DNA of 64,000 nt from Methylobacterium sp. (lineage in GTDB: Bacteria; Pseudomonadota; Alphaproteobacteria; Rhizobiales; Beijerinckiaceae), in the NCBI GenBank assembly GCA_020252645.1, contig JADCCN010000010.1:100250-164249 (forward strand), written 5' to 3'. The notes under the pieces were generated by a model that saw only the letters and a list, made by a program, of their open reading frames with translations, made no database searches and was not told the DNA's origin. Positions 1 to 64,000 of the stretch are shown piece by piece. Each line of letters opens with the position of its first letter. Position 1 is the stretch's first letter. A program made the position numbers and the translations under genes.

Positions 1-174
1 CCGGAGCGCGTGGTGGAGAAGGCCGTGGAGCGCATGCTCCCGCGCGGGCCGCTCGGCCGCAAGCAGCTCGGCAATCTGCGCGTCTACAAGGGCGCGTCCC
101 ACCCGCATGATGCGCAAGGCCCCGAGATGCTCGACGTGGCCAGGCTCAACCCGAAGAACACGAGGCACGGCTGA
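1..174 (+). CDS. rplM: 50S ribosomal protein L13, C-terminal part
   Basis: The window opens inside this gene. The 57 residues visible, starting [20 protein letters not shown] and ending NPKNTRHG, match the conserved C-terminal half of ribosomal protein L13, a large-subunit protein that is an early assembly factor. The stop TGA overlaps the rpsI start in a TGATG arrangement, the standard rplM-rpsI operon with translational coupling. The start lies outside the window, so promoter and leader cannot be judged. Confidence 0.95.
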
Positions 175-653
175 TGGCTGAGACCCTTTCCTCTCTGGCC
201 GATCTCGGCGGCGCCACCAGGGGCGTGCAGGCGGAAGCGCCGGTTCATGTCCAGAAGCTTGACAAGCTCGGCCGCGCCTATGCCACCGGCAAGCGCAAGG
301 ATGCGGTCGCCCGCGTCTGGATCAAGCCGGGTTCGGGCAAGGTTGTGGTGAATGGCCGCGCGATCGAAGTCTATTTCGCGCGTCCCGTTCTGCGCATGCT
401 GCTCAACCAGCCGCTCGTCGCGGCCGGCCGCGCGGACCAGTATGACGTTACCGTCACGGTTGATGGCGGCGGCCTTTCGGGCCAGGCGGGCGCGGTGCGC
501 CACGGCCTCTCCAAGGCTCTGACCTATTACGAGCCGGAACTGCGCGGCGTTCTCAAGAAGGGCGGCTTCCTCACGCGCGACAGCCGCGTGGTCGAGCGCA
601 AGAAGTACGGCAAGGCCAAGGCCCGCCGCAGCTTCCAGTTCTCGAAGCGCTGA
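174..653 (+). CDS. rpsI: 30S ribosomal protein S9
   Basis: The 159-residue product ends in [11 protein letters not shown], the S9 C-terminal tail that reaches towards the P-site tRNA, and contains the conserved [14 protein letters not shown] segment near residue 40. The first 35 or so residues are an N-terminal extension typical of alphaproteobacterial S9. The ATG overlaps the rplM stop, so it is expected to be translated by coupling. A strong intrinsic terminator follows about 130 bases downstream, closing the ribosomal operon before the unrelated downstream genes. Confidence 0.97.
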
Positions 654-660
654 TCCGAAA

Positions 661-763
661 CCTCATTGCGAGGAGGGCGCAAGGCATCCGACGCGGCAAT
701 CCAGTTTCTGGTCGCCGCGTCTTGAGTAAGGATCGCCACGTCGCTTTGCTCCTCGCGATGACG
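661..763. repeat. Palindromic CATTGCGAGG-type intergenic repeat
   Basis: The left arm begins CATTGCGAGGAGGGCGCAAG and ends GCGGCAATCCAG. The right arm (about 730-763) reads as its approximate reverse complement, ending CTCCTCGCGATGACG. Arms of the same family appear again at 16327-16366 and 16587-16622. The family resembles widespread palindromic intergenic repeats of Hyphomicrobiales with a GAGGAGCGAAGCGACGAAGCAATCC-like core. It lies between rpsI and its terminator and would form a long hairpin in the mRNA 3' end. Confidence 0.75.
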
Positions 764-780
764 AAATGGCAAAGGATTCG

Positions 781-808
781 AAAAGCCCCGGTTCGCCGGG
801 GCTTTTTT
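781..808 (+). terminator. Rho-independent terminator of rplM-rpsI
   Basis: AAAAGCCCCGG, loop TTCG, CCGGGGCTTTTTT: an 11-bp stem with a stable UUCG tetraloop followed by a T run. It closes the ribosomal operon, and because of the A run on the other side it could also act on the opposite strand. Confidence 0.93.
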
Positions 809-853
809 CGTTTCGGCCTTGAGAGCGCCGGAATGGCCTGCAACAAGGGGCGA

Positions 854-1198
854 ATGGCCCCAAACATCGCTTTGTTCCTGCTGATTCTCGCGGGTGTTGC
901 CGCGCCCGCGCTGGCGCAGACGAATTTTCCCGGTCGCATGCCCGGAGACGTGCCCTATGCGCATGAATATGGCGCGAACCGGCCCTTCCAGCCGCCCGTG
1001 ATGCCGCCGCCTCCGCCGCCGGTGATCACGCCGACGCGCCCGCCGGAACTCTCACCGGGCTACCAGCCGGTTCGACCCGCGCCGAAATCCGATCTCCGCT
1101 TGCCGGAACGCCACGCCGTGCCGCCGGAGCAGACCCCTCCGCGCAGCGGAGGGAGCCGGCTGATCGATGTGCCCGGACCGAGGATATTGGAGCGATAG
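854..1198 (+). CDS. Proline-rich exported protein, unknown function
   Basis: The track ORF from 722 runs through the repeat and the terminator, so a later start is needed. The ATG at 854 gives 114 residues beginning with a clear signal peptide (MAPNIALFLLILAGVAAPALAQ, cleavage likely after ALA). The mature part is rich in proline (PPVMPPPPPPV) and arginine, has no cysteine and no recognisable domain. An ATG at 833 with GAGAG upstream is an alternative start. It probably lies in the periplasm as an unstructured protein. The family is not recognised; a role in the envelope is only an inference. Confidence 0.6.
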   Translation: MAPNIALFLLILAGVAAPALAQTNFPGRMPGDVPYAHEYGANRPFQPPVMPPPPPPVITPTRPPELSPGYQPVRPAPKSDLRLPERHAVPPEQTPPRSGGSRLIDVPGPRILER

Positions 1199-1263
1199 GC
1201 GCATTTTCACGCGAAGCGGGCAGGGGTTCGCGTGAAGAAAATGCAAGCGGAACAGACTTGTCG

Positions 1264-2034
1264 TCAATCCACTTCCGCCAAACGCGGATGCGGGGTGAGC
1301 ACGATGGTGAAATGGCCCTCCACATTCGAGCCCATGGGGAATACGTTGCCCGCGAAACTTGCGAGCAGGTCCTGCTCGTAGAGGTGAAGCGCGTCCTCGC
1401 GCACCAGCACATATTTCGCCGCCGCGACGATATCCTCGCGATCGAGGATGGCGAGGCACACCCATTCGGGATGCGCGCGCAGCCATTTGTGCACGGTCTC
1501 GACGAGGCCGGGATAGCTCGGGTGCAGCATGTCATCGAGCACGATCAGCCCATGGCGGTGCATGAGCGGCAAGGCGAGCGAGAGATCCTTCACGAGGTTC
1601 GGCTCGTCATGCTGGCCGTCGATGTGGAAGAAGCGGATCGGCAGGCTGCCATCGGCCTTCATTTTTGCAGGCGCGATCACATCCGCCGGTTCCATATCGG
1701 CCGTGGAGCCCTTGATGGCGGTGTAGCGTCCGGGCTCGATGCCGTGATGCGTCACGTTCTCGTGCAGGTGATCGAGCACCTTTTCCGAAGGCCAGGTGAA
1801 GATATCAATGCCGATCGCGTGCTCGCCCGCAACAAGGCCATGCGCCAGCGCGATGAAGAAACGTCCCTCGAAGGTGCCGATTTCGGCAATGTGCCCCCGG
1901 ATCCCGAGTTCCGTCTGCCGGCGGATCATGTGGCCGCAGATCGAGGCCGCAAACACGGACGACATGCCGCGCACGCTTGAGTAGCCCTTCTCCAGATAGG
2001 CATCGAGCGCCGGATTGCCGGTGGGGAGACGCAT
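1264..2034 (-). CDS. Class I SAM-dependent methyltransferase (Methyltransf_24-like)
   Basis: About 256 residues. The segment IAEIGTFEGRFFIALAHGL is a class I methyltransferase motif I (E-x-G-x-x-x-G), followed by an acidic GIDIF strand end and a later FFHIDGQHDE and LIVLDDM, as in Methyltransf_24 proteins often found with glycan or small-molecule modification. The track starts at a TTG (2055); the ATG at 2034 has AAAGGA 7 bases upstream and is preferred. The acceptor substrate cannot be told. It stands alone, convergent with the proline-rich protein gene. Confidence 0.75.
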   Translation of the reverse strand: MRLPTGNPALDAYLEKGYSSVRGMSSVFAASICGHMIRRQTELGIRGHIAEIGTFEGRFFIALAHGLVAGEHAIGIDIFTWPSEKVLDHLHENVTHHGIEPGRYTAIKGSTADMEPADVIAPAKMKADGSLPIRFFHIDGQHDEPNLVKDLSLALPLMHRHGLIVLDDMLHPSYPGLVETVHKWLRAHPEWVCLAILDREDIVAAAKYVLVREDALHLYEQDLLASFAGNVFPMGSNVEGHFTIVLTPHPRLAEVD

Positions 2035-2212
2035 GGATCTGTCCTTTGTTACCAAACGAGGCCTTGCCTAGCGGGGGAACCGGGGCCCTGCCAAGCGCCG
2101 AAATGCGTGTTCGAACCTGAACAGGCGATGCATATCCCTTGCCATCCGGCGGCTCGCCTCTTTATCTCGCGAGGAAAGGGCCGCTCGCGCCCTGCCATCG
2201 GGTGATCCTGCC

Positions 2213-2512
2213 ATGCTGCGTTTCCTGCCTCTGGGGTTGATCGTGCTGCTCGTGCTGCTGCCGAGCCTGCTCATCCTGTTCGCGACGCATCGCCCCTTGA
2301 AGGCGCGCATCCCGATGGCCACCATGGCGTTCATCTCGCCGGTCCTGATTTTCGGGCTCGTGAACATGCTGCCCTACCTCACGAATGATGTGCGCAACGC
2401 CCCGCAATGGGCGCATCTTGTCGGGCTGGCGCTCTGGGGTGCGGGGTTCTTCCTTCCCTGGGTGATCTTCGCGCTGTTCCTGCATGTCGGGCGGAAGGCC
2501 AGCGCCTCGTGA
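2213..2512 (+). CDS. Small integral membrane protein, unknown function
   Basis: 99 residues with three strongly hydrophobic stretches, at about residues 4-24, 35-56 and 69-91, and a short basic tail (HVGRKASAS). No domain is recognised. Its stop overlaps the agmatinase GTG start by four bases (GTGA), so the two are co-translated and presumably co-transcribed. A link with polyamine or arginine metabolism is suggested only by that overlap. Confidence 0.7.
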   Translation: MLRFLPLGLIVLLVLLPSLLILFATHRPLKARIPMATMAFISPVLIFGLVNMLPYLTNDVRNAPQWAHLVGLALWGAGFFLPWVIFALFLHVGRKASAS

Positions 2513-3450
2513 CGAAACCGCCGGTCGACCATGCCTTCACCGGCGGGCCGCGCGGCGGGGCCCATGATCCGACCTTCGCGGGCGCGCATTCCTTCATGCG
2601 CCGGCCCTATACCAAGAACCTTTCGGGCGCGGATGTGGTGATCTGGGGCGTGCCCTTCGATCTCGCGGTCACGAACCGTCCCGGCACGCGCTTCGGGCCG
2701 GCGGCGATCCGTCGCGCCAGCGCGATTTTCGATGGCGATCCGCAATATCCCTCCGGCATCGACCCCTTCGAGCACCTCGCCGTGATTGATTATGGCGACT
2801 GCGCGCTGCTGCGCGGCGATTTCGCCGGCCAGCCCGGCGTGATCGAGGCGGAAGCAACCCGCATCCTCGCAAGCGGCGCGCATCTCATGACCATGGGCGG
2901 GGATCATTTCATCACCCTGCCGCTGCTTCGCGCCCATGCGAAGAAGCACGGCCCGATGGGCCTGCTGCAATTCGATGCCCATCAGGACATGTGGGAGAGC
3001 GGGCCGGATGGCATCTCGCATGGCAGTTTCACGCGGCAGGCGATCCGCGAGGGGCTGATCGACCCCGCGCGCTCGATCCAGATCGGCATCCGCACGATCT
3101 CGCCGGAGGATGGCGGCATCGCGATCATCCACGCCTATGAGGCAGCCGAAATGGGCGTGATACGCCTGGCCGAGACGATCCGCGCGCGGTTGGGGCAGGG
3201 GCCCGGTTATCTCACCTTCGATATCGACTGCCTCGATCCCGCTTTTGCGCCGGGCACGGGCACGCCGGTTTCCGGCGGAATGAGCGCCGCCGAGGCCTTG
3301 CGTCTCGTCTGGGCCTTGCGGGATTTGCCGTTTTGCGGCATGGACGTGGTCGAAGTGTCTCCGCCCTATGACCATGCCGAGATCACCGCGATCGCAGGAG
3401 CGACGATCATGCAGCATCATCTTCAGGCCCTGGCCCTCCGACGAGCCTGA
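2509..3450 (+). CDS. speB: Agmatinase (arginase/ureohydrolase family)
   Basis: Hydrolyses agmatine to putrescine and urea; cytoplasmic, binuclear manganese. The metal motifs are all present: TMGGDH, FDAHQDMW and FDIDCLDPAFAPGTGTP. The last, with APGTGTP, is the ureohydrolase signature. The track start at 2407 lies inside the previous gene; the GTG at 2509 overlapping the upstream stop (GTGA) with GGAAGG 10 bases upstream gives 313 residues, the usual agmatinase length. Agmatinase is the most likely activity; guanidinobutyrase or another ureohydrolase cannot be excluded. argC follows, consistent with arginine-related metabolism. Confidence 0.85.
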   Translation: MTKPPVDHAFTGGPRGGAHDPTFAGAHSFMRRPYTKNLSGADVVIWGVPFDLAVTNRPGTRFGPAAIRRASAIFDGDPQYPSGIDPFEHLAVIDYGDCALLRGDFAGQPGVIEAEATRILASGAHLMTMGGDHFITLPLLRAHAKKHGPMGLLQFDAHQDMWESGPDGISHGSFTRQAIREGLIDPARSIQIGIRTISPEDGGIAIIHAYEAAEMGVIRLAETIRARLGQGPGYLTFDIDCLDPAFAPGTGTPVSGGMSAAEALRLVWALRDLPFCGMDVVEVSPPYDHAEITAIAGATIMQHHLQALALRRA

Positions 3451-3539
3451 TCCTGATCCCCGTGCCGGCTTCCGGCCGGCGCAATGCTGCCTGTTTCCTT
3501 TTCGCCTTCATCCGACCTTCGCGCCGAAAGCTCCGAACC

Positions 3540-4526
3540 ATGACCCTTGCCAATGCCCATGCCGCGCTTGCGGGTGCCGATCGGCCCGCGCTCAAGGGGG
3601 CTCTCCCCACCGTTTTCATTGATGGCGAGGCCGGCACCACCGGCCTGCAGATCCGCGAGCGGCTTGAGGGTGAGAAGGCCATCCGGCTGATTTCCATCGC
3701 GCCGGAAAAGCGCAAGGATGTGGAAGCCAAGCGCGCAGTGATGGACGAGGCCGATGTGGCCATCCTCTGCCTGCCGGATGAGGCCGCGAAAGAGGCGGTG
3801 GCCATGGGCGAAAGCCTTGGCAAGGCCGCGCCGCGCTTCATCGATGCCTCGACCGCGCATCGCGTCGCGCCGGGCTGGGTCTACGGGTTTCCAGAACTTG
3901 CGGCCGCGCAAGCTCGCGCGATTGCCGAGGCGCGGAATGTCGCCAATCCCGGTTGCTACCCCACCGGCGGCATCGCCCTGCTGCGCCCGCTGGTGGATGC
4001 CGGGCTGATGCCGGCGGATCATGCCATCTCGATCAACGCGGTTTCCGGCTATTCCGGCGGCGGCAAGAGCATGATCGAGGCCTATGAAGCGGGCACCGCG
4101 CCGGATTTCGAACTCTATGGCCTTGGCTTCAACCACAAGCACCTGCCGGAACTCACGCGCTATTCCGGCCTGTGGCATCAGCCGATCTTCGTTCCGAGCG
4201 TCGGCAATTTCCGCCAGGGCATGCTCGTTTCCGTGCCGCTGCATTTCGCGCAACTTTCGGGCGTGAGGCATGTTGCGAGCCTGCGCGATTGCCTCGCCGC
4301 CCATTATGCGGGCGCGACCGAGGTGCGGGTGGCCAGCGCGGAGGAAACCGCCGGGCTGAAAGGTCGGCTTGAACCGGAAGCGTTGAACAACACCAACAAG
4401 ATGGAACTCTTCGTGTTCGGCGACGACGCAAAAGGGCAGGCGGTGCTGGTCGCGCGGCTCGACAATCTCGGCAAGGGCGCTTCCGGCGCGGCGGTGCAGA
4501 ACCTGAAGCTGATGCTGGGCTTGTGA
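3540..4526 (+). CDS. argC: N-acetyl-gamma-glutamyl-phosphate reductase
   Basis: Third step of arginine biosynthesis: NADPH-dependent reduction of N-acetylglutamyl phosphate to the semialdehyde. 328 residues from the ATG at 3540, close to the short (type 2) ArgC form common in alphaproteobacteria. VFIDGEAGTTGLQIRERL is the nucleotide-binding start and NPGCYPTGG holds the catalytic cysteine; the GFNHKHLPEL segment carries the conserved histidine. The track ORF starts 26 codons earlier without support. Position after rplM-rpsI is conserved in rhizobia. Confidence 0.95.
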   Translation: MTLANAHAALAGADRPALKGALPTVFIDGEAGTTGLQIRERLEGEKAIRLISIAPEKRKDVEAKRAVMDEADVAILCLPDEAAKEAVAMGESLGKAAPRFIDASTAHRVAPGWVYGFPELAAAQARAIAEARNVANPGCYPTGGIALLRPLVDAGLMPADHAISINAVSGYSGGGKSMIEAYEAGTAPDFELYGLGFNHKHLPELTRYSGLWHQPIFVPSVGNFRQGMLVSVPLHFAQLSGVRHVASLRDCLAAHYAGATEVRVASAEETAGLKGRLEPEALNNTNKMELFVFGDDAKGQAVLVARLDNLGKGASGAAVQNLKLMLGL

Positions 4527-4587
4527 GCGCGATGAATGACCGGTCAGGTCAATAGACGGGGCCAGGAGCGTTCGAGCTGCTGCTCGC

Positions 4588-5439
4588 TCACTCCGCGCTC
4601 CAGGGAACCACGAGCTGCTTCTGCTCGCCGAGCCCCTCGATGCCGAGGCGCATGATGTCCCCGGATTTCAGGAAGACCGGCGGGTTCTTGCCCAGGCCCA
4701 CGCCCGGCGGGGTGCCGGTGGTGATCACGTCCCCCGGCTCGAGCCGCATGAAGGTCGAGATATAGTGCACAAGGAACTTCACGCCGAAGATCATCGTGGC
4801 GGTGGAGCCGGTCTGCATGCGGCGGCCATTCACCTCCAGCCACATCCCGAGCTTCTGGATGTTGCGCACTTCGTCCGGGGTCACCAGCCACGGGCCGAGC
4901 GGGCCGAAGGTGGGGCAGCCCTTGCCCTTCATCCACTGGCCTGTGCCTTCGATCTGGTAGGCGCGCTCGGAAACATCGTTGCAGATGCAGAAGCCGGCGA
5001 TGACATCCATCGCCTCGGATTCCGGCACATAGGACGCGCTCTCGCCGATGACGATGGCAAGCTCGACCTCCCAATCGGTCTTCACCGAAGCCTTCGGCAG
5101 CATCACGTCGTCATTGGGCCCCACGATGCAGGAGGGCGCCTTGTTAAAGAGAATCGGCTCCTTGGGAATCGCGGCACCGGTCTCGGCGGCGTGGTCGGCA
5201 TAGTTCAGGCCGACAGCGATGAAGTTGCCAACCCGCCCGACGCAGGGCCCGAGGCGCGGACGTCCCCGAACCAGCGGAAGCTTCTCGTGCTTCAGCCGAC
5301 TTAGCTTCGCCAGCCCCTTGCGCGACAGCGCCGCACCCGACAGATCGGGCACATGCTCGGAAATGTCGCGGATCTTCCCCGCGGGATCGACGAGACCCGG
5401 TTTTTCACGGCCTGCCCGGCCAAAGCGAACGAGCTTCAT
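4588..5439 (-). CDS. Fumarylacetoacetate hydrolase family protein
   Basis: 283 residues. The N-terminal part (MKLVRFGRAGREKPGLVD) and the C-terminal FAH fold are typical of the 2-hydroxyhepta-2,4-diene-1,7-dioate isomerase or ureidoglycolate lyase-like group. Metal-binding acidic residues are visible in KTDWEVELAIVIG and in YQIEGTGQWMKGKG, with the signature TGTPPGVG near the end. The likely role is hydrolysis or decarboxylation of a small 2-oxo acid in the cytoplasm. No pathway neighbours help to fix the substrate. It is convergent with argC. Confidence 0.88.
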   Translation of the reverse strand: MKLVRFGRAGREKPGLVDPAGKIRDISEHVPDLSGAALSRKGLAKLSRLKHEKLPLVRGRPRLGPCVGRVGNFIAVGLNYADHAAETGAAIPKEPILFNKAPSCIVGPNDDVMLPKASVKTDWEVELAIVIGESASYVPESEAMDVIAGFCICNDVSERAYQIEGTGQWMKGKGCPTFGPLGPWLVTPDEVRNIQKLGMWLEVNGRRMQTGSTATMIFGVKFLVHYISTFMRLEPGDVITTGTPPGVGLGKNPPVFLKSGDIMRLGIEGLGEQKQLVVPWSAE

Positions 5440-5869
5440 CCTGCCCCCCAGGCTTCAAAAGCGGCCGGCATAGGAGCACTTCCCCCCGCGCGATTCAAGG
5501 AGACTCTCCGTCGTTTCCGCACCGGAATGCACGCTGGGACGTCCAGAATGTGATGAACATGCAACACTGCCCTGAAAACATGCTCCCCGCTCAGCCTTCG
5601 GCCTGTTTGCCGCGTGAGGCCGGAAGGCAAAAGACGCCGAAAGTTTAGTCATGAGCAAAAGAATTCATCCAACCTGGTTGTCAGACTAGTCCAAAAAGGG
5701 CGCTTTTTGCCGAAATCGACCTGAAAACGCGCAAGGGCGACATCGAATGCGGCAAAAAAGGGGCGGTTGCTTCCGCATCCGCGCTTTGCAAGATGGTGAA
5801 GCAATCGAGAAGCGGCCGAGCGAATCAGCGTCTTGCAAGCCGCCCAGAACAGGGATGAGGAAATTCGTC
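5440..5869. other. Long intergenic region upstream of the FadL-type gene, with two hairpins
   Basis: 430 bases between the divergent FAH gene and the porin gene. An imperfect hairpin at 5594-5628 (GCCTTCGGCC with GGCCGGAAGGC) and a short perfect one at 5693-5710 (CAAAAAG-GGCG-CTTTTTG) are visible. The second has a T run and could act as a weak terminator or a leader hairpin. The track ORF starting at 5747 is a read-through of this leader. No further gene was seen. Confidence 0.5.
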
Positions 5870-7147
5870 ATGAAGGGTATGTTCCGGCTTGCATTGGCGG
5901 CGTCGGCTTCCATCATTTCGATGCAGGCGATGGCGGGTGGTTTTATCAACACGTCGCAGAGCACCGTGTTCAACGGCATGGCCTTCGCGGGGGCTGCGGC
6001 TCCGGGCTCGACTTCCGCCGCGACGATGTTCATGAACCCGGCGACGATGACGGGCTTCCGGCGTTTCACTTGGGATTCGAACTACACGTTCGGCATCCCG
6101 ACCACCAATATCACCGCGACCTCGAACAACCCGGGCTACAACGCCCTGTTCTCGGGCCGCTCGGGCGACGTGGGCCTCGATTACTTCGTTCCCGCCTCCT
6201 ACTTCGTCATCCCCTACAGCGAACAGCTTTATTTCGGCGTTTCGCTGAACACGACCTACGGCAATTCGACCAAGGCCGCGAACGTCTGGCAGGCCAGCCT
6301 CTTCGCCCAGACCTCGAAGCTGCGCATCATCACCGCGACCCCCTCGGTGGCCTACAAGTTCAACGAGATGTGGTCGTTCGGTGTCGGCCTGCAGATCCAG
6401 TATGCGACGGCGCGCCAGGTCGCGCGCTGGCCGGGTGCGCCGATCACCCCGGTGGGCGGCGGCGTGGGCATCACCAGCGCGGATGGCTGGGGCGTGGGCT
6501 TCACCGCCGGCCTCACCTTCACGCCCTGGAAGGGCACGCAGATCGGCCTCGGCTGGCGCTCCTTCATCGATCAGAGCATCGAAGGCACCACCGTGTTCGG
6601 GCCTTTCACCAGCACCAATTCCAAGGGCACACTGCACCTTCCCAACCGCGTGAATCTCTCGCTGCGCCAAACCGTGAACGAGAAACTCGACATCCTCGCC
6701 TCGGTGGAGTGGCAGAACTGGGGGCGCATCGGCAACTCAGCGCTGACCAACCCGGCGAACGCGGCGCTCGCGGTGCTGCCATTCAATTACAAGGATGGTT
6801 GGTTCTTCTCGCTCGGCGGCGAATACAAGGTGTCGGATGCGCTGACCTGGCGCGCGGGCATCGGCTACGAAATCTCGCCCGTCACGGATGCGGTCCGTCG
6901 CTACTCGCTGCCGGATAATGACCGCCTCTGGCTCTCGACCGGCTTCACCTATAGCTGGTCGGAGCGGTTCAGCCTGAACGCCTCCTATTCCTACCTGCAC
7001 ATCAAGAAGGCCCCGATCAGCCAGTCCCTCGGCGCGCTCACCGTCACGGGTGAATCCAAGGCCGATGCACACCTGCTTTCGATCGGCCTGACCTCGCGCT
7101 GGGGCGAGGGCCTGAAGCGCGAAGAGCCGCTGGTGCGGAAGTTCTGA
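5870..7147 (+). CDS. Outer-membrane transport protein, OmpP1/FadL/TodX family
   Basis: 425 residues from the ATG at 5870, which has GAGGAAA about 6 bases upstream. The start gives a signal peptide (MKGMFRLALAASASIISMQAMA) followed by GGF, the usual mature start of this family. The rest alternates short hydrophobic and polar stretches as expected for a 14-stranded barrel, ending with a C-terminal SIGLTSRW strand. FadL-type channels pass hydrophobic compounds (fatty acids, aromatics) across the outer membrane. It is convergent with PHA synthase, so a lipid supply role fits but is not proven. Confidence 0.88.
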   Translation: MKGMFRLALAASASIISMQAMAGGFINTSQSTVFNGMAFAGAAAPGSTSAATMFMNPATMTGFRRFTWDSNYTFGIPTTNITATSNNPGYNALFSGRSGDVGLDYFVPASYFVIPYSEQLYFGVSLNTTYGNSTKAANVWQASLFAQTSKLRIITATPSVAYKFNEMWSFGVGLQIQYATARQVARWPGAPITPVGGGVGITSADGWGVGFTAGLTFTPWKGTQIGLGWRSFIDQSIEGTTVFGPFTSTNSKGTLHLPNRVNLSLRQTVNEKLDILASVEWQNWGRIGNSALTNPANAALAVLPFNYKDGWFFSLGGEYKVSDALTWRAGIGYEISPVTDAVRRYSLPDNDRLWLSTGFTYSWSERFSLNASYSYLHIKKAPISQSLGALTVTGESKADAHLLSIGLTSRWGEGLKREEPLVRKF

Positions 7148-7174
7148 GGCCCAACACCTGCGGGAGAAGCGGAG

Positions 7175-7194
7175 AGGGCCGGCAGACCGGCCCT
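7175..7194. terminator. Hairpin between convergent genes
   Basis: AGGGCCGG-CAGA-CCGGCCCT is a perfect 8-bp stem between the ends of the porin gene and the PHA synthase gene, followed by TGTCCTTTG on the plus strand. The T run is imperfect, so it may be a weak or bidirectional terminator. Confidence 0.65.
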
Positions 7195-7268
7195 TGTCCT
7201 TTGCTCGCCAGCCCTTTTTTCTGGCGGATGGCTTGATGCCGATCGGCCTCTGCCCGCAAGGCGGGGCC

Positions 7269-9434
7269 TCAGGCCCTCACGCGCACATATTCGCCGGGCG
7301 CATCGCAGAGCGGCTTGCGCTTGCCGCCGCCGGGCACGCGCGCCGGCACCTTCTCGTCGCCCCTGGTCAGCCAGGCATGCCAATGCGGCCACCAGGTGCC
7401 GGCGGTCTCCTCTGCCTTCTGCGCCCAGTTCTCGAACTCGCCCTCCACCGGGCCGCCGGTCCAGTACTGGTATTTCGGCTTCGAGACCGGGTTGACGACG
7501 CCGGCGATGTGACCGGAACCGGCCATCACATAGGTCACCGGCCCGCCGAAAAGCTTCGAGCCCACGAAAACCGATTTCGCAGGGGCGATATGATCTTCCT
7601 TGGCCGCAAGGTTGTAGATCGGGATCGTCACCCGGCCGAGGTCGAGCCGCCTGCCGCCCAACCGCATCTCCCCCTTGGCGAGCGTGTTGTGGAGGTAGCA
7701 GTTGCGCAGGTAGAAGCTGTGGTTCGCTTCCGCCATGTTCGTGGAATCCGAATTCCAGTAGAGCAGATCGAAGGGCGGCGGATTCTTGCCCTTGAGGTAG
7801 TTGTTGACCATGTAGGACCAGATGAGGTCGTTTGGCCGCAACATGTTGAAGGCCGAAGCCATTTTCGCGCCCGGCAAATAGCCGAACCGCGCCATGAGCT
7901 GCTCGACCGCGCCGATCTGCTCCTCATCCACGAAAGTCAGCAGCTCGCCGGCATGGGTGAAATCCACCTGCGTGGTGAAGAAGGTGGCGGTCTTCACGCG
8001 GTCGGGCCGGTCGGATTGTGCGATCCAGGCGAGCGTGGCCGCAAGCAGCGTGCCACCGACGCAATAGCCGATGGCATGGGCGCTCTTCTCGCCGGTGATC
8101 GCCTCGATTTCCTCGAGCGCCGCCAGCGGCCCCTTCTGCATGTAGGTGGTCCAGTCGTAAAGGCGATGCTTTTCGTTGGGGTTGACCCAGGAAAGCACGA
8201 AGACCGTGACGCCGTTTTCCACCGCCCAGCGGATGAAACTCTTCTCGGGGTTGAGATCAAGGATGTAGAACTTGTTGATCCAGGGCGGCACGATGAGAAG
8301 AGGGGTCCTGTAAACGGTCTGCGTGGTCGGCGTGTACTGGATCAGCTCGATGAGGTCATTGCGAAAAACCACCTTGCCCGGCGTGGTTGCAAGGTTCTTG
8401 CCCACCTCGAAGGCGCTGCCATCGGTCTGGCGGAGCTTCAGCTCGCCCTTGCCGGCATCGACATCCTCCGCGAGCATCCGCATGCCGCGCGCGATGTTCT
8501 CGCCCTGCTGCTCCAGTGTTGTTCGCAGCAATTCCGGGTTGGTCATGACGAAATTCGACGGCGAGAGCGCGCTGGCGATCTGCCGCATGTAGAACTGCGC
8601 CTTCTTCTTCGTGTGCGGATCGAGATCCTCCGCCTTTTCCACGAGGTTGTTGGCGAATTGCGCACCGATGAAATAGGCCTGCTTCAGGAAGTTGAAGTAG
8701 GGGTTTTCGTTCCATTCGGGATCGGCGAAGCGGTTGTCGCGCGCGGGCATCTCGACCGCCGGGGGCGCATCCGTGCCATGCACCTTGCGGACCATCGTCG
8801 ACCAGAGGTTGATCATGTCGAGCGAAAGATTTTTCTGAGCTTCAACGATGCGCGCCGGATCCTTCAGCCAGTATTCGGCCACCGCGCCCAGGGTCTTCGC
8901 TGCATCCGCGCTTTCGTCGGGCACGAGCGAGGCCCTCTCGCCCTTTTCCAGCGCGCGAAGATAGGCCGCGCCGAGCTTGGAACTCTCCGCCAGGATATCG
9001 GTGGAAACGCCCGCGATCTTCTCGAGGTCGAAGGGCGGCTGCGGGATGGCCATGTCTCCCGCCATGGCGATCGCAGGGGCCTCGGGGGCCGGGGCGGGGG
9101 GAGGTGCAACCGGTTTCGCGGTTGCTGCCGGTGTGGCCTGTGGGGAAGCGGGTGCCACTTCCTTGGCCGGCGCTCTCGCGGCGGAAGCTTTGGAAGCCGC
9201 GGCTTTCGGGGCAGCCGATACTTGCGCAGGAGCCCTGTCTTCGGAGAGCTTGCCGTTGCTGGGCCCGGTCTTTGCACGAGGGGCCTTTGCGGATTTCGCC
9301 CGCGCGGGTGCTTTCGGGGTCTTCGAGGGCGCGATCTTCTGGGCGGGCTGGGATTCACCGGCCTCGCTCGCGGCGGCCATGGACGGTTTTTTCGCGCTCG
9401 CAGCGCGTTTCGCCTGCGTCTTGCTCGTGGCCAT
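7269..9434 (-). CDS. phaC: Class I poly(3-hydroxyalkanoate) synthase with long N-terminal extension
   Basis: Polymerises 3-hydroxyacyl-CoA on the granule surface. The lipase-like box GYCVGGT puts the catalytic Cys at about residue 458, with Asp near 614 (KEDHIAP) and His near 642 (GSGHIAG). The Cys-Asp and Asp-His spacings (about 156 and 28) are close to those of Cupriavidus PhaC1 (C319, D480, H508). The protein is thus some 139 residues longer at the N terminus. That extension is rich in Ala, Lys and Pro (KAPARAKSAKAPRAK). Start chosen at the ATG 9434, with GGGGAGG 9 bases upstream, rather than 9473. Product 721 residues. The 798-residue plus-strand ORF across it is a shadow. Confidence 0.93.
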   Translation of the reverse strand: MATSKTQAKRAASAKKPSMAAASEAGESQPAQKIAPSKTPKAPARAKSAKAPRAKTGPSNGKLSEDRAPAQVSAAPKAAASKASAARAPAKEVAPASPQATPAATAKPVAPPPAPAPEAPAIAMAGDMAIPQPPFDLEKIAGVSTDILAESSKLGAAYLRALEKGERASLVPDESADAAKTLGAVAEYWLKDPARIVEAQKNLSLDMINLWSTMVRKVHGTDAPPAVEMPARDNRFADPEWNENPYFNFLKQAYFIGAQFANNLVEKAEDLDPHTKKKAQFYMRQIASALSPSNFVMTNPELLRTTLEQQGENIARGMRMLAEDVDAGKGELKLRQTDGSAFEVGKNLATTPGKVVFRNDLIELIQYTPTTQTVYRTPLLIVPPWINKFYILDLNPEKSFIRWAVENGVTVFVLSWVNPNEKHRLYDWTTYMQKGPLAALEEIEAITGEKSAHAIGYCVGGTLLAATLAWIAQSDRPDRVKTATFFTTQVDFTHAGELLTFVDEEQIGAVEQLMARFGYLPGAKMASAFNMLRPNDLIWSYMVNNYLKGKNPPPFDLLYWNSDSTNMAEANHSFYLRNCYLHNTLAKGEMRLGGRRLDLGRVTIPIYNLAAKEDHIAPAKSVFVGSKLFGGPVTYVMAGSGHIAGVVNPVSKPKYQYWTGGPVEGEFENWAQKAEETAGTWWPHWHAWLTRGDEKVPARVPGGGKRKPLCDAPGEYVRVRA

Positions 9435-9593
9435 GGCGTTTGGCCTCCCCGTTATCAGCCTTCTTCTTGTCATGCGCCTTGCGAAGACCTGGGTTTCCGC
9501 GAAACGCGCTCTTCTGTTCTGCCCATTTCCGCCGCATTAGGGAAGCAGAAACAAAGGCGCGCGACATTGGTTGCATACGGGACCGGGTGAAAC

Positions 9594-9989
9594 ATGACAT
9601 TTGCGAAAGCTCACCGCTTCGGCGGACGGCTCATGGCCGTGCTGGCCCTCGTCGCGGCCGCGCAGGGCCTGTCCGCCTGCATGGAAACGGCGCATTTCGG
9701 CCGCATGCCCCAGCTCGGCGGCGTGCGCACGGAAGTGGGCGAGCCGAAGGAATTCGTGCGCGAAACCCGCGCCGGCGCCCCGCAGGACTTCATCCCCGTC
9801 GGCGTGACCCCGCCCGAGCGGCGCATCGCCCCGCGTGACGAGGCCGGGGCAGCCGCCCTCGAGAAGGAACTGATCGCAGCCCGCCAGCGCAGCCAGGGCT
9901 TCGCGAACCGCCCGCTTCCGCGTTCGAGCTACGATGGCGCGGTTCCGACGCGACCCGCCGCTCCAAGGAAGGAATTGCTGCCGGATTGA
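9594..9989 (+). CDS. Putative lipoprotein, unknown function
   Basis: 131 residues with an N-terminal signal and a lipobox LSAC (Cys at about residue 29), so probably lipid-anchored in the envelope. The rest is charged, with no recognised domain: a repeated R-P-rich character and a predicted helix around AALEKELIAARQRSQ. GGTGA precedes the ATG. It sits 91 bases before the aminotransferase gene on the same strand and may be transcribed with it. Confidence 0.7.
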   Translation: MTFAKAHRFGGRLMAVLALVAAAQGLSACMETAHFGRMPQLGGVRTEVGEPKEFVRETRAGAPQDFIPVGVTPPERRIAPRDEAGAAALEKELIAARQRSQGFANRPLPRSSYDGAVPTRPAAPRKELLPD

Positions 9990-10080
9990 GGGCTGACCCT
10001 AGACAGGACCCCAGCTTTCCGTCATCGCGAAGACAAGCCAGCCCGAAATCTGTGGCCATCCCGGCCCGAGGGAGTTCTTC

Positions 10081-11301
10081 ATGAACGAGTTCCATCGCAT
10101 CCGCCGCCTTCCGCCTTACGTCTTCGAGCAGGTCAACAAGATCAAGGCGAAGGCGCGAGCTGCGGGCGCGGATATCATCGATCTCGGCATGGGAAACCCG
10201 GATCTGCCTGCGCCGAAGCATGTCATCGAGAAGCTGGTGGAAACGGCCGGCAAGCCGCGGACGGATCGCTACTCGGCCTCGAAAGGCATCGGCGGTCTTC
10301 GCCGCGCGCAGGCCGGCTATTACGAGCGCCGCTTCGGCGTGAAGCTGAACCCGGATACGCAGGTGATCGCCACGCTTGGCTCGAAGGAAGGCTTCGCCAA
10401 CATGGCGCAGGCCATCTGCGGCCCCGGCGATGTGGTGCTCGTGCCGAACCCGAGCTACCCCATCCATGCCTTCGGCTTCCTGATGGCCGGCGGCGTGATC
10501 CGCTCCGTTCCGGCCGAGCCGACGCCCGCGATGTTCCCGGCGCTCGAGCGCGCAATGATGCATTCCGTGCCCAAGCCCATCGCTCTGGTGGTCTGCTACC
10601 CTTCGAACCCCACGGCTTACGTGGCCGATCTCGATTTCTACCGCGATCTCGTGGCCTTCGCGAAGAAGCACGAGCTGATCCTGCTCTCCGATCTCGCCTA
10701 TTCGGAAGTCTATTTCGACGATACGAAGCCGCCGCCTTCCGTGCTGCAGGTGCCGGGCGCGATGGATGTGACGGTTGAATTCACGTCCATGTCTAAAACC
10801 TTTTCCATGGCCGGCTGGCGCATGGGTTTCGCGGTTGGAAACGAGCGCCTGCTTGCGGCGCTGGCGCGCGTGAAATCCTACCTCGATTACGGCGCCTACA
10901 CGCCCATTCAGGTGGCCGCGACCGCAGCCCTCAACGGCCCGGAAGATTGCATCCACGAGATGCGCGGCATCTATCGCCAGCGCCGGGATGTGATGGTCGA
11001 GAGCTTCGGCAAGGCCGGGTGGGAGATTCCGCCGCCGGAAGCCTCGATGTTCGCCTGGGTGCAGATCCCGGAGAAATTCCGTCACCTCGGCAGCCTCGAA
11101 TTCTCGAAGCTTTTGGTGGAGAAGGCGGATGTCGCGGTTGCGCCGGGCATCGGTTTTGGCGAGCATGGCGATGATTATGTGCGCCTTGCCCTCGTCGAAA
11201 ACGAGCAGCGCATCCGCCAGGCCGCGCGCAGCCTCAAGAAGTTCTTCGACACGGCCGATGCCACGCTCCACAACGTGATCGACATCAAGCGGGCGGTTTG
11301 A
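10081..11301 (+). CDS. alaC: Class I/II PLP aminotransferase (AlaC / LL-DAP aminotransferase-like)
   Basis: 406 residues. Fold type I aminotransferase with DLGMGNPDLPAP near the start, CYPSNPTAYVADL, and the PLP lysine in SMSKTFSMAGWRMGFAVGN. The sequence is of the group annotated as LL-diaminopimelate aminotransferase or glutamate-pyruvate aminotransferase AlaC. Rhizobial genomes have this gene just before hom and glpX, which suggests amino-acid biosynthesis. The exact substrate (alanine-pyruvate or another amino donor) cannot be read from sequence, so the symbol is tentative. Here two small TA genes and telA separate it from hom. Confidence 0.82.
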   Translation: MNEFHRIRRLPPYVFEQVNKIKAKARAAGADIIDLGMGNPDLPAPKHVIEKLVETAGKPRTDRYSASKGIGGLRRAQAGYYERRFGVKLNPDTQVIATLGSKEGFANMAQAICGPGDVVLVPNPSYPIHAFGFLMAGGVIRSVPAEPTPAMFPALERAMMHSVPKPIALVVCYPSNPTAYVADLDFYRDLVAFAKKHELILLSDLAYSEVYFDDTKPPPSVLQVPGAMDVTVEFTSMSKTFSMAGWRMGFAVGNERLLAALARVKSYLDYGAYTPIQVAATAALNGPEDCIHEMRGIYRQRRDVMVESFGKAGWEIPPPEASMFAWVQIPEKFRHLGSLEFSKLLVEKADVAVAPGIGFGEHGDDYVRLALVENEQRIRQAARSLKKFFDTADATLHNVIDIKRAV

Positions 11302-11305
11302 GGCC

Positions 11306-11569
11306 TTGCGCGTCATTGTATTCGAGCGGAAGGCAGCGCGGGCGCTGGATGATCTGGCGCCGGATATCCGTCAGCAAGTCGAACGCGACATAATCGCGTT
11401 GGCACTGGATCGGGATTCGGTGGCGGCGCAGATTGCCCCGCTGCAAGGTTTTGAGGCCTCGCGCTTGAGAAGTGGCGATTGGCGGATTATTTTTACTGAA
11501 AATCCGACTTTCGTTCGGGTTCTTTTCATTGGCCACCGCAAAGATATCTACAGAAAGGGCCTGTCATGA
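11306..11569 (+). CDS. RelE/ParE-type toxin of a toxin-antitoxin pair
   Basis: 87 residues from a TTG start. RVIVFERKAARALDDLAP, the central QIAPLQGFEASRLRSGDWRIIF and the end VLFIGHRKDIYRK match the small RelE/ParE fold (mRNA interferase or gyrase inhibitor). Its stop overlaps the next start in ATGA. The start follows the aminotransferase stop by only 4 bases, so it may be expressed by read-through. Toxin comes first in this module, the reverse of the usual order. Which target it has cannot be told. Confidence 0.85.
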   Translation: MRVIVFERKAARALDDLAPDIRQQVERDIIALALDRDSVAAQIAPLQGFEASRLRSGDWRIIFTENPTFVRVLFIGHRKDIYRKGLS

Positions 11570-11838
11570 AGAGCCGGGTTCAGTATCTCGTTTCCCCCAG
11601 TGGCGAACGCCTGGTCGTGCTTGCTGAGAGCCAGTATCTCGAGTTGCTGAAGGGCAGGCTGCCGGTGGTGAATGACCCGGAAGAGGGTGAGCTTGCGGAC
11701 GACGTCGTGGCCGAACTCATGCGGGCATCCGTTGAAATCAAGCAAAACTCGATTCTTGCGAAGCCGGTAGACGGGAAACGTCTTCACTTTGTCGAAAAAC
11801 ATCCCTCGCCAGTCTCTCCCAAGAAAAAGATGGCCTGA
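11566..11838 (+). CDS. Phd/YefM-like antitoxin
   Basis: 90 residues, overlapping the toxin by ATGA. The N-terminal YLVSPSGERLVVLAESQYLELL resembles the DNA-binding and dimer start of Phd/YefM-type antitoxins. The C-terminal half (about residues 40-90) is acidic then basic and would wrap the toxin. Antitoxins of this kind usually repress their own operon. Family assignment is based on the N-terminal pattern only. Confidence 0.7.
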   Translation: MKSRVQYLVSPSGERLVVLAESQYLELLKGRLPVVNDPEEGELADDVVAELMRASVEIKQNSILAKPVDGKRLHFVEKHPSPVSPKKKMA

Positions 11839-11915
11839 CGGCTCGCACCCGTGACATTCCGGGGTTGCCTCACTACATCTCGCGGACGACGTTTAACCCC
11901 TCCCGCGAGGTTTCC

Positions 11916-12995
11916 ATGTCTGATGCCGAAAAGCTGGCCGCCACGGCCCATCTGCCCTCCATCCAGCTCGACCGGGGGCGCGTGGAGGCGGTGAAGAAGG
12001 AACTCGACATCACGGACCGCGCCAACATCGTCACCTATGGCGACAAGGCGCAGGCCCGCGTCTCGGATTTCGCGGATCGCATTCTGGCCGAAACGCGCAA
12101 CAAGGAGATGGGGAAGACCGGTGATCTGCTCACCGATATCCTCACACGCGCGAAGGGGCTTGATCCCGCTTCGGTCGGCCAGCTCAACTGGTTCCAGCGG
12201 CTCTTCACGAACATGCAGACGCGTCTCAGCCGCTTCAAGGAGCAGTTCTCGACCGTCGCCTCGCAGATTGATCGCGTCACGATCGAACTCGACAAGCACA
12301 AGGAGGGCCTGCGCCGCGACATCCATATGCTCGATGACCTGCACGAGCAGACCAAGGCCGCGATCGCCGAACTCGACACCTATATCGAGGCCGGCAAGGC
12401 CTATGGCGAGGAATTCAAGGCGGGCCGCCTCGCGGCGCTGAAGGCCGATGCCGATGCAAAAGCCAACACCACCGAGGGGCTGATGGCCGCGCAGGCTTAT
12501 CAGGATGCGTTGCAGGCGCTCGACCGGCTCGAAAAGCGCGTGATGTATCTCCAGCAGGCGCGGCAGATCGGCATCCAGCAGCTTCCGCAGATCCGCATCG
12601 TGCAGGCGGGCGATGAAACCCTCATCGAGAATTTGCAGGCAACCACGCAGCTCACCATCCCGGTCTGGAAGCAGAAGATGATCCTGCTTCTCGGCCTCAC
12701 CCGCCAGCAGGGCGCGCTCGACCTGCAGAAGACCGTTACCGACGCCACCAACACGATGCTGAAGCAGGCCTCCGAGATGATGAAGGGGCAGGCGATCGAG
12801 ATCGAGAAGCAGAGCCAGCGCGGCATCGTCGACATGGCGACGCTCGAGAAGACCAACCGCGACCTCATCGATACCATCACCCAGGTGATGAATGTGCAGA
12901 ACGAGGGCCGCCGCAAGCGCGCCGAGGTGGAAAACCGCCTGAACGAGATGAATACCGAGCTGAAGCGGCACCTCTCGGCGCTGCCTTCGCCGTAA
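11916..12995 (+). CDS. TelA/KlaA family toxic anion resistance protein
   Basis: 359 residues from the ATG at 11916 (CGCGAGG 5 bases upstream), ignoring 17 unsupported codons of the track ORF. Mostly helical with heptad-like stretches (RLSRFKEQFSTVASQIDRVTIELDKHKEGLRRDI), as in the TelA family linked to tellurite resistance and to envelope stress proteins. The family motif area VWKQKMILLLGLTRQQGALDLQK is present. Cytoplasmic. Exact role unknown; no ter genes are nearby. Confidence 0.85.
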   Translation: MSDAEKLAATAHLPSIQLDRGRVEAVKKELDITDRANIVTYGDKAQARVSDFADRILAETRNKEMGKTGDLLTDILTRAKGLDPASVGQLNWFQRLFTNMQTRLSRFKEQFSTVASQIDRVTIELDKHKEGLRRDIHMLDDLHEQTKAAIAELDTYIEAGKAYGEEFKAGRLAALKADADAKANTTEGLMAAQAYQDALQALDRLEKRVMYLQQARQIGIQQLPQIRIVQAGDETLIENLQATTQLTIPVWKQKMILLLGLTRQQGALDLQKTVTDATNTMLKQASEMMKGQAIEIEKQSQRGIVDMATLEKTNRDLIDTITQVMNVQNEGRRKRAEVENRLNEMNTELKRHLSALPSP

Positions 12996-13151
12996 GGCCG
13001 GGCGCCGGCCCGCGGCTCTTCGCGCGAGAGGAGGCGAAACGGAATGCCCCTTTCGCGCGAGGAAAATACGACAGAAAAAAGCGACAGAGCATCCGATCTC
13101 ATTCGGTCAGATCGGAGAATGCTCGAGGGGAATCGGCCGCGTGGGGGCGAA

Positions 13152-14453
13152 ATGTCGAAAGCATTGAAAATCGGGATTGCCGGATTGGGAACCGTGGGTG
13201 CCGCCACGATCCGCATCCTCACCCAGGCCGCGAACGAACTCGCGGAGCGCGCGGGCCGGCCCATTCAAGTCGTCGCGGTTTCCGCCCGTTCCAGGGGCAA
13301 GGATCGCGGCATCGATCTCTCCGGCTATCGCTGGTATGACGATCCGGTCGAGATGGCCTGTCGCACGGATATCGATGTCATCGTCGAATTGATGGGCGGT
13401 GCAGAGGGCGAGGCGCGCGCGACGGTCGAGGCCGCGCTCGATCACGGCATCGCGGTGGTGACTGCGAACAAGGCGCTGCTCGCAAAGCATGGGCCGGCTT
13501 TGGCGCGTCGTGCGGAAAGCCATGGCGTGACCATCGCCTTCGAAGCGGCCGCTGCCGGGGGTATCCCGGTCATCAAGGCCCTGCGCGAGGCGCTCGTGGG
13601 CAACGAGATCACCCGCATCTCCGGCATCCTCAATGGCACCTGCAATTACATCCTGAGCCGGATGGAAGAGGAGGGGCTGGATTTTGTCGCCTGCCTCAAG
13701 GCCGCGCAGGAGCTGGGCTATGCCGAGGCCGACCCGACCTTCGATATCGAGGGCTATGACACCGCCCACAAGCTCGCGCTTCTCACCGCGCTTGCCTTCG
13801 GCACGGAGGTGGATGGCGATGCGGTCTATGTCGAGGGGATTTCGGGTGTCACGCCGCTCGATCTTCTGATGGCGGAAGAACTTGGTTTCCGCATCAAGCT
13901 GCTGGGGGTCGCCGAGCGCACCGCGCAGGGCATCGAGCAGCGCGTGCACCCCACTTTTGTGCCGCGCACCAGCCAGCTCGCCGGCGTGATGGGCGTGACC
14001 AACGCGGTGGAAATCCAGGCGCAGCCCGTGGGCGCGATCACCCTTGTCGGCCCCGGTGCGGGTGGTGGTGCCACGGCCTCGGCGGTTGTGGGCGATATCG
14101 TCGATCTCGCGCGGGGCAACCGCGTCTCGGTCTTCGGCCGGCCATCGGGCGCGCTGGCAAAGCCGATCCGCGCGCCGATGCAGCAACATGAGGGCGGTTA
14201 TTACGTGCGCCTGCAGGTGCTCGACCGGCCCGGCGCCGCCGCGACCATCGCAAGCCGCATGGCCGAACGCGGCATCAGCCTCGAATCCATCCTGCAGAAG
14301 GGCAGGGGCACGCCGCGCAGCGCCTCGGGCGCGGTGCCGGTCATCCTCATCACCTATGCGACCACCGAACTCCGCGTGCGCGATGCGGTCGCCGCCATCG
14401 CCGAGGAAGGCGTGCTCGACGGCCCGCCGCAGGTGATCCGGATTGAACGGTGA
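13152..14453 (+). CDS. hom: Homoserine dehydrogenase
   Basis: Reduces aspartate semialdehyde to homoserine, the branch to threonine and methionine. 433 residues from ATG 13152 (GGGGGCGA upstream); the track start 36 codons earlier is unsupported. Rossmann motif IGIAGLGTVG at residue 7, the catalytic region GILNGTCNYILSRM, and AEADPTFDIEGYDTAHKLALL are all present. The C-terminal 85 or so residues (YYVRLQVLDRPGAAATIA) form an ACT domain, suggesting threonine feedback. It follows the aminotransferase block and precedes glpX as in other Hyphomicrobiales. Confidence 0.96.
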   Translation: MSKALKIGIAGLGTVGAATIRILTQAANELAERAGRPIQVVAVSARSRGKDRGIDLSGYRWYDDPVEMACRTDIDVIVELMGGAEGEARATVEAALDHGIAVVTANKALLAKHGPALARRAESHGVTIAFEAAAAGGIPVIKALREALVGNEITRISGILNGTCNYILSRMEEEGLDFVACLKAAQELGYAEADPTFDIEGYDTAHKLALLTALAFGTEVDGDAVYVEGISGVTPLDLLMAEELGFRIKLLGVAERTAQGIEQRVHPTFVPRTSQLAGVMGVTNAVEIQAQPVGAITLVGPGAGGGATASAVVGDIVDLARGNRVSVFGRPSGALAKPIRAPMQQHEGGYYVRLQVLDRPGAAATIASRMAERGISLESILQKGRGTPRSASGAVPVILITYATTELRVRDAVAAIAEEGVLDGPPQVIRIER

Positions 14454-14456
14454 GGT

Positions 14457-14942
14457 CTATTCGGCGGAGACGAATTCGACGGGGATGTTGAACAGCGCGG
14501 CCATCTGCGCTTGCTCTTGATCGGCGGTCAGAAGTGTCGCGTTTTTTCGCTTGGCGTGAGCGATGTAGATGCAATCATAGATATTGAAAGTCGTTGCCAA
14601 GTCCGGTTTGGGCTTGCCTTCGGCGTTCGCATGCCATTGTCGTGCGACAAAAGACATAAACCGAGCATTTTCGATCAACTCTTCATCCACCGGATCGAGC
14701 CTGCCAACATGACGGAGGGAATATTCAGCCTCCGCCAGTTGCTCAAAAGTTGCCTCCCCACGCCGTTGTTTCTTGGCGATCGTGTTGTGGACCTCCAGAG
14801 CGATGAGAGACGGGGCCAAAAGCACATGACGAAATTGAATCACGTTCCCCTCTGCTATAGGGAGATACGAACTTGCTTTCTCGCTCCCGGGCTCATCCAC
14901 AATCCATTTGACTGCAACGGAAGTATCAATCGTCAGAATCAT
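14457..14942 (-). CDS. vapC: PIN-domain toxin (VapC/FitB-like ribonuclease)
   Basis: 161 residues. PIN nuclease acidic residues are visible: Asp6 in MILTIDTSVAVKW, Glu in LIALEVHNTI, Asp in NIYDCIYIAHA and Asp in LLTADQEQ. Such toxins cut tRNA or rRNA. The start overlaps the end of the upstream antitoxin gene by 17 bases. It is convergent with hom, its stop lying only 3 bases from the hom stop, and it is inserted between hom and glpX. Confidence 0.9.
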   Translation of the reverse strand: MILTIDTSVAVKWIVDEPGSEKASSYLPIAEGNVIQFRHVLLAPSLIALEVHNTIAKKQRRGEATFEQLAEAEYSLRHVGRLDPVDEELIENARFMSFVARQWHANAEGKPKPDLATTFNIYDCIYIAHAKRKNATLLTADQEQAQMAALFNIPVEFVSAE

Positions 14943-15180
14943 CGCCCTCTCGCAACTTCCGGATAAGTGGAACGGAATCTAACCCTTTTTTGGGGGTCAT
15001 CGCGCGCAACTCGGCGAGGCGGTCCAACCAGCCCCGCATTTCCTCGTTTGTCTTGCGCTGCGCCGCCTCCTCCAGCGCGCTGCGTGCAAGCGCCTCCACC
15101 GGTACATTGCGTTCTTTCGCCAGCAGCTTTAGCCGTTCGAGAATGGCGTCGTCGATCTTGCGAACCAGAATCTGTCCCAT
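14926..15180 (-). CDS. FitA/VapB-like ribbon-helix-helix antitoxin
   Basis: 84 residues from ATG 15180 with GGGAGG five bases upstream; the track ORF begins 37 codons earlier in the promoter. MGQILVRKIDDAILERLKLLAKERN is the short beta-strand plus helix of RHH DNA-binding antitoxins, followed by a charged C-terminal tail that neutralises the PIN toxin. It is divergent from glpX, so its operator lies in the 125-base space 15181-15305. Confidence 0.85.
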   Translation of the reverse strand: MGQILVRKIDDAILERLKLLAKERNVPVEALARSALEEAAQRKTNEEMRGWLDRLAELRAMTPKKGLDSVPLIRKLREGDDSDD

Positions 15181-15305
15181 GAAAGCCTCCCGGCTGAATA
15201 TGCTGATATCAAAATGATATCGTTTCAAGCCTTGCCCATCAAGCTGGCATTGCGACGCAAGATCTGTATAGGGACGCACAGAACCCTTCACGAAAAGCGA
15301 CCGCC

Positions 15306-16301
15306 ATGACCGACCTCGTCGTCACCGAAGACAAGATCATCGAACGCATCCTCACCATGGAACTCGTGCGCGTGACCGAGCGTGCGGCGGTGGCCTCGGC
15401 CAGGCTGCGCGGGCGCGGCAACGAGAAGGCGGCGGACCAGGCGGCGGTGGATGCCATGCGGCGCGAATTGAACAAGCTTCCCATCGACGGCACCATCGTG
15501 ATCGGCGAGGGCGAGCGCGACGAAGCGCCGATGCTCTATATCGGCGAGAAGGTGGGCACCAAGAAGGGCCCGAAGGTCGATATCGCGGTCGATCCGCTGG
15601 AAGGCACGACGCTCTGCGCGAAGGACATGCCGGGCTCGATCGCCGTGATGGCGATGGCGCAGGCCGGCACCTTGCTCTACGCGCCCGATGTCTACATGGA
15701 CAAGATCGCCATTGGCCCGGGCTATCCCAAGGGCATCATCGATCTTGATGCGAGCGTGGAAGACAACATCCACGCGCTGGCCAAGGCCAAGGGCGTGAAG
15801 GCCAATGAAATCACCGCGCTGGTGATGGATCGCCCGCGCCATGCCGATCTCATTGCGAAGCTGCGCGCGCTGGGCTGCTCCATCCGCCTCATCACCGATG
15901 GCGACGTGGTGGGCGTGATCCAGTGTGCGGAAACCGCGAAAACCGGCATCGACATCTATCTCGGCATTGGCGGCGCGCCGGAAGGCGTGCTCGCGGCCGG
16001 CGCCCTGCGCTGCGTCGGCGGCCAGATGCAGGGCCGCCTCATCCTCGATACGCCCGAGAAGATCGCCCGCGCCGCGACCATGGGCGTGAAGGAGCCGAAG
16101 AAGAAATACGACCTCTTCGAGCTTGCCTCGGGCGACACCGTCGTTGCCGCCACCGGCGTCACCGATGGCGCGCTCTTGAAGGGCGTGAAGTTCTCGGGCG
16201 AGATCATCGAGACGGAAACCATCGTCTATCGCTCGCTCACCGGCACGGTGCGGCGCATCCAGGGCGAGCACCGGGAACTTGCGAAGTTCCATTTGGATTG
16301 A
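15306..16301 (+). CDS. glpX: Class II fructose-1,6-bisphosphatase
   Basis: Gluconeogenic phosphatase (fructose-1,6-bisphosphate to fructose-6-phosphate). 331 residues, the family length. GlpX motifs: LRGRGNEKAADQAAVDAMR, IVIGEGERDEAPML (metal-binding acids) and DIAVDPLEGTTLCA (D-P-L-E-G-T, the inositol-phosphatase-fold signature). Its place after hom and before recJ is the usual order in rhizobia. A block of repeats follows directly. Confidence 0.96.
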   Translation: MTDLVVTEDKIIERILTMELVRVTERAAVASARLRGRGNEKAADQAAVDAMRRELNKLPIDGTIVIGEGERDEAPMLYIGEKVGTKKGPKVDIAVDPLEGTTLCAKDMPGSIAVMAMAQAGTLLYAPDVYMDKIAIGPGYPKGIIDLDASVEDNIHALAKAKGVKANEITALVMDRPRHADLIAKLRALGCSIRLITDGDVVGVIQCAETAKTGIDIYLGIGGAPEGVLAAGALRCVGGQMQGRLILDTPEKIARAATMGVKEPKKKYDLFELASGDTVVAATGVTDGALLKGVKFSGEIIETETIVYRSLTGTVRRIQGEHRELAKFHLD

Positions 16302-16326
16302 GAAGAGCAGGGCGCCGCCGGCATTT

Positions 16327-16622
16327 CGTCATTGCGAGGAGGGCGTAGCCCGACGCGGCAATCCAGCCTGGAGCATGCTGTGAAAAAGTGGAATCCGGTT
16401 TTTCATAAAAAAGCATGCGATAATAACAAGATAAGAGCATGATGTGCTTCCGTCTGAACACATCATGCTCTAGAGCGGTTGCCGATCTGACTGAATGAGA
16501 TCGACCGCTCTCTGTTCTTGTGATTGATCGCATTTTCTTCGATCAACCGGTGCCCACTTGATCCGAAAATGCTCTAAACAGGCGTTCTGGATTGCTTCGT
16601 CAGTTCCTTCCTCGCAATGACG
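16327..16622. repeat. CATTGCGAGG palindromic repeat split by another repeat
   Basis: Left arm 16327-16366 (CGTCATTGCGAGGAGGGCG ... CGCGGCAATCCAG) and right arm 16587-16622 (CTGGATTGCTTCGTCAG ... CTCGCAATGACG) are reverse complements of one family, the same as the element at 661-763. In this copy the arms are about 220 bases apart, and the space holds a composite hairpin repeat (16371-16577). It looks as if the composite repeat entered the older palindrome. Confidence 0.7.
16371..16577. repeat. Composite hairpin repeat, copy A (modules 1-2-3-4)
   Basis: Four hairpins in a row. Module 1: GCATGCTGTGAAAAA ... TTTTTCATAAAAAAGCATGC. Module 2: AGAGCATGATGTG-CTTCCGTCTGAA-CACATCATGCTCT, a perfect 13-bp stem. 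Module 3: AGAGCGG ... GATCT ... AGATC ... CCGCTCT. Module 4: GCATTTTCTTCGATCAA ... TTGATCCGAAAATGC. Other copies lie at 23790-23893 (modules 3-4 only, opposite strand), 30848-31053 and 63782-63982. Module 4 resembles a repeat very common in Hyphomicrobiales genomes. Confidence 0.85.
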
Positions 16623-16642
16623 GTCGAAAATGCCGCTTCACA

Positions 16643-16744
16643 TCCGCCCGCTTGTTCCTGCCGATCGCAAAAGCGCAGGTGCTTTACAACAAGGTGGCTG
16701 ACCGCTCGGGCTTCATCGTCTATCGAAGGCATTTCAATCCATGA
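16643..16744 (+). pseudogene. 3' remnant of a GNAT acetyltransferase gene
   Basis: One frame reads AKAQVLYNKVADRSGFIVYR ... RHFNP and then stops at TGA 16742-16744. This matches the C-terminal end of GNAT proteins and aligns with IALYEEVASFTGFRLYRKEF of the intact GNAT next door. Its stop overlaps the start of that intact gene (ATGA), as in a tandem operon. The 5' part of the gene is missing; the repeat block ends about 20 bases upstream. The call rests on about 25 residues. Confidence 0.5.
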
Positions 16745-17211
16745 GCGACGTCGGCAATTACATTGAAATCCGCAAGATCGGGCCGGAGGATGAGGCGGAT
16801 TGGCGCGCTTGTTTCAGGGCGTTCTGGGCGCATTTCGATCGTAATCTAGATGCCGATCTCTATGATCTCGCATGGCAGCGACTGTCGTCGGGGACTGAAG
16901 GAATGTACGCCATTGGTGCGTTTGCTGACGGCCAATTGATCGGTATTGCGAATGTTGTTTTTCATCGGTCCTTTTCTGCAGAAGGTTTCGATCACTATTT
17001 GCAGCATCTCTTTGTCGTGCTGCATGCCAGACGTCGAGGAGTCGGTCGCCAGTTGATCGAATACATCTATACGCTCGTGCAGCATGACGGCGGACACCGT
17101 GTGTACTGGAACACGCCTGCTGACAATCCTGCCGCGATAGCGCTGTACGAGGAGGTCGCGTCGTTTACAGGCTTCCGACTGTATCGGAAGGAATTCCTGA
17201 GAAATCGATGA
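16741..17211 (+). CDS. GNAT family N-acetyltransferase
   Basis: 156 residues. Acetyl-CoA binding motif A is seen in LFVVLHARRRGVGRQLIEYI (R-x-x-G-x-G) and the C-terminal DNPAAIALYEEVASFTGFRLYRK is the usual motif B. The acetyl acceptor is unknown; the family includes enzymes acting on small amines, antibiotics and protein N termini. The start overlaps the stop of a GNAT remnant and its own stop overlaps the recJ start (ATGA), so it is coupled on both sides. Codon use is slightly less GC-rich than that of its neighbours, possibly recent arrival. Confidence 0.85.
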   Translation: MSDVGNYIEIRKIGPEDEADWRACFRAFWAHFDRNLDADLYDLAWQRLSSGTEGMYAIGAFADGQLIGIANVVFHRSFSAEGFDHYLQHLFVVLHARRRGVGRQLIEYIYTLVQHDGGHRVYWNTPADNPAAIALYEEVASFTGFRLYRKEFLRNR

Positions 17212-18980
17212 ACAAACCGCCCTTCCTCAAAGTCACGCGCTCCGCCCTGCAACGGGCGTGGGTGGATCGCCTTGATGCGGAAGCTGCGCGCCGGGCCGAG
17301 GCCATCGCCGATATCCATGGCCTGCCGAACACGCTCGCGCGCATTCTCGCGGGGCGCGGCGCGGAGGTGACGAACACGCTCGATTTCCTCGAACCGCGCG
17401 TGAAATCCGCGATGCCCGACCCGCTGGTGATGATCGATGCGGAACGCGCGATTGCCCGGCTGGCAGATGCCATCGCCTCGCGCGAACCCATCGCGATTTT
17501 CGGGGATTATGATGTCGATGGCGCTTGCTCTGCCGCCTTGCTCGGCGGCTATCTCCGGCATTTCGGGCTCCGGCCCCTCATCCATATCCCGGACCGGCTG
17601 ACCGAGGGCTATGGCCCGAATTCCGAGGCCATTCGCGGCCTGAAGGCGGAAGGCGCGAGCCTGCTGGTCTGCGTCGATTGCGGCACTTCCGGCCATGCGC
17701 CTCTCGCCGAGGCCAAGGCGCTCGGGATGGATGTGATCGTGCTCGATCATCATCAGGCGCCGGTGGATTTGCCGGCCATCGATGCCCTCGTGAACCCCAA
17801 CCGGCAGGATGATCTCTCCGGGCTCGGGCATCTCTGCGCGGCGGGCGTGGTGTTTCTGGTGCTCGCGGGGCTGAGCCGCGCCTTGCGCGAACGGGGTCTC
17901 GCGGGGCCGGATCTGCTCTCGCAGCTCGATGTCGTGGCGCTGGCGACCGTGGCGGATGTCGTGCCGCTCACCGGGCTTAACCGGGCCTATGTCGCGCAGG
18001 GGCTGAAGGTGATGAAGAACCGCGAGCGCATCGGCCTTGCCGCGCTTGCCGATGTCGCGCGGCTCGATTCCGCGCCCGAGGCCTGGCATCTCGGCTATCT
18101 CCTCGGCCCGCGCATCAATGCCGGCGGGCGCATCGGCGATGCAGCGCTCGGCGCAAGGCTGCTGCTCTCCGACAACCCGGAGGAGGCGATGCGCATCGCG
18201 CAGAGCCTCGATGGCCTCAATCGCGAGCGGCAGGCGGTGGAGGAGGCCATGCTGCTCGAAGCCGAAGCGCAGGCGCTTCAGGCTCTGGGCCTTGCGGAGG
18301 AGGATCGCGAGGTTCTCGTGGTCGCAGGCGAGGGCTGGCACCCGGGCATCGTCGGCATCATTGCCGGTCGCCTCAAGGAGCGGTTCCGCCGTCCCGCCTT
18401 CGCGATCGCCGCTTACGAAGGCGCGCTCACGGGCTCCGGCCGGTCCATCGCCGGCGTCGATCTTGGCGCGGCGGTGCGCGCGGCGGTGGAGGCGGGCATG
18501 GCGCTGAAGGGTGGCGGGCATCTCATGGCGGCCGGTGTCACGCTTCCGCCGGGCGGGGTTGCGGCTTTCGCGGATTTTCTGGAGGAGCGGCTCGCGCCTT
18601 CCGTGCGCATCGCTCGGGCCGAGGATGCGCTCGCGATCGATGCCGCGCTTTCTGCCGAGAGCCTGACGCCGGATTTCGTGACCGCGATCTCGCGCGCGGG
18701 TCCGTTTGGGTCAGGCAATCCCGAGCCGGTCTTCGCTTTGCCGTCGCATCGCGTGGCGGAGGTGATGGAACTCAAGGGCGGGCACCTCAAGGCCAATCTC
18801 GTGAGCGCCGGCGGAGCGCGCATCGAGGCGATGGCCTTCCGCGCGGCGGGGAAACCCCTGGGCGATGCGCTTTTCGCCGCGCGCGGCGAGATGGTGCATG
18901 CTGCCGGAACCGCCAGCCTCGACCAATGGGGCGGGCGCGTGAAGGTGAGCTTCCGGCTCGTCGATCTTGCGCGTTCATGA
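17208..18980 (+). CDS. recJ: Single-stranded-DNA-specific exonuclease RecJ
   Basis: 5'-3' ssDNA exonuclease in recombination and mismatch repair. 590 residues. DHH-family motifs: IFGDYDVDGACSAALL near residue 105, VLDHHQAP near residue 180, and the DHHA1 region with GSGRSIAGVDLGAAV and KGGGHLMAAGVT. Start ATG overlaps the GNAT stop. The C-terminal OB-like domain ends with SFRLVDLARS, and the last 6 bases overlap the end of the convergent transporter gene. Confidence 0.95.
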   Translation: MNKPPFLKVTRSALQRAWVDRLDAEAARRAEAIADIHGLPNTLARILAGRGAEVTNTLDFLEPRVKSAMPDPLVMIDAERAIARLADAIASREPIAIFGDYDVDGACSAALLGGYLRHFGLRPLIHIPDRLTEGYGPNSEAIRGLKAEGASLLVCVDCGTSGHAPLAEAKALGMDVIVLDHHQAPVDLPAIDALVNPNRQDDLSGLGHLCAAGVVFLVLAGLSRALRERGLAGPDLLSQLDVVALATVADVVPLTGLNRAYVAQGLKVMKNRERIGLAALADVARLDSAPEAWHLGYLLGPRINAGGRIGDAALGARLLLSDNPEEAMRIAQSLDGLNRERQAVEEAMLLEAEAQALQALGLAEEDREVLVVAGEGWHPGIVGIIAGRLKERFRRPAFAIAAYEGALTGSGRSIAGVDLGAAVRAAVEAGMALKGGGHLMAAGVTLPPGGVAAFADFLEERLAPSVRIARAEDALAIDAALSAESLTPDFVTAISRAGPFGSGNPEPVFALPSHRVAEVMELKGGHLKANLVSAGGARIEAMAFRAAGKPLGDALFAARGEMVHAAGTASLDQWGGRVKVSFRLVDLARS

Positions 18981-19883
18981 GGTCTTCGCGGTCTTTTCCT
19001 TCGTGCGGGCCTGCTCGCGCATGAAGATGTAGAGACCCGCCGCGACGATGATCATCGAGCCGATGAACACGTTCATCTTCGGAATGTCGCCGAAGAACAG
19101 GTAGCCGAGGATCACCGCCCAGACGATCAGCGTATATTGATAGGGCACGACCACCGCTGCGGGCGCATATTTCAGCGCGCGATTGACGCCCATATGCGCG
19201 AGGTTGGCAACAATCCCCAGCAGGCTCAGGCAGGCCAGATCGAAAAAGCTCGGCGTTACCCAGCGGAAGGGCGCGACGGCCAACCCGAAGAGAAGTGCGC
19301 TCGCCACCTGCCAGCTCACCAAGGCCACCTCGTTGGTGTTCGCGAGCATGCGCGTGAGGATGTTGAGACCCGCAAAAAGGATCGTGCCGGAAAGCGCGAT
19401 GAGTGCCGGCCAGGTGAAGCTCTCGCCCGTGGGGTTCACCGCCACCAGCACGCCCAGGAAGCCGATGACCATCGCCAGCCAGCGCCGCCAGCCCACCTGC
19501 TCCTTCAGGAACACGATGGCAAAAAGCGTCACGAAGATCGGGCAGGCGAGATAGAAGGTCACGGCATCCGCCAGCGGCAGGTGGATCACCGCCCAGTAGA
19601 AGAACGCCACCTCCGCCGTGGAGCAGATGGCGCGCGCGGCATGGAGCCAGGGCCGATCCTGGATGGCCACGGCCCGCCAGCCGATCCGGCTGATCGCCGG
19701 CGCGAGCATCGCCGCCGCCGCGAAGGAGCGGATCAGCAGGATCTGCGCAACGCCATAGGTCCCGACCAGCCATTTCCCCATCACATCATTGAGGGAGAAG
19801 GCGAACATTGCCGCCAGCATCAGGCCGATGCCGGCCAGCGCGCGATCGGGGAGGGGGTCAGTCGAAAGCTTGGGATCGGACAT
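18975..19883 (-). CDS. DMT superfamily (EamA) transporter
   Basis: 302 residues from ATG 19883, with about ten hydrophobic segments forming two EamA repeats, the usual drug/metabolite transporter layout. The motif LKEQVGWRRWLAMVIGFLGV is the typical end of the first repeat. The track ORF start at 19967 adds 28 unsupported residues. Substrate unknown; relatives export amino acids or riboflavin. Inner membrane. Confidence 0.88.
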   Translation of the reverse strand: MSDPKLSTDPLPDRALAGIGLMLAAMFAFSLNDVMGKWLVGTYGVAQILLIRSFAAAAMLAPAISRIGWRAVAIQDRPWLHAARAICSTAEVAFFYWAVIHLPLADAVTFYLACPIFVTLFAIVFLKEQVGWRRWLAMVIGFLGVLVAVNPTGESFTWPALIALSGTILFAGLNILTRMLANTNEVALVSWQVASALLFGLAVAPFRWVTPSFFDLACLSLLGIVANLAHMGVNRALKYAPAAVVVPYQYTLIVWAVILGYLFFGDIPKMNVFIGSMIIVAAGLYIFMREQARTKEKTAKTS

Positions 19884-20055
19884 CGAAAACGGGCTTGCGC
19901 AAAGGCCGGCCGCGACCGGCGGGCCTCCTGATGAGCACGCGCGCATTCCGCGGGCAAGCACAATCATCGCATGATTGCGTCGCTTTTCGCAGGCGCCGAA
20001 AAACTTTGCGCGCCCGCTTGCCCCGCCCGCCGAACCTCGCTAAGTGAGCCACGAC

Positions 20056-20130
20056 GCGCCCTTCGTCTATCGGTTAGGACGACAGCCTTTCACGTTGTAA
20101 AGACGGGTTCGATTCCCGTAGGGCGCGCCA
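20056..20130 (+). tRNA. tRNA-Glu (UUC)
   Basis: Acceptor stem GCGCCCT pairs with AGGGCGC. Anticodon stem ACAGC/GTTGT has a wobble pair and the loop CTTTCAC gives anticodon TTC. The T arm is CGGGTTCGATTCCCG. Discriminator G and an encoded CCA end are present. 75 bases including CCA. Confidence 0.97.
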
Positions 20131-20157
20131 CTCCCACGTTTTTCCTGTTTTCTTTTC

Positions 20158-20206
20158 CTTGTTCGGGGCCGGCTTTGTTCGGGGCAGGCTTTGTTTTCGG
20201 GGCAGG
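20158..20206. repeat. Short tandem repeat after tRNA-Glu
   Basis: Three imperfect units of 15-18 bases: CTTGTTCGGGGCCGG, CTTTGTTCGGGGCAGG and CTTTGTTTTCGGGGCAGG, followed by a partial CTTTGTGCCG. They lie between the tRNA and the end of the DUF2189 gene. No function is evident. Confidence 0.7.
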
Positions 20207-20228
20207 CTTTGTGCCGTCCGGGTCGGGG

Positions 20229-21020
20229 TCACTTGCCCTCCGGCTCCACCAGACGCCGGTAGAGATGCCAGGTCGTATGCCCCAGAACCGGCAGCGTGAT
20301 GATGAGCCCCAGGAAAAAGGGCAGGGCCGACACAATCAGCAAGGCCACGATTGCCAGCGCCCATGTTACCAGCGGCAGCGGGCTCGTCATCACCGCGCGC
20401 ACGGAGGTGATCATCGCGGTCACGAAATCGACATCGCGATCGAGCAGCAGCGGGAAGGATACCACCGTGAGCGAGAACAGGATGACCGCCAAGGCCGCGC
20501 CGATCACATTGCCGATCATCAGGAAAACCAGGCCCTGGCTCGTGGAGAACACCACATTGATGAATTCCGGCAAGGTCGAGAAATTGATGTTGAGGCCGAA
20601 GAACAGGGCCATCAGCAGCCGCACCTGATACATCCAGACAATGAAGATGAAGAGGGTGACAAAGGCCATCCAGCCGACCTCCGCGCGGCTTCGCACCTTG
20701 CGCCAGATGCTGCCGAAGCTGATGGCTTCGCCACTCTCGATCCGCCGGCTGACTTCATAAAGCCCGACTGCAACGAAAGGTCCGATCAGCGCGAAACCCG
20801 CAGCGAGCGGATAGGCGAGATAGGTCATCTGCAAGGCCGTGACCGAGAGCACGATTGCCATGCCGCCCAGCGCGTAGATTCCGCCGAAAACCATGCCATA
20901 GACCGGTTTTGCCTGGAAATCCCGCAGGCCCGCGCTGATGGCCTCGGCAATATCGGCCTGTGTCACGGCCCGAACCACGGGGTCGCGCCGCGTGGGCAAT
21001 TCGCTCACCGCCTCGTTCAT
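20229..21020 (-). CDS. DUF2189 domain membrane protein
   Basis: 263 residues from ATG 21020, which has GGGAGG six bases upstream; the track ORF continues upstream to 21266 without support. The N-terminal ADIAEAISAGLRDFQAKPVYGMVFGGIYALGG is the DUF2189 hallmark, followed by about six hydrophobic segments. Inner membrane; found next to cytochrome c oxidase genes in some alphaproteobacteria but here next to a tRNA. Function unknown. Confidence 0.85.
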   Translation of the reverse strand: MNEAVSELPTRRDPVVRAVTQADIAEAISAGLRDFQAKPVYGMVFGGIYALGGMAIVLSVTALQMTYLAYPLAAGFALIGPFVAVGLYEVSRRIESGEAISFGSIWRKVRSRAEVGWMAFVTLFIFIVWMYQVRLLMALFFGLNINFSTLPEFINVVFSTSQGLVFLMIGNVIGAALAVILFSLTVVSFPLLLDRDVDFVTAMITSVRAVMTSPLPLVTWALAIVALLIVSALPFFLGLIITLPVLGHTTWHLYRRLVEPEGK

Positions 21021-21323
21021 GAATTCCTCCCGCTGGATCATGATGGTTTTCCACCATCCTGCGCTGCTATTCTCTGCCAGAAAAGGGCGGCGGCCCTTGA
21101 TGCCGATCAACCGCGATCGGTTGCGGCCGGCCGGTGGCCGGATGCGGGTGATCCGCGCCTTGAAGCCCTCGCCCGATGCCATGAAATGCAACCCGTCCCG
21201 AAAAAATCGAAAGCGCCGGGGCGAACCGGCAGCCGTGATTTCGAGGTCCTGGCGGGGCGCGCTCAAGCCGCCATTGACCCGGCAGATGCATGAGACAAAT
21301 TCACGATTTCTGCCAGAAGGTTA
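21021..21323. other. Intergenic region between DUF2189 gene and regulator
   Basis: 303 bases. A hairpin AAGGGC-GGCG-GCCCTT lies near 21083-21100. The minus-strand reading frame stays open upstream of the DUF2189 start, but no start there has a ribosome site, so it is treated as leader. No other gene seen. Confidence 0.4.
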
Positions 21324-21875
21324 TCAGAGGCTCGCAGCCGAGCGGGCAGCCTGGTCATAATGGCCCGAGAGCGCCCGCATGCGCTGCGCCACGTCATGAA
21401 GCATGCTCTCCTCAAGCCCGAGAGAGCGGATGGTGCGCACCAGCAGCGCCTCGCGGATTTCGCGATAGGTGAGGCAGGCGGCTTCGCCCGCAGCCGTGAT
21501 CATCACCGTCTTTTCCTTGCCCGCCTTGCCGGATTTCACGAGCTTCAGGCGCTCGAGCTTCTTGATGGCATAGGCAACGGTATGCGTATCCTCGACGTTC
21601 AGAACGAGGCAGATATCCGCGAGCTTCTTTGAACGGCCGCGGTGGTTCACCGTGTGCAGCACCAGGACATCCAGCGCGGAGACATCCTTCACGCCGGCGG
21701 CGGCCATGCAGCGCACCATCCAGCGTTCGAAGGCGTGGCTGACGAGGATCAGCCCGAATTCGAACTCCGAGAGCGAAGGGCTCGCGCCCGAGGCCAGGTG
21801 AGCGGAGGAGACAATCGGGCCGAGCGGATCGGAAGCGCGGGCGCTGATGGCATCCGGCTCCTTGCGGTTCGACAT
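21324..21875 (-). CDS. Winged-helix (MarR-like) transcriptional regulator
   Basis: 183 residues from ATG 21875 with GGAGGAGG 5-9 bases upstream; an ATG at 21899 overlapping the dctM stop is the alternative. The middle part (DVLVLHTVNHRGRSKKLADICLVLNVEDTHTVAYAIKKLERLKLVKSG) is a winged helix with a helix-turn-helix at KKLADICLVLNVEDTHTVAYAI, and AGKEKTVMITAAGEAAC is the wing typical of MarR-like proteins. It is the last gene of the TRAP operon, so a local regulator of transport is likely. Confidence 0.78.
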   Translation of the reverse strand: MSNRKEPDAISARASDPLGPIVSSAHLASGASPSLSEFEFGLILVSHAFERWMVRCMAAAGVKDVSALDVLVLHTVNHRGRSKKLADICLVLNVEDTHTVAYAIKKLERLKLVKSGKAGKEKTVMITAAGEAACLTYREIREALLVRTIRSLGLEESMLHDVAQRMRALSGHYDQAARSAASL

Positions 21876-21895
21876 GACGGCCTCCTCCGGCGAAT

Positions 21896-23203
21896 TCATT
21901 TCTGCCCAAGCATCTGGTTCGGAAGCCAGGTTGCAAGATCAGGGAAGATCATCATGATCGCCACCATGCCCAGCATCGCGAAGAAGAAGGGCAATGCCGC
22001 CAGAGCGATATACCCAAGCGGACGCCCTGTCAGCCCCTGAATGACGAACAGGTTGAAACCCACGGGCGGGGTGATCTGCGCCATTTCCACCACAAGCACC
22101 ACGAAGATGCCGAACCACACGAGATCGATGCCTGCGGCCTTCACGGCCGGCATCACCACGGCGGCGGTGAGCACCACCATCGAGATGCCGTCGATCAGGC
22201 AGCCAAGGATGATGTAGACGACCGTCAGCGCCATGATGAGGCCGATCTGGCTCAGCCCGAGGCTGTTCACCCAATCCGCGAAGATGCGCGGCAGGCCGGA
22301 AAAGCCCATGGCGGTCGTGAGGAAGGCGGCACCTGCGAGGATGAGACCGATCATCGTGTTGGTGCGCACGGCACCCATCACGCTGTCGGTGAACATCTTC
22401 CACGAGAACGTGCCCGTCGCGACCGTCAGCACCAGCGAGCCCACAACGCCCAGCACCGCGCTCTCGGTCGGCGTGGCGATGCCGGCATAGATCGAGCCCA
22501 GAACGACGATGATGAGCATCACGACCGGGATAAGCCTGCGGCTCTCGTTCATCTTCTGCAGGAAGGTCATCGGCGCGTCGCGTTCCGGCACCTTCTGCGG
22601 CTGGAGCATGGCCCAGATCATCAGCACCATCGAGAAGATCAGCATCAGCACGATGCCGGGAATGACACCCGCAATGAAGAGCCGCGCGATGGAAACCTCT
22701 GCCGCCACGCCATAAACGATCAGGATGATCGAGGGCGGGATGAGCAGGCCCAGGGTGCCGGAGCCCGCGAGCGAACCGAGCGACATCATGTCGTCATAGC
22801 CGCGCTTCCTCAGTTCCGGGATGGTCATGCGGCCGATCGTGGCGCAGGTCGCGGCCGAGGAGCCGGAGATCGCCGCGAAGATGCCGCAGCCGAAGACGTT
22901 GGTGTGCAGCAGGCGGCCCGGGAGACGCTGCATCCAGGGTGCGAGGCCCTTGAACATGTCATCCGACAGGCTCGACCGAAACAGGATCTCGCCCATGAAG
23001 ATGAACATCGGCAGGGCGGTCAGCGTCCAGGAATTGAGGCTGCCCCAGACGGTCGTGCCGAAGGAGAGCGCGGGGTCGGAATTGGTCATCGCCGCGAAGC
23101 TGATGAAGCCCACGAGGCCGAGCGCGAGCCCGATCCACAGGCCGCAGGCCAATGTGACGAACATCACGACGATGAGAAGGAGAGAGGCGCTTGAAGGCTC
23201 CAT
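21896..23203 (-). CDS. dctM: TRAP transporter large permease (DctM)
   Basis: 435 residues from ATG 23203, the usual DctM length; the track ORF start 33 codons upstream lies inside dctQ. Twelve or so hydrophobic segments; FMGEILFRSSLSDDMFKGLAPWMQRLPG and GIFAAISGSSAATCATIGRMTIPEL are typical DctM stretches. It is the sodium-driven transport subunit of the inner membrane. It follows dctQ by 13 bases. Confidence 0.95.
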   Translation of the reverse strand: MEPSSASLLLIVVMFVTLACGLWIGLALGLVGFISFAAMTNSDPALSFGTTVWGSLNSWTLTALPMFIFMGEILFRSSLSDDMFKGLAPWMQRLPGRLLHTNVFGCGIFAAISGSSAATCATIGRMTIPELRKRGYDDMMSLGSLAGSGTLGLLIPPSIILIVYGVAAEVSIARLFIAGVIPGIVLMLIFSMVLMIWAMLQPQKVPERDAPMTFLQKMNESRRLIPVVMLIIVVLGSIYAGIATPTESAVLGVVGSLVLTVATGTFSWKMFTDSVMGAVRTNTMIGLILAGAAFLTTAMGFSGLPRIFADWVNSLGLSQIGLIMALTVVYIILGCLIDGISMVVLTAAVVMPAVKAAGIDLVWFGIFVVLVVEMAQITPPVGFNLFVIQGLTGRPLGYIALAALPFFFAMLGMVAIMMIFPDLATWLPNQMLGQK

Positions 23204-23216
23204 GATGCGCCCCGGA

Positions 23217-23747
23217 TCAGCGTTCGACCGGCATCTCGCCGCCGTCTGCCGCGGCTGCGAGGTGCGATTGGGTGCCGCCCATGAGATCGACCACCAGGTC
23301 ATCCACGAGCGCGATGAAGAACACGACGAAGCCGAAGGCCATGAAGAATTGCGGGATCCACATGGGAACCGCGAGCAGGCCCTGGTTCAGCTCGTTGTAG
23401 ATGTAGCTTTCCCAGACGAAATGGACGCTGACATAGCTCGCCCAGCCGACAAGGATGATCGAAAGCGCGGTCACAGCCCGTTCGAGCAGGGCGCGCGCCG
23501 GAGTGCCGAGCGGGAAGCGGTCGAGCAGCAGCGTCACGCGGATATGGGAGTTGTGGCGGTAGGTGGGCGCAAGCCCCAGAATGATGGTCGCCACCAGCGC
23601 CCAGCCGGAAATATCATCCGCCGATTTGATCTGGCCACCGAAGAGCCGCAGGAAGACCTGCACCAGAATGAGTGCCGCGATCAGCAGCATGGCCGCGGCG
23701 GCCAGCGCCCCGCAAAGCTTGTAGACTGTGTCGAGTGCGCGGCGCAT
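23217..23747 (-). CDS. dctQ: TRAP transporter small permease (DctQ)
   Basis: 176 residues with four hydrophobic segments (starting LVQVFLRLFG in the first). The residues GWALVATIILGLAPTYRHNSHIRV are typical of DctQ. GGGAGG lies 8 bases before the ATG. Inner membrane partner of DctM. A composite repeat and about 250 bases separate it from dctP upstream. Confidence 0.92.
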   Translation of the reverse strand: MRRALDTVYKLCGALAAAAMLLIAALILVQVFLRLFGGQIKSADDISGWALVATIILGLAPTYRHNSHIRVTLLLDRFPLGTPARALLERAVTALSIILVGWASYVSVHFVWESYIYNELNQGLLAVPMWIPQFFMAFGFVVFFIALVDDLVVDLMGGTQSHLAAAADGGEMPVER

Positions 23748-23789
23748 GGCACCACCTCCCTGGAAAAACGCGCAAACCTGCTCCCTGAA

Positions 23790-23893
23790 GCATTTTTTCG
23801 ATCAAGCGGATGCCGGTTGATCGAAGAAAATGCGATCAATAACAAAAACATAGAGTGGTCGATCTGATGCAGTCAGATCGGCAACCGCTCTAA
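23790..23893. repeat. Composite hairpin repeat, copy D (modules 3-4, inverted)
   Basis: Read on the minus strand this is module 3 (AGAGCGGTTGCCGATCTG ... CAGATCGACCACTCT) followed by module 4 (GCATTTTCTTCGATCAA ... TTGATCGAAAAAATGC). Modules 1 and 2 are absent. It sits between dctP and dctQ in the direction of transcription, so the hairpins are in the operon mRNA. Confidence 0.8.
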
Positions 23894-24000
23894 ACCCGGC
23901 GCTCGGCCGGGTTCTCCCGAGGCAGCACGTCTGGAATGAAGGAAGAAACCCTCGCGGGCCGTGTCGCCACGATCCCGCGAGGTTCGAGGAGAGCCCGGCA

Positions 24001-24972
24001 TCACCTGCGGAATTCGGCGAGGATCTTCTCGCCCTCGGCGCCCGCGCGCTTCGCCCACTCGGCCGCCATCGTCTCGCCGATCTTCTTCAGCTCGGCCTTC
24101 ATTGTGTCGGTGGGGGGCAGAACCTGGATGCCCTTTTCGGCCAGAGTCTTCTTGTGCGTGCCGTTCAGCTCCTCGCTCATCTTCCAGCCGCGATCCTCGG
24201 CCACCCTGGCCGCGTTCTGGATGGCCGTCTTCACGTCATCCGGCAGGGCCGAATAGGCGCGCTTGTTGGCGATCACGATGTTCTGCGGCAGGAAGGCCTG
24301 CGTGTCGTAGAAGAACTTCAGGAAGTCCCAGGCCTGGCTGTCCACGCCGGTGGCGCCGGAGGTGATCATCGCGTCGAGCACGCCCGTGCGGAAGGCCTGT
24401 GCGATTTCCGGCACCTGGATGGTGGTCGGCACGGCGCCGATCAGCTCGGCGAAGCGCGCGGTGGCCGGGTTGAAGGAGCGGAACTTCGTGCCCTTGAGGT
24501 CCGCGAGCGCGGTGATCGGCTTCGCGGTGTAGACGCCCTGCGGCGGCCAGGCGACCGAATACAGGAGCACGAGGCCCTGCTTGTCGAGCGTCTCGGCGAG
24601 CTGCGCGCGGGCGGCGTTGTAGAGCTTGCGGGCTTCCGCATAGGAGCCGACGAGGCCGGGCACGGAATCGAAGCCGAAGATCGCATTCTCGTTCGAGAGC
24701 ACCGACACCAGCATCTCGGCCATCGGGACCTGGCCCGACTGCACCGAACGCTTCATTTCCGGCATCTTCACGAGCGAACCGTTGGAATGCACGGTGATCG
24801 CGAGCTTGTTGCCGGAGAGGCGCGCCACGTCTTCCACGAAGCTGCGCACATTCTGGGTCTGGAAGGTGCCATCGGAATAGCCGGTCGGCATGTCCCATTT
24901 GGTCTGGGCGAAAGCGCCGGTCGCAAGCACGGCAAAACCGGCCGCGGCGGATATTCGGAGCATCTGGTTCAT
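24001..24972 (-). CDS. dctP: TRAP transporter substrate-binding protein (DctP)
   Basis: 323 residues with a signal peptide (MNQMLRISAAAGFAVLATGAFA) ahead of QTKWDMPTGYSDGTFQTQNV. The usual DctP pattern follows, including the arginine region LKGTKFRSFNPATARFAELIGAVPTTIQVPEIAQAF, where an Arg (FRSFN) normally binds the carboxylate. So the substrate is likely an organic acid or amino-acid-like carboxylate. It follows DUF1445 by 63 bases and precedes dctQM. Confidence 0.93.
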   Translation of the reverse strand: MNQMLRISAAAGFAVLATGAFAQTKWDMPTGYSDGTFQTQNVRSFVEDVARLSGNKLAITVHSNGSLVKMPEMKRSVQSGQVPMAEMLVSVLSNENAIFGFDSVPGLVGSYAEARKLYNAARAQLAETLDKQGLVLLYSVAWPPQGVYTAKPITALADLKGTKFRSFNPATARFAELIGAVPTTIQVPEIAQAFRTGVLDAMITSGATGVDSQAWDFLKFFYDTQAFLPQNIVIANKRAYSALPDDVKTAIQNAARVAEDRGWKMSEELNGTHKKTLAEKGIQVLPPTDTMKAELKKIGETMAAEWAKRAGAEGEKILAEFRR

Positions 24973-25035
24973 GGTGGTCTCCCTGTTGTGATTCCCGCGC
25001 CGGGCCGGAACCCGGCACTTCTCTCCCCGAGGATG

Positions 25036-25860
25036 TCAGAAAGCCGACATCCGCGAATTCCGCTTGTCCGTGATCAGCATGGAACCCGGCGCATGCGTGA
25101 TGGCGAAGGCGGGCCTCGCCGCCGCGATCACCGCCTGCGGGGTGACGCCACAGGCCCAGAACACGGGAATTTCATCATCCTTCACCTCGACCGGGTCGCC
25201 ATAATCGGGCCGGGCGAGGCTCTCGATGCCGATCAGCGCCGGGTCACCGAGATGCACGGGCGCGCCATGCACGGCCGGAAAGCGCGAGGTGATCTGGATG
25301 GCGCGGATCGCATCCGCCGGCTTCAGGGGCCGCATGGAAACCACCATCGGCCCGGCAAACGGCCCGGCCGGCGTGCAGGCGATGTTCGTGCGATACATCG
25401 CGACATTCGCTCCCGACGCCACATGACGCAGCGGAATGCCATCCTCCAGCAAGGCCTCCTCGAAGGAGAAGCTGCAGCCGATGACGAAGCTCACGAGATC
25501 ATCGCGCCAATGGTCGCGGATATCGTGGACTTCCGAGACAAGCTCGCCATTCTTCCAGACGCGATAGCGGGGGAGGTCGGTGCGCAGATCGATGGAGGCG
25601 CCGAGATCGGGCACGCGCGGCGAACCGGGCTCGGAAAGGCCGATCACCGGGCAGGGCCTGGGGTTCTGGTGCGCGAAGGCGAGAAAATCGTTTCCGAGTT
25701 CCTTCGGCAGGATCACGAGATTGCCCTGCACGAAACCCGGCGCGAGGCCTGATGTCGCACCCCGATAGCGCCCGGAACGGATCAGCATGCGCAATGCTTC
25801 GGGCGGAAGATCGCGGCTCGGCCGCCCGTTCACTTCGGTGGTCTGCGCCTGTGCGTTCAT
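25036..25860 (-). CDS. D-glutamate cyclase-like protein, DUF1445 (putative hydro-lyase)
   Basis: 274 residues, the family length. Family motifs are [39 protein letters not shown] and [13 protein letters not shown]. Family knowledge: the mammalian member DGLUCY converts D-glutamate to 5-oxo-D-proline; bacterial members are otherwise called putative hydro-lyases. The gene is first in the TRAP operon and is divergent from a 5-oxoprolinase gene, which would take the product on. Cytoplasmic. Confidence 0.85.
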
Positions 25861-25962
25861 CCCACGCCTCCCTGGCAGGAAAGGATCTGGACCGGGGCTC
25901 CCAACCCCGACCCGCGCCTTTCCGCGCCGGCTTCACGGGAGACGAGGCTAACTCACAAAATC

Positions 25963-25978
25963 ATCTTGTCAACAAAAT
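25963..25978. promoter_or_regulatory. Imperfect inverted repeat in the divergent promoter region
   Basis: ATCTTGT-CA-ACAAAAT: arms ATCTTGT and ACAAAAT differ by one base from a perfect palindrome. It lies in the most AT-rich part of the 173-base space between the DUF1445 operon and the 5-oxoprolinase gene. On the minus strand the same site holds TTGACA, a -35 element candidate. It could be the operator of the MarR-like regulator or of another local regulator; the binding protein is not known. Confidence 0.4.
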
Positions 25979-26033
25979 ATCGACGTTTTAAATGCGAAAC
26001 TGCGACAGCATGAAAAGCGCAAGGGAGGCGTCC

Positions 26034-29000
26034 GTGGCAGCGAATGGCAGGGTCAACGGGAAAGGGGCCTGGGATTTCTGGATCGACCGGGGCGGCACCT
26101 TCACCGATGTGATCGGGCGTGACCCGGCCGGGAACCTTCATCAGAAGAAGATGTTGTCCGAAAATCCGCGCTCCTATCGCGATGCGGCCGTTGAGGGCAT
26201 GCGCGAGCTGATGGGCCTCAAGCCCGGCGAGAAATTCCCGCATGGCATGGTGCATGAAGTGCGCATGGGCACGACCGTTGCCACGAACGCGCTGCTCGAG
26301 CGGAAGGGCGAGCAGACCGTGCTCGTGACCACCAGGGGCTTCCGCGATGCCCTCGAACTCGGCTATCAGGCCCGGCCCGACATCTTCGCCAAGGAGATCG
26401 TGAAGCCCGAGCTTCTCTATTCTGACGTGATCGAGATCGACGAGCGCGTTCTCACCGATGGCACGGTGGAAAAGCCGCTCGATGAACCCGCCGCCATGGC
26501 GGCTCTCAAGGCCTTGAAAGACAACGGCGTTCAGGCCATCGCCATCGTCTTCATGCATGCCTACCGCTACCCCGCGCATGAGAAGCGTGTCGCGGAAATC
26601 GCGCGCGGCATGGGCTTCCCGCAGGTGTCGGTCAGCCATGAGGTCTCCCCGCTGATCAAGCTGGTGGGGCGTGGCGATACGACCATCGTGGACGCCTATC
26701 TCTCGCCCATCCTGCGGCGCTACGTCAATCAGGTCGCCGAGGAACTCGATCTCGAGAAATCCGGCGCGCGCCTGATGTTCATGATGTCCTCGGGCGGGCT
26801 GACAGCGGCGGATCTGTTCCAGGGCAAGGACGCGATTCTCTCGGGCCCGGCCGGCGGCGTGGTGGCATTGGCCGAAACCGGCAGAAGCGCCGGTTTCAGC
26901 CATGTCATCGGTTTCGACATGGGCGGCACCTCCACCGATGTCGCGCATTATGACGGGACCTTCGAGCGCGCCTTCGAGACGGAAGTGGCGGGCGTGCGCA
27001 TGCGCGCCCCGATGATGCGCATCCACACGGTCGCGGCCGGCGGCGGCTCCATCCTGCATTTCGACGGCGCGCGCTTCCGCGTCGGGCCGGATTCCGCCGG
27101 TGCTGATCCCGGCCCGGCCTGCTATCGCAATGGCGGCCCGCTCGCCGTGACGGATGCCAATGTGATGACCGGCAAGCTGATGCCGGAATTCTTCCCCGCG
27201 ATCTTCGGACCCAATCGCAGCGAGCCGCTGGATGTCGAGGCGGTGAGAAAGCGCTTCGCGGAACTCGTCGCCAAGGTTCCCGGCAAGAGTGCCGAGGAAA
27301 TCGCCGATGGTTTCATTTCCATCGCGGTTGCCAATATGGCCAATGCGATTAAGAAGATCTCGGTCGAGCGCGGCTATGATGTCACGCGCTATGCCTTGAA
27401 CTGCTTCGGCGGCGCGGGCGGCCAGCATGCCTGCCTCGTCGCCGACCAGCTTGGCATGACGAAGATCCTGGTGCATCCTTATTCGGGCCTGCTCTCGGCC
27501 TACGGGATGGGCCTCGCGGCCATCCGCTCCACCCGTCAACTCGCGGTGGAAGCGATGCTTGGCGGCGATGTCGGCAAACATGTCGCGGGTGCGAAAGCCA
27601 CCATCGGCAACGAGGCCGTGGCCGAGGTCGAAGGGCAGGGGATTGCCCGCGACGCGATCGAACTCGTCACCGCGCTTCACCTGCGTTATGCCGGCACGGA
27701 TAGCCCGATCGAGGTGGAATGGCGCAGCGGGGATGGCCCGCAGGCCTTGCGCGCGCGTTTCGAGGCCGCGCATCTCGCCCGCTTCGGCTTCATGGATTCG
27801 GCCAAGCCGATCGTCATCGAGGCGATCCATGTGGAAGCCATCGGCGGCGGCTCCGGCCATGACGAGCCGAGCTTCGCCACCGCGAAGGAGCTGCCCGCGC
27901 CGGAGAAGCCCGCGCGCTTCTTCAGCCAGGGGGCATGGCGCGCGGCGCAGGTCTACCTGCGCGCCAATCTGAAGCCCGGCATGAGCTTCATGGGTCCGGC
28001 GATCCTGATCGAGCCGAACCAGACCATCGTGGTTGAACAGGGCTGGGAAGCGGCGATCACGCCGAAGGACCATGTCGTGCTCGCCCGCAAGGAGGCGCTC
28101 GACCGGATGAAGGCCATCGGCACCGAGGCCGATCCGGTGCTGCTCGAGATCTTCAACAACCTGTTCATGTCCATCGCCGAGCAGATGGGCGTGGCGCTCC
28201 AGAACACGGCCTATTCGGTCAACATCAAGGAGAGGCTCGATTTCTCCTGCGCGGTCTTCGACCATGAGGGGCGGCTCGTGGCGAATGCGCCGCACATGCC
28301 GGTGCATCTCGGTTCCATGGACCGTTCCGTCGAGGCGATCATCAAGGGAAATGCAGGGATTTCCGAGGATGGCTCGATCCGTGGCCCGAACGGGCGTCGG
28401 GCGGCCAGCCCGGATGCGCCGCGCAGCGGCGAAATGATGAAACCGGGCATTCGCCCGGGTGATGTCTACGCGATCAATGCGCCCTATAATGGCGGAACGC
28501 ATCTCCCGGATATCACGGTCTGCACACCGGTTTTCGATGATGCCGGCCAGAAGCTGCTTTTCTGGGTCGCCTCGCGCGGGCACCACGCGGATATTGGCGG
28601 CATCGCGCCGGGCTCCATGTCGCCGCTCGCGGTGAATATCGAGGAAGAGGGCGTCTATATCGACAATTTCAAGCTCGTGGATGAAGGCGAAATCCGCGAG
28701 GAGGCGCTGGTGAAGCTCTTGACCGGCGCGAAATATCCGGTCCGCAACATCGTCCAGAACATCAACGACCTGAAGGCGCAGATCGCGGCCAACGCGAAGG
28801 GCGTGGCCGAACTCGGGAAGATGATCGACGGCTTCGGCCTCGATGTCGTGCAGGCCTATATGGGCCATGTGCAGGACAATGCCGCCGAGAGCGTGCGCCG
28901 CGTTCTCGCCCGGCTTCATGATGCCGTCTTCGAATACGAGATGGATCAGGGCTGCAAGGTGAAGGTGAAGATCACGGTCGACCGCGAAAAAAGGGAAGCG

Positions 29001-29801
29001 ACTGTCGATTTCACCGGCACCTCACCCCAGCGCCCCGACAATTTCAACGCGCCCGAACCCGTGACGCGTGCAGCGGTACTCTATGTGTTCCGCGTGATGG
29101 TGGAAGACAATATCCCCATGAATGCGGGCTGCCTGCGCCCGATCCGCATCATCGTGCCCGATGGCTCGATGCTCTCGCCGCGCTATCCGGCGGCGGTGGT
29201 CGCGGGCAATGTGGAGGTGAGCCAGGCGGTCACGAACTGCCTGTTCGGGGCGCTCGGGGCCATGGCTGCCGCGCAAGGCACCATGAACAACCTCACCTTC
29301 GGCAATGCGAAGCACCAGTATTACGAGACCATCTGCTCCGGTTCGCCGGCCGGTCCGGGCTGGCATGGCACGCCGGGCGTGCATACCCACATGACGAATT
29401 CGCGCCTCACCGACCCGGAAATCCTCGAACTGCGCTTCCCCGTGGTGCTGGAGGATTTCCACATCCGGCGCGGTTCGGGCGGCAAGGGCAAGTTCCGGGG
29501 CGGCGACGGCACCCATCGCCAGATCCGCTTCCTTGAGGAGATGGATTGCGCGCTGCTTTCCGGGCATCGGCGCGTGCCGCCCTTCGGGCTCGCGGGCGGT
29601 GAGAACGGCCAGGTCGGCCAGAACCTCGTGCGTCGCCAGGATGGCCGGATGGAAACGCTGAAGGGCTGCGACCAGACCGTGCTCAAGCCCGGCGAGGCGA
29701 TTATCATCATCACGCCCACACCGGGCGGTTACGGCCGGCCCGCACGCCTGCTCCAATCCCTCACTCCACCTTCAGCGAGCCCCCCAAACCTTCCCGCATA
29801 G
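26034..29801 (+). CDS. oplAH: ATP-dependent 5-oxoprolinase, full-length HyuA-HyuB fusion
   Basis: Hydrolyses 5-oxoproline to glutamate with ATP, or a related hydantoinase-type reaction. 1255 residues from the GTG at 26034, which has GGGAGG five bases upstream (ATGs at 25992 and 26010 are alternatives). The first 690 or so residues are HyuA-like: DRGGTFTDV at the start, [15 protein letters not shown] in the middle. The rest is HyuB-like: [39 protein letters not shown], then [14 protein letters not shown] and [15 protein letters not shown] stretch around residues 771-804 looks inserted compared with other members. It is divergent from the DUF1445 and TRAP operon. Confidence 0.9.
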
Positions 29802-29895
29802 TCATTATGCGCTGAAATTATGCACCTCTCTTTGACAATAATCAAAATGAGTAGGAGCCTTCCGCCCACGAACAGAGGTTCAAGGAGAGGCTCGG

Positions 29896-30849
29896 ATGAC
29901 CGGTTTCACACGACGCTGTTTGGGTGCATTGCTGGCCGGAACCGGCGCGGTTCTTGCGCTTGGTTCAGCGCGTGCGCAGGCGGGATTGACGATATACACG
30001 GCCGGCCAGGGCTCGGCGTTCCTGCCTTATGGGCAGGGTCTCGGGCGCTACCTCGATGCGGCGGCGGGGCTCAAGGTCGAGATCGCGGAATCGAAGGGCT
30101 CGGTTGAAAACGCAGGCAAGGTCGAGGAAGGCGCGAACGCGCTCGCGACCGTCTTCCTCGGCACGGCTTTCGAGGCGTTGAACGGCCTCGCCTGGGCGAA
30201 CGGCAAGAGGCACGCGAAACTGCGCGCCCTCGCCCCGATGTATGAAACCTCGTTCCAAATCGCGGTGCCGGGCGGCTCGACCCTGCGCGATGTAAAATCG
30301 CTCGATGGCAAACAGGTCGGCATCGGTCCGGCAGGCGGCCCCGCCGAGGGGTATTTCAAGGCGCTCGCCGAAATTGCCGGGATTACACCCAAGCTTGTCG
30401 CGGGCAATCCGGCGGGTCTTGCCAAGAAGCTGATTGCGAAGGAAATCGACGCGCTTTGGCAGGGCGCGATCGTGCCGATCCCCTCGCTGGTGGATGTGCA
30501 GAAGGGTGACGCGGGCGCGATTGTGTTCGGGCTCACGGATGCGGAAGTCGAGGGCATGCTCAAGCGCTTCCCCTTCATGGCCAAAACCGAAGTCGCGCCT
30601 GGGACTTACGCGAACCAGCCTGCGGTGGTGAAAAGCATCTCGGCCTGGAATTTCGTGCTCGCGAACGCTGATCTCGTGGAAGAGACTGCCTATCGCATCA
30701 CCCGCGCGATGATCTCGGCGCAGGTGCCGGAGCGAGAAATCCACGCTTTCGCCAAGGGCGTCAGTGCGCAGAACGCCACGGCTAATCGCATCATCCCGTT
30801 CCACCCCGGTGCAGTGCGCGCGCTGAAAGAACGGGGCGTCACGGTCTAG
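29896..30849 (+). CDS. TAXI family TRAP solute-binding protein, orphan
   Basis: 317 residues, signal peptide MTGFTRRCLGALLAGTGAVLALGSARA, then LTIYTAGQGSAFLPYGQGLGRYL, a TAXI-family start. LDGKQVGIGPAGGPAEGYFKALAEIAGITPKLV is the typical middle. TAXI proteins normally work with one fused DctQM permease; none is here, and the nearest TRAP permeases are the unfused dctQM on the other side of the oxoprolinase gene. AAGGAGAGG precedes the ATG. It lies 94 bases after the oxoprolinase gene. The TAG stop forms the first bases of a composite repeat. Confidence 0.85.
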   Translation: MTGFTRRCLGALLAGTGAVLALGSARAQAGLTIYTAGQGSAFLPYGQGLGRYLDAAAGLKVEIAESKGSVENAGKVEEGANALATVFLGTAFEALNGLAWANGKRHAKLRALAPMYETSFQIAVPGGSTLRDVKSLDGKQVGIGPAGGPAEGYFKALAEIAGITPKLVAGNPAGLAKKLIAKEIDALWQGAIVPIPSLVDVQKGDAGAIVFGLTDAEVEGMLKRFPFMAKTEVAPGTYANQPAVVKSISAWNFVLANADLVEETAYRITRAMISAQVPEREIHAFAKGVSAQNATANRIIPFHPGAVRALKERGVTV

Positions 30850-31053
30850 AGCGGTTGCCGATCTGACTGAATCAGATCGACCGCTCTAGAGCATGCTGTG
30901 AAAAAGTGGAATCCGGTTTTTCACAAAAAAGCATGCGATAATAGTAAGATTAGAGCATGATGTGCTTCCGTCTGAACACATCATGCTCTAATCTCTTGAT
31001 TTACCGCATTTTCTTTCGAAGAACCGGTATCCACTTCTTCGAAAAAATGCTCT
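30848..31053. repeat. Composite hairpin repeat, copy B (modules 3-1-2-4)
   Basis: The same four modules as copy A but with module 3 moved to the front: AGAGCGG ... CCGCTCT, then GCATGCTGTGAAAAA ..., AGAGCATGATGTG ... CACATCATGCTCT, and GCATTTTCTTTCGAAGAA ... TTCTTCGAAAAAATGC. In module 4 both arms changed (GATCAA/TTGATC in copy A, GAAGAA/TTCTTC here), keeping the stem paired. The first two bases overlap the stop codon of the TAXI gene. The remaining 31054-31196 holds nothing further. Confidence 0.85.
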
Positions 31054-31196
31054 CGTTTTTGATGTCATCGGCTTTTTCCGCGCGAAAATGCCCACGAGAA
31101 CCCGGCCACGCGACTGACCTCGCCCCGGCACCGTGCGGCCGGCTCCTCTCCCGCGTGATGCGCGGGGCGTAAGCTGTAACGAAAACGGGTCGGGCC

Positions 31197-32348
31197 TCAG
31201 GCGCGGACCGTCTTTCCCGCGAGGATCTGGCGATAGGCTTCGTCAAACCAGCCGATCCGCTCCTCGTGCTTGGCGAAATAGGGCGTGGGGTCATCGAGTC
31301 GGGCGCTGGCCTGCAGCATCTCGCAGGCCTCGTTATCCTCGTTATGGACCTTCGCGCCGTAATACTTGAAACCGGCTAGCATGCCCGGCCAGGTCAGCCG
31401 CCGCTGGATGGCCTTGTGGCCCGTGCCCTCGGGTTTCGGCGCGAGGGGAAAGAAGGTCGAGATCGAGCGCGTGCGATCATGGGCCTCGGGGATCAGCCTC
31501 TGCACCGTGAGCGCCCAGTAGGTATCGCCGAAGGCATCCGCGATCTTCACGATGGCGAAGATCAGCGTGGGGAAGAACTGGAAGATGCGATAGCGATGCG
31601 GCACGTAATCGCCGCGCGAACAGGCCTCCGCCATCGCCTCCAGCGCGCCCGTCGCGCCGCCCGGCAGATAGGCGCTGTGCGCGCCGAAGCGCGAATAATG
31701 CACATTTTCGGGCTTGAGGTAGCCATCCTTGCCGAAGGTGGAGGGATGAACCGCGACGATGTGGTAATCATCGAGCGAGATATCGATCATGTAGCGCCAG
31801 TTGGCCTTCACTGTACGATCATAGATCGTTTTCGACGGTGAAACCTGACCGGCGAGATGCTTGAGGATCGGCAGGCCCGGCCCCATCCACTCCCCGAAGG
31901 CGATATCCTGCCCGCCCGCAAAGCGCCCGAAGAGCATCGGGCCGGCTTGTGCGATTTCCACGCGTTTCAGCCGCGCATCAAGCTCGCGCGGGGTGGTGTC
32001 GAACATCGCCGGGCATTCGGGGATGCCCAGCGCCAGGCCTTCGGCGTTGTACCTCCAGTGGTGAAAGCCGCAGATCAGCGGCCCGCTGCCCTTCTCCTCA
32101 TGGCGGAGGGGAAAGCCGCGATGCGCGCATTTGTTCTCAAAGGCCGAAATGCCCGTCTCGAAGCGCTGGATGATCATGCTCCGCCCGCCGAGCGTCGTGC
32201 GGAACCAGTCATTCGGCTGGGCCACCTGCCACTCGAAACCGAGGAAGGTCCAGCATTGGCCGAGCGCCTCCTGCTCGGCCCTGAAGGCTTCGGGCGAGAG
32301 GCGCGCGGCGATGCCGGTGACACCGGCTCCTGGATCACGTGGGGTCAT
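31197..32348 (-). CDS. Rieske non-heme iron oxygenase, alpha-subunit type
   Basis: 383 residues. Rieske cluster: Cys74-x-His76 in NKCAHRG and Cys93-x2-His96 in ICGFHHW. Mononuclear iron site: the NWRYMIDISLDDYHIVAVHPS segment holds the Asp and two His (D-x-Y-H-x4-H). This is the ring-hydroxylating oxygenase or demethylase catalytic component. No ferredoxin, reductase or small subunit lies nearby, so electrons must come from genes elsewhere. The VOC-family gene lies 44 bases upstream on the same strand and may be a partner. Substrate not predictable. Confidence 0.9.
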   Translation of the reverse strand: MTPRDPGAGVTGIAARLSPEAFRAEQEALGQCWTFLGFEWQVAQPNDWFRTTLGGRSMIIQRFETGISAFENKCAHRGFPLRHEEKGSGPLICGFHHWRYNAEGLALGIPECPAMFDTTPRELDARLKRVEIAQAGPMLFGRFAGGQDIAFGEWMGPGLPILKHLAGQVSPSKTIYDRTVKANWRYMIDISLDDYHIVAVHPSTFGKDGYLKPENVHYSRFGAHSAYLPGGATGALEAMAEACSRGDYVPHRYRIFQFFPTLIFAIVKIADAFGDTYWALTVQRLIPEAHDRTRSISTFFPLAPKPEGTGHKAIQRRLTWPGMLAGFKYYGAKVHNEDNEACEMLQASARLDDPTPYFAKHEERIGWFDEAYRQILAGKTVRA

Positions 32349-32392
32349 TCCGGCTTTGTGCAGCGCGAAAGGGCCGCTGGCAACCCGTGCTG

Positions 32393-32833
32393 TTACCAGC
32401 TCCCCGTGTTCGGCATGCTCGCCCAGGGCTCGGCGATGGGCAGGCTCTCGCCTTTTTGCAGGAGTTCGACCGAAATGCCGTCCGGTGATTTCACGAAGGC
32501 CATGCGCCCCTCGCGCGGCGGGCGCAGGATGGTGATGCCCTGCTTCTGCAAATGCGCGCAGGTGTCGTAGATATTGTCCACGCGATAGGCGAGATGGCCG
32601 AAATTGCGCCCGCCCCTATACTCCTCGTCATCCCAGTTGAAGGTGAGTTCCACCTCTTTCGAGCGATGCGCCCTGGCATGCTCCACATCGCCGGGTGCCG
32701 CGAGGAAGATGAGCGTGTAGCGGCCCTTCTCGCTCTCGGCGCGCCGTGTTTCCACAAGGCCCAGACCATCGCAGAAGAATTTCAGGCTCTCCTCGATGTT
32801 GCGGATTCGGATCATCGTGTGCAGGTATTCCAT
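32393..32833 (-). CDS. Lactoylglutathione lyase-like VOC protein
   Basis: 146 residues from ATG 32833; the track ORF begins 37 codons upstream without support. MEYLHTMIRIRNIEESLKFFCDGLGLVETRR is the glyoxalase I opening with the first metal-ligand His, and NFGHLAYRVDNIYDTCAHL and VKSPDGISVELLQKGE supply later metal ligands (His, Glu). It is close to GloA, which turns the methylglyoxal-glutathione adduct into S-lactoylglutathione. Co-orientation with the Rieske gene could mean a different extradiol or lyase role. Confidence 0.83.
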   Translation of the reverse strand: MEYLHTMIRIRNIEESLKFFCDGLGLVETRRAESEKGRYTLIFLAAPGDVEHARAHRSKEVELTFNWDDEEYRGGRNFGHLAYRVDNIYDTCAHLQKQGITILRPPREGRMAFVKSPDGISVELLQKGESLPIAEPWASMPNTGSW

Positions 32834-33061
32834 GGCGGGGCTCCGGGTGGGATTGTCCGTTCCATATGGTGCGGCAGGCCAACCAAGGGCAAGGCGGCGG
32901 ACGCGACAAAGGCCCTGAAACCAATTACAGGGAACAAAAAACACGATGTTTTCTTGCTGCTTTCTTGCTAATCGTCCCGCCCGCCGGCGTCATTCGCGTG
33001 CCGGCGCAACCATTTTCCTGCTAACTATATTCCTCCCAACCGTATCCCTGCCGGAGTAACC

Positions 33062-33700
33062 ATGCCGCGCCCCCTTTTCGCGCCCTTGCTCGGTGAAGCG
33101 CGCGTCATCCCGGTTCTCGCCATCGATCATCTTGAAGATGCCGTGCCGCTGGCGCGCGCGCTCCATGCGGGAGGCCTTTCGGTGATCGAGGTCACCTTGC
33201 GCACGCCGGTTGCACTGGCCGCCTGCGCGATGATCGCGCGGGAATGCCCGGATGTCGTGCTCGGCATCGGCACGATTCTCACGCCCGAACAGGTTCGGCA
33301 GGCGGTGGATGTCGGCGCGCGGTTTCTCGTCACCCCCGGCACCAGCGAGAAGCTGGGGCGCGCGGTGGCGGATCAGGGCATCGCGGCGCTTCCCGGTGCG
33401 GGGACAGTCTCGGAGATGGTCGCGCTGATGGAGATGGGCTTCCGGGAAATGAAATTCTTCCCCGCCGAAGCCGCAGGCGGCCGAGATTTCCTGAAATCCG
33501 TCGCGGGGCCCATTTCCGAACTGCGTTTCTGCCCCACGGGCGGCATCACGCCCGGCAATGCGCCGGATTATCTCGCCCTTCCCAATGTGATGTGCGTCGG
33601 CGGTTCGTGGGTTGCGCCCAAGGCGGCGCTTGCGAACCGCGATTGGGCGGAGATCACCCGCCTTTCGAAGGAAGCGGCGGCCCTGCGCGCCCGCGCCTGA
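33062..33700 (+). CDS. eda: 2-dehydro-3-deoxy-phosphogluconate aldolase
   Basis: Splits KDPG to pyruvate and glyceraldehyde-3-phosphate in the Entner-Doudoroff pathway. 212 residues. The general base Glu is in LSVIEVTLRT, the Schiff-base Lys in FREMKFFPAEAAGG, and the phosphate site in RFCPTGGI. GGAG lies 6 bases before the ATG. No edd or zwf gene is nearby. A related 2-keto-3-deoxy-galactonate or 4-hydroxy-2-oxoglutarate aldolase activity is also possible for this family. Confidence 0.9.
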   Translation: MPRPLFAPLLGEARVIPVLAIDHLEDAVPLARALHAGGLSVIEVTLRTPVALAACAMIARECPDVVLGIGTILTPEQVRQAVDVGARFLVTPGTSEKLGRAVADQGIAALPGAGTVSEMVALMEMGFREMKFFPAEAAGGRDFLKSVAGPISELRFCPTGGITPGNAPDYLALPNVMCVGGSWVAPKAALANRDWAEITRLSKEAAALRARA

Positions 33701-33745
33701 TCTTCCGGGCTTGATTGCCCGGCTCGCGCGATTAGCTTCCGGAGC

Positions 33746-34534
33746 ATGGTCGCGCCCGCCCTCCGCCAAACCCTGCATGATGCCGTGCTGGCCTCCCGCC
33801 GGCTCGTGATCTTCACGGGCGCGGGGCTTTCCACCGAGAGCGGCGTGCCGGATTTCCGCACGCCCGGCTCGCCTTGGATGGCGAACAGGCCCATTCCGTT
33901 CGAGGCCTTTCTCGCGAGCGCCGAGGCCCGCCGCGAGGCCTGGCGGCGCAAGTTCACCATGGATGACAGCTTTGCGGGCGCGAAACCCTCGCCGGTGCAT
34001 CACCTTCTTGCGCAATTCATGCGCGAGGGCAGGGCGATCGGCCTCATCACGCAGAACATCGACGGCCTGCACCAGGAGGCGGGCACGCCGGCCGAAAAGC
34101 TGGTGGAGCTTCACGGCAACGGCACCTACGCGACCTGCCTCGATTGCGGGATGCGCCACGAACTGCAGGTGATCCGCCCGGCTTTCGAATCCACGGGGCG
34201 CGCGCCGCGCTGCGAGGATTGCGACGGCCCGGTGAAGAGCGCGACCATCTCCTTCGGCCAGCGCATGCCCGAAGCCGCGATGCGGCAGGCCGAACGATGG
34301 TCCCGCGCAGCCGATCTGTTTCTGGTCATCGGCTCCTCGCTTGTCGTGCATCCGGCCGCGCAACTGCCTCTTGTGGCAAAGGCAAGCAGCGCGGCCCTGA
34401 TCATCGTCAATCGCGAGCCGACCCCGCTTGATTCGGTGGCAGATCTCGTCGTGCGCGGCGAAATCGGCGAGGCCTTTGCCGGCCTTTCCGTGCGGGGGCC
34501 AAAAGACCGCGGTCCTGCTCCCTCTGGCCTGTGA
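33746..34534 (+). CDS. cobB: Sir2-family NAD-dependent protein deacylase
   Basis: 262 residues. GAGLSTESGVPDFR is the NAD-binding signature, TQNIDGLHQEAG the catalytic core and ELHGNGTYATC contains the catalytic His. A zinc site is formed by the cysteine pairs in CLDCG and CEDCDG. It removes acyl groups from protein lysines in the cytoplasm. It lies 45 bases after eda on the same strand and may share its transcript. Confidence 0.93.
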   Translation: MVAPALRQTLHDAVLASRRLVIFTGAGLSTESGVPDFRTPGSPWMANRPIPFEAFLASAEARREAWRRKFTMDDSFAGAKPSPVHHLLAQFMREGRAIGLITQNIDGLHQEAGTPAEKLVELHGNGTYATCLDCGMRHELQVIRPAFESTGRAPRCEDCDGPVKSATISFGQRMPEAAMRQAERWSRAADLFLVIGSSLVVHPAAQLPLVAKASSAALIIVNREPTPLDSVADLVVRGEIGEAFAGLSVRGPKDRGPAPSGL

Positions 34535-34669
34535 AAAGGCAAGCGAAAGGGGATTGCGAAAGCCATCCCAATCAATGTTATGGTTAAATCCTCAGTAACA
34601 AAGATTCGTCGTGCGTCGGCTCTCCCATTCGGGAGCGACGCCGACGGAAAACGCGGGTCGGACACGTTC

Positions 34670-35281
34670 ATGGGTGACGATTTCGGAGCCAAAGCATTCG
34701 GGAACCGCTTCATGGTTCCAACCCTCGGTCGCGATGCCGAGGGGCATCCGGACGATCAGCCGCTCGACCTCGTTGAGATTTCCGGCTCGATCAAATGGTT
34801 CGATGTCTCCAAGGGATTCGGGTTCATCGTGCCGGATAACGGCCTGGCCGATGTGCTGCTGCACGTCTCCTGCCTCCGGCGCGACGGCTACCAGACCGCC
34901 CCGGAGGGGGCTCGCATCCTGGTGGAAGCCATCGAGCGGCCGCGCGGTTATCAGGCCTTCCGCATCATCTCCATGGATCTTTCCACCGCCGTCCACCCCT
35001 CCCAATTGCCGCCCGCCCGCACCCATGTGCAGGTGACCGCGACGAGCGGGCTCGAAAAGGCCGTCGTGAAATGGTTCAACCGCCTGCGCGGCTTCGGCTT
35101 CGTTTCCCGCGGGGAGGGGACGGAGGATATCTTCGTCCACATGGAAACCCTGCGCCGGACCGGCGTCACCGAACTCGTTCCGGGTGATGTGGTCTATGTC
35201 CGCTTCGGCAAGGGCCCCAAGGGCCTGATGGCTTCCGAAATCCGGCTGGGTGACGAGGGCGATCCGCCGAACTCGCATTGA
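34670..35281 (+). CDS. Double cold-shock-domain protein
   Basis: About 203 residues from ATG 34670 (the track starts 30 codons earlier; neither start has a strong ribosome site). Two cold-shock domains: SGSIKWFDVSKGFGFIVPDN ... DVLLHVSCLRRDGY and KAVVKWFNRLRGFGFVSRGEGTEDIFVHMETLRR. Both keep the RNP1-like GFGF and the VLLHV/IFVHM RNP2-like patterns, so both likely bind single-stranded RNA or DNA. Such two-domain proteins precede DUF192 genes in Hyphomicrobiales. Confidence 0.9.
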   Translation: MGDDFGAKAFGNRFMVPTLGRDAEGHPDDQPLDLVEISGSIKWFDVSKGFGFIVPDNGLADVLLHVSCLRRDGYQTAPEGARILVEAIERPRGYQAFRIISMDLSTAVHPSQLPPARTHVQVTATSGLEKAVVKWFNRLRGFGFVSRGEGTEDIFVHMETLRRTGVTELVPGDVVYVRFGKGPKGLMASEIRLGDEGDPPNSH

Positions 35282-35360
35282 AGGGGCGGCAGGCCGGTTG
35301 ATTCCCGCCGCGGAACATCCCATAGCGCCTCGCATGGCCGCGTGACGCGGTCGAGCCCTG

Positions 35361-35909
35361 ATGAGTGTTGCGATGCCCGGCGATTCCAAGCCTTCCGGTC
35401 TCACGCGTGGCCGCCTGTTCCTGGTCCTCTTCGTGGGCTTCATGCTCTCGGTGGCGGGTATTTCGGTTTTCACGAACCTCACCCGCATGGCCGAGCGCGA
35501 TGCCGCGCGTGCCCGGCAGGCCGAGGGCGGCATCCGGCTCGAACCGCTCACCATCGATTCCGGCGGCAGGCGCCATAATTTCCGCATCGAGCTCGCCCGC
35601 ACGGATGCCGATCGCGCGAGGGGGCTGATGTTCCGGCAATCCATGCCGGCGGATAAGGGCATGCTTTTCGATTTCGAACGCGACCAGATGGTCTCGATGT
35701 GGATGCGCAACACCTTCATTCCGCTCGACATGCTCTTCATCTTCGCGGATGGCCGCGTCCATCGGATCGAGCATCGCACGGAGGTTGAGAGCGAGCAGAC
35801 CATTTCCTCCGGCGTGCCGGTGCGCGCCGTGCTGGAGCTGAATGCCGGCACGGCCGAGCGTCTGGGCATCAAGCCCGGCGACCGTGTCGTGCACCCGATG
35901 TTCCGGTGA
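35361..35909 (+). CDS. DUF192 family protein, membrane-anchored
   Basis: 182 residues. A single hydrophobic segment at about residues 18-38 (GRLFLVLFVGFMLSVAGISVF) anchors the protein. The DUF192 domain follows, with RARGLMFRQSMPADKGMLFDF, SMWMRNTFIPLDMLFI and VLELNAGTAERLGIKPGD, the core family motifs. Function unknown. Its place between the double cold-shock gene and tRNA-Pro is a conserved arrangement in rhizobial relatives. Start ATG 35361. Confidence 0.9.
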   Translation: MSVAMPGDSKPSGLTRGRLFLVLFVGFMLSVAGISVFTNLTRMAERDAARARQAEGGIRLEPLTIDSGGRRHNFRIELARTDADRARGLMFRQSMPADKGMLFDFERDQMVSMWMRNTFIPLDMLFIFADGRVHRIEHRTEVESEQTISSGVPVRAVLELNAGTAERLGIKPGDRVVHPMFR

Positions 35910-35970
35910 GGCGGATACGGTTTTCCATGCCTTGCCCGTGCCACGAACAAGTGGTAGCGGCTCTTGAAAT

Positions 35971-36047
35971 CGGGGTATAGCGCAGTCTGGTAGCGCGGTA
36001 GTTTTGGGTACTACAGGTCGTAGGTTCGAATCCTGCTACCCCGACCA
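35971..36047 (+). tRNA. tRNA-Pro (UGG)
   Basis: Acceptor stem CGGGGTA pairs with TACCCCG. Anticodon stem GTAGT/ACTAC encloses loop TTTGGGT, giving anticodon TGG. T arm GTAGGTTCGAATCCTGC. Discriminator A and encoded CCA. 77 bases. Confidence 0.97.
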
Positions 36048-36057
36048 TCTCATTACG

Positions 36058-36501
36058 TTATTCTGCGGCCGCGAATTTCCTTACCATCACGCCCGCCTCG
36101 GCAAACATCTCGGCGGCGGCTTCAAACTCCTCCGGTGGCATCGAGGTCATTCCGTCGCCCATAACCACGCAGGCGATCCCCGCATGAATGATGGAGCGTG
36201 CGCAGGAACTGCAAGGGTGGTGCGTGACATAGAGCATGCAGCCCCGCGTCATGATTCCCTCCCGCGCCGCAAAGGCCACGATGTTCTGTTCGGCATGGGA
36301 GGCGAAGAGATATTTGCGCGGCTTCTCGAAGCGATCCGCGCTGTCCGTCACGCCGCGCGGCGGGCCGTTGTAACCGGTGAGGCGCACCTCGCCATCCGGC
36401 CCCACCAGAGCCGCGCCAACCTGCGTGGAATCCTTCGAGCGAACTGCGGCATGGCGGGCAAAACCCATCAGGTATTCTTCAACGGTTGGGCGATCGACCA
36501 T
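36058..36501 (-). CDS. dCMP deaminase-like cytidine/deoxycytidylate deaminase
   Basis: 147 residues. Zinc-dependent deaminase motifs: SHAEQN (His-Ala-Glu with catalytic Glu) and HHPCSSCARSI (P-C-x-x-C). MVDRPTVEEYLMGFARHAAVRSKD and VGAALVGPDGEVRLTGYNGPPRG are the dCMP deaminase-type opening. The enzyme turns dCMP to dUMP on the way to dTMP. It ends 10 bases past the tRNA-Pro on the opposite strand. Confidence 0.88.
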   Translation of the reverse strand: MVDRPTVEEYLMGFARHAAVRSKDSTQVGAALVGPDGEVRLTGYNGPPRGVTDSADRFEKPRKYLFASHAEQNIVAFAAREGIMTRGCMLYVTHHPCSSCARSIIHAGIACVVMGDGMTSMPPEEFEAAAEMFAEAGVMVRKFAAAE

Positions 36502-36664
36502 TTGTATCTCCAGGTTGCATTTCTATTTGTGTCAGGGGCGGGGAGGGCTGTCCATCTGCGCTTCACCGGCGACCAAGGCCGCGGTTGCCTCGTGCGGAAA
36601 GTCCCAGTATCAGGAGGCGGAAGCGGGGTGCCTCCCGCCTGATCGCCCGCCCCGGAGACCGCCC

Positions 36665-36970
36665 ATGACGGCCCGCATTTCCCGTCCCGCCAAGACCGCG
36701 ATGCAGTCCGGCACCGCCAAGAGCAACCGCTGGCTTCTCGAATTCGACGGCAGCGCCGCCCGCACGATCGAGCCCCTGATGGGCTGGACCTCCTCCTCCG
36801 ACACGCTCGGCCAGGTGAAGCTCTGGTTCGACACGAAGGAAGAGGCGATCGCCTTTGCCACGCGCAACGGGCTTGCTTATCGCCTCGAGGAGCCGAAGGA
36901 GGCCAAGCGCCGGCCGGCCGCCTATTCGGACAATTTCAAGCATAACCGCATCGGCGCCTGGACGCATTGA
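36665..36970 (+). CDS. Complex I accessory subunit, NDUFS4-like
   Basis: 101 residues from ATG 36665 with GGAGA six bases upstream; the track ORF starts 96 codons earlier in the divergent region. MTARISRPAKTAMQSGTAKSNRWLLEFD, PLMGWTSSSDTLGQVKLWFDTKEEAIAFA and PAAYSDNFKHNRIGAWTH are the ETC complex I subunit conserved region shared by mitochondrial NDUFS4 and alphaproteobacteria. It is a peripheral NADH dehydrogenase subunit at the matrix or cytoplasmic face. The tRNA-Arg follows. Confidence 0.92.
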   Translation: MTARISRPAKTAMQSGTAKSNRWLLEFDGSAARTIEPLMGWTSSSDTLGQVKLWFDTKEEAIAFATRNGLAYRLEEPKEAKRRPAAYSDNFKHNRIGAWTH

Positions 36971-37036
36971 ACCCGCCGCGCCGGCCATGTTCCTCGTGGC
37001 TTCCCGCCGGCCGCATGATTGAAATCCGCCTTTGCC

Positions 37037-37113
37037 GGCCCCTTAGCTCAGCTGGATAGAGCGAGTGCCTTCTAAGCACTAGGTCGCAGGTTCGAGCCCT
37101 GCAGGGGTCGCCA
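37037..37113 (+). tRNA. tRNA-Arg (UCU)
   Basis: Acceptor stem GGCCCCT with AGGGGTC (one G-U pair). Anticodon stem AGTGC/GCACT and loop CTTCTAA give anticodon TCT. T arm GCAGGTTCGAGCCCTGC. Discriminator G and encoded CCA. 77 bases. Confidence 0.97.
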
Positions 37114-37619
37114 GAAATTATGGTTATCAAGGAGTTATGAGATATTTCTCACAAAGAAATTGATGGGCCTCAACCGGATCGGGAAGCGCTTCGCATCTTG
37201 ATTCCGGTTCTTCACAAAATGATTCCGGCACCTGAGCCGCAAAGCCCAAATGCTTCAACCGGGATTCGTTTCCCGGTAAATCTGTCCAGAAAAGGCGGGG
37301 GATTGGAGTTCCGCGCGCCTTTTCTGGGCTTGGTCGAAATCAGGTGAAAATCGCCCCGAAAGAGCCGATCGCCGATCCTGAACCTGCATTTCGCGGGTTT
37401 GAACTCGCTGACTTCCTTTCATGAATCGGATCGCCTCCATGCGTCAAGAGTCCGGCTCGAAAAAAAACAGGAAGCCATGATTCAGCGGAGGAGGAAGCGG
37501 AATCCGTTGCTGCGCCGCCGCCCGCAGGTGCCTGGAGAGACTCGCGCCTTTCCGCTTGATCTTCTCTGCGGGCTCATGTCGAAAGGCAGGCTCTGAACCA
37601 CGGGAAGGCAGGAGCCACC
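37114..37619. other. Long intergenic region, no supported gene
   Basis: 506 bases between tRNA-Arg and the GT39 gene. The small ORFs of 61 and 65 codons on opposite strands (37255-37440, 37399-37596) have no recognisable content or ribosome sites and are left out. The first 150 bases are AT-richer than average, and the last 60 include CAGGAG just before the GT39 start. A promoter for the glycosylation cassette presumably lies here. Confidence 0.4.
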
Positions 37620-39362
37620 ATGCGTGCGATTGCAAGCCGCTTTGGGTTGCTGGACTGGCGGGAGCGTTTCCATCGCCTCACGCTCAGCCATGCGCGGGCG
37701 TTGCTCGCGCTGACCCTCGTCAGCTTCTGCTTCTTCCTGCCTGGCCAGATGTCGCTCCAGCCGATGGACCGGGACGAGCCGCGTTTCGCGCAGGCCTCGA
37801 AGCAGATGCTGGAGACGCGCGACTTTGTCGATATCCGCTTCCAGGAGGAGGCGCGCCACAAGAAGCCTGTCGGCATCTACTGGCTGCAATCGGCCAGCGT
37901 GGCGATCGGCGAGGCGCTGGGCGTCGGCGATGCCCGAAGGCAGATCTGGCTCTATCGCATCCCCTCCCTGCTGGGTGCGGTTGCGATGGTGCTGCTGACC
38001 TACTGGGCGGCGCTTGCCTTCCTCTCGCGCGAGGGGGCGATGCTCGCCGGCCTGATGATGGCGGCCAGCGTGCTGCTGGGTGTCGAGGCGCGGCTTGCGA
38101 AAACCGATGCGGTGCTGGGCGCGCTGTCGGTTGCGGCCATGGGCTTCCTGGCGCGGGCCTATCTCGCGGCGCGGGCGCCCGACGTGGCGCCGCAACTCGA
38201 GAAGCGTCACCTTGTCCTGTTCTGGGCGGCCATGGGTGCGGCCGTGCTGGTGAAGGGGCCGATTACTCCGCTCGTCGCGATACTGGCGATCGGCACGCTC
38301 GCGATCCGCGATCGCGGCGCGGGCTGGCTGAAGGGCATGCGCCCCGGATTGGGCCTGCTCCTCGTCGCGCTGATCGTGCTGCCCTGGCTCGTGATGATCC
38401 TGATGAAATCGGGCGGGTCCTTCCTGGAAGATTCGCTCGGCCGGGACATGCTCGCGAAGGTGGGCAGCGCGCAGGAGAAGCATGGCGCGCCGCCGGGCAC
38501 CTATCTCGGCGTCTTCTGGGTCACCTTCTGGCCGGCCGCACCGCTGGTGCTGCTGTCGCTGGCTTTTGCTTGGCGTGAACGGCGTGATGATGGCGTGGCC
38601 TTCCTCCTGGCCTGGATCGTCCCGTTCTGGCTGATCCTCGAAGCGGTGCCGACCAAGCTCCCGCATTACGTGCTGCCGGTTTTCCCTGCGATCGCCATCC
38701 TCGCGATGCTGGCGGTTGAACGCTCCGGCCTCGTGCTCAATCGCGCGCTTCGCGGGGTGGCGGCGTTCCTGATGCTGCTGGTGCCGCTGGTATTCCTCAT
38801 CGGCGCGCCGGCGCTCTTCCTGATCATGGAGGAGGGGCTCGCGATCCTCCGCCTGCCCTTCCTCGCGCTGCCCTTCCTGGTGGTCGCATTCCTGCTCGGC
38901 CTGGCGGGCGCCTATTCGCTGGTCCAGCGCCGGCCGGTGCGCGCCTTGCTGCTGGGTGCCTTCGCCTCGGCCAGCCTGGTCGTCGCGGCCTATCCCCTGG
39001 GCATGCCGATGCTGAAAGCGATCAATCTCTCGCCGCGTCTGGCCGAGGCTGCGCGCGCCACGGGTTGCGTGGACCCCGCGTTTGCGACCGTGGGTTATCG
39101 CGAGCCGAGCCTCGTTTTCCTCACGCGCACGGATATCCTGATGGCCGAGCCGGCCGAGGCGGCGGCCTTCCTGGAGCGGCCCGGTTCGGGGTGCCGCATC
39201 GCCTTCGTAGAGCGGCGCTTCGAGGAGGCTTTCCGTGCCGCGCTCAAGGGTGATTCCGCCCCGGCTCTGGTCACGCGCGTGCGCGGCGTCAATCTCAACG
39301 CGGCCTTCGACAAGCAGCGGCGGTTGCGCGTGCTGGACATCGCGGTGTATGTGCGGCGCTGA
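37620..39362 (+). CDS. ArnT-like GT39 family membrane glycosyltransferase
   Basis: 580 residues with a dozen hydrophobic segments and a C-terminal soluble part. The catalytic loop motif DRDEPRFAQASKQMLETRDF (the D-x-D/E-E-P-R pattern) and KKPVGIYWLQ are conserved in ArnT and related polyprenyl-phosphate-dependent transferases, as is KLPHYVLPVFPA. It moves a sugar from a lipid carrier to an acceptor on the periplasmic side, such as lipid A or another envelope glycan. CAGGAG is six bases before the ATG. It heads a cassette with the GT2 and LAB_N genes. Confidence 0.9.
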   Translation: MRAIASRFGLLDWRERFHRLTLSHARALLALTLVSFCFFLPGQMSLQPMDRDEPRFAQASKQMLETRDFVDIRFQEEARHKKPVGIYWLQSASVAIGEALGVGDARRQIWLYRIPSLLGAVAMVLLTYWAALAFLSREGAMLAGLMMAASVLLGVEARLAKTDAVLGALSVAAMGFLARAYLAARAPDVAPQLEKRHLVLFWAAMGAAVLVKGPITPLVAILAIGTLAIRDRGAGWLKGMRPGLGLLLVALIVLPWLVMILMKSGGSFLEDSLGRDMLAKVGSAQEKHGAPPGTYLGVFWVTFWPAAPLVLLSLAFAWRERRDDGVAFLLAWIVPFWLILEAVPTKLPHYVLPVFPAIAILAMLAVERSGLVLNRALRGVAAFLMLLVPLVFLIGAPALFLIMEEGLAILRLPFLALPFLVVAFLLGLAGAYSLVQRRPVRALLLGAFASASLVVAAYPLGMPMLKAINLSPRLAEAARATGCVDPAFATVGYREPSLVFLTRTDILMAEPAEAAAFLERPGSGCRIAFVERRFEEAFRAALKGDSAPALVTRVRGVNLNAAFDKQRRLRVLDIAVYVRR

Positions 39363-39377
39363 AACAGCGAGCCTTCC

Positions 39378-40133
39378 ATGCCTGAAACAGCCGGTGCCGA
39401 GCGCGCCGAACTTGCCCCGCCGCGCATCTCCGTCGTCATCCCGATGCGGAACGAGGAGGGTAATGTCGCCCCCCTCATCGCGGAGATCGTGCATGCGCTG
39501 GAAGGCGAAGCCCACGAGATCATCGCGGTGAATGACGGCTCGACCGACGAGACCGGCGCGATCCTTTCCAATCTGCGTGGCGCCTATCCGCAATTGCGGG
39601 TGCTCCACCATGCCGAGAGCCTGGGCCAATCCGCGGCGATCCGCGATGGCGCGCGCCTGGCGCATGGCGCAATCCTCTGCACGCTGGATGGCGATGGCCA
39701 GAACAACCCGGCCTTCCTGCCGGCGATGATCCGCCTGCTCGATGCTGATCCCGCGATCGCGCTGGTGCAGGGCCAGCGCGTGGGCCGCACCGATACCGGC
39801 TTCAAGAAATTCCAGTCGAAGATCGCCAACACGGTGCGCGGCGCGATGCTGAAGGATGGCACGCGCGATTCCGGCTGCGGCCTGAAGGTGATGCGCCGCG
39901 AGGCCTATCTGCGCTTGCCCTATTTCGATGCGCTCCATCGCTTCACGCCTGCGCTGATGGTGCGCGACGGGCACAAGATCGCCCATCTCGACGTGGTGGA
40001 TCGCCCGCGCGGCTCGGGTGTTTCGAACTACGCCTCCCTGGCGCGGGCGAAGGTCGCGCTGGGTGATCTCATCGGCGTCTGGTGGCTCGTCCGTCGCCGC
40101 AAGCCGGATACGCCGACGCGGGAGGAAACCTGA
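39378..40133 (+). CDS. GT2 family glycosyltransferase (dolichol/undecaprenyl-phosphate sugar synthase-like)
   Basis: 251 residues, no membrane segment. GT-A motifs: ISVVIPMRNEEGNVAPL, EIIAVNDGSTDET, and ILCTLDGDGQNNP (D-x-D metal site), then SGCGLKVMRREAYLRL. It most resembles polyprenyl-phosphate glycosyltransferases such as ArnC or the rhizobial RgtE, which load the sugar donor that a GT39 enzyme uses. It lies 15 bases after the GT39 gene and overlaps the LAB_N start (TGATG). Confidence 0.88.
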   Translation: MPETAGAERAELAPPRISVVIPMRNEEGNVAPLIAEIVHALEGEAHEIIAVNDGSTDETGAILSNLRGAYPQLRVLHHAESLGQSAAIRDGARLAHGAILCTLDGDGQNNPAFLPAMIRLLDADPAIALVQGQRVGRTDTGFKKFQSKIANTVRGAMLKDGTRDSGCGLKVMRREAYLRLPYFDALHRFTPALMVRDGHKIAHLDVVDRPRGSGVSNYASLARAKVALGDLIGVWWLVRRRKPDTPTREET

Positions 40134-40480
40134 TGCTCATCCAGTTCTCCCAATTCATCGACGGCTTCCTGCATGATGTGTTCGTCACGAATTTCACCTG
40201 GTGGGCGGTGATCGGCATTTTCGGGCAACTGCTCTTCATGGCGCGCTTCGTGGTGCAGTGGATCGCGAGCGAGCGGGCCGGGCGCTCGGTGGTGCCCATG
40301 GCCTTCTGGTTTTTCTCCATCGGGGGTGCGGCCATCGTGCTGGCCTATGGCATTCACCGGCGCGATCCGGTGATCATCCTGGGGCAGACCCTGTCGTTCT
40401 TCATCTATTTCCGCAATCTCGCGCTGATCGCCAAGGAACGCCGCCAGCGCGGCAAGGTCGGCATCGAGGGCGGGGACTAA
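40133..40480 (+). CDS. Lipid-A-disaccharide synthase N-terminal domain-like membrane protein (LAB_N)
   Basis: 115 residues with three hydrophobic segments. Family motif W-W-x-x-G-x-x-G-Q ... RFVVQWIASERAGRSVVPMAFWFFSIGG. LAB_N proteins resemble small flippase subunits (ArnE/F-like) and the RgtF-type partner in rhizobia. Start ATG 40133 overlaps the GT2 stop; GGGAGG lies upstream. Its likely job is moving the lipid-linked sugar across the inner membrane or assisting the other two enzymes. Confidence 0.85.
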   Translation: MLIQFSQFIDGFLHDVFVTNFTWWAVIGIFGQLLFMARFVVQWIASERAGRSVVPMAFWFFSIGGAAIVLAYGIHRRDPVIILGQTLSFFIYFRNLALIAKERRQRGKVGIEGGD

Positions 40481-40481
40481 C

Positions 40482-41096
40482 ATGACCGGCCGGGCGCCGC
40501 TGCCCTCCTGGCAGGATGATCTTCACGCCACGCTGGCTGCCTGCTGGGGCTTGCTCGCGCGTGGCGTGGCCGATCGCCGCTCGGGTTTCCACCATCCTGT
40601 GATTTCCAGCATCGGGCTCGATGGGGCGCCGCGCTCGCGGGTGATGATCCTGCGCGGGGTGGACATCGCGGCGCTGAGCCTGCGCGTTCACACGGATCTC
40701 CGTTCGGAGAAGATCGCGGAATGGCGCGCCAATCCGCGCATGTCGGTGCTGGGCTATGATGCCGGGCAGAAGCTGCAGATCCGCCTTGCGGGCCGCGCGA
40801 GCCTTCACCACGACGATGCGGTGGCCGATGCGGCCTGGCAGGCCTCGCGCGCCATGAGCCGCGTCTGCTACGGCACGAGGCCGGTGCCGGGCTCGGAGAT
40901 CGCGAGCGGTGACGCTTTCGCGCTGCCGAGCCCGGACGACGCGGAAGGGCTGGAAGCGGGTCGCGCGCATTTTTCCGCCGTGGTGATGCGGATCGAAAGT
41001 CTCGAAAGCCTGTATCTCGCCTTCGAGGGGCATCGGCGGGCGCTTTTTGCCTGGGATGCGGGCGGCGCGCTCACCGCCCGCTGGCTGGCGCCCTGA
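40482..41096 (+). CDS. Pyridoxamine 5'-phosphate oxidase-related FMN-binding protein
   Basis: 204 residues. Split-barrel flavoprotein: HHPVISSIGLDGAPRSRVMILRGVD and LRVHTDLRSEKIAEWRANPRMSVLGYD are the FMN-binding region of PNPOx-like proteins. The C-terminal RIESLESLYLAFEGHRRALFAWD is conserved in this subgroup. The true reaction is unknown; these proteins may reduce small flavin or haem-related substrates. It starts one base after the LAB_N stop and ends directly against the convergent metC. Confidence 0.8.
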   Translation: MTGRAPLPSWQDDLHATLAACWGLLARGVADRRSGFHHPVISSIGLDGAPRSRVMILRGVDIAALSLRVHTDLRSEKIAEWRANPRMSVLGYDAGQKLQIRLAGRASLHHDDAVADAAWQASRAMSRVCYGTRPVPGSEIASGDAFALPSPDDAEGLEAGRAHFSAVVMRIESLESLYLAFEGHRRALFAWDAGGALTARWLAP

Positions 41097-42284
41097 TCAG
41101 GCAGCTTCATGCATGGCCGCAAGCCCGCGATCGAGATCCGCGATGAGATCCTCCGGATCCTCGAGGCCGATCGAGAAGCGGATGCCGCGCCCGCCCGGCG
41201 CGTAGGTCGTGGCCGTGCGGAAGGGCGTGCAATCGAAAGGCACGGCAAGGCTCTCGAACCCGCCCCAGCTATAGCCCATGCCGAAGAGACCGAGATTGTT
41301 CAGAAAAGCGGCAACCTGCCTGTCGCTCATCACGTCGAGGATGATCGAGAACATCCCCGAGGGGCCCTTGAAATCACGCTGGAAGATCTCGTGGCCGGGG
41401 CAGGAGGGCAAAGCGGGGTGCAGCACGCGCTTCACGCCCCTGCGGCCCGCGAGCGCCTTCGCCACATGCAGCGCATTGACGCCCTGCTCCCTCATGCGGA
41501 TGTTCATCGTCCGCAGGCCGCGCAGGGTGAGGAACACGTCATCCGGCCCGAGATAAATGCCGAGATCGGCATGCGTGGCCTTGAGAGCCGGCAGATGCGC
41601 CGCGTTCGCGGCGACAAGGCCGATCAGCACATCCGAATGGCCGGAGGGATATTTCGTGGCGGCGTTGATGGAGAGGTCGACCCCGAAATCGAGCGGCCGG
41701 AAGAGCAGGCCCGTCGCATAGGTGTTGTCGATCATCGTCACGATGCCGTGCCTTCTCGCAACCGCGACGATGGCCGGCACATCCTGCACTTCGAAGGTCT
41801 GCGAGCCGGGGCTCTCCATCATGATGGCGCGGGTGCCTGGCTTCACCAGCGCCTCGATCCCGGCCCCGACGAGTGGATCATAATAGGTTGTCTCGACCCC
41901 GAAGCGCCGCAGGTGGTTCTCGCAGAAGTTGCGCGTCGGGCGGTATACACTATCCACGACGAGAACATGGTCGCCGGATTTCAACACAGACAGCATCGCC
42001 GTGGTGACCGCCGATGCACCAGACGGACAGATGACCGTTCCGGCTGCGCCCTCGATTTCGTTCCAGAGTTCCTCGAGGGCCTCCGAGGTGGGGTTGCCGC
42101 GCCGGCCATAGGTATAGCGGTTCTTCTGCGCGAGGCAGGATTCCGCGTCCGGATAGACCACGGTCGAGCCGCGGAAGGGTGGAACATTGACAAATCCGAA
42201 GGTTTCGTCCGGCCTGCGGCCCTTCATCGCGAGTTTTGTCGCCGATTTCAGGGTTTCCGCGATGCGCTTTTCGAGCTTCCGCAT
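41097..42284 (-). CDS. metC: Cystathionine beta-lyase
   Basis: PLP enzyme that splits cystathionine to homocysteine, pyruvate and ammonia in methionine synthesis. 395 residues from ATG 42284 (GGCGGAAC about 6 bases upstream); earlier ATGs at 42317 and 42440 are less likely. GFVNVPPFRGSTVVYPD, YGRRGNPTSEALEEL, VDSVYRPTRNFCENHLRRFGVETTYYDP and the PLP lysine in AATKYPSGHSDVL are typical of alphaproteobacterial MetC. Divergent from aapJ. Confidence 0.93.
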   Translation of the reverse strand: MRKLEKRIAETLKSATKLAMKGRRPDETFGFVNVPPFRGSTVVYPDAESCLAQKNRYTYGRRGNPTSEALEELWNEIEGAAGTVICPSGASAVTTAMLSVLKSGDHVLVVDSVYRPTRNFCENHLRRFGVETTYYDPLVGAGIEALVKPGTRAIMMESPGSQTFEVQDVPAIVAVARRHGIVTMIDNTYATGLLFRPLDFGVDLSINAATKYPSGHSDVLIGLVAANAAHLPALKATHADLGIYLGPDDVFLTLRGLRTMNIRMREQGVNALHVAKALAGRRGVKRVLHPALPSCPGHEIFQRDFKGPSGMFSIILDVMSDRQVAAFLNNLGLFGMGYSWGGFESLAVPFDCTPFRTATTYAPGGRGIRFSIGLEDPEDLIADLDRGLAAMHEAA

Positions 42285-42619
42285 TTCTGTTCCGCCTTTT
42301 GACTGATTTCCGGCCATGAATTCCAAAATAAGTCCGCTTAAGAGAAAAGTCATCCCTGTTTTGGCTTGAACAGGAGATAAAGAATCTGGTTTGGCGGGTA
42401 AATTTTCCGCCGTCCGGCACCTCCAATGCAAAATTTGCATCGCAGAGCGGCTTCCCGTCCGATTTTATGCATGTAGGTCTTGACCGCTCGTCCAATCTCC
42501 CTTTGCATGCGCTCTACCGGATCGCAGAAAAAGGGCAGACCGGCGATCGAGCCCCTCATCCGGCTGCTTTTCGGATCAAGGGTGGCAGACCACCATCAAC
42601 ACTCGGGGAGACGAGTACC
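42285..42619. other. Divergent promoter region of metC and aapJ
   Basis: 335 bases, AT-richer than the genes. Two symmetric features are visible: a stem-loop GGCGG-GTAAATTTT-CCGCC near 42394-42411 and a 15-base palindrome ATGCAAA-A-TTTGCAT at 42426-42440. Either could be a regulator site for methionine genes or the amino-acid importer. No further gene seen. Confidence 0.5.
42426..42440. promoter_or_regulatory. Perfect 7-bp inverted repeat upstream of aapJ
   Basis: ATGCAAA, one-base centre A, TTTGCAT. It sits about 180 bases before the aapJ start and 140 bases before the metC start. AT-rich dyads of this length are typical of dimeric regulators. The bound protein is not known. Confidence 0.4.
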
Positions 42620-43636
42620 ATGAAGAAAATTCTGATGACGGTCGCCGCTGGCGCGGCCCTTGCGGTGACCGCAAGCGCGGCTTCGGCGCAGACCCTCAAC
42701 CAGGTCAAGCAACGCGGCGTTCTGCAATGCGGCTCGAATACCGGCCTCGCCGGCTTCGGCCAGCCGGATGCCCAGGGCAACTGGACGGGCCTTGACGTCG
42801 ATTATTGCCGCGCAGTGGCGGCGGCGATCTTCAACGACCCCGGCAAGGTGAAGTTCGTTCCCCTCTCCGCGAAGGACCGCTTCACGGCGCTCCAGTCGGG
42901 TGAAGTCGATCTGCTCGTGCGCAACACCACCTGGACTCTCTCGCGCGATACCTCGCTCGGCCTCGAATTCTCGGTCGTGAACTACTATGACGGCCAGGGC
43001 TTCATGGTGCGCAAGAAGCTCAACGTGAAGTCGGCGATGGACCTTTCGGGCGCCTCGGTTTGCTCGCAGCAGGGCACGACGACCGAACTGAACCTCGCCG
43101 ACTTCTTCCGCGCCAACAAGCTGAAGTACGAGCCGGTGATCTTCGCCACCTCCGACGAGACCATCAAGGCCTATGATGCCGGCCGCTGCGACGTGTTCAC
43201 CACGGATTCCTCCGGCCTCTACGCGGAGCGCCTGAAGCTCACGAACCCGGATGACCACATGATCCTGCCGGAAATCATCTCCAGGGAGCCGCTCGGCCCG
43301 TCCGTCCGCCAGGGCGATGCTCAGTGGAACGACCTCGTGAAGTGGACCCATTTCGCGATGGTGAACGCCGAGGAGCTCGGCGTCTCCAGGGCCAATGTCG
43401 ACGAGCAGCTGAAATCCTCCAACCCGGAAATCAGGCGCCTGCTTGGCGTCGAAGGCAAGTTCGGCGACATGCTCGGACTGACCGATGACTGGGCCTACCG
43501 GATCATCAAGCACGTGGGCAATTACGGCGAGGTGTTCGAGAAGAACGTCGGCCAGGGTTCGCGCCTGAAGATCAACCGCGGTGTGAACGCGCTGTGGAAC
43601 AAGGGCGGCCTGCAATATGCCCCGCCGATCCGCTGA
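42620..43636 (+). CDS. aapJ: General L-amino acid ABC transporter, periplasmic binding protein
   Basis: 338 residues from ATG 42620 (GGGGAG upstream); the earlier track start is not supported. Signal peptide MKKILMTVAAGAALAVTASAASA, then QTLNQVKQRGVLQCGSNTGLAGFG, the opening of AapJ/BztA. FTALQSGEVDLLVRNTTWTLSRDTSLGLEFSVVNYYDGQGFMV is the family signature. It captures a broad range of L-amino acids in the periplasm for AapQMP. The gene is separated from aapQ by 313 structured bases, a usual device for making more binding protein than permease. Confidence 0.96.
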   Translation: MKKILMTVAAGAALAVTASAASAQTLNQVKQRGVLQCGSNTGLAGFGQPDAQGNWTGLDVDYCRAVAAAIFNDPGKVKFVPLSAKDRFTALQSGEVDLLVRNTTWTLSRDTSLGLEFSVVNYYDGQGFMVRKKLNVKSAMDLSGASVCSQQGTTTELNLADFFRANKLKYEPVIFATSDETIKAYDAGRCDVFTTDSSGLYAERLKLTNPDDHMILPEIISREPLGPSVRQGDAQWNDLVKWTHFAMVNAEELGVSRANVDEQLKSSNPEIRRLLGVEGKFGDMLGLTDDWAYRIIKHVGNYGEVFEKNVGQGSRLKINRGVNALWNKGGLQYAPPIR

Positions 43637-43652
43637 GCGGGTTCGATGATCA

Positions 43653-43679
43653 GGGGGCGCCCCGAGCGTGGGTGCCCCC
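43653..43679 (+). promoter_or_regulatory. Stem-loop after aapJ (first of an array)
   Basis: GGGGGCGCCC, loop CGAGCGT, GGGTGCCCCC: a 10-bp stem with one G-U pair, followed by GATTTTC. It begins 16 bases after the aapJ stop. It is likely a transcript-stabilising or attenuating hairpin. Confidence 0.75.
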
Positions 43680-43698
43680 GATTTTCGCGGATCCGCAG

Positions 43699-43930
43699 AC
43701 CGGGCGCGCCGCTCTTGCGCCCGGTGATTTCCGGATGTGCCCCGGACGTCAGCCGTGAGGCGAGGATCGGCGAAACAAGGCCGCTGACATTCCGGGGTGC
43801 CCCCTTGGGCGGGAGCATCCGGCGTCCCATCACGGTTTCGGGAGAACCGTGACAACCGACGCCGGAACGCGGATGCGTGGTCGGGGTCGGCGCCCCCTGT
43901 GGCGCCGGATCGATGGCAGGGAGAGCCATC
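43699..43930 (+). promoter_or_regulatory. Array of further stem-loops in the aapJ-aapQ spacer
   Basis: ACCGGGCGC/GCGCCCGGT at 43699-43725 (9 bp); TCCGG/CCGGA at 43730-43746; GTCAGC/GCTGAC at 43748-43788; TCCGGCGTC/GACGCCGGA at 43818-43866 enclosing CACGGTT/AACCGTG at 43831-43851; CGGCGCC/GGCGCCG at 43888-43907; GATGGC/GCCATC at 43912-43930. The last ends about 20 bases before the aapQ GTG. No ORF fits here. A regulated or processed RNA segment is likely. Confidence 0.65.
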
Positions 43931-43949
43931 GCCTTGGGGAGTGATATCC

Positions 43950-45152
43950 GTGGCTGTTCAAGACGCCTCGGCGACCCGTCTGGCTGACAAGCCGCCGAAG
44001 GTCGCGTTCTGGAACGATCCCGTCAAGCGGGGTTACCTGTTTCAGGCCATTCTGTTTCTGGTCGTCGCCTTCCTCATCTACGAGGCTGCGGCGAACGCCA
44101 TCGAGAACATGCGCAAGCAGAACATCGCCTCCGGGTTTGGTTTCTGGAACGTGACGGCAGGCTTCGATATCGGCCAGCGGCTGATCGAATACTCGAACAC
44201 CTCGACCTATGGCCGCGCCTTCTGGGTGGGCCTGCTGAACACCCTGCTGGTGGCGTCGATCGGCATCGTGCTGGCGACGTTTCTCGGCTTCGTGATCGGC
44301 ATCGCGCGCCTGTCGAGGAACTGGCTCGTGCAGAAAATCGCGACGGTCTATGTCGAGCTGATCCGCAACACGCCTTTGCTGCTGCAATTGCTCTTCTGGT
44401 ATAATGCCGTGTTGAAGGCCTTGCCGGAAGTGCGCAACAGCGCGGCCTTGCCGGGCGGATCTTTCCTGAACAATCGCGGCCTGTTCATGCCCGATCCCAC
44501 CTTCGGCGAGAATTTCCGCTTCGTGGTGCTGGCCTTCGTGCTGGGCGTGATCGGCTGCTTCATCTATGGCCGCTGGGCGAAGAAGCGGCAGGATGAAACC
44601 GGCGCGCAGGCCCATTATCTGCCGGTGGCGATCGGGCTGATCCTCCTGCTGCCGCTGCTGGTCTATTTCCTGGCTGGCCAGCCAATGACGCTGACCTATC
44701 CCAATCTCGGCCGCTTCAACATCCAGGGCGGATTGCAGATCTTCCCGGAATTCGTGGCGCTGGTTGTCGGCCTCGTGATCTACACCGCGGCCTTCATCGC
44801 GGAAGTGGTGCGCGCGGGCATCCAGGCGGTGAGCAGGGGGCAGACGGAAGCTTCCTACGCGCTCGGCCTCAAGCCGGGACCGACGCTGGATCTCGTGGTG
44901 ATCCCCCAGGCGATGCGGGTGATCATCCCGCCGCTGACCTCGCAATACCTGAACCTCACGAAGAACTCCTCGCTCGCGGTGGCGATCGGCTACCCGGATC
45001 TGGTGCAGGTCTTCACCGGCACGGTGCTGAACCAGACCGGCCAGGCGGTGGAGGTGATCGCGATCACCATGCTCGTCTATCTCACGATCAGCCTTTCGAC
45101 CTCGCTGCTGATGAACTGGTACAACAGCCGCAAGGCGCTGGTGGAACGCTGA
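43950..45152 (+). CDS. aapQ: General L-amino acid ABC transporter permease AapQ
   Basis: 400 residues from GTG 43950 (GGGGAG about 8 bases upstream); GTG 43941 is the alternative. Eight or so hydrophobic segments. The polar amino-acid permease motifs are NTLLVASIGIVLATFLGFVIGIARLS and the EAA-like loop ASYALGLKPGPTLDLVVIPQAMRVIIPPL. IRNTPLLLQLLFWY is the conserved loop. One of two inner-membrane permeases for the transporter. Confidence 0.95.
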   Translation: MAVQDASATRLADKPPKVAFWNDPVKRGYLFQAILFLVVAFLIYEAAANAIENMRKQNIASGFGFWNVTAGFDIGQRLIEYSNTSTYGRAFWVGLLNTLLVASIGIVLATFLGFVIGIARLSRNWLVQKIATVYVELIRNTPLLLQLLFWYNAVLKALPEVRNSAALPGGSFLNNRGLFMPDPTFGENFRFVVLAFVLGVIGCFIYGRWAKKRQDETGAQAHYLPVAIGLILLLPLLVYFLAGQPMTLTYPNLGRFNIQGGLQIFPEFVALVVGLVIYTAAFIAEVVRAGIQAVSRGQTEASYALGLKPGPTLDLVVIPQAMRVIIPPLTSQYLNLTKNSSLAVAIGYPDLVQVFTGTVLNQTGQAVEVIAITMLVYLTISLSTSLLMNWYNSRKALVER

Positions 45153-45162
45153 GGAGGGTGCC

Positions 45163-46323
45163 ATGTCAGGAACTGCAACTTCCCCCGCCCAATCCGTCGC
45201 CTTCGTCCGTGCGACACCGGCGCAGGTCCTGCCGCCGCCCGCCAGCATGGTGGGCGTGGTGGGCTGGATGCGCCAGAACCTGTTCTCCTCGCCGGCGAAC
45301 ACGGTTCTGACGCTGGCCATGGCCCTGCTGACGCTCTGGGTCCTGCCTGGCTTCATCAGCTTCCTGATCACCGATGCGGTCTGGAGCGGCGCGGATCGCG
45401 AGGCCTGCATCGCCAGGAATGGCGTTGTGCCCGGCGCGTGCTGGGCTTTCGTGCGCGACCGCCTCAACTTCTTCATCTACGGCTTCTACCCGATCGACCA
45501 GCGCTGGCGGGTGGACCTGTTCTTCCTGCTCGGCGCGATCGGCGTGGCATGGATGCTCTGGCAGAAGGCCCCGCGCCGCGACATCGGCTTCTACTACTTT
45601 GTCCTGGTGCTGCCGATCGTGTCGTTCTTCCTGCTGAGCGGCTCGTCCATCCTGGGTCTTGCGCCGGTGGATACCGCCCGCTGGGGCGGCCTGATGGTCA
45701 CGCTGGTGGTTGCGGGCGTCGGCATCGTCGCTTCGCTCCCGCTCGGCATCCTGCTCGCCCTGGGGCGCCGCTCGAAGCTGCCGGTGGTGAAATTCTTCTC
45801 GGTTCTGTTCATCGAGTTCGTGCGGGGCGTGCCGCTCATCACGGTGCTCTTCATGGCGAACACGATGCTGCCTTTGTTCCTGCCGGACGACATCACGGTG
45901 GACAAACTGCTGCGCGCGCTCGTCGGCATCGGCCTCTTCGCCTCCGCCTATATGGCGGAAGTGGTGCGCGCCGGCCTGCAGGCCCTGCCGAAGGGCCAGT
46001 ATGAGGGCGCGATGGCGATGGGCCTCGGCTATTGGCAGATGATGCGTCTCATCATCCTGCCGCAGGCCTTGAAGATCACGATCCCGAACATCGTGAACAC
46101 CTATATCGGCCTGTTCAAGGATACGTCGCTGCTGCTCATCGTCGGCATTTTCGACTTCCTGAAGGCGATCGAGACCGCCCGCGTCGACCCGCAATGGGCC
46201 GCACCCACCACCTCGGCGACCGGCTATGCCTTCGCCGCGATCGTGTATTTCATCTTCTGCTACGGGATGGCCGTCTATGCGCGCTCGATGGAGCGCCGGC
46301 TCTCCGTGGGCGACAAGAGGTAA
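45163..46323 (+). CDS. aapM: General L-amino acid ABC transporter permease AapM
   Basis: 386 residues, 10 bases after aap[28 protein letters not shown] opens the protein, and the EAA loop is [52 protein letters not shown] is conserved in AapM/BztC. It pairs with AapQ to form the membrane channel. ATPase gene follows by 11 bases. Confidence 0.95.
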
Positions 46324-46334
46324 GGAGCACCCTG

Positions 46335-47105
<771 letters not shown>

Positions 47106-47122
47106 GGTGCGGCAGAGACAGG

Positions 47123-47148
47123 AAAAGGCGCCGGAAGGCGCCTTTTTT
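47123..47148 (+). terminator. Rho-independent terminator of the aap operon
   Basis: AAAAGGCGCC-GGAA-GGCGCCTTTTTT: 6-bp GC stem plus A-T pairs, GGAA loop and a six-T run, 18 bases after the aapP stop. Because of the symmetry it may also stop transcription of the convergent VOC gene. Confidence 0.95.
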
Positions 47149-47164
47149 GCACGGCAAAGCGGCG

Positions 47165-47530
47165 TCACATCGCGGGTGAAAAAACCCGCAACCGATGGCC
47201 GTCAGGATCGGCGGCGGTGAAGGTAAAGCCGAAATCCATCTTCTGCGGCTCCTGCAGGATCGTGAGCCCCTGTGCCGCCCATTCCTTGTGCCGAGCCGAA
47301 ACGGTCGCATCATCCGCGACGGCGAAAGCAAGCTCGCTGCCGCCTGGCCGATCCGCTTTGGGCTCCACGCCGTCACGACCCCACAGGCCCAGCATCACGC
47401 CACTCTCGAGCGGAAACATCGCGAAGCTGGGCGAAGCTTCTGCCGGCGCCTTGCCGAGAAGCGATTGATAGAAGCTGGCGCTGCGGGCGGCATCCTCGAC
47501 GTAGAGCAGGACAAAGTTCGGGTCAGTCAT
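47165..47530 (-). CDS. VOC family protein (PhnB/glyoxalase-like)
   Basis: 121 residues forming two beta-alpha-beta-beta-beta units: FVLLYVEDAARSASFYQSLLGKAP at the start and FTFTAADPDGHRLRVFSPAM at the end (D-P-D-G-x-x-L signature). Members are dioxygenases, lyases, resistance proteins or simple binders; the metal-ligand pattern here does not settle which. Convergent with aapP. Confidence 0.82.
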   Translation of the reverse strand: MTDPNFVLLYVEDAARSASFYQSLLGKAPAEASPSFAMFPLESGVMLGLWGRDGVEPKADRPGGSELAFAVADDATVSARHKEWAAQGLTILQEPQKMDFGFTFTAADPDGHRLRVFSPAM

Positions 47531-47784
47531 GGCTTTCTTCTCCTCGGTTCACCGCTGTGCGGCAAGACGGAAGTTAGACGGGCGTCCTGACAAAAAGTGT
47601 CAGGAATGATTTTTGGCCAATCCGCTTCCCGAGCGTGACAACCCGGCGGACGGGTCCGTTGCGGGTGCATGAAGCGCGCGCCGCATAGGCCGCCATCCGC
47701 GACATATCCGCCCGGGGGGCTATCGCCCGAGGGGCGCTAGCATCATAATGCGATTGGTGAAATCTGCATCGGAGGGGGAAACCG

Positions 47785-48405
47785 GTGCCTGCTCTCGACT
47801 TTGCCCGTGCGGCATTGCCGACCTTCTTTACTCTGCTGGCGCTGGTTTACATCACGCGCATGGCAGGCACGGAAGCGCGTTCCGGTTTGTCGCTCGGCGC
47901 GGGTTCCCGGCCGGGCTCGGTGCAGCATGTCACGCATTCGCTGTTCCGAACCCTGCGCCTTGCCGTTTGGGGCGTGACCATCATCCGCGTGCCATTTCCG
48001 CAATTCGATGCGCAGATCGGCGTCTTCCCGGCGCTGATGCAGCCGGTCATCGTCCTCTCCGGCCTCGCCTTGCTGCTGGCCGGCTTCACGCTCTGCTCGT
48101 ATGTCCATCACTACATGGCAAGCGACTGGCGCTCGGGCGTGGACGAGCGCGCGGAGACGAGCCTTATCACCTCCGGCCCCTTTGCACGGCTGCGGCACCC
48201 CATGTTTCTGGGCGTGGTGATCTCGCAACTGGGCCTGTTCCTCGCGATGCCTTCGGTGTTCTCGCTCATCTGCCTTGCTGCGGGCATGGTCGCGGTGATC
48301 GCGCAGGCCCGCTTCGAGGAAAAGGAACTGGCCCGCCGGTTCGGTGAGCCCTATCTCGACTATCTCGCGCTGACTCCGGGCTGGATTCCCCGCAAGGGCG
48401 CGTAG
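47785..48405 (+). CDS. Isoprenylcysteine carboxylmethyltransferase-like membrane methyltransferase
   Basis: 206 residues from GTG 47785 (GGAGGGGG upstream). Four or five hydrophobic segments and the ICMT/PEMT signature near the C terminus: TSGPFARLRHPMFLG and ARFEEKELARRFGEPYLDY. The R-H-P and the E-E motifs bind SAM. Bacterial members methylate unknown lipid or protein targets. Stands alone. Confidence 0.83.
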   Translation: MPALDFARAALPTFFTLLALVYITRMAGTEARSGLSLGAGSRPGSVQHVTHSLFRTLRLAVWGVTIIRVPFPQFDAQIGVFPALMQPVIVLSGLALLLAGFTLCSYVHHYMASDWRSGVDERAETSLITSGPFARLRHPMFLGVVISQLGLFLAMPSVFSLICLAAGMVAVIAQARFEEKELARRFGEPYLDYLALTPGWIPRKGA

Positions 48406-48461
48406 ATCTTTCTCCGTTCACTTTCTTGATGTGAACCGGAATCACTTCGCCTGAAACTGCT

Positions 48462-49319
48462 TCAGTCGGCTCCCGTCGCGACCGGCAAATCCTCGCGCGC
48501 GCCCCATTCTGCCCAGGACCCGTCATAGATCGCCTGAACCTCCACGCCCGCGCGGCTCATCGCCATGGCGATGATGGCCGCCGAGACGCCCGACCCGCAG
48601 GAGCAGACGACCGGCCTCGACGGATCGATCCCGCTCTCGGCCATCGCGGCGCGGATTTCCTCCGGCGATTTCAGCGCGCCGGAACGTGTGACGACATCGA
48701 AGGGCAGGTTCAGGCTGCCGGGCATATGGCCCGCGCGAACGCCGGGCCGGGGCTCCGGCGCTTCGCCCCGGAAGCGCGGGGCGGGGCGGGCATCGACGAT
48801 CTGCGCCGAACCACTCGCCAGCGCGGCCTGGACATCGGCCAAAGCCGCGACCATGCCGCGATCCAGCTTCGCGCGGAAGGTCGCGGGGGCGGGGCTTGGA
48901 ATGCCGCTCTCCAGCGGGCGGTTCTCCGCCTTCCACGCCGGCAGACCGCCTTCGAGAATACGCACATCGCGCGCGCCATAGATGCGGAACATGAAGGCCA
49001 CGCGCGGTGCGGTGAAGAGGCCGAGCTGGTCATAGACCACGATCGTATCGCTCTCGGAAATACCCAGCGCCCCGGCATCGCGCGCGAAATGCTCCGCCGT
49101 GGGCAGCATGTGCGGCAAGCCGGAGGAGAAATCCGCCACCGTATCGATGTTGAAGAACACCGCGCCCGGAAGATGCGCCTCGGCATATTCCTTCGGCCCG
49201 CTGCGGCCCGTGGGCGGCAGGTGCCAGCTTCCATCCACCAGCTTCACCTCGGGCCGGTGATGGTTCTCGGCGAGCCAAGCCGTGGAAACGAAGGGGATAT
49301 CGGCGAAGAGATTGGGCAT
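48462..49319 (-). CDS. sseA: 3-mercaptopyruvate sulfurtransferase
   Basis: 285 residues, two rhodanese domains. The catalytic cysteine is in VVCSCGSGVSAAI (CGSGVSA, close to the CG[S/T]GVTA of mercaptopyruvate enzymes). VDGSWHLPPTGRSGPKEYAEAHLPGAVFFNID is the usual N-terminal part. Transfers sulfur from 3-mercaptopyruvate to a thiol or cyanide acceptor. The tautomerase gene lies 10 bases upstream on the same strand, suggesting an operon. Confidence 0.92.
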   Translation of the reverse strand: MPNLFADIPFVSTAWLAENHHRPEVKLVDGSWHLPPTGRSGPKEYAEAHLPGAVFFNIDTVADFSSGLPHMLPTAEHFARDAGALGISESDTIVVYDQLGLFTAPRVAFMFRIYGARDVRILEGGLPAWKAENRPLESGIPSPAPATFRAKLDRGMVAALADVQAALASGSAQIVDARPAPRFRGEAPEPRPGVRAGHMPGSLNLPFDVVTRSGALKSPEEIRAAMAESGIDPSRPVVCSCGSGVSAAIIAMAMSRAGVEVQAIYDGSWAEWGAREDLPVATGAD

Positions 49320-49329
49320 GGTTGGAGCC

Positions 49330-49719
49330 TCACAGTCCCAGGACAGTCTTGACGGAGCCCGTTTCGCTGAACGACCAGTCGATGGCCCGATTTTCGACCA
49401 GAAAGACGATCGAGTTACGTGGTTCGAACCCGATTTCCCGCAGCCGCTGCCGGATGTTCTTGTAGAATTCTTCCTTCTGCTCGTCGCTGCGTCCGGCGAG
49501 CAGTGTCACCTGCAGGATAATCGTGCCATCAGGGTCACGCGTCCCGAGAAAGGTCGGATGGAGGATCATGTCCTCGGGTGCGTGGCGGATGATGAGGCAG
49601 AAATCATCATCCGGGTTGACCGCGCAGGCCTCGACCAGCGCTGCATGCAGCTGATGGTTGATCGCCCGGCACGTGGCCGGGGGGAGAGAGGCCGGAACGT
49701 GGATCGTGTTGAACGGCAT
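49330..49719 (-). CDS. Tautomerase family protein
   Basis: 129 residues. Starts MPFNTIHVP; Pro2 would be the catalytic base after Met removal. The middle IIRHAPEDMILHPTFLG and LQVTLLAGRSDEQKEEFYKNIRQRL fit the Tautomerase_2 type. Chemistry is keto-enol tautomerisation or hydrolytic dehalogenation of small acids. Located 10 bases upstream of sseA, hence probably co-transcribed. Confidence 0.82.
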   Translation of the reverse strand: MPFNTIHVPASLPPATCRAINHQLHAALVEACAVNPDDDFCLIIRHAPEDMILHPTFLGTRDPDGTIILQVTLLAGRSDEQKEEFYKNIRQRLREIGFEPRNSIVFLVENRAIDWSFSETGSVKTVLGL

Positions 49720-49766
49720 GGAATCCTCCGAAGTTGAACAGAAGAACGTCGCGGCAAACGCGCATT

Positions 49767-50531
49767 TCAGGCAAAGGCGATCCGCACGCGGCGGTTCAGC
49801 TTGCCCTTTTTTTCGATGGCGGTGACGGCCATCCGGCCGATTTCGCCGGTTCGCCGCACATGCGTGCCGCCACAGGGCTGCAGATCGAGCGGTTTCTCAC
49901 CGATCCCCGCGATTTCCACGAGCCGCACCGTGCCCGTGCCGCGCGGCGGCTGCACGGACATGGTCTTCACCAGCCCCGGATTGGCGTCGAGCTCGGCCTC
50001 GGTGATGAGCCGGTCGGTCACGGCGGAATCGGTGGCGATCAGCCGGTTGAGCTCGGCCTCGATCGCCTCGCGGTCGAGCCCCGCCTCCGGGATGTCGAAA
50101 TCCAGCCGGCCGTCATCAGGGTTCACCGCGCCACCGGTCACGGGGTAGGGCAGCACCACCGAGAGCAGGTGCAGGGCGGTGTGCACCCGCATCAGGCGGT
50201 GGCGGCGCTCCCAGTCGAGCGTGAGCCGCACCTTCTGCCCTGCGAGGCCGGCCGCAACGCCCGGCGGCAGCATGTGACCGATCCGCGTCTTGGCGGGATC
50301 GAGGAAGCGCACTTCCGTGATCGGCAGCGCCTCACCGGTGGAAAGCGTGATGCTCCCGTGGTCCGCCGGCTGGCCGCCGGAGGCTGCGTAGAAGAGCGCT
50401 TTATCGAGGATGAGGAAATCACCCGCGGCGCCCAATGCCGTCGCCTCTGCTTCCCGTGCATAGGCATCGTCGCGGAAGATCATCCGTGCCGCGGGGAATG
50501 TGGAAGTGATTTCTGTCGGTTCGGGAATCAT
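49767..50531 (-). CDS. alaX: Alanyl-tRNA editing protein AlaX
   Basis: 254 residues from ATG 50531 (35 codons after the track start; ATG 50546 also possible). Zinc motifs H-T-A-L-H in RVHTALHLLS and C-G-G-T-H in DLQPCGGTHVRRTGEIG are those of the AlaRS editing domain. It clears mischarged Ser- or Gly-tRNA-Ala in trans. The insert after the first half and the C-terminal KGKLNRRVRIAFA are typical of AlaX-M/L proteins. Confidence 0.9.
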   Translation of the reverse strand: MIPEPTEITSTFPAARMIFRDDAYAREAEATALGAAGDFLILDKALFYAASGGQPADHGSITLSTGEALPITEVRFLDPAKTRIGHMLPPGVAAGLAGQKVRLTLDWERRHRLMRVHTALHLLSVVLPYPVTGGAVNPDDGRLDFDIPEAGLDREAIEAELNRLIATDSAVTDRLITEAELDANPGLVKTMSVQPPRGTGTVRLVEIAGIGEKPLDLQPCGGTHVRRTGEIGRMAVTAIEKKGKLNRRVRIAFA

Positions 50532-50706
50532 GGAAGAAGCTCGCATGGCCTCACGGGCCGTTCTGGTCGGGGCACAAGGCATGGCATGGCAGCCGCCTGC
50601 GGCGCAAGCATCGGCCGGGGCGAGTTGCCGCAGCACGGCGTGGTCGCTGCGTCAATCGGCGGAATTGAGTGGGAAAAGCCTGAAAGGCAGCATCAAGGCG
50701 TGATTG

Positions 50707-50734
50707 TGATCCAGCGCTAAAGATCTCGCGTAAT
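50707..50734 (+). promoter_or_regulatory. Sigma-E (ECF11)-like promoter candidate
   Basis: TGATCC, an 18-base spacer, then TAAT. This matches the layout recalled for Rhodobacter sphaeroides RpoE promoters (TGATCC, about 18 bases, TAAG) except for the last base. It lies about 45 bases before the ChrR-like start. It would link this gene to a photooxidative stress regulon, if a sigma factor of that type exists in this genome. Confidence 0.5.
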
Positions 50735-50779
50735 CCATCATAACCGGATCGATTTAAAATTTGCTTGGAGTGAATCGGC

Positions 50780-51451
50780 TTGAACCAGCATATGCCATCG
50801 CAACCGCGGGGTTCCGCCATGGACACGCTGCTCGCGGCTTACGCGGCTGGCGGCCTGCCGAAATCCCTGCATGCCCTGGTTGGCTCGCATCTCGAGCTCA
50901 ACCCGGATAGCCGCGTCTATGTGCATGCGCTTGAAACCGCGCTTGCTTCTTCCGTGGACGAGAGCGAGCCCGTGATCGTGAAAAACCGCCTTGCGCGGCT
51001 CGACGAGATCTTCTCGGTCGAGCCGGTGAAAAGCCGGGTGAGCGGTGATCACGTCTCCGACACCCCCCTGTCGGATGAGCCGAGGGCCTTGCGCCATTTC
51101 CTCGGCCGGAGCATCGATTCCCTGGAATTCCGCACGGTCCTGCCGGGCGTGAAGGAATGCCACATCGAGACCGATGATGGTACCACGGCCATTCTCTATC
51201 GCATCCGCGGGGGCAAGAAGATGCCCCAGCACACGCATGAGGGCTCGGAAGTGACCTTGGTCATTCGCGGCGCTTTCCGCGATGAATCCGGTTATTACGG
51301 CCGCGGGGCGGTTGCGATCACCGATGAGGATATCGACCATATGCCGGTTGCGGTCGAGGGTGAGGAATGCCTCTGCTTTGCGGTGACGGATGCGCCCTTG
51401 CGCCTCACCGGGCCCATCGGGAAATATCTCAACCGTTTCATCCGGCATTGA
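50780..51451 (+). CDS. ChrR-family cupin protein lacking the zinc cysteines
   Basis: 223 residues from the TTG at 50780 (GGAG 9 bases upstream; ATG 50792 possible). The N-terminal LLAAYAAGGLPKSLHALVGSHLELNPDS aligns with the anti-sigma domain of ChrR, in which a His-x3-Cys-x2-Cys zinc site is formed. Here His37 is kept but the cysteine positions are Asn41 and Ser44. The C-terminal half is a ChrR cupin (MPQHTHEGSEVTLVIRGAF). It probably no longer binds zinc as ChrR does. No sigma factor gene is adjacent. The SDR gene follows by 4 bases. Confidence 0.85.
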   Translation: MNQHMPSQPRGSAMDTLLAAYAAGGLPKSLHALVGSHLELNPDSRVYVHALETALASSVDESEPVIVKNRLARLDEIFSVEPVKSRVSGDHVSDTPLSDEPRALRHFLGRSIDSLEFRTVLPGVKECHIETDDGTTAILYRIRGGKKMPQHTHEGSEVTLVIRGAFRDESGYYGRGAVAITDEDIDHMPVAVEGEECLCFAVTDAPLRLTGPIGKYLNRFIRH

Positions 51452-51455
51452 CGCC

Positions 51456-52235
51456 GTGAGCGTGCCCCGGCCCCAGAAACCCTCGGATGGTCTGTTCTGG
51501 ATCACCGGAGCGAGCTCCGGCATCGGGCGCGAACTGGCGCTCGAATGCGTTCGCCGGGGCTGGCGCGTGGTCGCAACCGCCCGTCGCGCGGAAGAGCTGG
51601 AGGCCCTGGCCCGCTCGTCGCCCGTGCCGAACGCGATCATTCCCGCGCCCTGCGATGTGACCGACGAAACCGCCATGCGCGCTTTGGTGGCGGAGGTCGA
51701 GGCAAGACACGGCAGGATTGCCCGCGCCTTTCTCAATGCCGGCGTGTTCTATCCGGTGGAGATCGAGCCTTTCGATACCGCGAAGTATCACAAGAGCTTC
51801 GCGGTCAATCTCGGCGGCGTCGTCAATGCGCTGGGCGCAATCGTGCCGGGCATGCTCGTGCATGGCGGGCAGATCGCGGTCAATGCCAGCGTTGCGGGCT
51901 ATACCGGCATGCCGACTTCGGGGGCCTATGGCGCCACGAAGGCCGGCCTGATCAACATGATCGAAAGCCTGAAATTCGATGGCGACCGGCGTGGAATCCT
52001 GTTCCAGCTCGTCAATCCCGGTTTCGTGGAAACGCCGGCAACGGCGCAGAACGCCTTCGAGATGCCCTTTCTGATGCCCGTAGACGAGGCGGCGCGGCGC
52101 ATCGCCGATGGCCTCGATGACGGGCGCTTCGAGATCTTCTTCCCGCGCCGGTTCGCCTGGCAGCTCAAGTTTCTCGCGATCCTGCCCTATCGCGTCTATT
52201 TCTGGATCATGAAGCGCTCGACCGGCGCGCATTGA
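51456..52235 (+). CDS. Short-chain dehydrogenase/reductase
   Basis: 259 residues from GTG 51456, 4 bases after the ChrR-like stop. Rossmann motif ITGASSGIGRELALECV, active-site Ser in NASVAGYTG and Tyr-x3-Lys in SGAYGATKAGL. NAG in LNAGVF. Oxidoreductase of the SDR type, substrate unknown. The C-terminal segment (RFAWQLKFLAILPYRVYFWIM) is amphipathic. SDR genes of this type occur in light-induced clusters with photolyase and CFA-type genes. Confidence 0.9.
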   Translation: MSVPRPQKPSDGLFWITGASSGIGRELALECVRRGWRVVATARRAEELEALARSSPVPNAIIPAPCDVTDETAMRALVAEVEARHGRIARAFLNAGVFYPVEIEPFDTAKYHKSFAVNLGGVVNALGAIVPGMLVHGGQIAVNASVAGYTGMPTSGAYGATKAGLINMIESLKFDGDRRGILFQLVNPGFVETPATAQNAFEMPFLMPVDEAARRIADGLDDGRFEIFFPRRFAWQLKFLAILPYRVYFWIMKRSTGAH

Positions 52236-52286
52236 GGGCTGCGCCAGGGGCGCCGCTCTGGCAGGGCAATCGTCCGCCCACCTGCC

Positions 52287-53528
52287 TCACCTCTTGCGAT
52301 AGACCAACTGGTGCACGTCGATCGAGCCGGCATCGAAGCCGCCCTCGCAATAGCTGAGATAATAGCGCCACAGCCGGCGGAAACGATCATCGAAACCGAG
52401 CGGCTGCAGGCGCGGCCAGGCGGTATCAAAGCTTGTGCGCCATTGCCGCAGCGTTTCCGCGTAATCATGGCGGATCGAAAGTTCGGACTGGCTCGCGAAA
52501 CCGTGGCTGCTTGAAAGCTCCGCGAGTTTGCCGGGCGAGGGAAGCATGCCTCCCGGAAAGATGAAGCGGCGGATGAAATCGATGTTGCGCCGGTAATCCT
52601 CGAAGAACCGATCCGCAACGGTGATGATCTGCAATCCGGCCGTGCCGCCGGACTTCAGCCGGTCGCGCAGGGTGGAGAAATAGCTGTTCCAGTAGCTTTC
52701 GCCCACGGCCTCGAACATCTCGATCGAGCCGATGTGATCGTAGGTGCCGCGCTCGTCACGGTAATCCTGGAAACGGATTTCCACCTGCTCGGAGAGGCCC
52801 GCATTCTGGATGCGCTTCTGCGCATATTCGTACTGCTCGCGACTGATGGTGAGCGCGGTGACTTTCGCACCGCGTTCTCGCGCAAGGAATTCCGCGAAGC
52901 CACCCCAGCCGCAGCCGATTTCCAGCACATGCTCGCCGGGCTTCACACCCATATCATTGGCGAGGCGGCGATATTTCCGCTCCTGCGCGCTGGAGAGATC
53001 GTTGTCGCCCGGCGCGAAAATCGCCGCGGAATAGGTCATCGAGCGGTCGAGCCATTCCCTGTAGAATGCGTTTCCGAGGTCGTAATGCGCGGAAATGTTG
53101 CGCTTCGAGCCGGATTTCGTGTTCCGGTTCAGGAAATGCAGCACCTGGAAGGCGAAACGTGCGAGAGGCGAGCGCGCGAGGAAATTGGCGGTGAGATCCT
53201 CGTTGATCGCGAAGAGTTTCACAACTTCGGTGACATCCGGGCTGTCCCAGTCGCCATCGCCATGGGTGTCGCCAAGGCCCACATCGCCCGCGAACATCAC
53301 ACGGCGCGCGAAGCGCCAGTTGCGTATGAGAATTTCAGCCTTTGGCCCGGGCCGGCCCGCTTCCACCATGAAAACCCGGCCGTCGGGCAATGTGACCGTC
53401 AGCGAGCCCACGCTCAGCCCCAGCGCGAAACGCAGCATCTCGCGGCTGGCGCGCGGCACGAAACGGGTCTCGGCGGCGAAATTGGCGTCCGTCAGAAGAA
53501 TGGGCGCCTTCGGCGGCTTATCCTGCAT
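52287..53528 (-). CDS. Cyclopropane-fatty-acyl-phospholipid synthase family methyltransferase
   Basis: 413 residues. An N-terminal lipid-binding part (residues 1-130) and a SAM domain with HVLEIGCGWGGFAEFLARE near residue 200, then SIEMFEAVGESYWNSYF and FIRRFIFPGGMLPS, all CFA hallmarks. It transfers a methyl or methylene group to acyl chains in phospholipids. Its start overlaps the DUF1365 stop by 11 bases. Being the last gene of the photolyase operon it likely belongs to a membrane response to photooxidative damage. The product may be cyclopropane or another methylated fatty acid. Confidence 0.92.
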   Translation of the reverse strand: MQDKPPKAPILLTDANFAAETRFVPRASREMLRFALGLSVGSLTVTLPDGRVFMVEAGRPGPKAEILIRNWRFARRVMFAGDVGLGDTHGDGDWDSPDVTEVVKLFAINEDLTANFLARSPLARFAFQVLHFLNRNTKSGSKRNISAHYDLGNAFYREWLDRSMTYSAAIFAPGDNDLSSAQERKYRRLANDMGVKPGEHVLEIGCGWGGFAEFLARERGAKVTALTISREQYEYAQKRIQNAGLSEQVEIRFQDYRDERGTYDHIGSIEMFEAVGESYWNSYFSTLRDRLKSGGTAGLQIITVADRFFEDYRRNIDFIRRFIFPGGMLPSPGKLAELSSSHGFASQSELSIRHDYAETLRQWRTSFDTAWPRLQPLGFDDRFRRLWRYYLSYCEGGFDAGSIDVHQLVYRKR

Positions 53529-54369
53529 GATGCACTTTCCGTGTCGCGTCGGTCGTGACCGACAGAAATTGCCCTCCGTGAGAAGCCGGGGGTGGAGGTG
53601 CCGGCCTCGTCACCAATGTGACACCCTTCACCCAGAGGCGCAACGCTTCCCAATGGATGCCGGCGACAACCTTCAGCGTCATCAAGGGCATGGCGAAGGC
53701 CAGCCGCAGGCAGGAGAGGGCGGTGATCTGCTCGGCCTTGCCGTGGAACGTGGCTGCAAGGATCGGCCCCTCCGCATCCGTCTCATGGATGCGCACCGCG
53801 ATGTCGGCCCTGCCCGGCGGCCGAACGCGGAAATGGTAGCGCTGCTCCATGGGCATGAAGGGCGAGACGTAGAAGAGCTTGTCCGCCTCCTGCCGAAGGC
53901 CGGCTTCGGTCAATTGGCCCGGCATGACCGGTTCCACATAGGCGTGGCGCTCGCCGAAGGTGTTGCGCACCTCGTAATGCACGCCGATCAGCCGGCCATC
54001 CGCCGCATAGGCGAAATAGACCGAGAGGGGGTTGAACACGAAGCCGAGGACGCGCGGATAGCAGAGCAGCATCACGCGTGCAGGCTCCTCGACGAGGCCG
54101 GCGGCCTTCAGCGCCGCCACCACATCCGCCTTCGGGTTGGGCGAACCCCTGGTGATGCCATGCGGGCAAAGATCGAAGCCGATGAGGTTGAATTTCCCCA
54201 CGGAGAAGAACGGCGAGAGCCGATGCGCTTCCTCCAGCCGGTCGAGATCGACCAGCAGGGCAAAAACCGAATAGGTGAAGCGATGCGCCTTGGGCTTCAT
54301 GCGCATATGCATCACCGAGCCGACATAGAAGAGCGCGGCATCAGCGGGCGGGAGGAAACGTGGTGCCAT
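53518..54369 (-). CDS. DUF1365 domain protein
   Basis: 283 residues from ATG 54369; a TTG at 54378 overlapping the upstream stop is the other choice. FYVGSVMHMRMKPKAHRFTYSVFALLVDLDRL opens the domain and CYPRVLGFVFNPLSVYFAY, EVRNTFGERHAYV and DKLFYVSPFMPMEQRYHFR are family motifs. Function unknown. It always travels with the flavin oxidoreductase and CFA genes in this type of cluster, which suggests fatty-acid modification. Cytoplasmic. Confidence 0.92.
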   Translation of the reverse strand: MAPRFLPPADAALFYVGSVMHMRMKPKAHRFTYSVFALLVDLDRLEEAHRLSPFFSVGKFNLIGFDLCPHGITRGSPNPKADVVAALKAAGLVEEPARVMLLCYPRVLGFVFNPLSVYFAYAADGRLIGVHYEVRNTFGERHAYVEPVMPGQLTEAGLRQEADKLFYVSPFMPMEQRYHFRVRPPGRADIAVRIHETDAEGPILAATFHGKAEQITALSCLRLAFAMPLMTLKVVAGIHWEALRLWVKGVTLVTRPAPPPPASHGGQFLSVTTDATRKVHHAG

Positions 54370-54374
54370 GGCGC

Positions 54375-55697
54375 TCAAAGGCGAGACGGCGCACCCACCG
54401 CGCGCTGCGGGACGCTGGTGCCACCCTGCAGGCCATGCGCGGCAATGAGCCGGTCCGCGGCCTCGAAGCCTGCGCGCAGGCCATCCTCGTGGAAGCCGTA
54501 GCCGGCCCAGGCCCCGGCATAGAACAGCCCGCCGCGCCCCTGGATGCCCGGAAGCGCCTGCTGCGCCGCGAGCGCCGAGGCATCATATTGCGGATGGGCA
54601 TAGGAGAACCGGCCGAACACAGTCTCTGGTGCGGGCTCGATGCGCGGGTTCAGCGTCACGAAAAGCGGGCGCCCGTCATCAATGCCCTGCAGGCGGTTCA
54701 TCCAGTAGCTGACCATCACCGGCCGGCCGACCTCGCCCGATTCGCGCAGCACGTTCCATGCGGCCCAGGCGCGCTTGCGTTTCGGCATGAGGCGCGGATC
54801 GCGGTGCAGGATCACCTCGTTCTCGGCATAGGCGAGGCCACCGAGCACGGCACGCTCCTCGGTTCCGGCATCTTCGAGCAGCGCGAGCGCCTGGTCGGTA
54901 TGGGTCGCGCAGACCACCGCGTCGAACAGGCCGCGCTGGCCCCGCGTGGTGACGATCTCGACACCCGTGGGCATGCGCCGGAGGGATGCCACGCCTTCGC
55001 CGATGCGGGTGTTGAAACCCGCTGTCGCCACGAGTTTCTGCACGTAGCTGCGCGAGCCGCCGGTCACCGTGCGCCAGGCCGGGCGGTTCCAGTGCAGGAG
55101 GCGATGGTTATCGAAGAAGGCGATGAAGCTCTCCGCCGGGAAGTCCAGCACGGCTTCCGCTGACATCGACCAGATTGCCGCGCCCATCGGCAGGATGTAA
55201 TCCTCGATGAGTTCGCGCGAGGCCCGCTTTTCAGCGAGGTATGCACGCAAGGAACCCTTGCCCACGCGGCCGGTGGCGCGATCCTCGATCGCCTCGGCCG
55301 AAAAGCGCCGCATGCTTGAGAGCATGCGCCAAAGCCGGGGTTGCAGCATGTTCGAACGCTGCGCGAAAAACGAGGAGATGACGTTCGTTTCCTGACCCGA
55401 CCATTCGAACCGCCCGCCATCCAGTGACAGCGAGAACCCCATGTCCGAACGATGCGTGGCGACCCCGAGTTCGGAGAAAAGGGCCGTCAGCAGCGGATAA
55501 TTCAGGGTATTGAAAACGATGAAGCCGGTATCGACCGAAACCGGCAGGCCCGCATATTCGATATCCACCGTCGCGGAATGGCCGCCGAGGCGGTTGTCCT
55601 TCTCGAAGACCGTAACGGCTTCCGGCCCAAAATGCCGGCTTAAGCGAAAAGCTGCACCAAGACCGGAAATTCCGCTGCCAATCACTGCAAAACGCAT
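54375..55697 (-). CDS. NAD(P)/FAD-dependent oxidoreductase (amine oxidase-like)
   Basis: 440 residues. Dinucleotide motif VIGSGISGLGAAFRLSRHFG, then FEKDNRLGGHSATVDIEYAG and a C-terminal GLFYAGAWAGYGFHEDGLRAGFEAADRLI, which is the flavin-binding end of amine oxidase and phytoene-desaturase-like enzymes. It probably oxidises or desaturates a lipid. It starts 15 bases after the photolyase stop and its stop overlaps the start region of DUF1365. Confidence 0.9.
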   Translation of the reverse strand: MRFAVIGSGISGLGAAFRLSRHFGPEAVTVFEKDNRLGGHSATVDIEYAGLPVSVDTGFIVFNTLNYPLLTALFSELGVATHRSDMGFSLSLDGGRFEWSGQETNVISSFFAQRSNMLQPRLWRMLSSMRRFSAEAIEDRATGRVGKGSLRAYLAEKRASRELIEDYILPMGAAIWSMSAEAVLDFPAESFIAFFDNHRLLHWNRPAWRTVTGGSRSYVQKLVATAGFNTRIGEGVASLRRMPTGVEIVTTRGQRGLFDAVVCATHTDQALALLEDAGTEERAVLGGLAYAENEVILHRDPRLMPKRKRAWAAWNVLRESGEVGRPVMVSYWMNRLQGIDDGRPLFVTLNPRIEPAPETVFGRFSYAHPQYDASALAAQQALPGIQGRGGLFYAGAWAGYGFHEDGLRAGFEAADRLIAAHGLQGGTSVPQRAVGAPSRL

Positions 55698-55712
55698 GAA
55701 GCGTCCCTTCTG

Positions 55713-57188
55713 TCAGATGTTGGACGCCGCCGGCGGCAGCGACTTGAAGGCTTCAAGGGCCCTTTCGCGCGCATCTTCATGCGAAACGATGGGACGGGGG
55801 TAGGTTTCGCCGAGCCGGATGCCGGCGCGGCTGAGGATGGCGGCGGGCGCCTCCCATGGCCGATGGATCAACTTTCCGGGAAGCTTAGCAATTTCCGGGA
55901 CGTAAGCACGGACAAAATTGCCATCCGGATCGAATTTTTCACCTTGCGTGATGGGGTTGAAAATCCGGAAATAGGGGGCTGCATCCGCGCCCGAGCCGGC
56001 CACCCATTGCCAGCTTGCGGCGTTGTTCGCCGGGTCGGCATCGCAGAGCGTGTCCCAGAACCATGCCTCGCCCGCCCGCCAGTCGATCATCAGGTGCTTG
56101 ATGAGAAACGAGGCGACGATCATCCGCACGCGATTATGCATGAAGCCGGTCTGCCAGAGCTGGCGCATGCCCGCATCCACGATCGGATAGCCGGTCTGTC
56201 CCTTTTTCCAGGCGGCAAGCGCCTGCGGGCTCGTGGCCCAGGGGAAGGAATCGAATTTTGGCTGGTAATTGACGGTTGCGAGCGTGGGGTAGTGATAGAG
56301 AAGGTGATAGGCGAATTCGCGCCAGCCGAGTTCGGAAAAGAACTTCTCGACGTCCTCGTTCGTGCCGCGCGTCTCTCCCGTCGCCCGCGCCTGCTCCGTC
56401 ATCTGCCAGATGCGCCGCACCGAGATGTCGCCCACGGCAAGGTGGGCCGAGAGCATGGAGGTCGAGGGCAGGTCCGGCCGGTTCCGATCCTCGGCATAGC
56501 CCCGCAAACCACCGCTGAGAAAACCGAGCAGCCGCTTCAGCGCGCCGGCCTCGCCCGGCTGCCATGTCTCGCGCAGGCCGCCGGTCCAATCCGGCCGGGT
56601 CGGCAGCAGGCCGAGTTCCGCAAGCTCGACCCGGCCCGGCAGATCGGGCAGGGGAGGAAGCTGCGGCAGGGAGGCCGGCGCCGGCACGGGCGGCGCGACC
56701 GCCCGCTTCGCCCGGCACGCCCGCCAGAACGGCGTGAAGACCCGCAACGGGCCGCCAGCCTGCGAGCGGATTTCCATCGGTTCGAAGAGGAGATGTCCGT
56801 TCCGGCTCTCGACCGCAATGTCCCGGCTGCGGAGTTCCGCCTTGATGGCGGTATCGAGATCGCGTTCCGCGCCGCCATAGCGCCGGTTCCAGGTTACGAG
56901 GCTGGCACCGATCGCGCCTGCGACTTGCGGCACGATTTCGCGGGAATTGCCGCGCAGGATGATGAGATCCGAGCCCTTTTCGCGCAGGCTCTCGGCCAGC
57001 CGCGCCAGCGCATGGTGCAGGAACCAGCCTTGTGCGCCGCCGCGCGGACGCAAGCCCTCATCCGTCTCGTCAATGAAGATCGCGAGCATCGCTTCCGCTT
57101 CGCTGGCAAGCCGGAAGGCGGGGTTGTCGTCGAGGCGGAGATCGTTGCGGAACCAGTGGAGTGCAGGCGCCGGGAAAGAAGAGGGCAT
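55713..57188 (-). CDS. phrB: Deoxyribodipyrimidine photolyase (CPD class I)
   Basis: 491 residues. Repairs UV-induced cyclobutane dimers with blue light. HWFRNDLRLDDNPAF begins the antenna domain; the FAD region has FFSELGWREFAYHLLYHYP, GYPIVDAGMRQLWQTGFMHNRVRMIVASFL and WQWVAGSGADAAPYFRIFNP, all photolyase signatures. First gene of the operon phrB-oxidoreductase-DUF1365-CFA. Divergent from the Cys-rich protein gene. Confidence 0.95.
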   Translation of the reverse strand: MPSSFPAPALHWFRNDLRLDDNPAFRLASEAEAMLAIFIDETDEGLRPRGGAQGWFLHHALARLAESLREKGSDLIILRGNSREIVPQVAGAIGASLVTWNRRYGGAERDLDTAIKAELRSRDIAVESRNGHLLFEPMEIRSQAGGPLRVFTPFWRACRAKRAVAPPVPAPASLPQLPPLPDLPGRVELAELGLLPTRPDWTGGLRETWQPGEAGALKRLLGFLSGGLRGYAEDRNRPDLPSTSMLSAHLAVGDISVRRIWQMTEQARATGETRGTNEDVEKFFSELGWREFAYHLLYHYPTLATVNYQPKFDSFPWATSPQALAAWKKGQTGYPIVDAGMRQLWQTGFMHNRVRMIVASFLIKHLMIDWRAGEAWFWDTLCDADPANNAASWQWVAGSGADAAPYFRIFNPITQGEKFDPDGNFVRAYVPEIAKLPGKLIHRPWEAPAAILSRAGIRLGETYPRPIVSHEDARERALEAFKSLPPAASNI

Positions 57189-57363
57189 GCGAGGCGATCC
57201 GTTCTGGCGCGATCCGACATAACCCGGCGGGACCGAGCTGGTTTGCGGTCTACGCCGCGCTGCCGAAACTGGATTTCACGGGCGGGAGCGCCTCGCGCTT
57301 GCAATTGCAATTGTCTCCCGGCGCGTGCTCGCCTATGCGCGAGCGGAGAGGAGACGCAAGCCA

Positions 57364-57900
57364 ATGGGCCAGGCGAAGCGGAAGCGGGAAGCGGGCGCGC
57401 GCATCAGCTGGTGCAGAACCTGCACCTATTGCTGCGTGCTGCCCGCCATCATGGCGCTGGAAAAGCCGATGTACAGGGCCTGCGCCCATATCCGGAACCA
57501 GGGTTGCGGCCTGTTCGGTGATGCCCGTCGCCCGGATGCCTGCATCCGCTACAATTGCGCCTATCTCTCCGCGCGGCTGTCCGACAGCCCCGAGCGCAAC
57601 CGCATTCCCCATCCGCTCGAGGCCGGCGCCTATTTCCACCGCGACCCGATGGAAAAGGCGGTGGTGCTGTTCGTCGATCCGGATCGACCGGAAATCTGGA
57701 AAACCTCGGCGATTTCCGAATTGATGCGCAACGCGCTCCGCCAGGGCGAAACGCTCGTGATCTTCGACCGCGGGCACCAGATGACCGTCACCCGACCGGA
57801 GCAGTTCGAGGCGATCCTCGAGCGGGATTTCGTGGCGCTGGTCGAGGCGGAGGGCCGAAAGCCGGATTTCCCCGAATTCAGGGAGTGGAAACGCGCTTGA
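57364..57900 (+). CDS. Cysteine-rich protein, possible metal-binding, unknown function
   Basis: 178 residues from ATG 57364 (GAGGAGA about 9 bases upstream). The N-terminal half is cysteine-rich: CRTCTYCC, then ACAH, GCGLF, ACIRYNC. This C-x2-C-x2-C-C plus spaced cysteines resembles YkgJ-like zinc or iron-sulfur chelating proteins. It is divergent from the photolyase operon, so a part in the light or oxidative response is possible. It starts with a basic stretch (MGQAKRKREAG). Family uncertain. Confidence 0.7.
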   Translation: MGQAKRKREAGARISWCRTCTYCCVLPAIMALEKPMYRACAHIRNQGCGLFGDARRPDACIRYNCAYLSARLSDSPERNRIPHPLEAGAYFHRDPMEKAVVLFVDPDRPEIWKTSAISELMRNALRQGETLVIFDRGHQMTVTRPEQFEAILERDFVALVEAEGRKPDFPEFREWKRA

Positions 57901-57960
57901 GGGGAAGAATCGCAGCGGCGAAAAAAAACCGGCTTCTCGAAGGAGCAGAGTTACGCCTGA

Positions 57961-58031
57961 TCGTCCCCATATCATTGATCGTTCCCACATCATTGATCGT
58001 TCCCATGTCATTGATCGTCCCCATGTCATGA
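57961..58031. repeat. Tandem 18-base repeat, 3.9 copies
   Basis: Units: TCGTCCCCATATCATTGA, TCGTTCCCACATCATTGA, TCGTTCCCATGTCATTGA and TCGTCCCCATGTCATGA. The unit is a multiple of three, so the ORF track translates it as LIVPMS repeats on one strand. It stands 70 bases before the LacI gene and could be a direct-repeat regulator array or a slippage product. Confidence 0.85.
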
Positions 58032-58065
58032 GGCCGTTACAAAACCGGACTATTCCGCTCCAAGA

Positions 58066-58073
58066 AAACGTTT
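58066..58073. promoter_or_regulatory. LacI-type operator candidate
   Basis: AAACGTTT is a perfect palindrome with the central CG typical of LacI/PurR family operators; in context it reads GAAAACGTTTAC. It lies 30 bases upstream of the LacI-family start, which points to autoregulation. A copy was not seen directly before the binding protein gene. Confidence 0.5.
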
Positions 58074-58104
58074 ACATGCCAAGTTTCTTGAGTAGGATGT
58101 GGCA

Positions 58105-59160
58105 ATGGCGGCGACGATCAAGGACGTAGCGGAACGCGCGGGTTGCTCGATCGCAACCGTCAGCCGATTTGTGAACGGCACGGCAGTTCTCACTCTAGAG
58201 ACCCGGGCGCGGATCGAAGCCGCGATCCATGCGCTGGGGTATCGACCCTCCGAGCTGGGGCGCAGCCTCCGGCGCCAGGCGACCCGAACCGTCGGCGTAA
58301 TCGTGCCCAGTCTGACCAATCCGGTCTTTGCCGCTTCGGTGGCAGGTTTGCAGGCCCGCGCACGCGAGGCCGGCTTCGGCGTGCTGATCGCCTCGACCGA
58401 ATATGACCCGGCGCAGGAAATGGCCGCACTCGATACTCTGCTCGGTCAAAAGGTGGAGGGCTTGGCCCTGACGGTCAGCGATCCGCTGGCAAGCCCTGTC
58501 CTGCCTGTCCTCGACGCCGAACGGAAGCCACATGTCTTGATGTTCAACCAGGCGGATCGTCCCGGTCGCGTCTGTGTGACAGTGGACAATGTGGCGGCCG
58601 CTTTTGCCATGACGAATGCGATCCTGGCGGAAGGCCATCGCCGGATCGCCTTTCTGGCCGGGCGATTTTCCACCTCCGACCGTTCGCGCCTTCGCTATCG
58701 CGGTTTTGCCAACGCAATGGCCCGATCAGGTCTGGTGCCGCCTTCGCCGACGGAAGTCGATTTTCTCATTGATATGCCGGACCAGGCAGTCGCGCCGTTG
58801 TTCGAGCAAGAGGCTGCCCCAACGGCATTGTTCTGCTCCAATGACATTCTCGCTCTGGCTGCGATCGGGGCTTTGCAGCGCCGAGGCATGGCCGTGCCGG
58901 CGGATGTCTCGATTGTCGGATTTGATGGGATTGCGCTCGGCCGGATGGTCGAGCCGCCACTTGCAACCGTCCATCAGCCTGCCCGCGAAATGGGCGAGAC
59001 GGCGATGGAAATTCTGCTTGCTGAGCTGCGCGAGCATGTCGCGGAACGCCCGACTTTTCTGCCTTTCGAGCTTCGGCTCGGCGGCACGCTCGCGACCGCG
59101 CCTGCGCATGCGGCGCCATCGGCCCCGCTTGTAGCCCAACCCCAATGGCGACAGACCTAG
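58105..59160 (+). CDS. LacI family transcriptional regulator
   Basis: 351 residues from ATG 58105 (AGGA upstream; GTG 58099 two codons earlier is the track start). N-terminal helix-turn-helix ATIKDVAERAGCSIATVSRFVNG with hinge helix, followed by a periplasmic-binding-like effector domain (VGVIVPSLTNPVFAASVAGLQARA, ALFCSNDILALAAIGALQRRGMAVPADVSIVGFDGI). Binds a small molecule, usually a sugar. It stands first before the ABC operon and probably controls it. Confidence 0.93.
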   Translation: MAATIKDVAERAGCSIATVSRFVNGTAVLTLETRARIEAAIHALGYRPSELGRSLRRQATRTVGVIVPSLTNPVFAASVAGLQARAREAGFGVLIASTEYDPAQEMAALDTLLGQKVEGLALTVSDPLASPVLPVLDAERKPHVLMFNQADRPGRVCVTVDNVAAAFAMTNAILAEGHRRIAFLAGRFSTSDRSRLRYRGFANAMARSGLVPPSPTEVDFLIDMPDQAVAPLFEQEAAPTALFCSNDILALAAIGALQRRGMAVPADVSIVGFDGIALGRMVEPPLATVHQPAREMGETAMEILLAELREHVAERPTFLPFELRLGGTLATAPAHAAPSAPLVAQPQWRQT

Positions 59161-59174
59161 AAGGAGAAACACCA

Positions 59175-60188
59175 ATGAACAGGAACTTCTTGAAGACTGC
59201 CTTGGCCACCGCGGCGCTTCTCGGTGGGTTCGCAATATCGCAAGCCAAGGCGGCGGATGTGATCTGCTACAATTGCCCTCCCCAATGGGCCGATTGGGCC
59301 TCGATGATCAAGGCGGTGAAAGCCAGGCTCAATCTCACCATGCCGCATGACAACAAGAACTCGGGGCAAACCCTGTCCCAACTGATGGCCGAAAAGAACA
59401 ACCCTGTGGCGGACATCGCCTATTTCGGCGCAACATTCGGCTTCAAGGCGAAAGCGGAAGGAACGCTCCAGCCCTACAAGCCCGCGAAATGGGAGGAAAT
59501 CCCGGCCGGTCTCAAGGACGCGGACGGTTACTGGCACACCATTCATTCCGGCACGTTGGGGCTCTTCGTCAATGTCGATGCCCTGGGCGGCAAGCCTGTC
59601 CCGGCCTGCTGGAAAGATCTGACCAAGCCTGAATACAAGGGCATGGTCGGCTATCTCAATCCGGCATCGGCTGCTGTGGGTTATGTGGGCGCTGTTGCCG
59701 TGAACCTCGCGCTCGGTGGCAGCCAGCAGAATTTCGACCCCGCCCTGGCCTTTTTCAAGGATCTTGCGAAGAACCAGCCGATCGTGCCGCAGCAGACTTC
59801 TTATGCCCGCGTCGTTTCGGGCGAAATTCCGATCCTGTTCGATTATGATTTCAACGCCTATCGGGCGAAATACACCGAGAAAGGCAAGTTCGAGTTCGTG
59901 ATCCCTTGCGAGGGTTCGGTTTCCTTTCCTTACGTGATCGGACTCGTGAAGGGCGCGAAGAACGAGGCAAACGCCAAGAAGGTGCTCGATTTCATCCTGT
60001 CCGACGAAGGCCAGACGATTTGGACCAATGCCTTCCTGCGTCCCGCGCGCCCCATCAAGATGGCGTCTGAAACCGAAGCCAAATTCCTGCCGGCGACCGA
60101 GTATGCGCGCGTGAGGGATGTGGATTGGGCCGCCATGGAAACGGTTCAGAAAGGGTTTTCCGACCGCTACGTTGCCGAAGTTCGCTGA
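59175..60188 (+). CDS. ABC transporter extracellular solute-binding protein (Fe3+/spermidine-type)
   Basis: 337 residues from ATG 59175 with AAGGAG upstream. Signal peptide MNRNFLKTALATAALLGGFAISQAKA, then ADVICYNCPPQWADWASMIK. The FLRPARPIKM end and PEYKGMVGYLNPASAAVGYVGAVAVNLALGG middle are typical of the bacterial extracellular solute-binding proteins that include iron, polyamine, thiamine and aminoethylphosphonate binders. The substrate cannot be read. Followed by a strong hairpin and the permeases. Confidence 0.88.
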   Translation: MNRNFLKTALATAALLGGFAISQAKAADVICYNCPPQWADWASMIKAVKARLNLTMPHDNKNSGQTLSQLMAEKNNPVADIAYFGATFGFKAKAEGTLQPYKPAKWEEIPAGLKDADGYWHTIHSGTLGLFVNVDALGGKPVPACWKDLTKPEYKGMVGYLNPASAAVGYVGAVAVNLALGGSQQNFDPALAFFKDLAKNQPIVPQQTSYARVVSGEIPILFDYDFNAYRAKYTEKGKFEFVIPCEGSVSFPYVIGLVKGAKNEANAKKVLDFILSDEGQTIWTNAFLRPARPIKMASETEAKFLPATEYARVRDVDWAAMETVQKGFSDRYVAEVR

Positions 60189-60202
60189 TCATCTCAACTC
60201 CG

Positions 60203-60226
60203 GCTCCGGGGCGCCGGCCCCGGAGC
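60203..60226 (+). promoter_or_regulatory. Stem-loop between binding protein and permease genes
   Basis: GCTCCGGGGC-GCCG-GCCCCGGAGC, a perfect 10-bp stem 14 bases after the binding-protein stop. No T run, so more likely an mRNA stabiliser or attenuator that keeps binding protein high relative to permease. Confidence 0.75.
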
Positions 60227-60242
60227 GTGGGATACGCTTGTC

Positions 60243-61061
60243 ATGAAGTCACGTCAGCTTTTTGCGCTCGCCTGCCTGCTCCCGCTGGGCATCATTCTGG
60301 CGGCATTCTTTCTGATCCCGCTTGTCCGTCTTTTTCTAATCGGCGGGGGCGGCGAGGCAGGGTTTTCGCGCTATTTCCGGGTTTTGACGATGCCGCGCTA
60401 TTACGAGGCCCTGGCATCAACCACGATCTTGTCCTTGGCGGTGACCGCAGCCACGCTGCTCATCGGGGGAATTGCCGGAATTTTCTTGGCGCGGAACCGT
60501 TTTCCCGGTCACGGATTGCTTGTCGCGATCCTCACCTTTCCCCTGGCATTTCCCGGCGTCGTCGTCGGCTTCATGGTCATCATGCTCGGAGGACGCCTCG
60601 GCATTTTCGGGCAGATGACGCTCGCCCTGCTGGGTGAGCGCATGGTTTTCGCTTATTCCATCATCGGCCTGTTCGTCGGTTATCTCTATTTCTCCATCCC
60701 GCGCGTGCTTCTAACCGTGATGGGCGTGGCAGAAAAACTGGATAACCAGCTGATCGAAGCCGCCCGTTCGCTTGGCGCCGGCCCTTTTGCCGTGCAGCGC
60801 GATATTGTCCTGCCGGCGCTGATGCCCGCCTTTGTCGCAGCCGGGTCGATCTGTTTTGCGACATCCATGGGAGCGTTCGGCACGGCATTCACGCTGGCGG
60901 CGAAGATCGATGTGCTGCCGATGGTGATCTACAACGTGTTCACCGAATCCGCCGACATGGCGACAGCAGCCGCTCTCGCCGTCATTCTGGGCCTTTGCAC
61001 TTGGGCCGTTCTGGCGCTCGCCCGTCTCTACGGCGGCACGAACGTTGCCGCGGCAGGGTGA
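60243..61061 (+). CDS. ABC transporter permease (first)
   Basis: 272 residues, six hydrophobic segments. The EAA-type loop is DNQLIEAARSLGAGPFAVQRDIVLPALMPAFVAAG. This is the PotB/ThiP-like half permease group. It lies in the inner membrane and pairs with the next gene. Start ATG 60243; the stop is followed by the second permease with 4 bases between. Confidence 0.92.
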   Translation: MKSRQLFALACLLPLGIILAAFFLIPLVRLFLIGGGGEAGFSRYFRVLTMPRYYEALASTTILSLAVTAATLLIGGIAGIFLARNRFPGHGLLVAILTFPLAFPGVVVGFMVIMLGGRLGIFGQMTLALLGERMVFAYSIIGLFVGYLYFSIPRVLLTVMGVAEKLDNQLIEAARSLGAGPFAVQRDIVLPALMPAFVAAGSICFATSMGAFGTAFTLAAKIDVLPMVIYNVFTESADMATAAALAVILGLCTWAVLALARLYGGTNVAAAG

Positions 61062-61065
61062 TGTC

Positions 61066-61863
61066 ATGAACCGGGTTGCCTATCTGCTTGCTCTCACGCT
61101 CACGGTGCTCACCGCAGCATTTCTGGCTGTGCCCAGTTTCATGTCGATGCTCGCGGGCGTCACACAGGTCTATGCGCGCGGCATCGCCTCCGGCCTCACG
61201 ACCGACTGGATCGTCGAGGTCTGGGCGCTCTATTCCGGGACAGTCTGGCGCTCCCTGCTGATCGCGCTGGCGACGCTGATTTTCACGCTTCTGCTTGGCG
61301 TGCCCGCCGCTTATTCGTTCGTTGTCCGCCCCACGCGTCTCACGCGGCTCATCGATGAGGTGATGACCCTGCCTTTGGCCATTCCCGGCCTCGCCATCGC
61401 CTTGGCGATGCTCCAGGTCTATGGCGGGTGGTCCTGGCTTCGGCAATCCTCGTTCTTCATCATCATTGGCCACGTGATCTTTACCCTGCCATTCATGGTG
61501 CGCGCCGTGGCGGCAACGCTGTCGGCGGTGGACATCAAGACGCTGGAGGAGGGGGCTGCATCGCTTGGGGCCGGGCCTTTGCAGCGGTTTGTCGATGTCG
61601 TCATTCCTGCTGCCGCGCCGGGAATTCTGGCCGGCGCGCTGATGGTGGTTACCCTCTCGATCGGCGAATTCAACCTGACCTGGATGTTGCACACACCGCT
61701 GACAAAGACGCTGCCCGTCGGCCTTGCGGATGCCTATGCCTCGATGCGGCTGGAAGTCGCCTCCGCCTATACCCTTGTGTTTTTCATCATGATCATCCCG
61801 CTGCTGGTTGCGATGCAGATGGCGGCGATCGCAGCGCGCCGTTCGTCAGGAGTCCGCCCATGA
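61066..61863 (+). CDS. ABC transporter permease (second)
   Basis: 265 residues from ATG 61066 (AGGGTGA upstream). Six hydrophobic segments and the EAA loop IKTLEEGAASLGAGPLQRFVDVVIPAAAPGILAGALMV, a PotC-like permease. Its stop overlaps the ATPase start (ATGA). Confidence 0.92.
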   Translation: MNRVAYLLALTLTVLTAAFLAVPSFMSMLAGVTQVYARGIASGLTTDWIVEVWALYSGTVWRSLLIALATLIFTLLLGVPAAYSFVVRPTRLTRLIDEVMTLPLAIPGLAIALAMLQVYGGWSWLRQSSFFIIIGHVIFTLPFMVRAVAATLSAVDIKTLEEGAASLGAGPLQRFVDVVIPAAAPGILAGALMVVTLSIGEFNLTWMLHTPLTKTLPVGLADAYASMRLEVASAYTLVFFIMIIPLLVAMQMAAIAARRSSGVRP

Positions 61864-62921
61864 CTTCGTCCAGCACATCAAGGCCCTCAGTCGGCGTCCA
61901 GCTCGAGACCAAGGATATCGCAAGAACCTTCGCCGATGGCACCAGGGCCTTGAAACCCACCAGCCTTTCGATTCCGCGGGGCCAGACGGTCGTGCTCCTT
62001 GGCCCCTCGGGCTGCGGAAAAACCACATTCCTGCGCATCATTGCCGGACTTGAGAAACCTGATCCGGGCGGTCGTGTGCTGTTCGATAACGACGATGTCA
62101 CGACCACTGAAATCGAACACCGCAACATCGGCATGGTGTTTCAATCTTATGCGCTTTTCCCGAACATGACCGTCAGCGAGAATATCGGCTACGGCCTCAG
62201 GCTGCGGAAGGTCGCGGATGCGGACAAGGCCAAACGCGTGAAGGAAATGCTGGCCTTGACCGGTATTGAATCTCTTGCGGAGAGACGCATCGATCAGCTT
62301 TCGGGCGGGCAACGCCAGCGGGTGGCATTGGCTCGCGCCGTGGCAATCCGCCCGCGCATTCTGCTGCTGGATGAGCCGCTCACAGCGCTGGATGCGGCCT
62401 TGCGCGAGCGCTTGCGCACCGAGCTTGACCAGCTCCTGCGCTCACTCGGCATCACGACCATTTATGTCACGCATGATCAGGCGGAGGCGATGGTTCTGGG
62501 CGACAGGATCGTGGTGATGAGACAGGGGGAGATCGTGCAGTCAGGCTCGCCTCGCGACATCTACTTCGAACCTGCCAACCGCTTCGTGGCTGAATTCATC
62601 GGCGCGGCGAATGTATTGGCCGGACCGGTGACAGACGGGAAAATCCGGCTGAAGGGCGGCACGATCCCGTTGGCCACCACTCAGCCAAACGCAACCATCA
62701 TGTTGCGGCCGGAAGCCATCCGGATCGATGAGCCGGAACGCTGCAGCTGGCGCGGCATCGTGGCAAGCGTGGCCTTCCTGGGGGATCGGCAGCGGTTGAC
62801 CATTGCAGAGGCTTCAGAGCAGCCTATCCATGTCGAGGCCTCCAACTCTGTTTCCATCAAGGCTGGCGACCAGGTTGGTTTGGCGGTTGAGGGCCGGACC
62901 ATCCGTGTCCTTTCGGAATGA
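61860..62921 (+). CDS. ABC transporter ATP-binding protein (PotA/UgpC-type)
   Basis: 353 residues from ATG 61860, overlapping the previous stop. Walker A GPSGCGKTT, signature LSGGQRQRVALARAV, Walker B ILLLDEPLTALDA, switch His in VTHDQAEAMVLGD. The last 100 or so residues form a TOBE-type regulatory domain (NVLAGPVTDGKIRLKGG, IMLRPEAIRID). It powers the import. The phosphoesterase gene follows by 9 bases. Confidence 0.94.
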   Translation: MTSSSTSRPSVGVQLETKDIARTFADGTRALKPTSLSIPRGQTVVLLGPSGCGKTTFLRIIAGLEKPDPGGRVLFDNDDVTTTEIEHRNIGMVFQSYALFPNMTVSENIGYGLRLRKVADADKAKRVKEMLALTGIESLAERRIDQLSGGQRQRVALARAVAIRPRILLLDEPLTALDAALRERLRTELDQLLRSLGITTIYVTHDQAEAMVLGDRIVVMRQGEIVQSGSPRDIYFEPANRFVAEFIGAANVLAGPVTDGKIRLKGGTIPLATTQPNATIMLRPEAIRIDEPERCSWRGIVASVAFLGDRQRLTIAEASEQPIHVEASNSVSIKAGDQVGLAVEGRTIRVLSE

Positions 62922-62930
62922 TCGGGCACC

Positions 62931-63761
62931 ATGAGCAAACCGGACGTCGTCATCGCTCAGATTACAGACCTGCATATCAAGCGGCGCGGTGAACTCGCCT
63001 ATGGAAAAGTGGACACCGCCGCCGGGCTGGAGCGTCTTGTTCAGACCCTGAACCTGCTTCGCCCCGAGCCCCATCTGATCGTGATCAGCGGCGATCTGGT
63101 CGATACCGGAAGAAGCGAGGAATACCTGCATCTGCGCAAGCTGTTGGAGCCGCTGCGCGGGCCGCTCATGGTCGTTCCAGGCAATCACGATAATCCTGGA
63201 ACCATGCGTGAGGCGTTCCCCGATCAGCCTTTCCAGTCGGCATCGTCCCTGAACCAGATCCGGCAGGTTGGCCATCTGGACATCGTCGGGCTCGATTCGT
63301 CCGTTCCCGGGCAGCCGCATGGCGAACTCGACGCGGCGACGCTGTCGTGGCTTGATGCAACGCTCGCGGCGGATCATGCGCGACCGGCGCTGCTGTTCCT
63401 TCACCATCCCCCGTTCAGGATGGGCGTCTGGCATATGGACCGGCAGAACCTGGCCAATGCCGATGCGCTGTCGCGCATCGTGATCCGCCATCCGAGGGTG
63501 GCGCTCGTGGCGGCCGGGCATTGCCACCGTTCAGCAATCACGCGTTTTGCCGGCACTCTTGGCACGATTTGCCCGGCACCGAGCCATGCCGTCGCACTCG
63601 ATCTCGACCAGGCGATCATGCCGTCATTCACCATCGAGCCCCCCGCCTTTCATCTCCACATTTGGTCGAACGCTGATCAATCTCTTCTGACCCACCATGT
63701 TCCGGTTGGAGATTTCGATGGCCCTCATCCGTTCTTCGGCGCGGATGGCAGGCTCCTTTAG
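62931..63761 (+). CDS. Metallophosphoesterase (CpdA/GpdQ-like phosphodiesterase)
   Basis: 276 residues. Calcineurin-like motifs: AQITDLHI (D-x-H), VISGDLVDTG, VPGNHDNPG, LLFLHHPPFRMG and AAGHCHRS. Close to the class III cyclic-nucleotide phosphodiesterases and to GpdQ-like glycerophosphodiesterases. No signal peptide, so cytoplasmic. Being last in the importer operon, it likely hydrolyses the imported compound, which would then be a phosphodiester. Confidence 0.9.
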   Translation: MSKPDVVIAQITDLHIKRRGELAYGKVDTAAGLERLVQTLNLLRPEPHLIVISGDLVDTGRSEEYLHLRKLLEPLRGPLMVVPGNHDNPGTMREAFPDQPFQSASSLNQIRQVGHLDIVGLDSSVPGQPHGELDAATLSWLDATLAADHARPALLFLHHPPFRMGVWHMDRQNLANADALSRIVIRHPRVALVAAGHCHRSAITRFAGTLGTICPAPSHAVALDLDQAIMPSFTIEPPAFHLHIWSNADQSLLTHHVPVGDFDGPHPFFGADGRLL

Positions 63762-63781
63762 GGGCTTCCCTTTGTGCGTTT

Positions 63782-63982
63782 AGAGCATGCTGTGAAAAAG
63801 TGGAATCCGGTTTTTCACAGCATGCGATAATAATAAGATAAGAGCATGATGTGCTTCAGTCTGAACACATCATGCTCTAGAGCGGTTGCCGATCTGAATG
63901 AATGAGATCGACCGCTCTGTGTTTGTGTGATCGATCGGATTTTCTTCGATCAACCGGTATCCGTTTGATCGAAAAAATGCTC
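63782..63982. repeat. Composite hairpin repeat, copy C (modules 1-2-3-4)
   Basis: Same order as copy A. Module 1 is a perfect 15-bp stem here: GCATGCTGTGAAAAA ... TTTTTCACAGCATGC; copies A and B have extra A bases in the second arm. Modules 2, 3 and 4 follow, the last ending TTTGATCGAAAAAATGC. It lies 20 bases after the phosphoesterase stop. Confidence 0.85.
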
Positions 63983-64000
63983 CAATGGGGCTGCCCATCG

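Follow-up and report, generated by a model that had tools for sequence, protein, structure and literature searches.

The repeats analyzed here, from a 64,000-nucleotide stretch of a Methylobacterium sp. contig (the window), are two types of a single small mobile element with two hairpins, juxtaposed or nested at TA dinucleotides, and not a four-hairpin repeat whose parts have been shuffled. The elements are new members of a RIME1/Bru-RS-like family, and their mosaic appearance is explained: whole elements that land at a TA beside or inside one another yield the changed module orders. MITE-like insertion of whole elements is a very likely explanation for the single copies and the composites alike. 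This simple rule (whole elements, YTAR targets, TA duplication) replaces module shuffling and predicts both the composites and the nested orders.

Two element types at four sites

An earlier note on the window had described four repeat sites built from four hairpin modules. The sites exist, and sequence inspection and nhmmer place them within a few bases of where they had been located. The modules are not the units of the repeat: a single nhmmer profile of ~105 positions, made from a few copies, spans modules 1 and 2 as well as modules 4 and 3 and covers each intact copy end to end. Modules 1 and 2 form the type I element (~104 bp), while modules 4 and 3, read on the other strand, form type II. 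Both types run from hairpin A through an AT-rich linker to hairpin B and have TA at each boundary. The hairpins themselves are real. The six window elements tested fold as two hairpins far better than shuffled sequence, with fold z values of −4.2 to −10.6, and none of 200 shuffles folds equally well.

Composites A and D each comprise a type I element and an inverted type II element joined through one TA, the adjacent nhmmer matches overlapping by exactly 2 bp. In copy A, the type I element (16369..16472, plus strand, ends TG..TA) is a full-length nhmmer match with an orthologous copy in the relative G010 (L064), and it has TA 16471-16472 in common with the type II element (modules 3 and 4 inverted; 16471..16576, minus strand), itself a full-length nhmmer match that the covariance model also finds in the own genome. 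In copy D, type I (63781..63879, plus strand) has a hairpin A that is 5 bp shorter and forms a perfect stem (fold z −10.6), and it shares TA 63878-63879 with type II (63878..63984, minus strand); both match the profile over their full length. Copy B is a single type II element (23786..23892, plus strand; nhmmer match), and a degenerate partial element covering model positions 30-103 lies at 13051..13124 on the plus strand (nhmmer, 35.8 bits). The module orders first proposed hold on the plus strand for copies A, C, and D, but the order 3-4 given for copy B is true on the minus strand only. The arm pair GAAGAA/TTCTTC, previously assigned to copy B, in fact belongs to copy C; copies A, B, and D carry GATCAA/TTGATC.

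Copy C, with its order 3-1-2-4, is a type I element nested inside a type II element. The hairpin-B part of the split type II (30847..30888, minus strand) is followed by a type I element (30887..30990, plus strand; full-length nhmmer match) and then by the linker and the hairpin-A part with the GAAGAA/TTCTTC arms (30989..31054, minus strand), a reading based on the sequence and on joining the flanks. Removal of the type I element and one TA joins the first part to 30991-31054 and restores an intact 106-bp type II element with two hairpins, which scores 92.8 bits over model positions 2-105. The type II consensus contains a single internal YTAR, the TTAG at position 64, and this is where the type I element of copy C sits. 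Such nesting requires insertion.

Census, target sites, and composites

For a census we used contig C12:1-700000 together with contig C2, an 864-kb sample amounting to 28% of the own genome (G000) and picked independently of the repeat. It contains 67 full elements, ~99-112 bp long, and ~18 hairpin-A-only and four hairpin-B-only matches. Pure type I, with both arms, linker, and hairpin B of that type, is commonest by a wide margin (29 of 67); seven elements are pure type III, which has a CACGGTTTTGATTCC hairpin, and most others are type II. The 5′ and 3′ arms come from different classes in nine of the 67, most of them clear chimeras with a break near the conserved core. There is also a type IV, several copies of which (L010 1435-1498, L024 1295-1379, L027 1259-1314, and nearby) have a GC-rich sub-hairpin, CATGTCCCTCGCGAAGGCGGGGATG, inserted in the loop of hairpin A. 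In G010, five tandem 62-bp units of hairpin A plus linker stand beside one complete element (L067 1817-2127). Several contigs of the own assembly are broken inside tandem type I copies with a ~101-bp period (the starts of C1 and C24, the ends of C3 and C5), so that the assembly probably lacks long type I arrays.

These counts bear on the earlier proposal that every hairpin moves or is templated as a unit of its own, with composites built module by module. The solo hairpin-A matches and the 62-bp hairpin-A arrays speak for such independence, are unlike simple whole-element insertion, and count against our own explanation; hairpin classes are also occasionally swapped between subfamilies. Yet the 67 full elements face only four B-only matches, type I retains its two hairpins in a fixed order, and every odd order in the window resolves into whole elements. 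Whole elements dominate, and assembly from independent hairpins is extremely improbable.

The flanks of the elements define the target. Among 33 type I copies, the left flank is YTA (C in 26, T in 7) and the right flank TAR (G in 29, A in 4). Two same-genus genomes, G007 and G010, roughly 86-97% identical over aligned stretches, served as outgroups. At one site, G007 has the empty sequence CCTAGATC where the own genome reads CC-TA-GAGC..GCTC-TA-GATC. A second empty site in G007, CCTAGAACA, holds one element in G010 and two in the own genome. These are two clean cases of TA target duplication, and others are compatible with it. In addition, the copy B site is empty in both relatives, as is that of a II+I composite (L044:6973-7178), whereas composite A is present in G010 and missing from G007. 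At L044:16084-16398, occupancy grows stepwise, from type II only in G007 to I+II in G010 (where the left flank of the contig differs) and III+I+II in the own genome. Own and G010 copies of type I are 96-99% identical and G007 gives only weak matches, so the spread of type I is recent. One further candidate empty site (L026) was set aside as uninformative because G007 has an unrelated ~320-bp stretch there. Composite A itself splits the loop of an older palindrome, CGTCATTGCGAG..CTCGCAATGACG (16327..16620, no strand assigned), uninterrupted 83-94 bp copies of which occur elsewhere in the genome. This palindrome family, CGTCATTGCGAG..CAATCCAG loop CTGGATTG..CTCGCAATGACG, has other copies at C12:149498 and C12:534530 and is unrelated to the element.

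The duplicated TA also weighs on whether the repeats are REP/BIME-like units mobilized as single-stranded hairpins by a Y1 (RAYT) transposase. They resemble such units in being palindromic, intergenic, clustered, and mosaic, with enrichment in convergent gaps. Y1 chemistry, however, is not known to leave a target duplication, and neither the duplication of TA seen at empty sites nor insertion at YTAR fits it, which makes a Y1-driven origin very improbable.

The elements often adjoin one another. The 864-kb sample holds 15 pairs with exactly one TA in common, nine joined A/B and six B/B. No A/A junction occurs among the 15, a result that has a chance of ~0.013 under random orientation and counts against our explanation. 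With the elements themselves excluded, intergenic DNA and stop codons of the same sample together offer only 302 YTAR sites. When a simulation placed insertions randomly among tolerated YTAR sites with CTAG preferred 5-fold, a weight that derives partly from flanks that are elements and is applied to crude gene calls, it gave 14.9 shared-TA pairs (5-95%: 11-19) against the 15 observed; a 3-fold preference gave 12.9 pairs, and no preference 9.4. Within this model, simple random insertion at YTAR explains the composites and a special assembly mechanism appears unnecessary.

Composites and arrays might instead stem from resident copies, through duplication, recombination, or gene conversion among them, and not from fresh insertion. 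The tandem type I arrays at contig ends and the arm chimeras are as expected from such exchange, and so is a site at which one TA has three occupants: type I in the own genome (L046:14958-15061), a solo hairpin-A palindrome in G010 (L065 294-333), and an inverted type II-like element in G007 (L059 5265-5370). Against this stand the orthologous sites that are fully empty with a single TA, the nested copy C, and the ability of the insertion model alone to reach the observed number of pairs, so we hold exchange among residents to be an unlikely main source. The three occupants of one TA could reflect replacement instead of insertion. A related and improbable idea is that elements rewrite in place: three close relatives each have another type at the same TA, and half-hairpins are swapped at the GTGGATACCGG core. 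Residents would then be landing pads for replacement or templating, and stop codons (C-TA-G) would be safe since the first G restores TAG.

Whole-element insertion, the reading we favor, can be put as a mechanism. The element is probably a non-autonomous, MITE-like unit. Its ~105 bp comprise hairpin A, built as arm-GTGGATACCGG-arm, followed by the AT-rich linker and by hairpin B, and short terminal inverted repeats, GAGC..GCTC, bound it. Its target is Y-TA-R, and the empty sites show that the TA is duplicated. Type I represents a recently amplified subfamily and type II an older, more diverse one. At the 64% G+C of this genome, tolerated YTAR sites are scarce, and each inserted copy brings in CTAG-like sites at its two ends. 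For that reason, later copies often land on an earlier one, either at its shared TA or, in the case of copy C, at the YTAR within it, giving the apparent module orders. Arm sets differ by subfamily, with recombination at the conserved core reshuffling them.

Stop codons and arm pairing

Genes were called by a simple codon-usage caller (coding fraction 0.86-0.87), and the calls are crude. None of the 49 clusters lies inside a called gene; all are intergenic. Convergent gaps hold 19 of the 47 clusters that have two neighbors, compared with 91 of 465 gaps overall, and divergent gaps hold five of the 47. In the 864-kb sample, the end of a cluster is the exact stop codon of the adjoining gene at 22 of 98 ends. 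In 21 cases this codon is TAG and in one TAA, yet TAG closes only 83 of the 707 genes in the sample. In two cases the cluster separates a convergent gene pair, and each gene of the pair ends on it. In the window, the receptor-like gene at 29896-30849 ends on copy C: according to the open reading frame list and the sequence, the TA of its TAG (30847..30849, plus strand) is the terminal TA of the element. In-frame openness at element ends has the same bias (35 versus 18 and 10 in the own sample; 15 versus 5 and 6 in Methylobacterium). The element begins with G, so that TAG is restored when it inserts at the TA of a stop codon. For one site, TCC-TAG is already present in the G007 orthologue, with the frame judged by eye, and the gene ends at the other sites are presumably native stops. 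This exact coincidence of element ends with stop codons is new to us, and literature searches on RIME and on precedents for insertion at CTAG or stop codons gave no direct result. Restoration of TAG by the first G may indicate how a compact genome tolerates hundreds of insertions; the coincidence, like replacement at one site, deserves further attention.

The same context could suggest that selection retains the hairpins as terminators at gene ends or as signals for RNA stability and that they are not primarily mobile. Their stems are strong, they are always intergenic and enriched in convergent gaps, and many adjoin stop codons. Near-identical dispersed copies, empty sites, TA duplication, and the clusters in divergent gaps all point the other way, and selection as the primary cause is improbable.

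Arm pairing was counted in 28 non-redundant elements, visible chimeras excluded, by scoring the two-hairpin structure explicitly, because RNAalifold on the whole alignment favored pairing of the element ends. Overall, 90.2% of cells pair, compared with 35-43% in slid controls. Both-sided changes affect ten pairs and 49 cells (shuffled mean 14.6, reached in 0 of 500 shuffles), a number whose bearing on selection for folding is limited by shared ancestry within subfamilies and by the excluded chimeras. The arms covary between whole subfamilies, and to this extent the arm changes are compensatory as first suggested. The suggestion does not extend to the nine of 67 elements with mismatched, mostly chimeric arms, which indicate that pairing is often lost.

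Candidate mobilizing enzyme and relation to known systems

A DDE transposase of the IS5/IS427 kind, which has the same YTAR target site, is the candidate that would move the elements in trans. Insertion sequences of this type with PF13340 in these genomes share the target, e.g., CCTA/GGCATCGTGGACAAA../TAGT. On the Methylobacterium aquaticum plasmid pMaq22A_1p, a 908-bp IS5/IS427-type insertion sequence with PF13340 sits exactly at the TA common to two tandem elements (W02:387168-388075; L146 1432-2339). Domain searches of the own assembly found no transposase with PF13340 or PF01609, and an IS427-type enzyme was rejected as the present source in this genome. The insertion sequences encode a transposase and have termini GG.. 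or AGG.., in contrast to the GAGC.. of the non-autonomous elements; among 24 PF13340 loci, none was recognized with the element's GAGC termini. Both negative results count against our explanation. As in TA-duplicating MITEs, the target is duplicated at empty sites; an autonomous partner with matching termini did not turn up among these loci or in the own assembly.

An Rfam gathering search of the sequence returned three tRNAs only. Our covariance model R1 finds full-length matches on plasmids of Bradyrhizobium, of Methylobacterium aquaticum (24, including a TA-sharing pair), and of Sinorhizobium meliloti (nine on pSymB; best E 8.8e-7). The earlier pointer to relatives in rhizobia was right. 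R1 matches at E <= 1e-6 occur in 23 of 61 sampled genomes of the order, the own genome included. The 23-base type I core is found in Methylocystis, Methylocapsa, Rhizobium, Martelella, Allorhizobium, and Agrobacterium, as well as in MAGs from other alphaproteobacteria. The MAG 'Methylobacterium sp. M169S2SP2A32QC' carries near-identical type I elements, and one S. meliloti pSymB copy matches 388 plasmid records, mainly from Rhizobium and Sinorhizobium. By these sequence matches, homologous elements occur across the Hyphomicrobiales, and the ~105-bp repeats of rhizobia, Methylobacterium, and their relatives form one family under a single covariance model.

RIME1, the Rhizobium-specific intergenic mosaic element, was reportedly described by Osteras et al. 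in 1995. The pSymB elements, which we take to be RIME1 as published, are ~93-104 bp long, and most have two hairpins as well as ends resembling TAGAGC..GCTCTA and flanks of the YTAR type. The elements of the window resemble them in being intergenic, repeated units of ~105 bp with two palindromes, and differ from the pSymB copies in arm sequence. The host range of the family presumably matches that expected of RIME1. In enterobacteria, the BIME/REP repeats likewise are intergenic palindromes combined into mosaics; unlike these, the elements described here duplicate TA, have a fixed two-hairpin unit, and use another target.

The Bru-RS1 and Bru-RS2 repeats of Brucella were reportedly described by Halling and Bricker in 1994. 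They are related palindromic repeats of 103 and 106 bp and serve as hot spots for insertion of IS711, whose YTAR target undergoes TA duplication (PMC3163539, PMC2266754, PMC10800456). Compared by description only, they are like the elements here in length, in palindromes, and in serving as a hot spot for an insertion sequence at TA/YTAR. IS711 and the IS5/IS427-type insertion sequences have the same YTAR target and TA duplication, and the Methylobacterium insertion sequence at the TA common to two elements parallels IS711 at Bru-RS (PMC3163539, PMC2266754). The preference of IS711 for Bru-RS may have a simple reason, namely that the ends of these elements are YTAR sites where YTAR is otherwise scarce.
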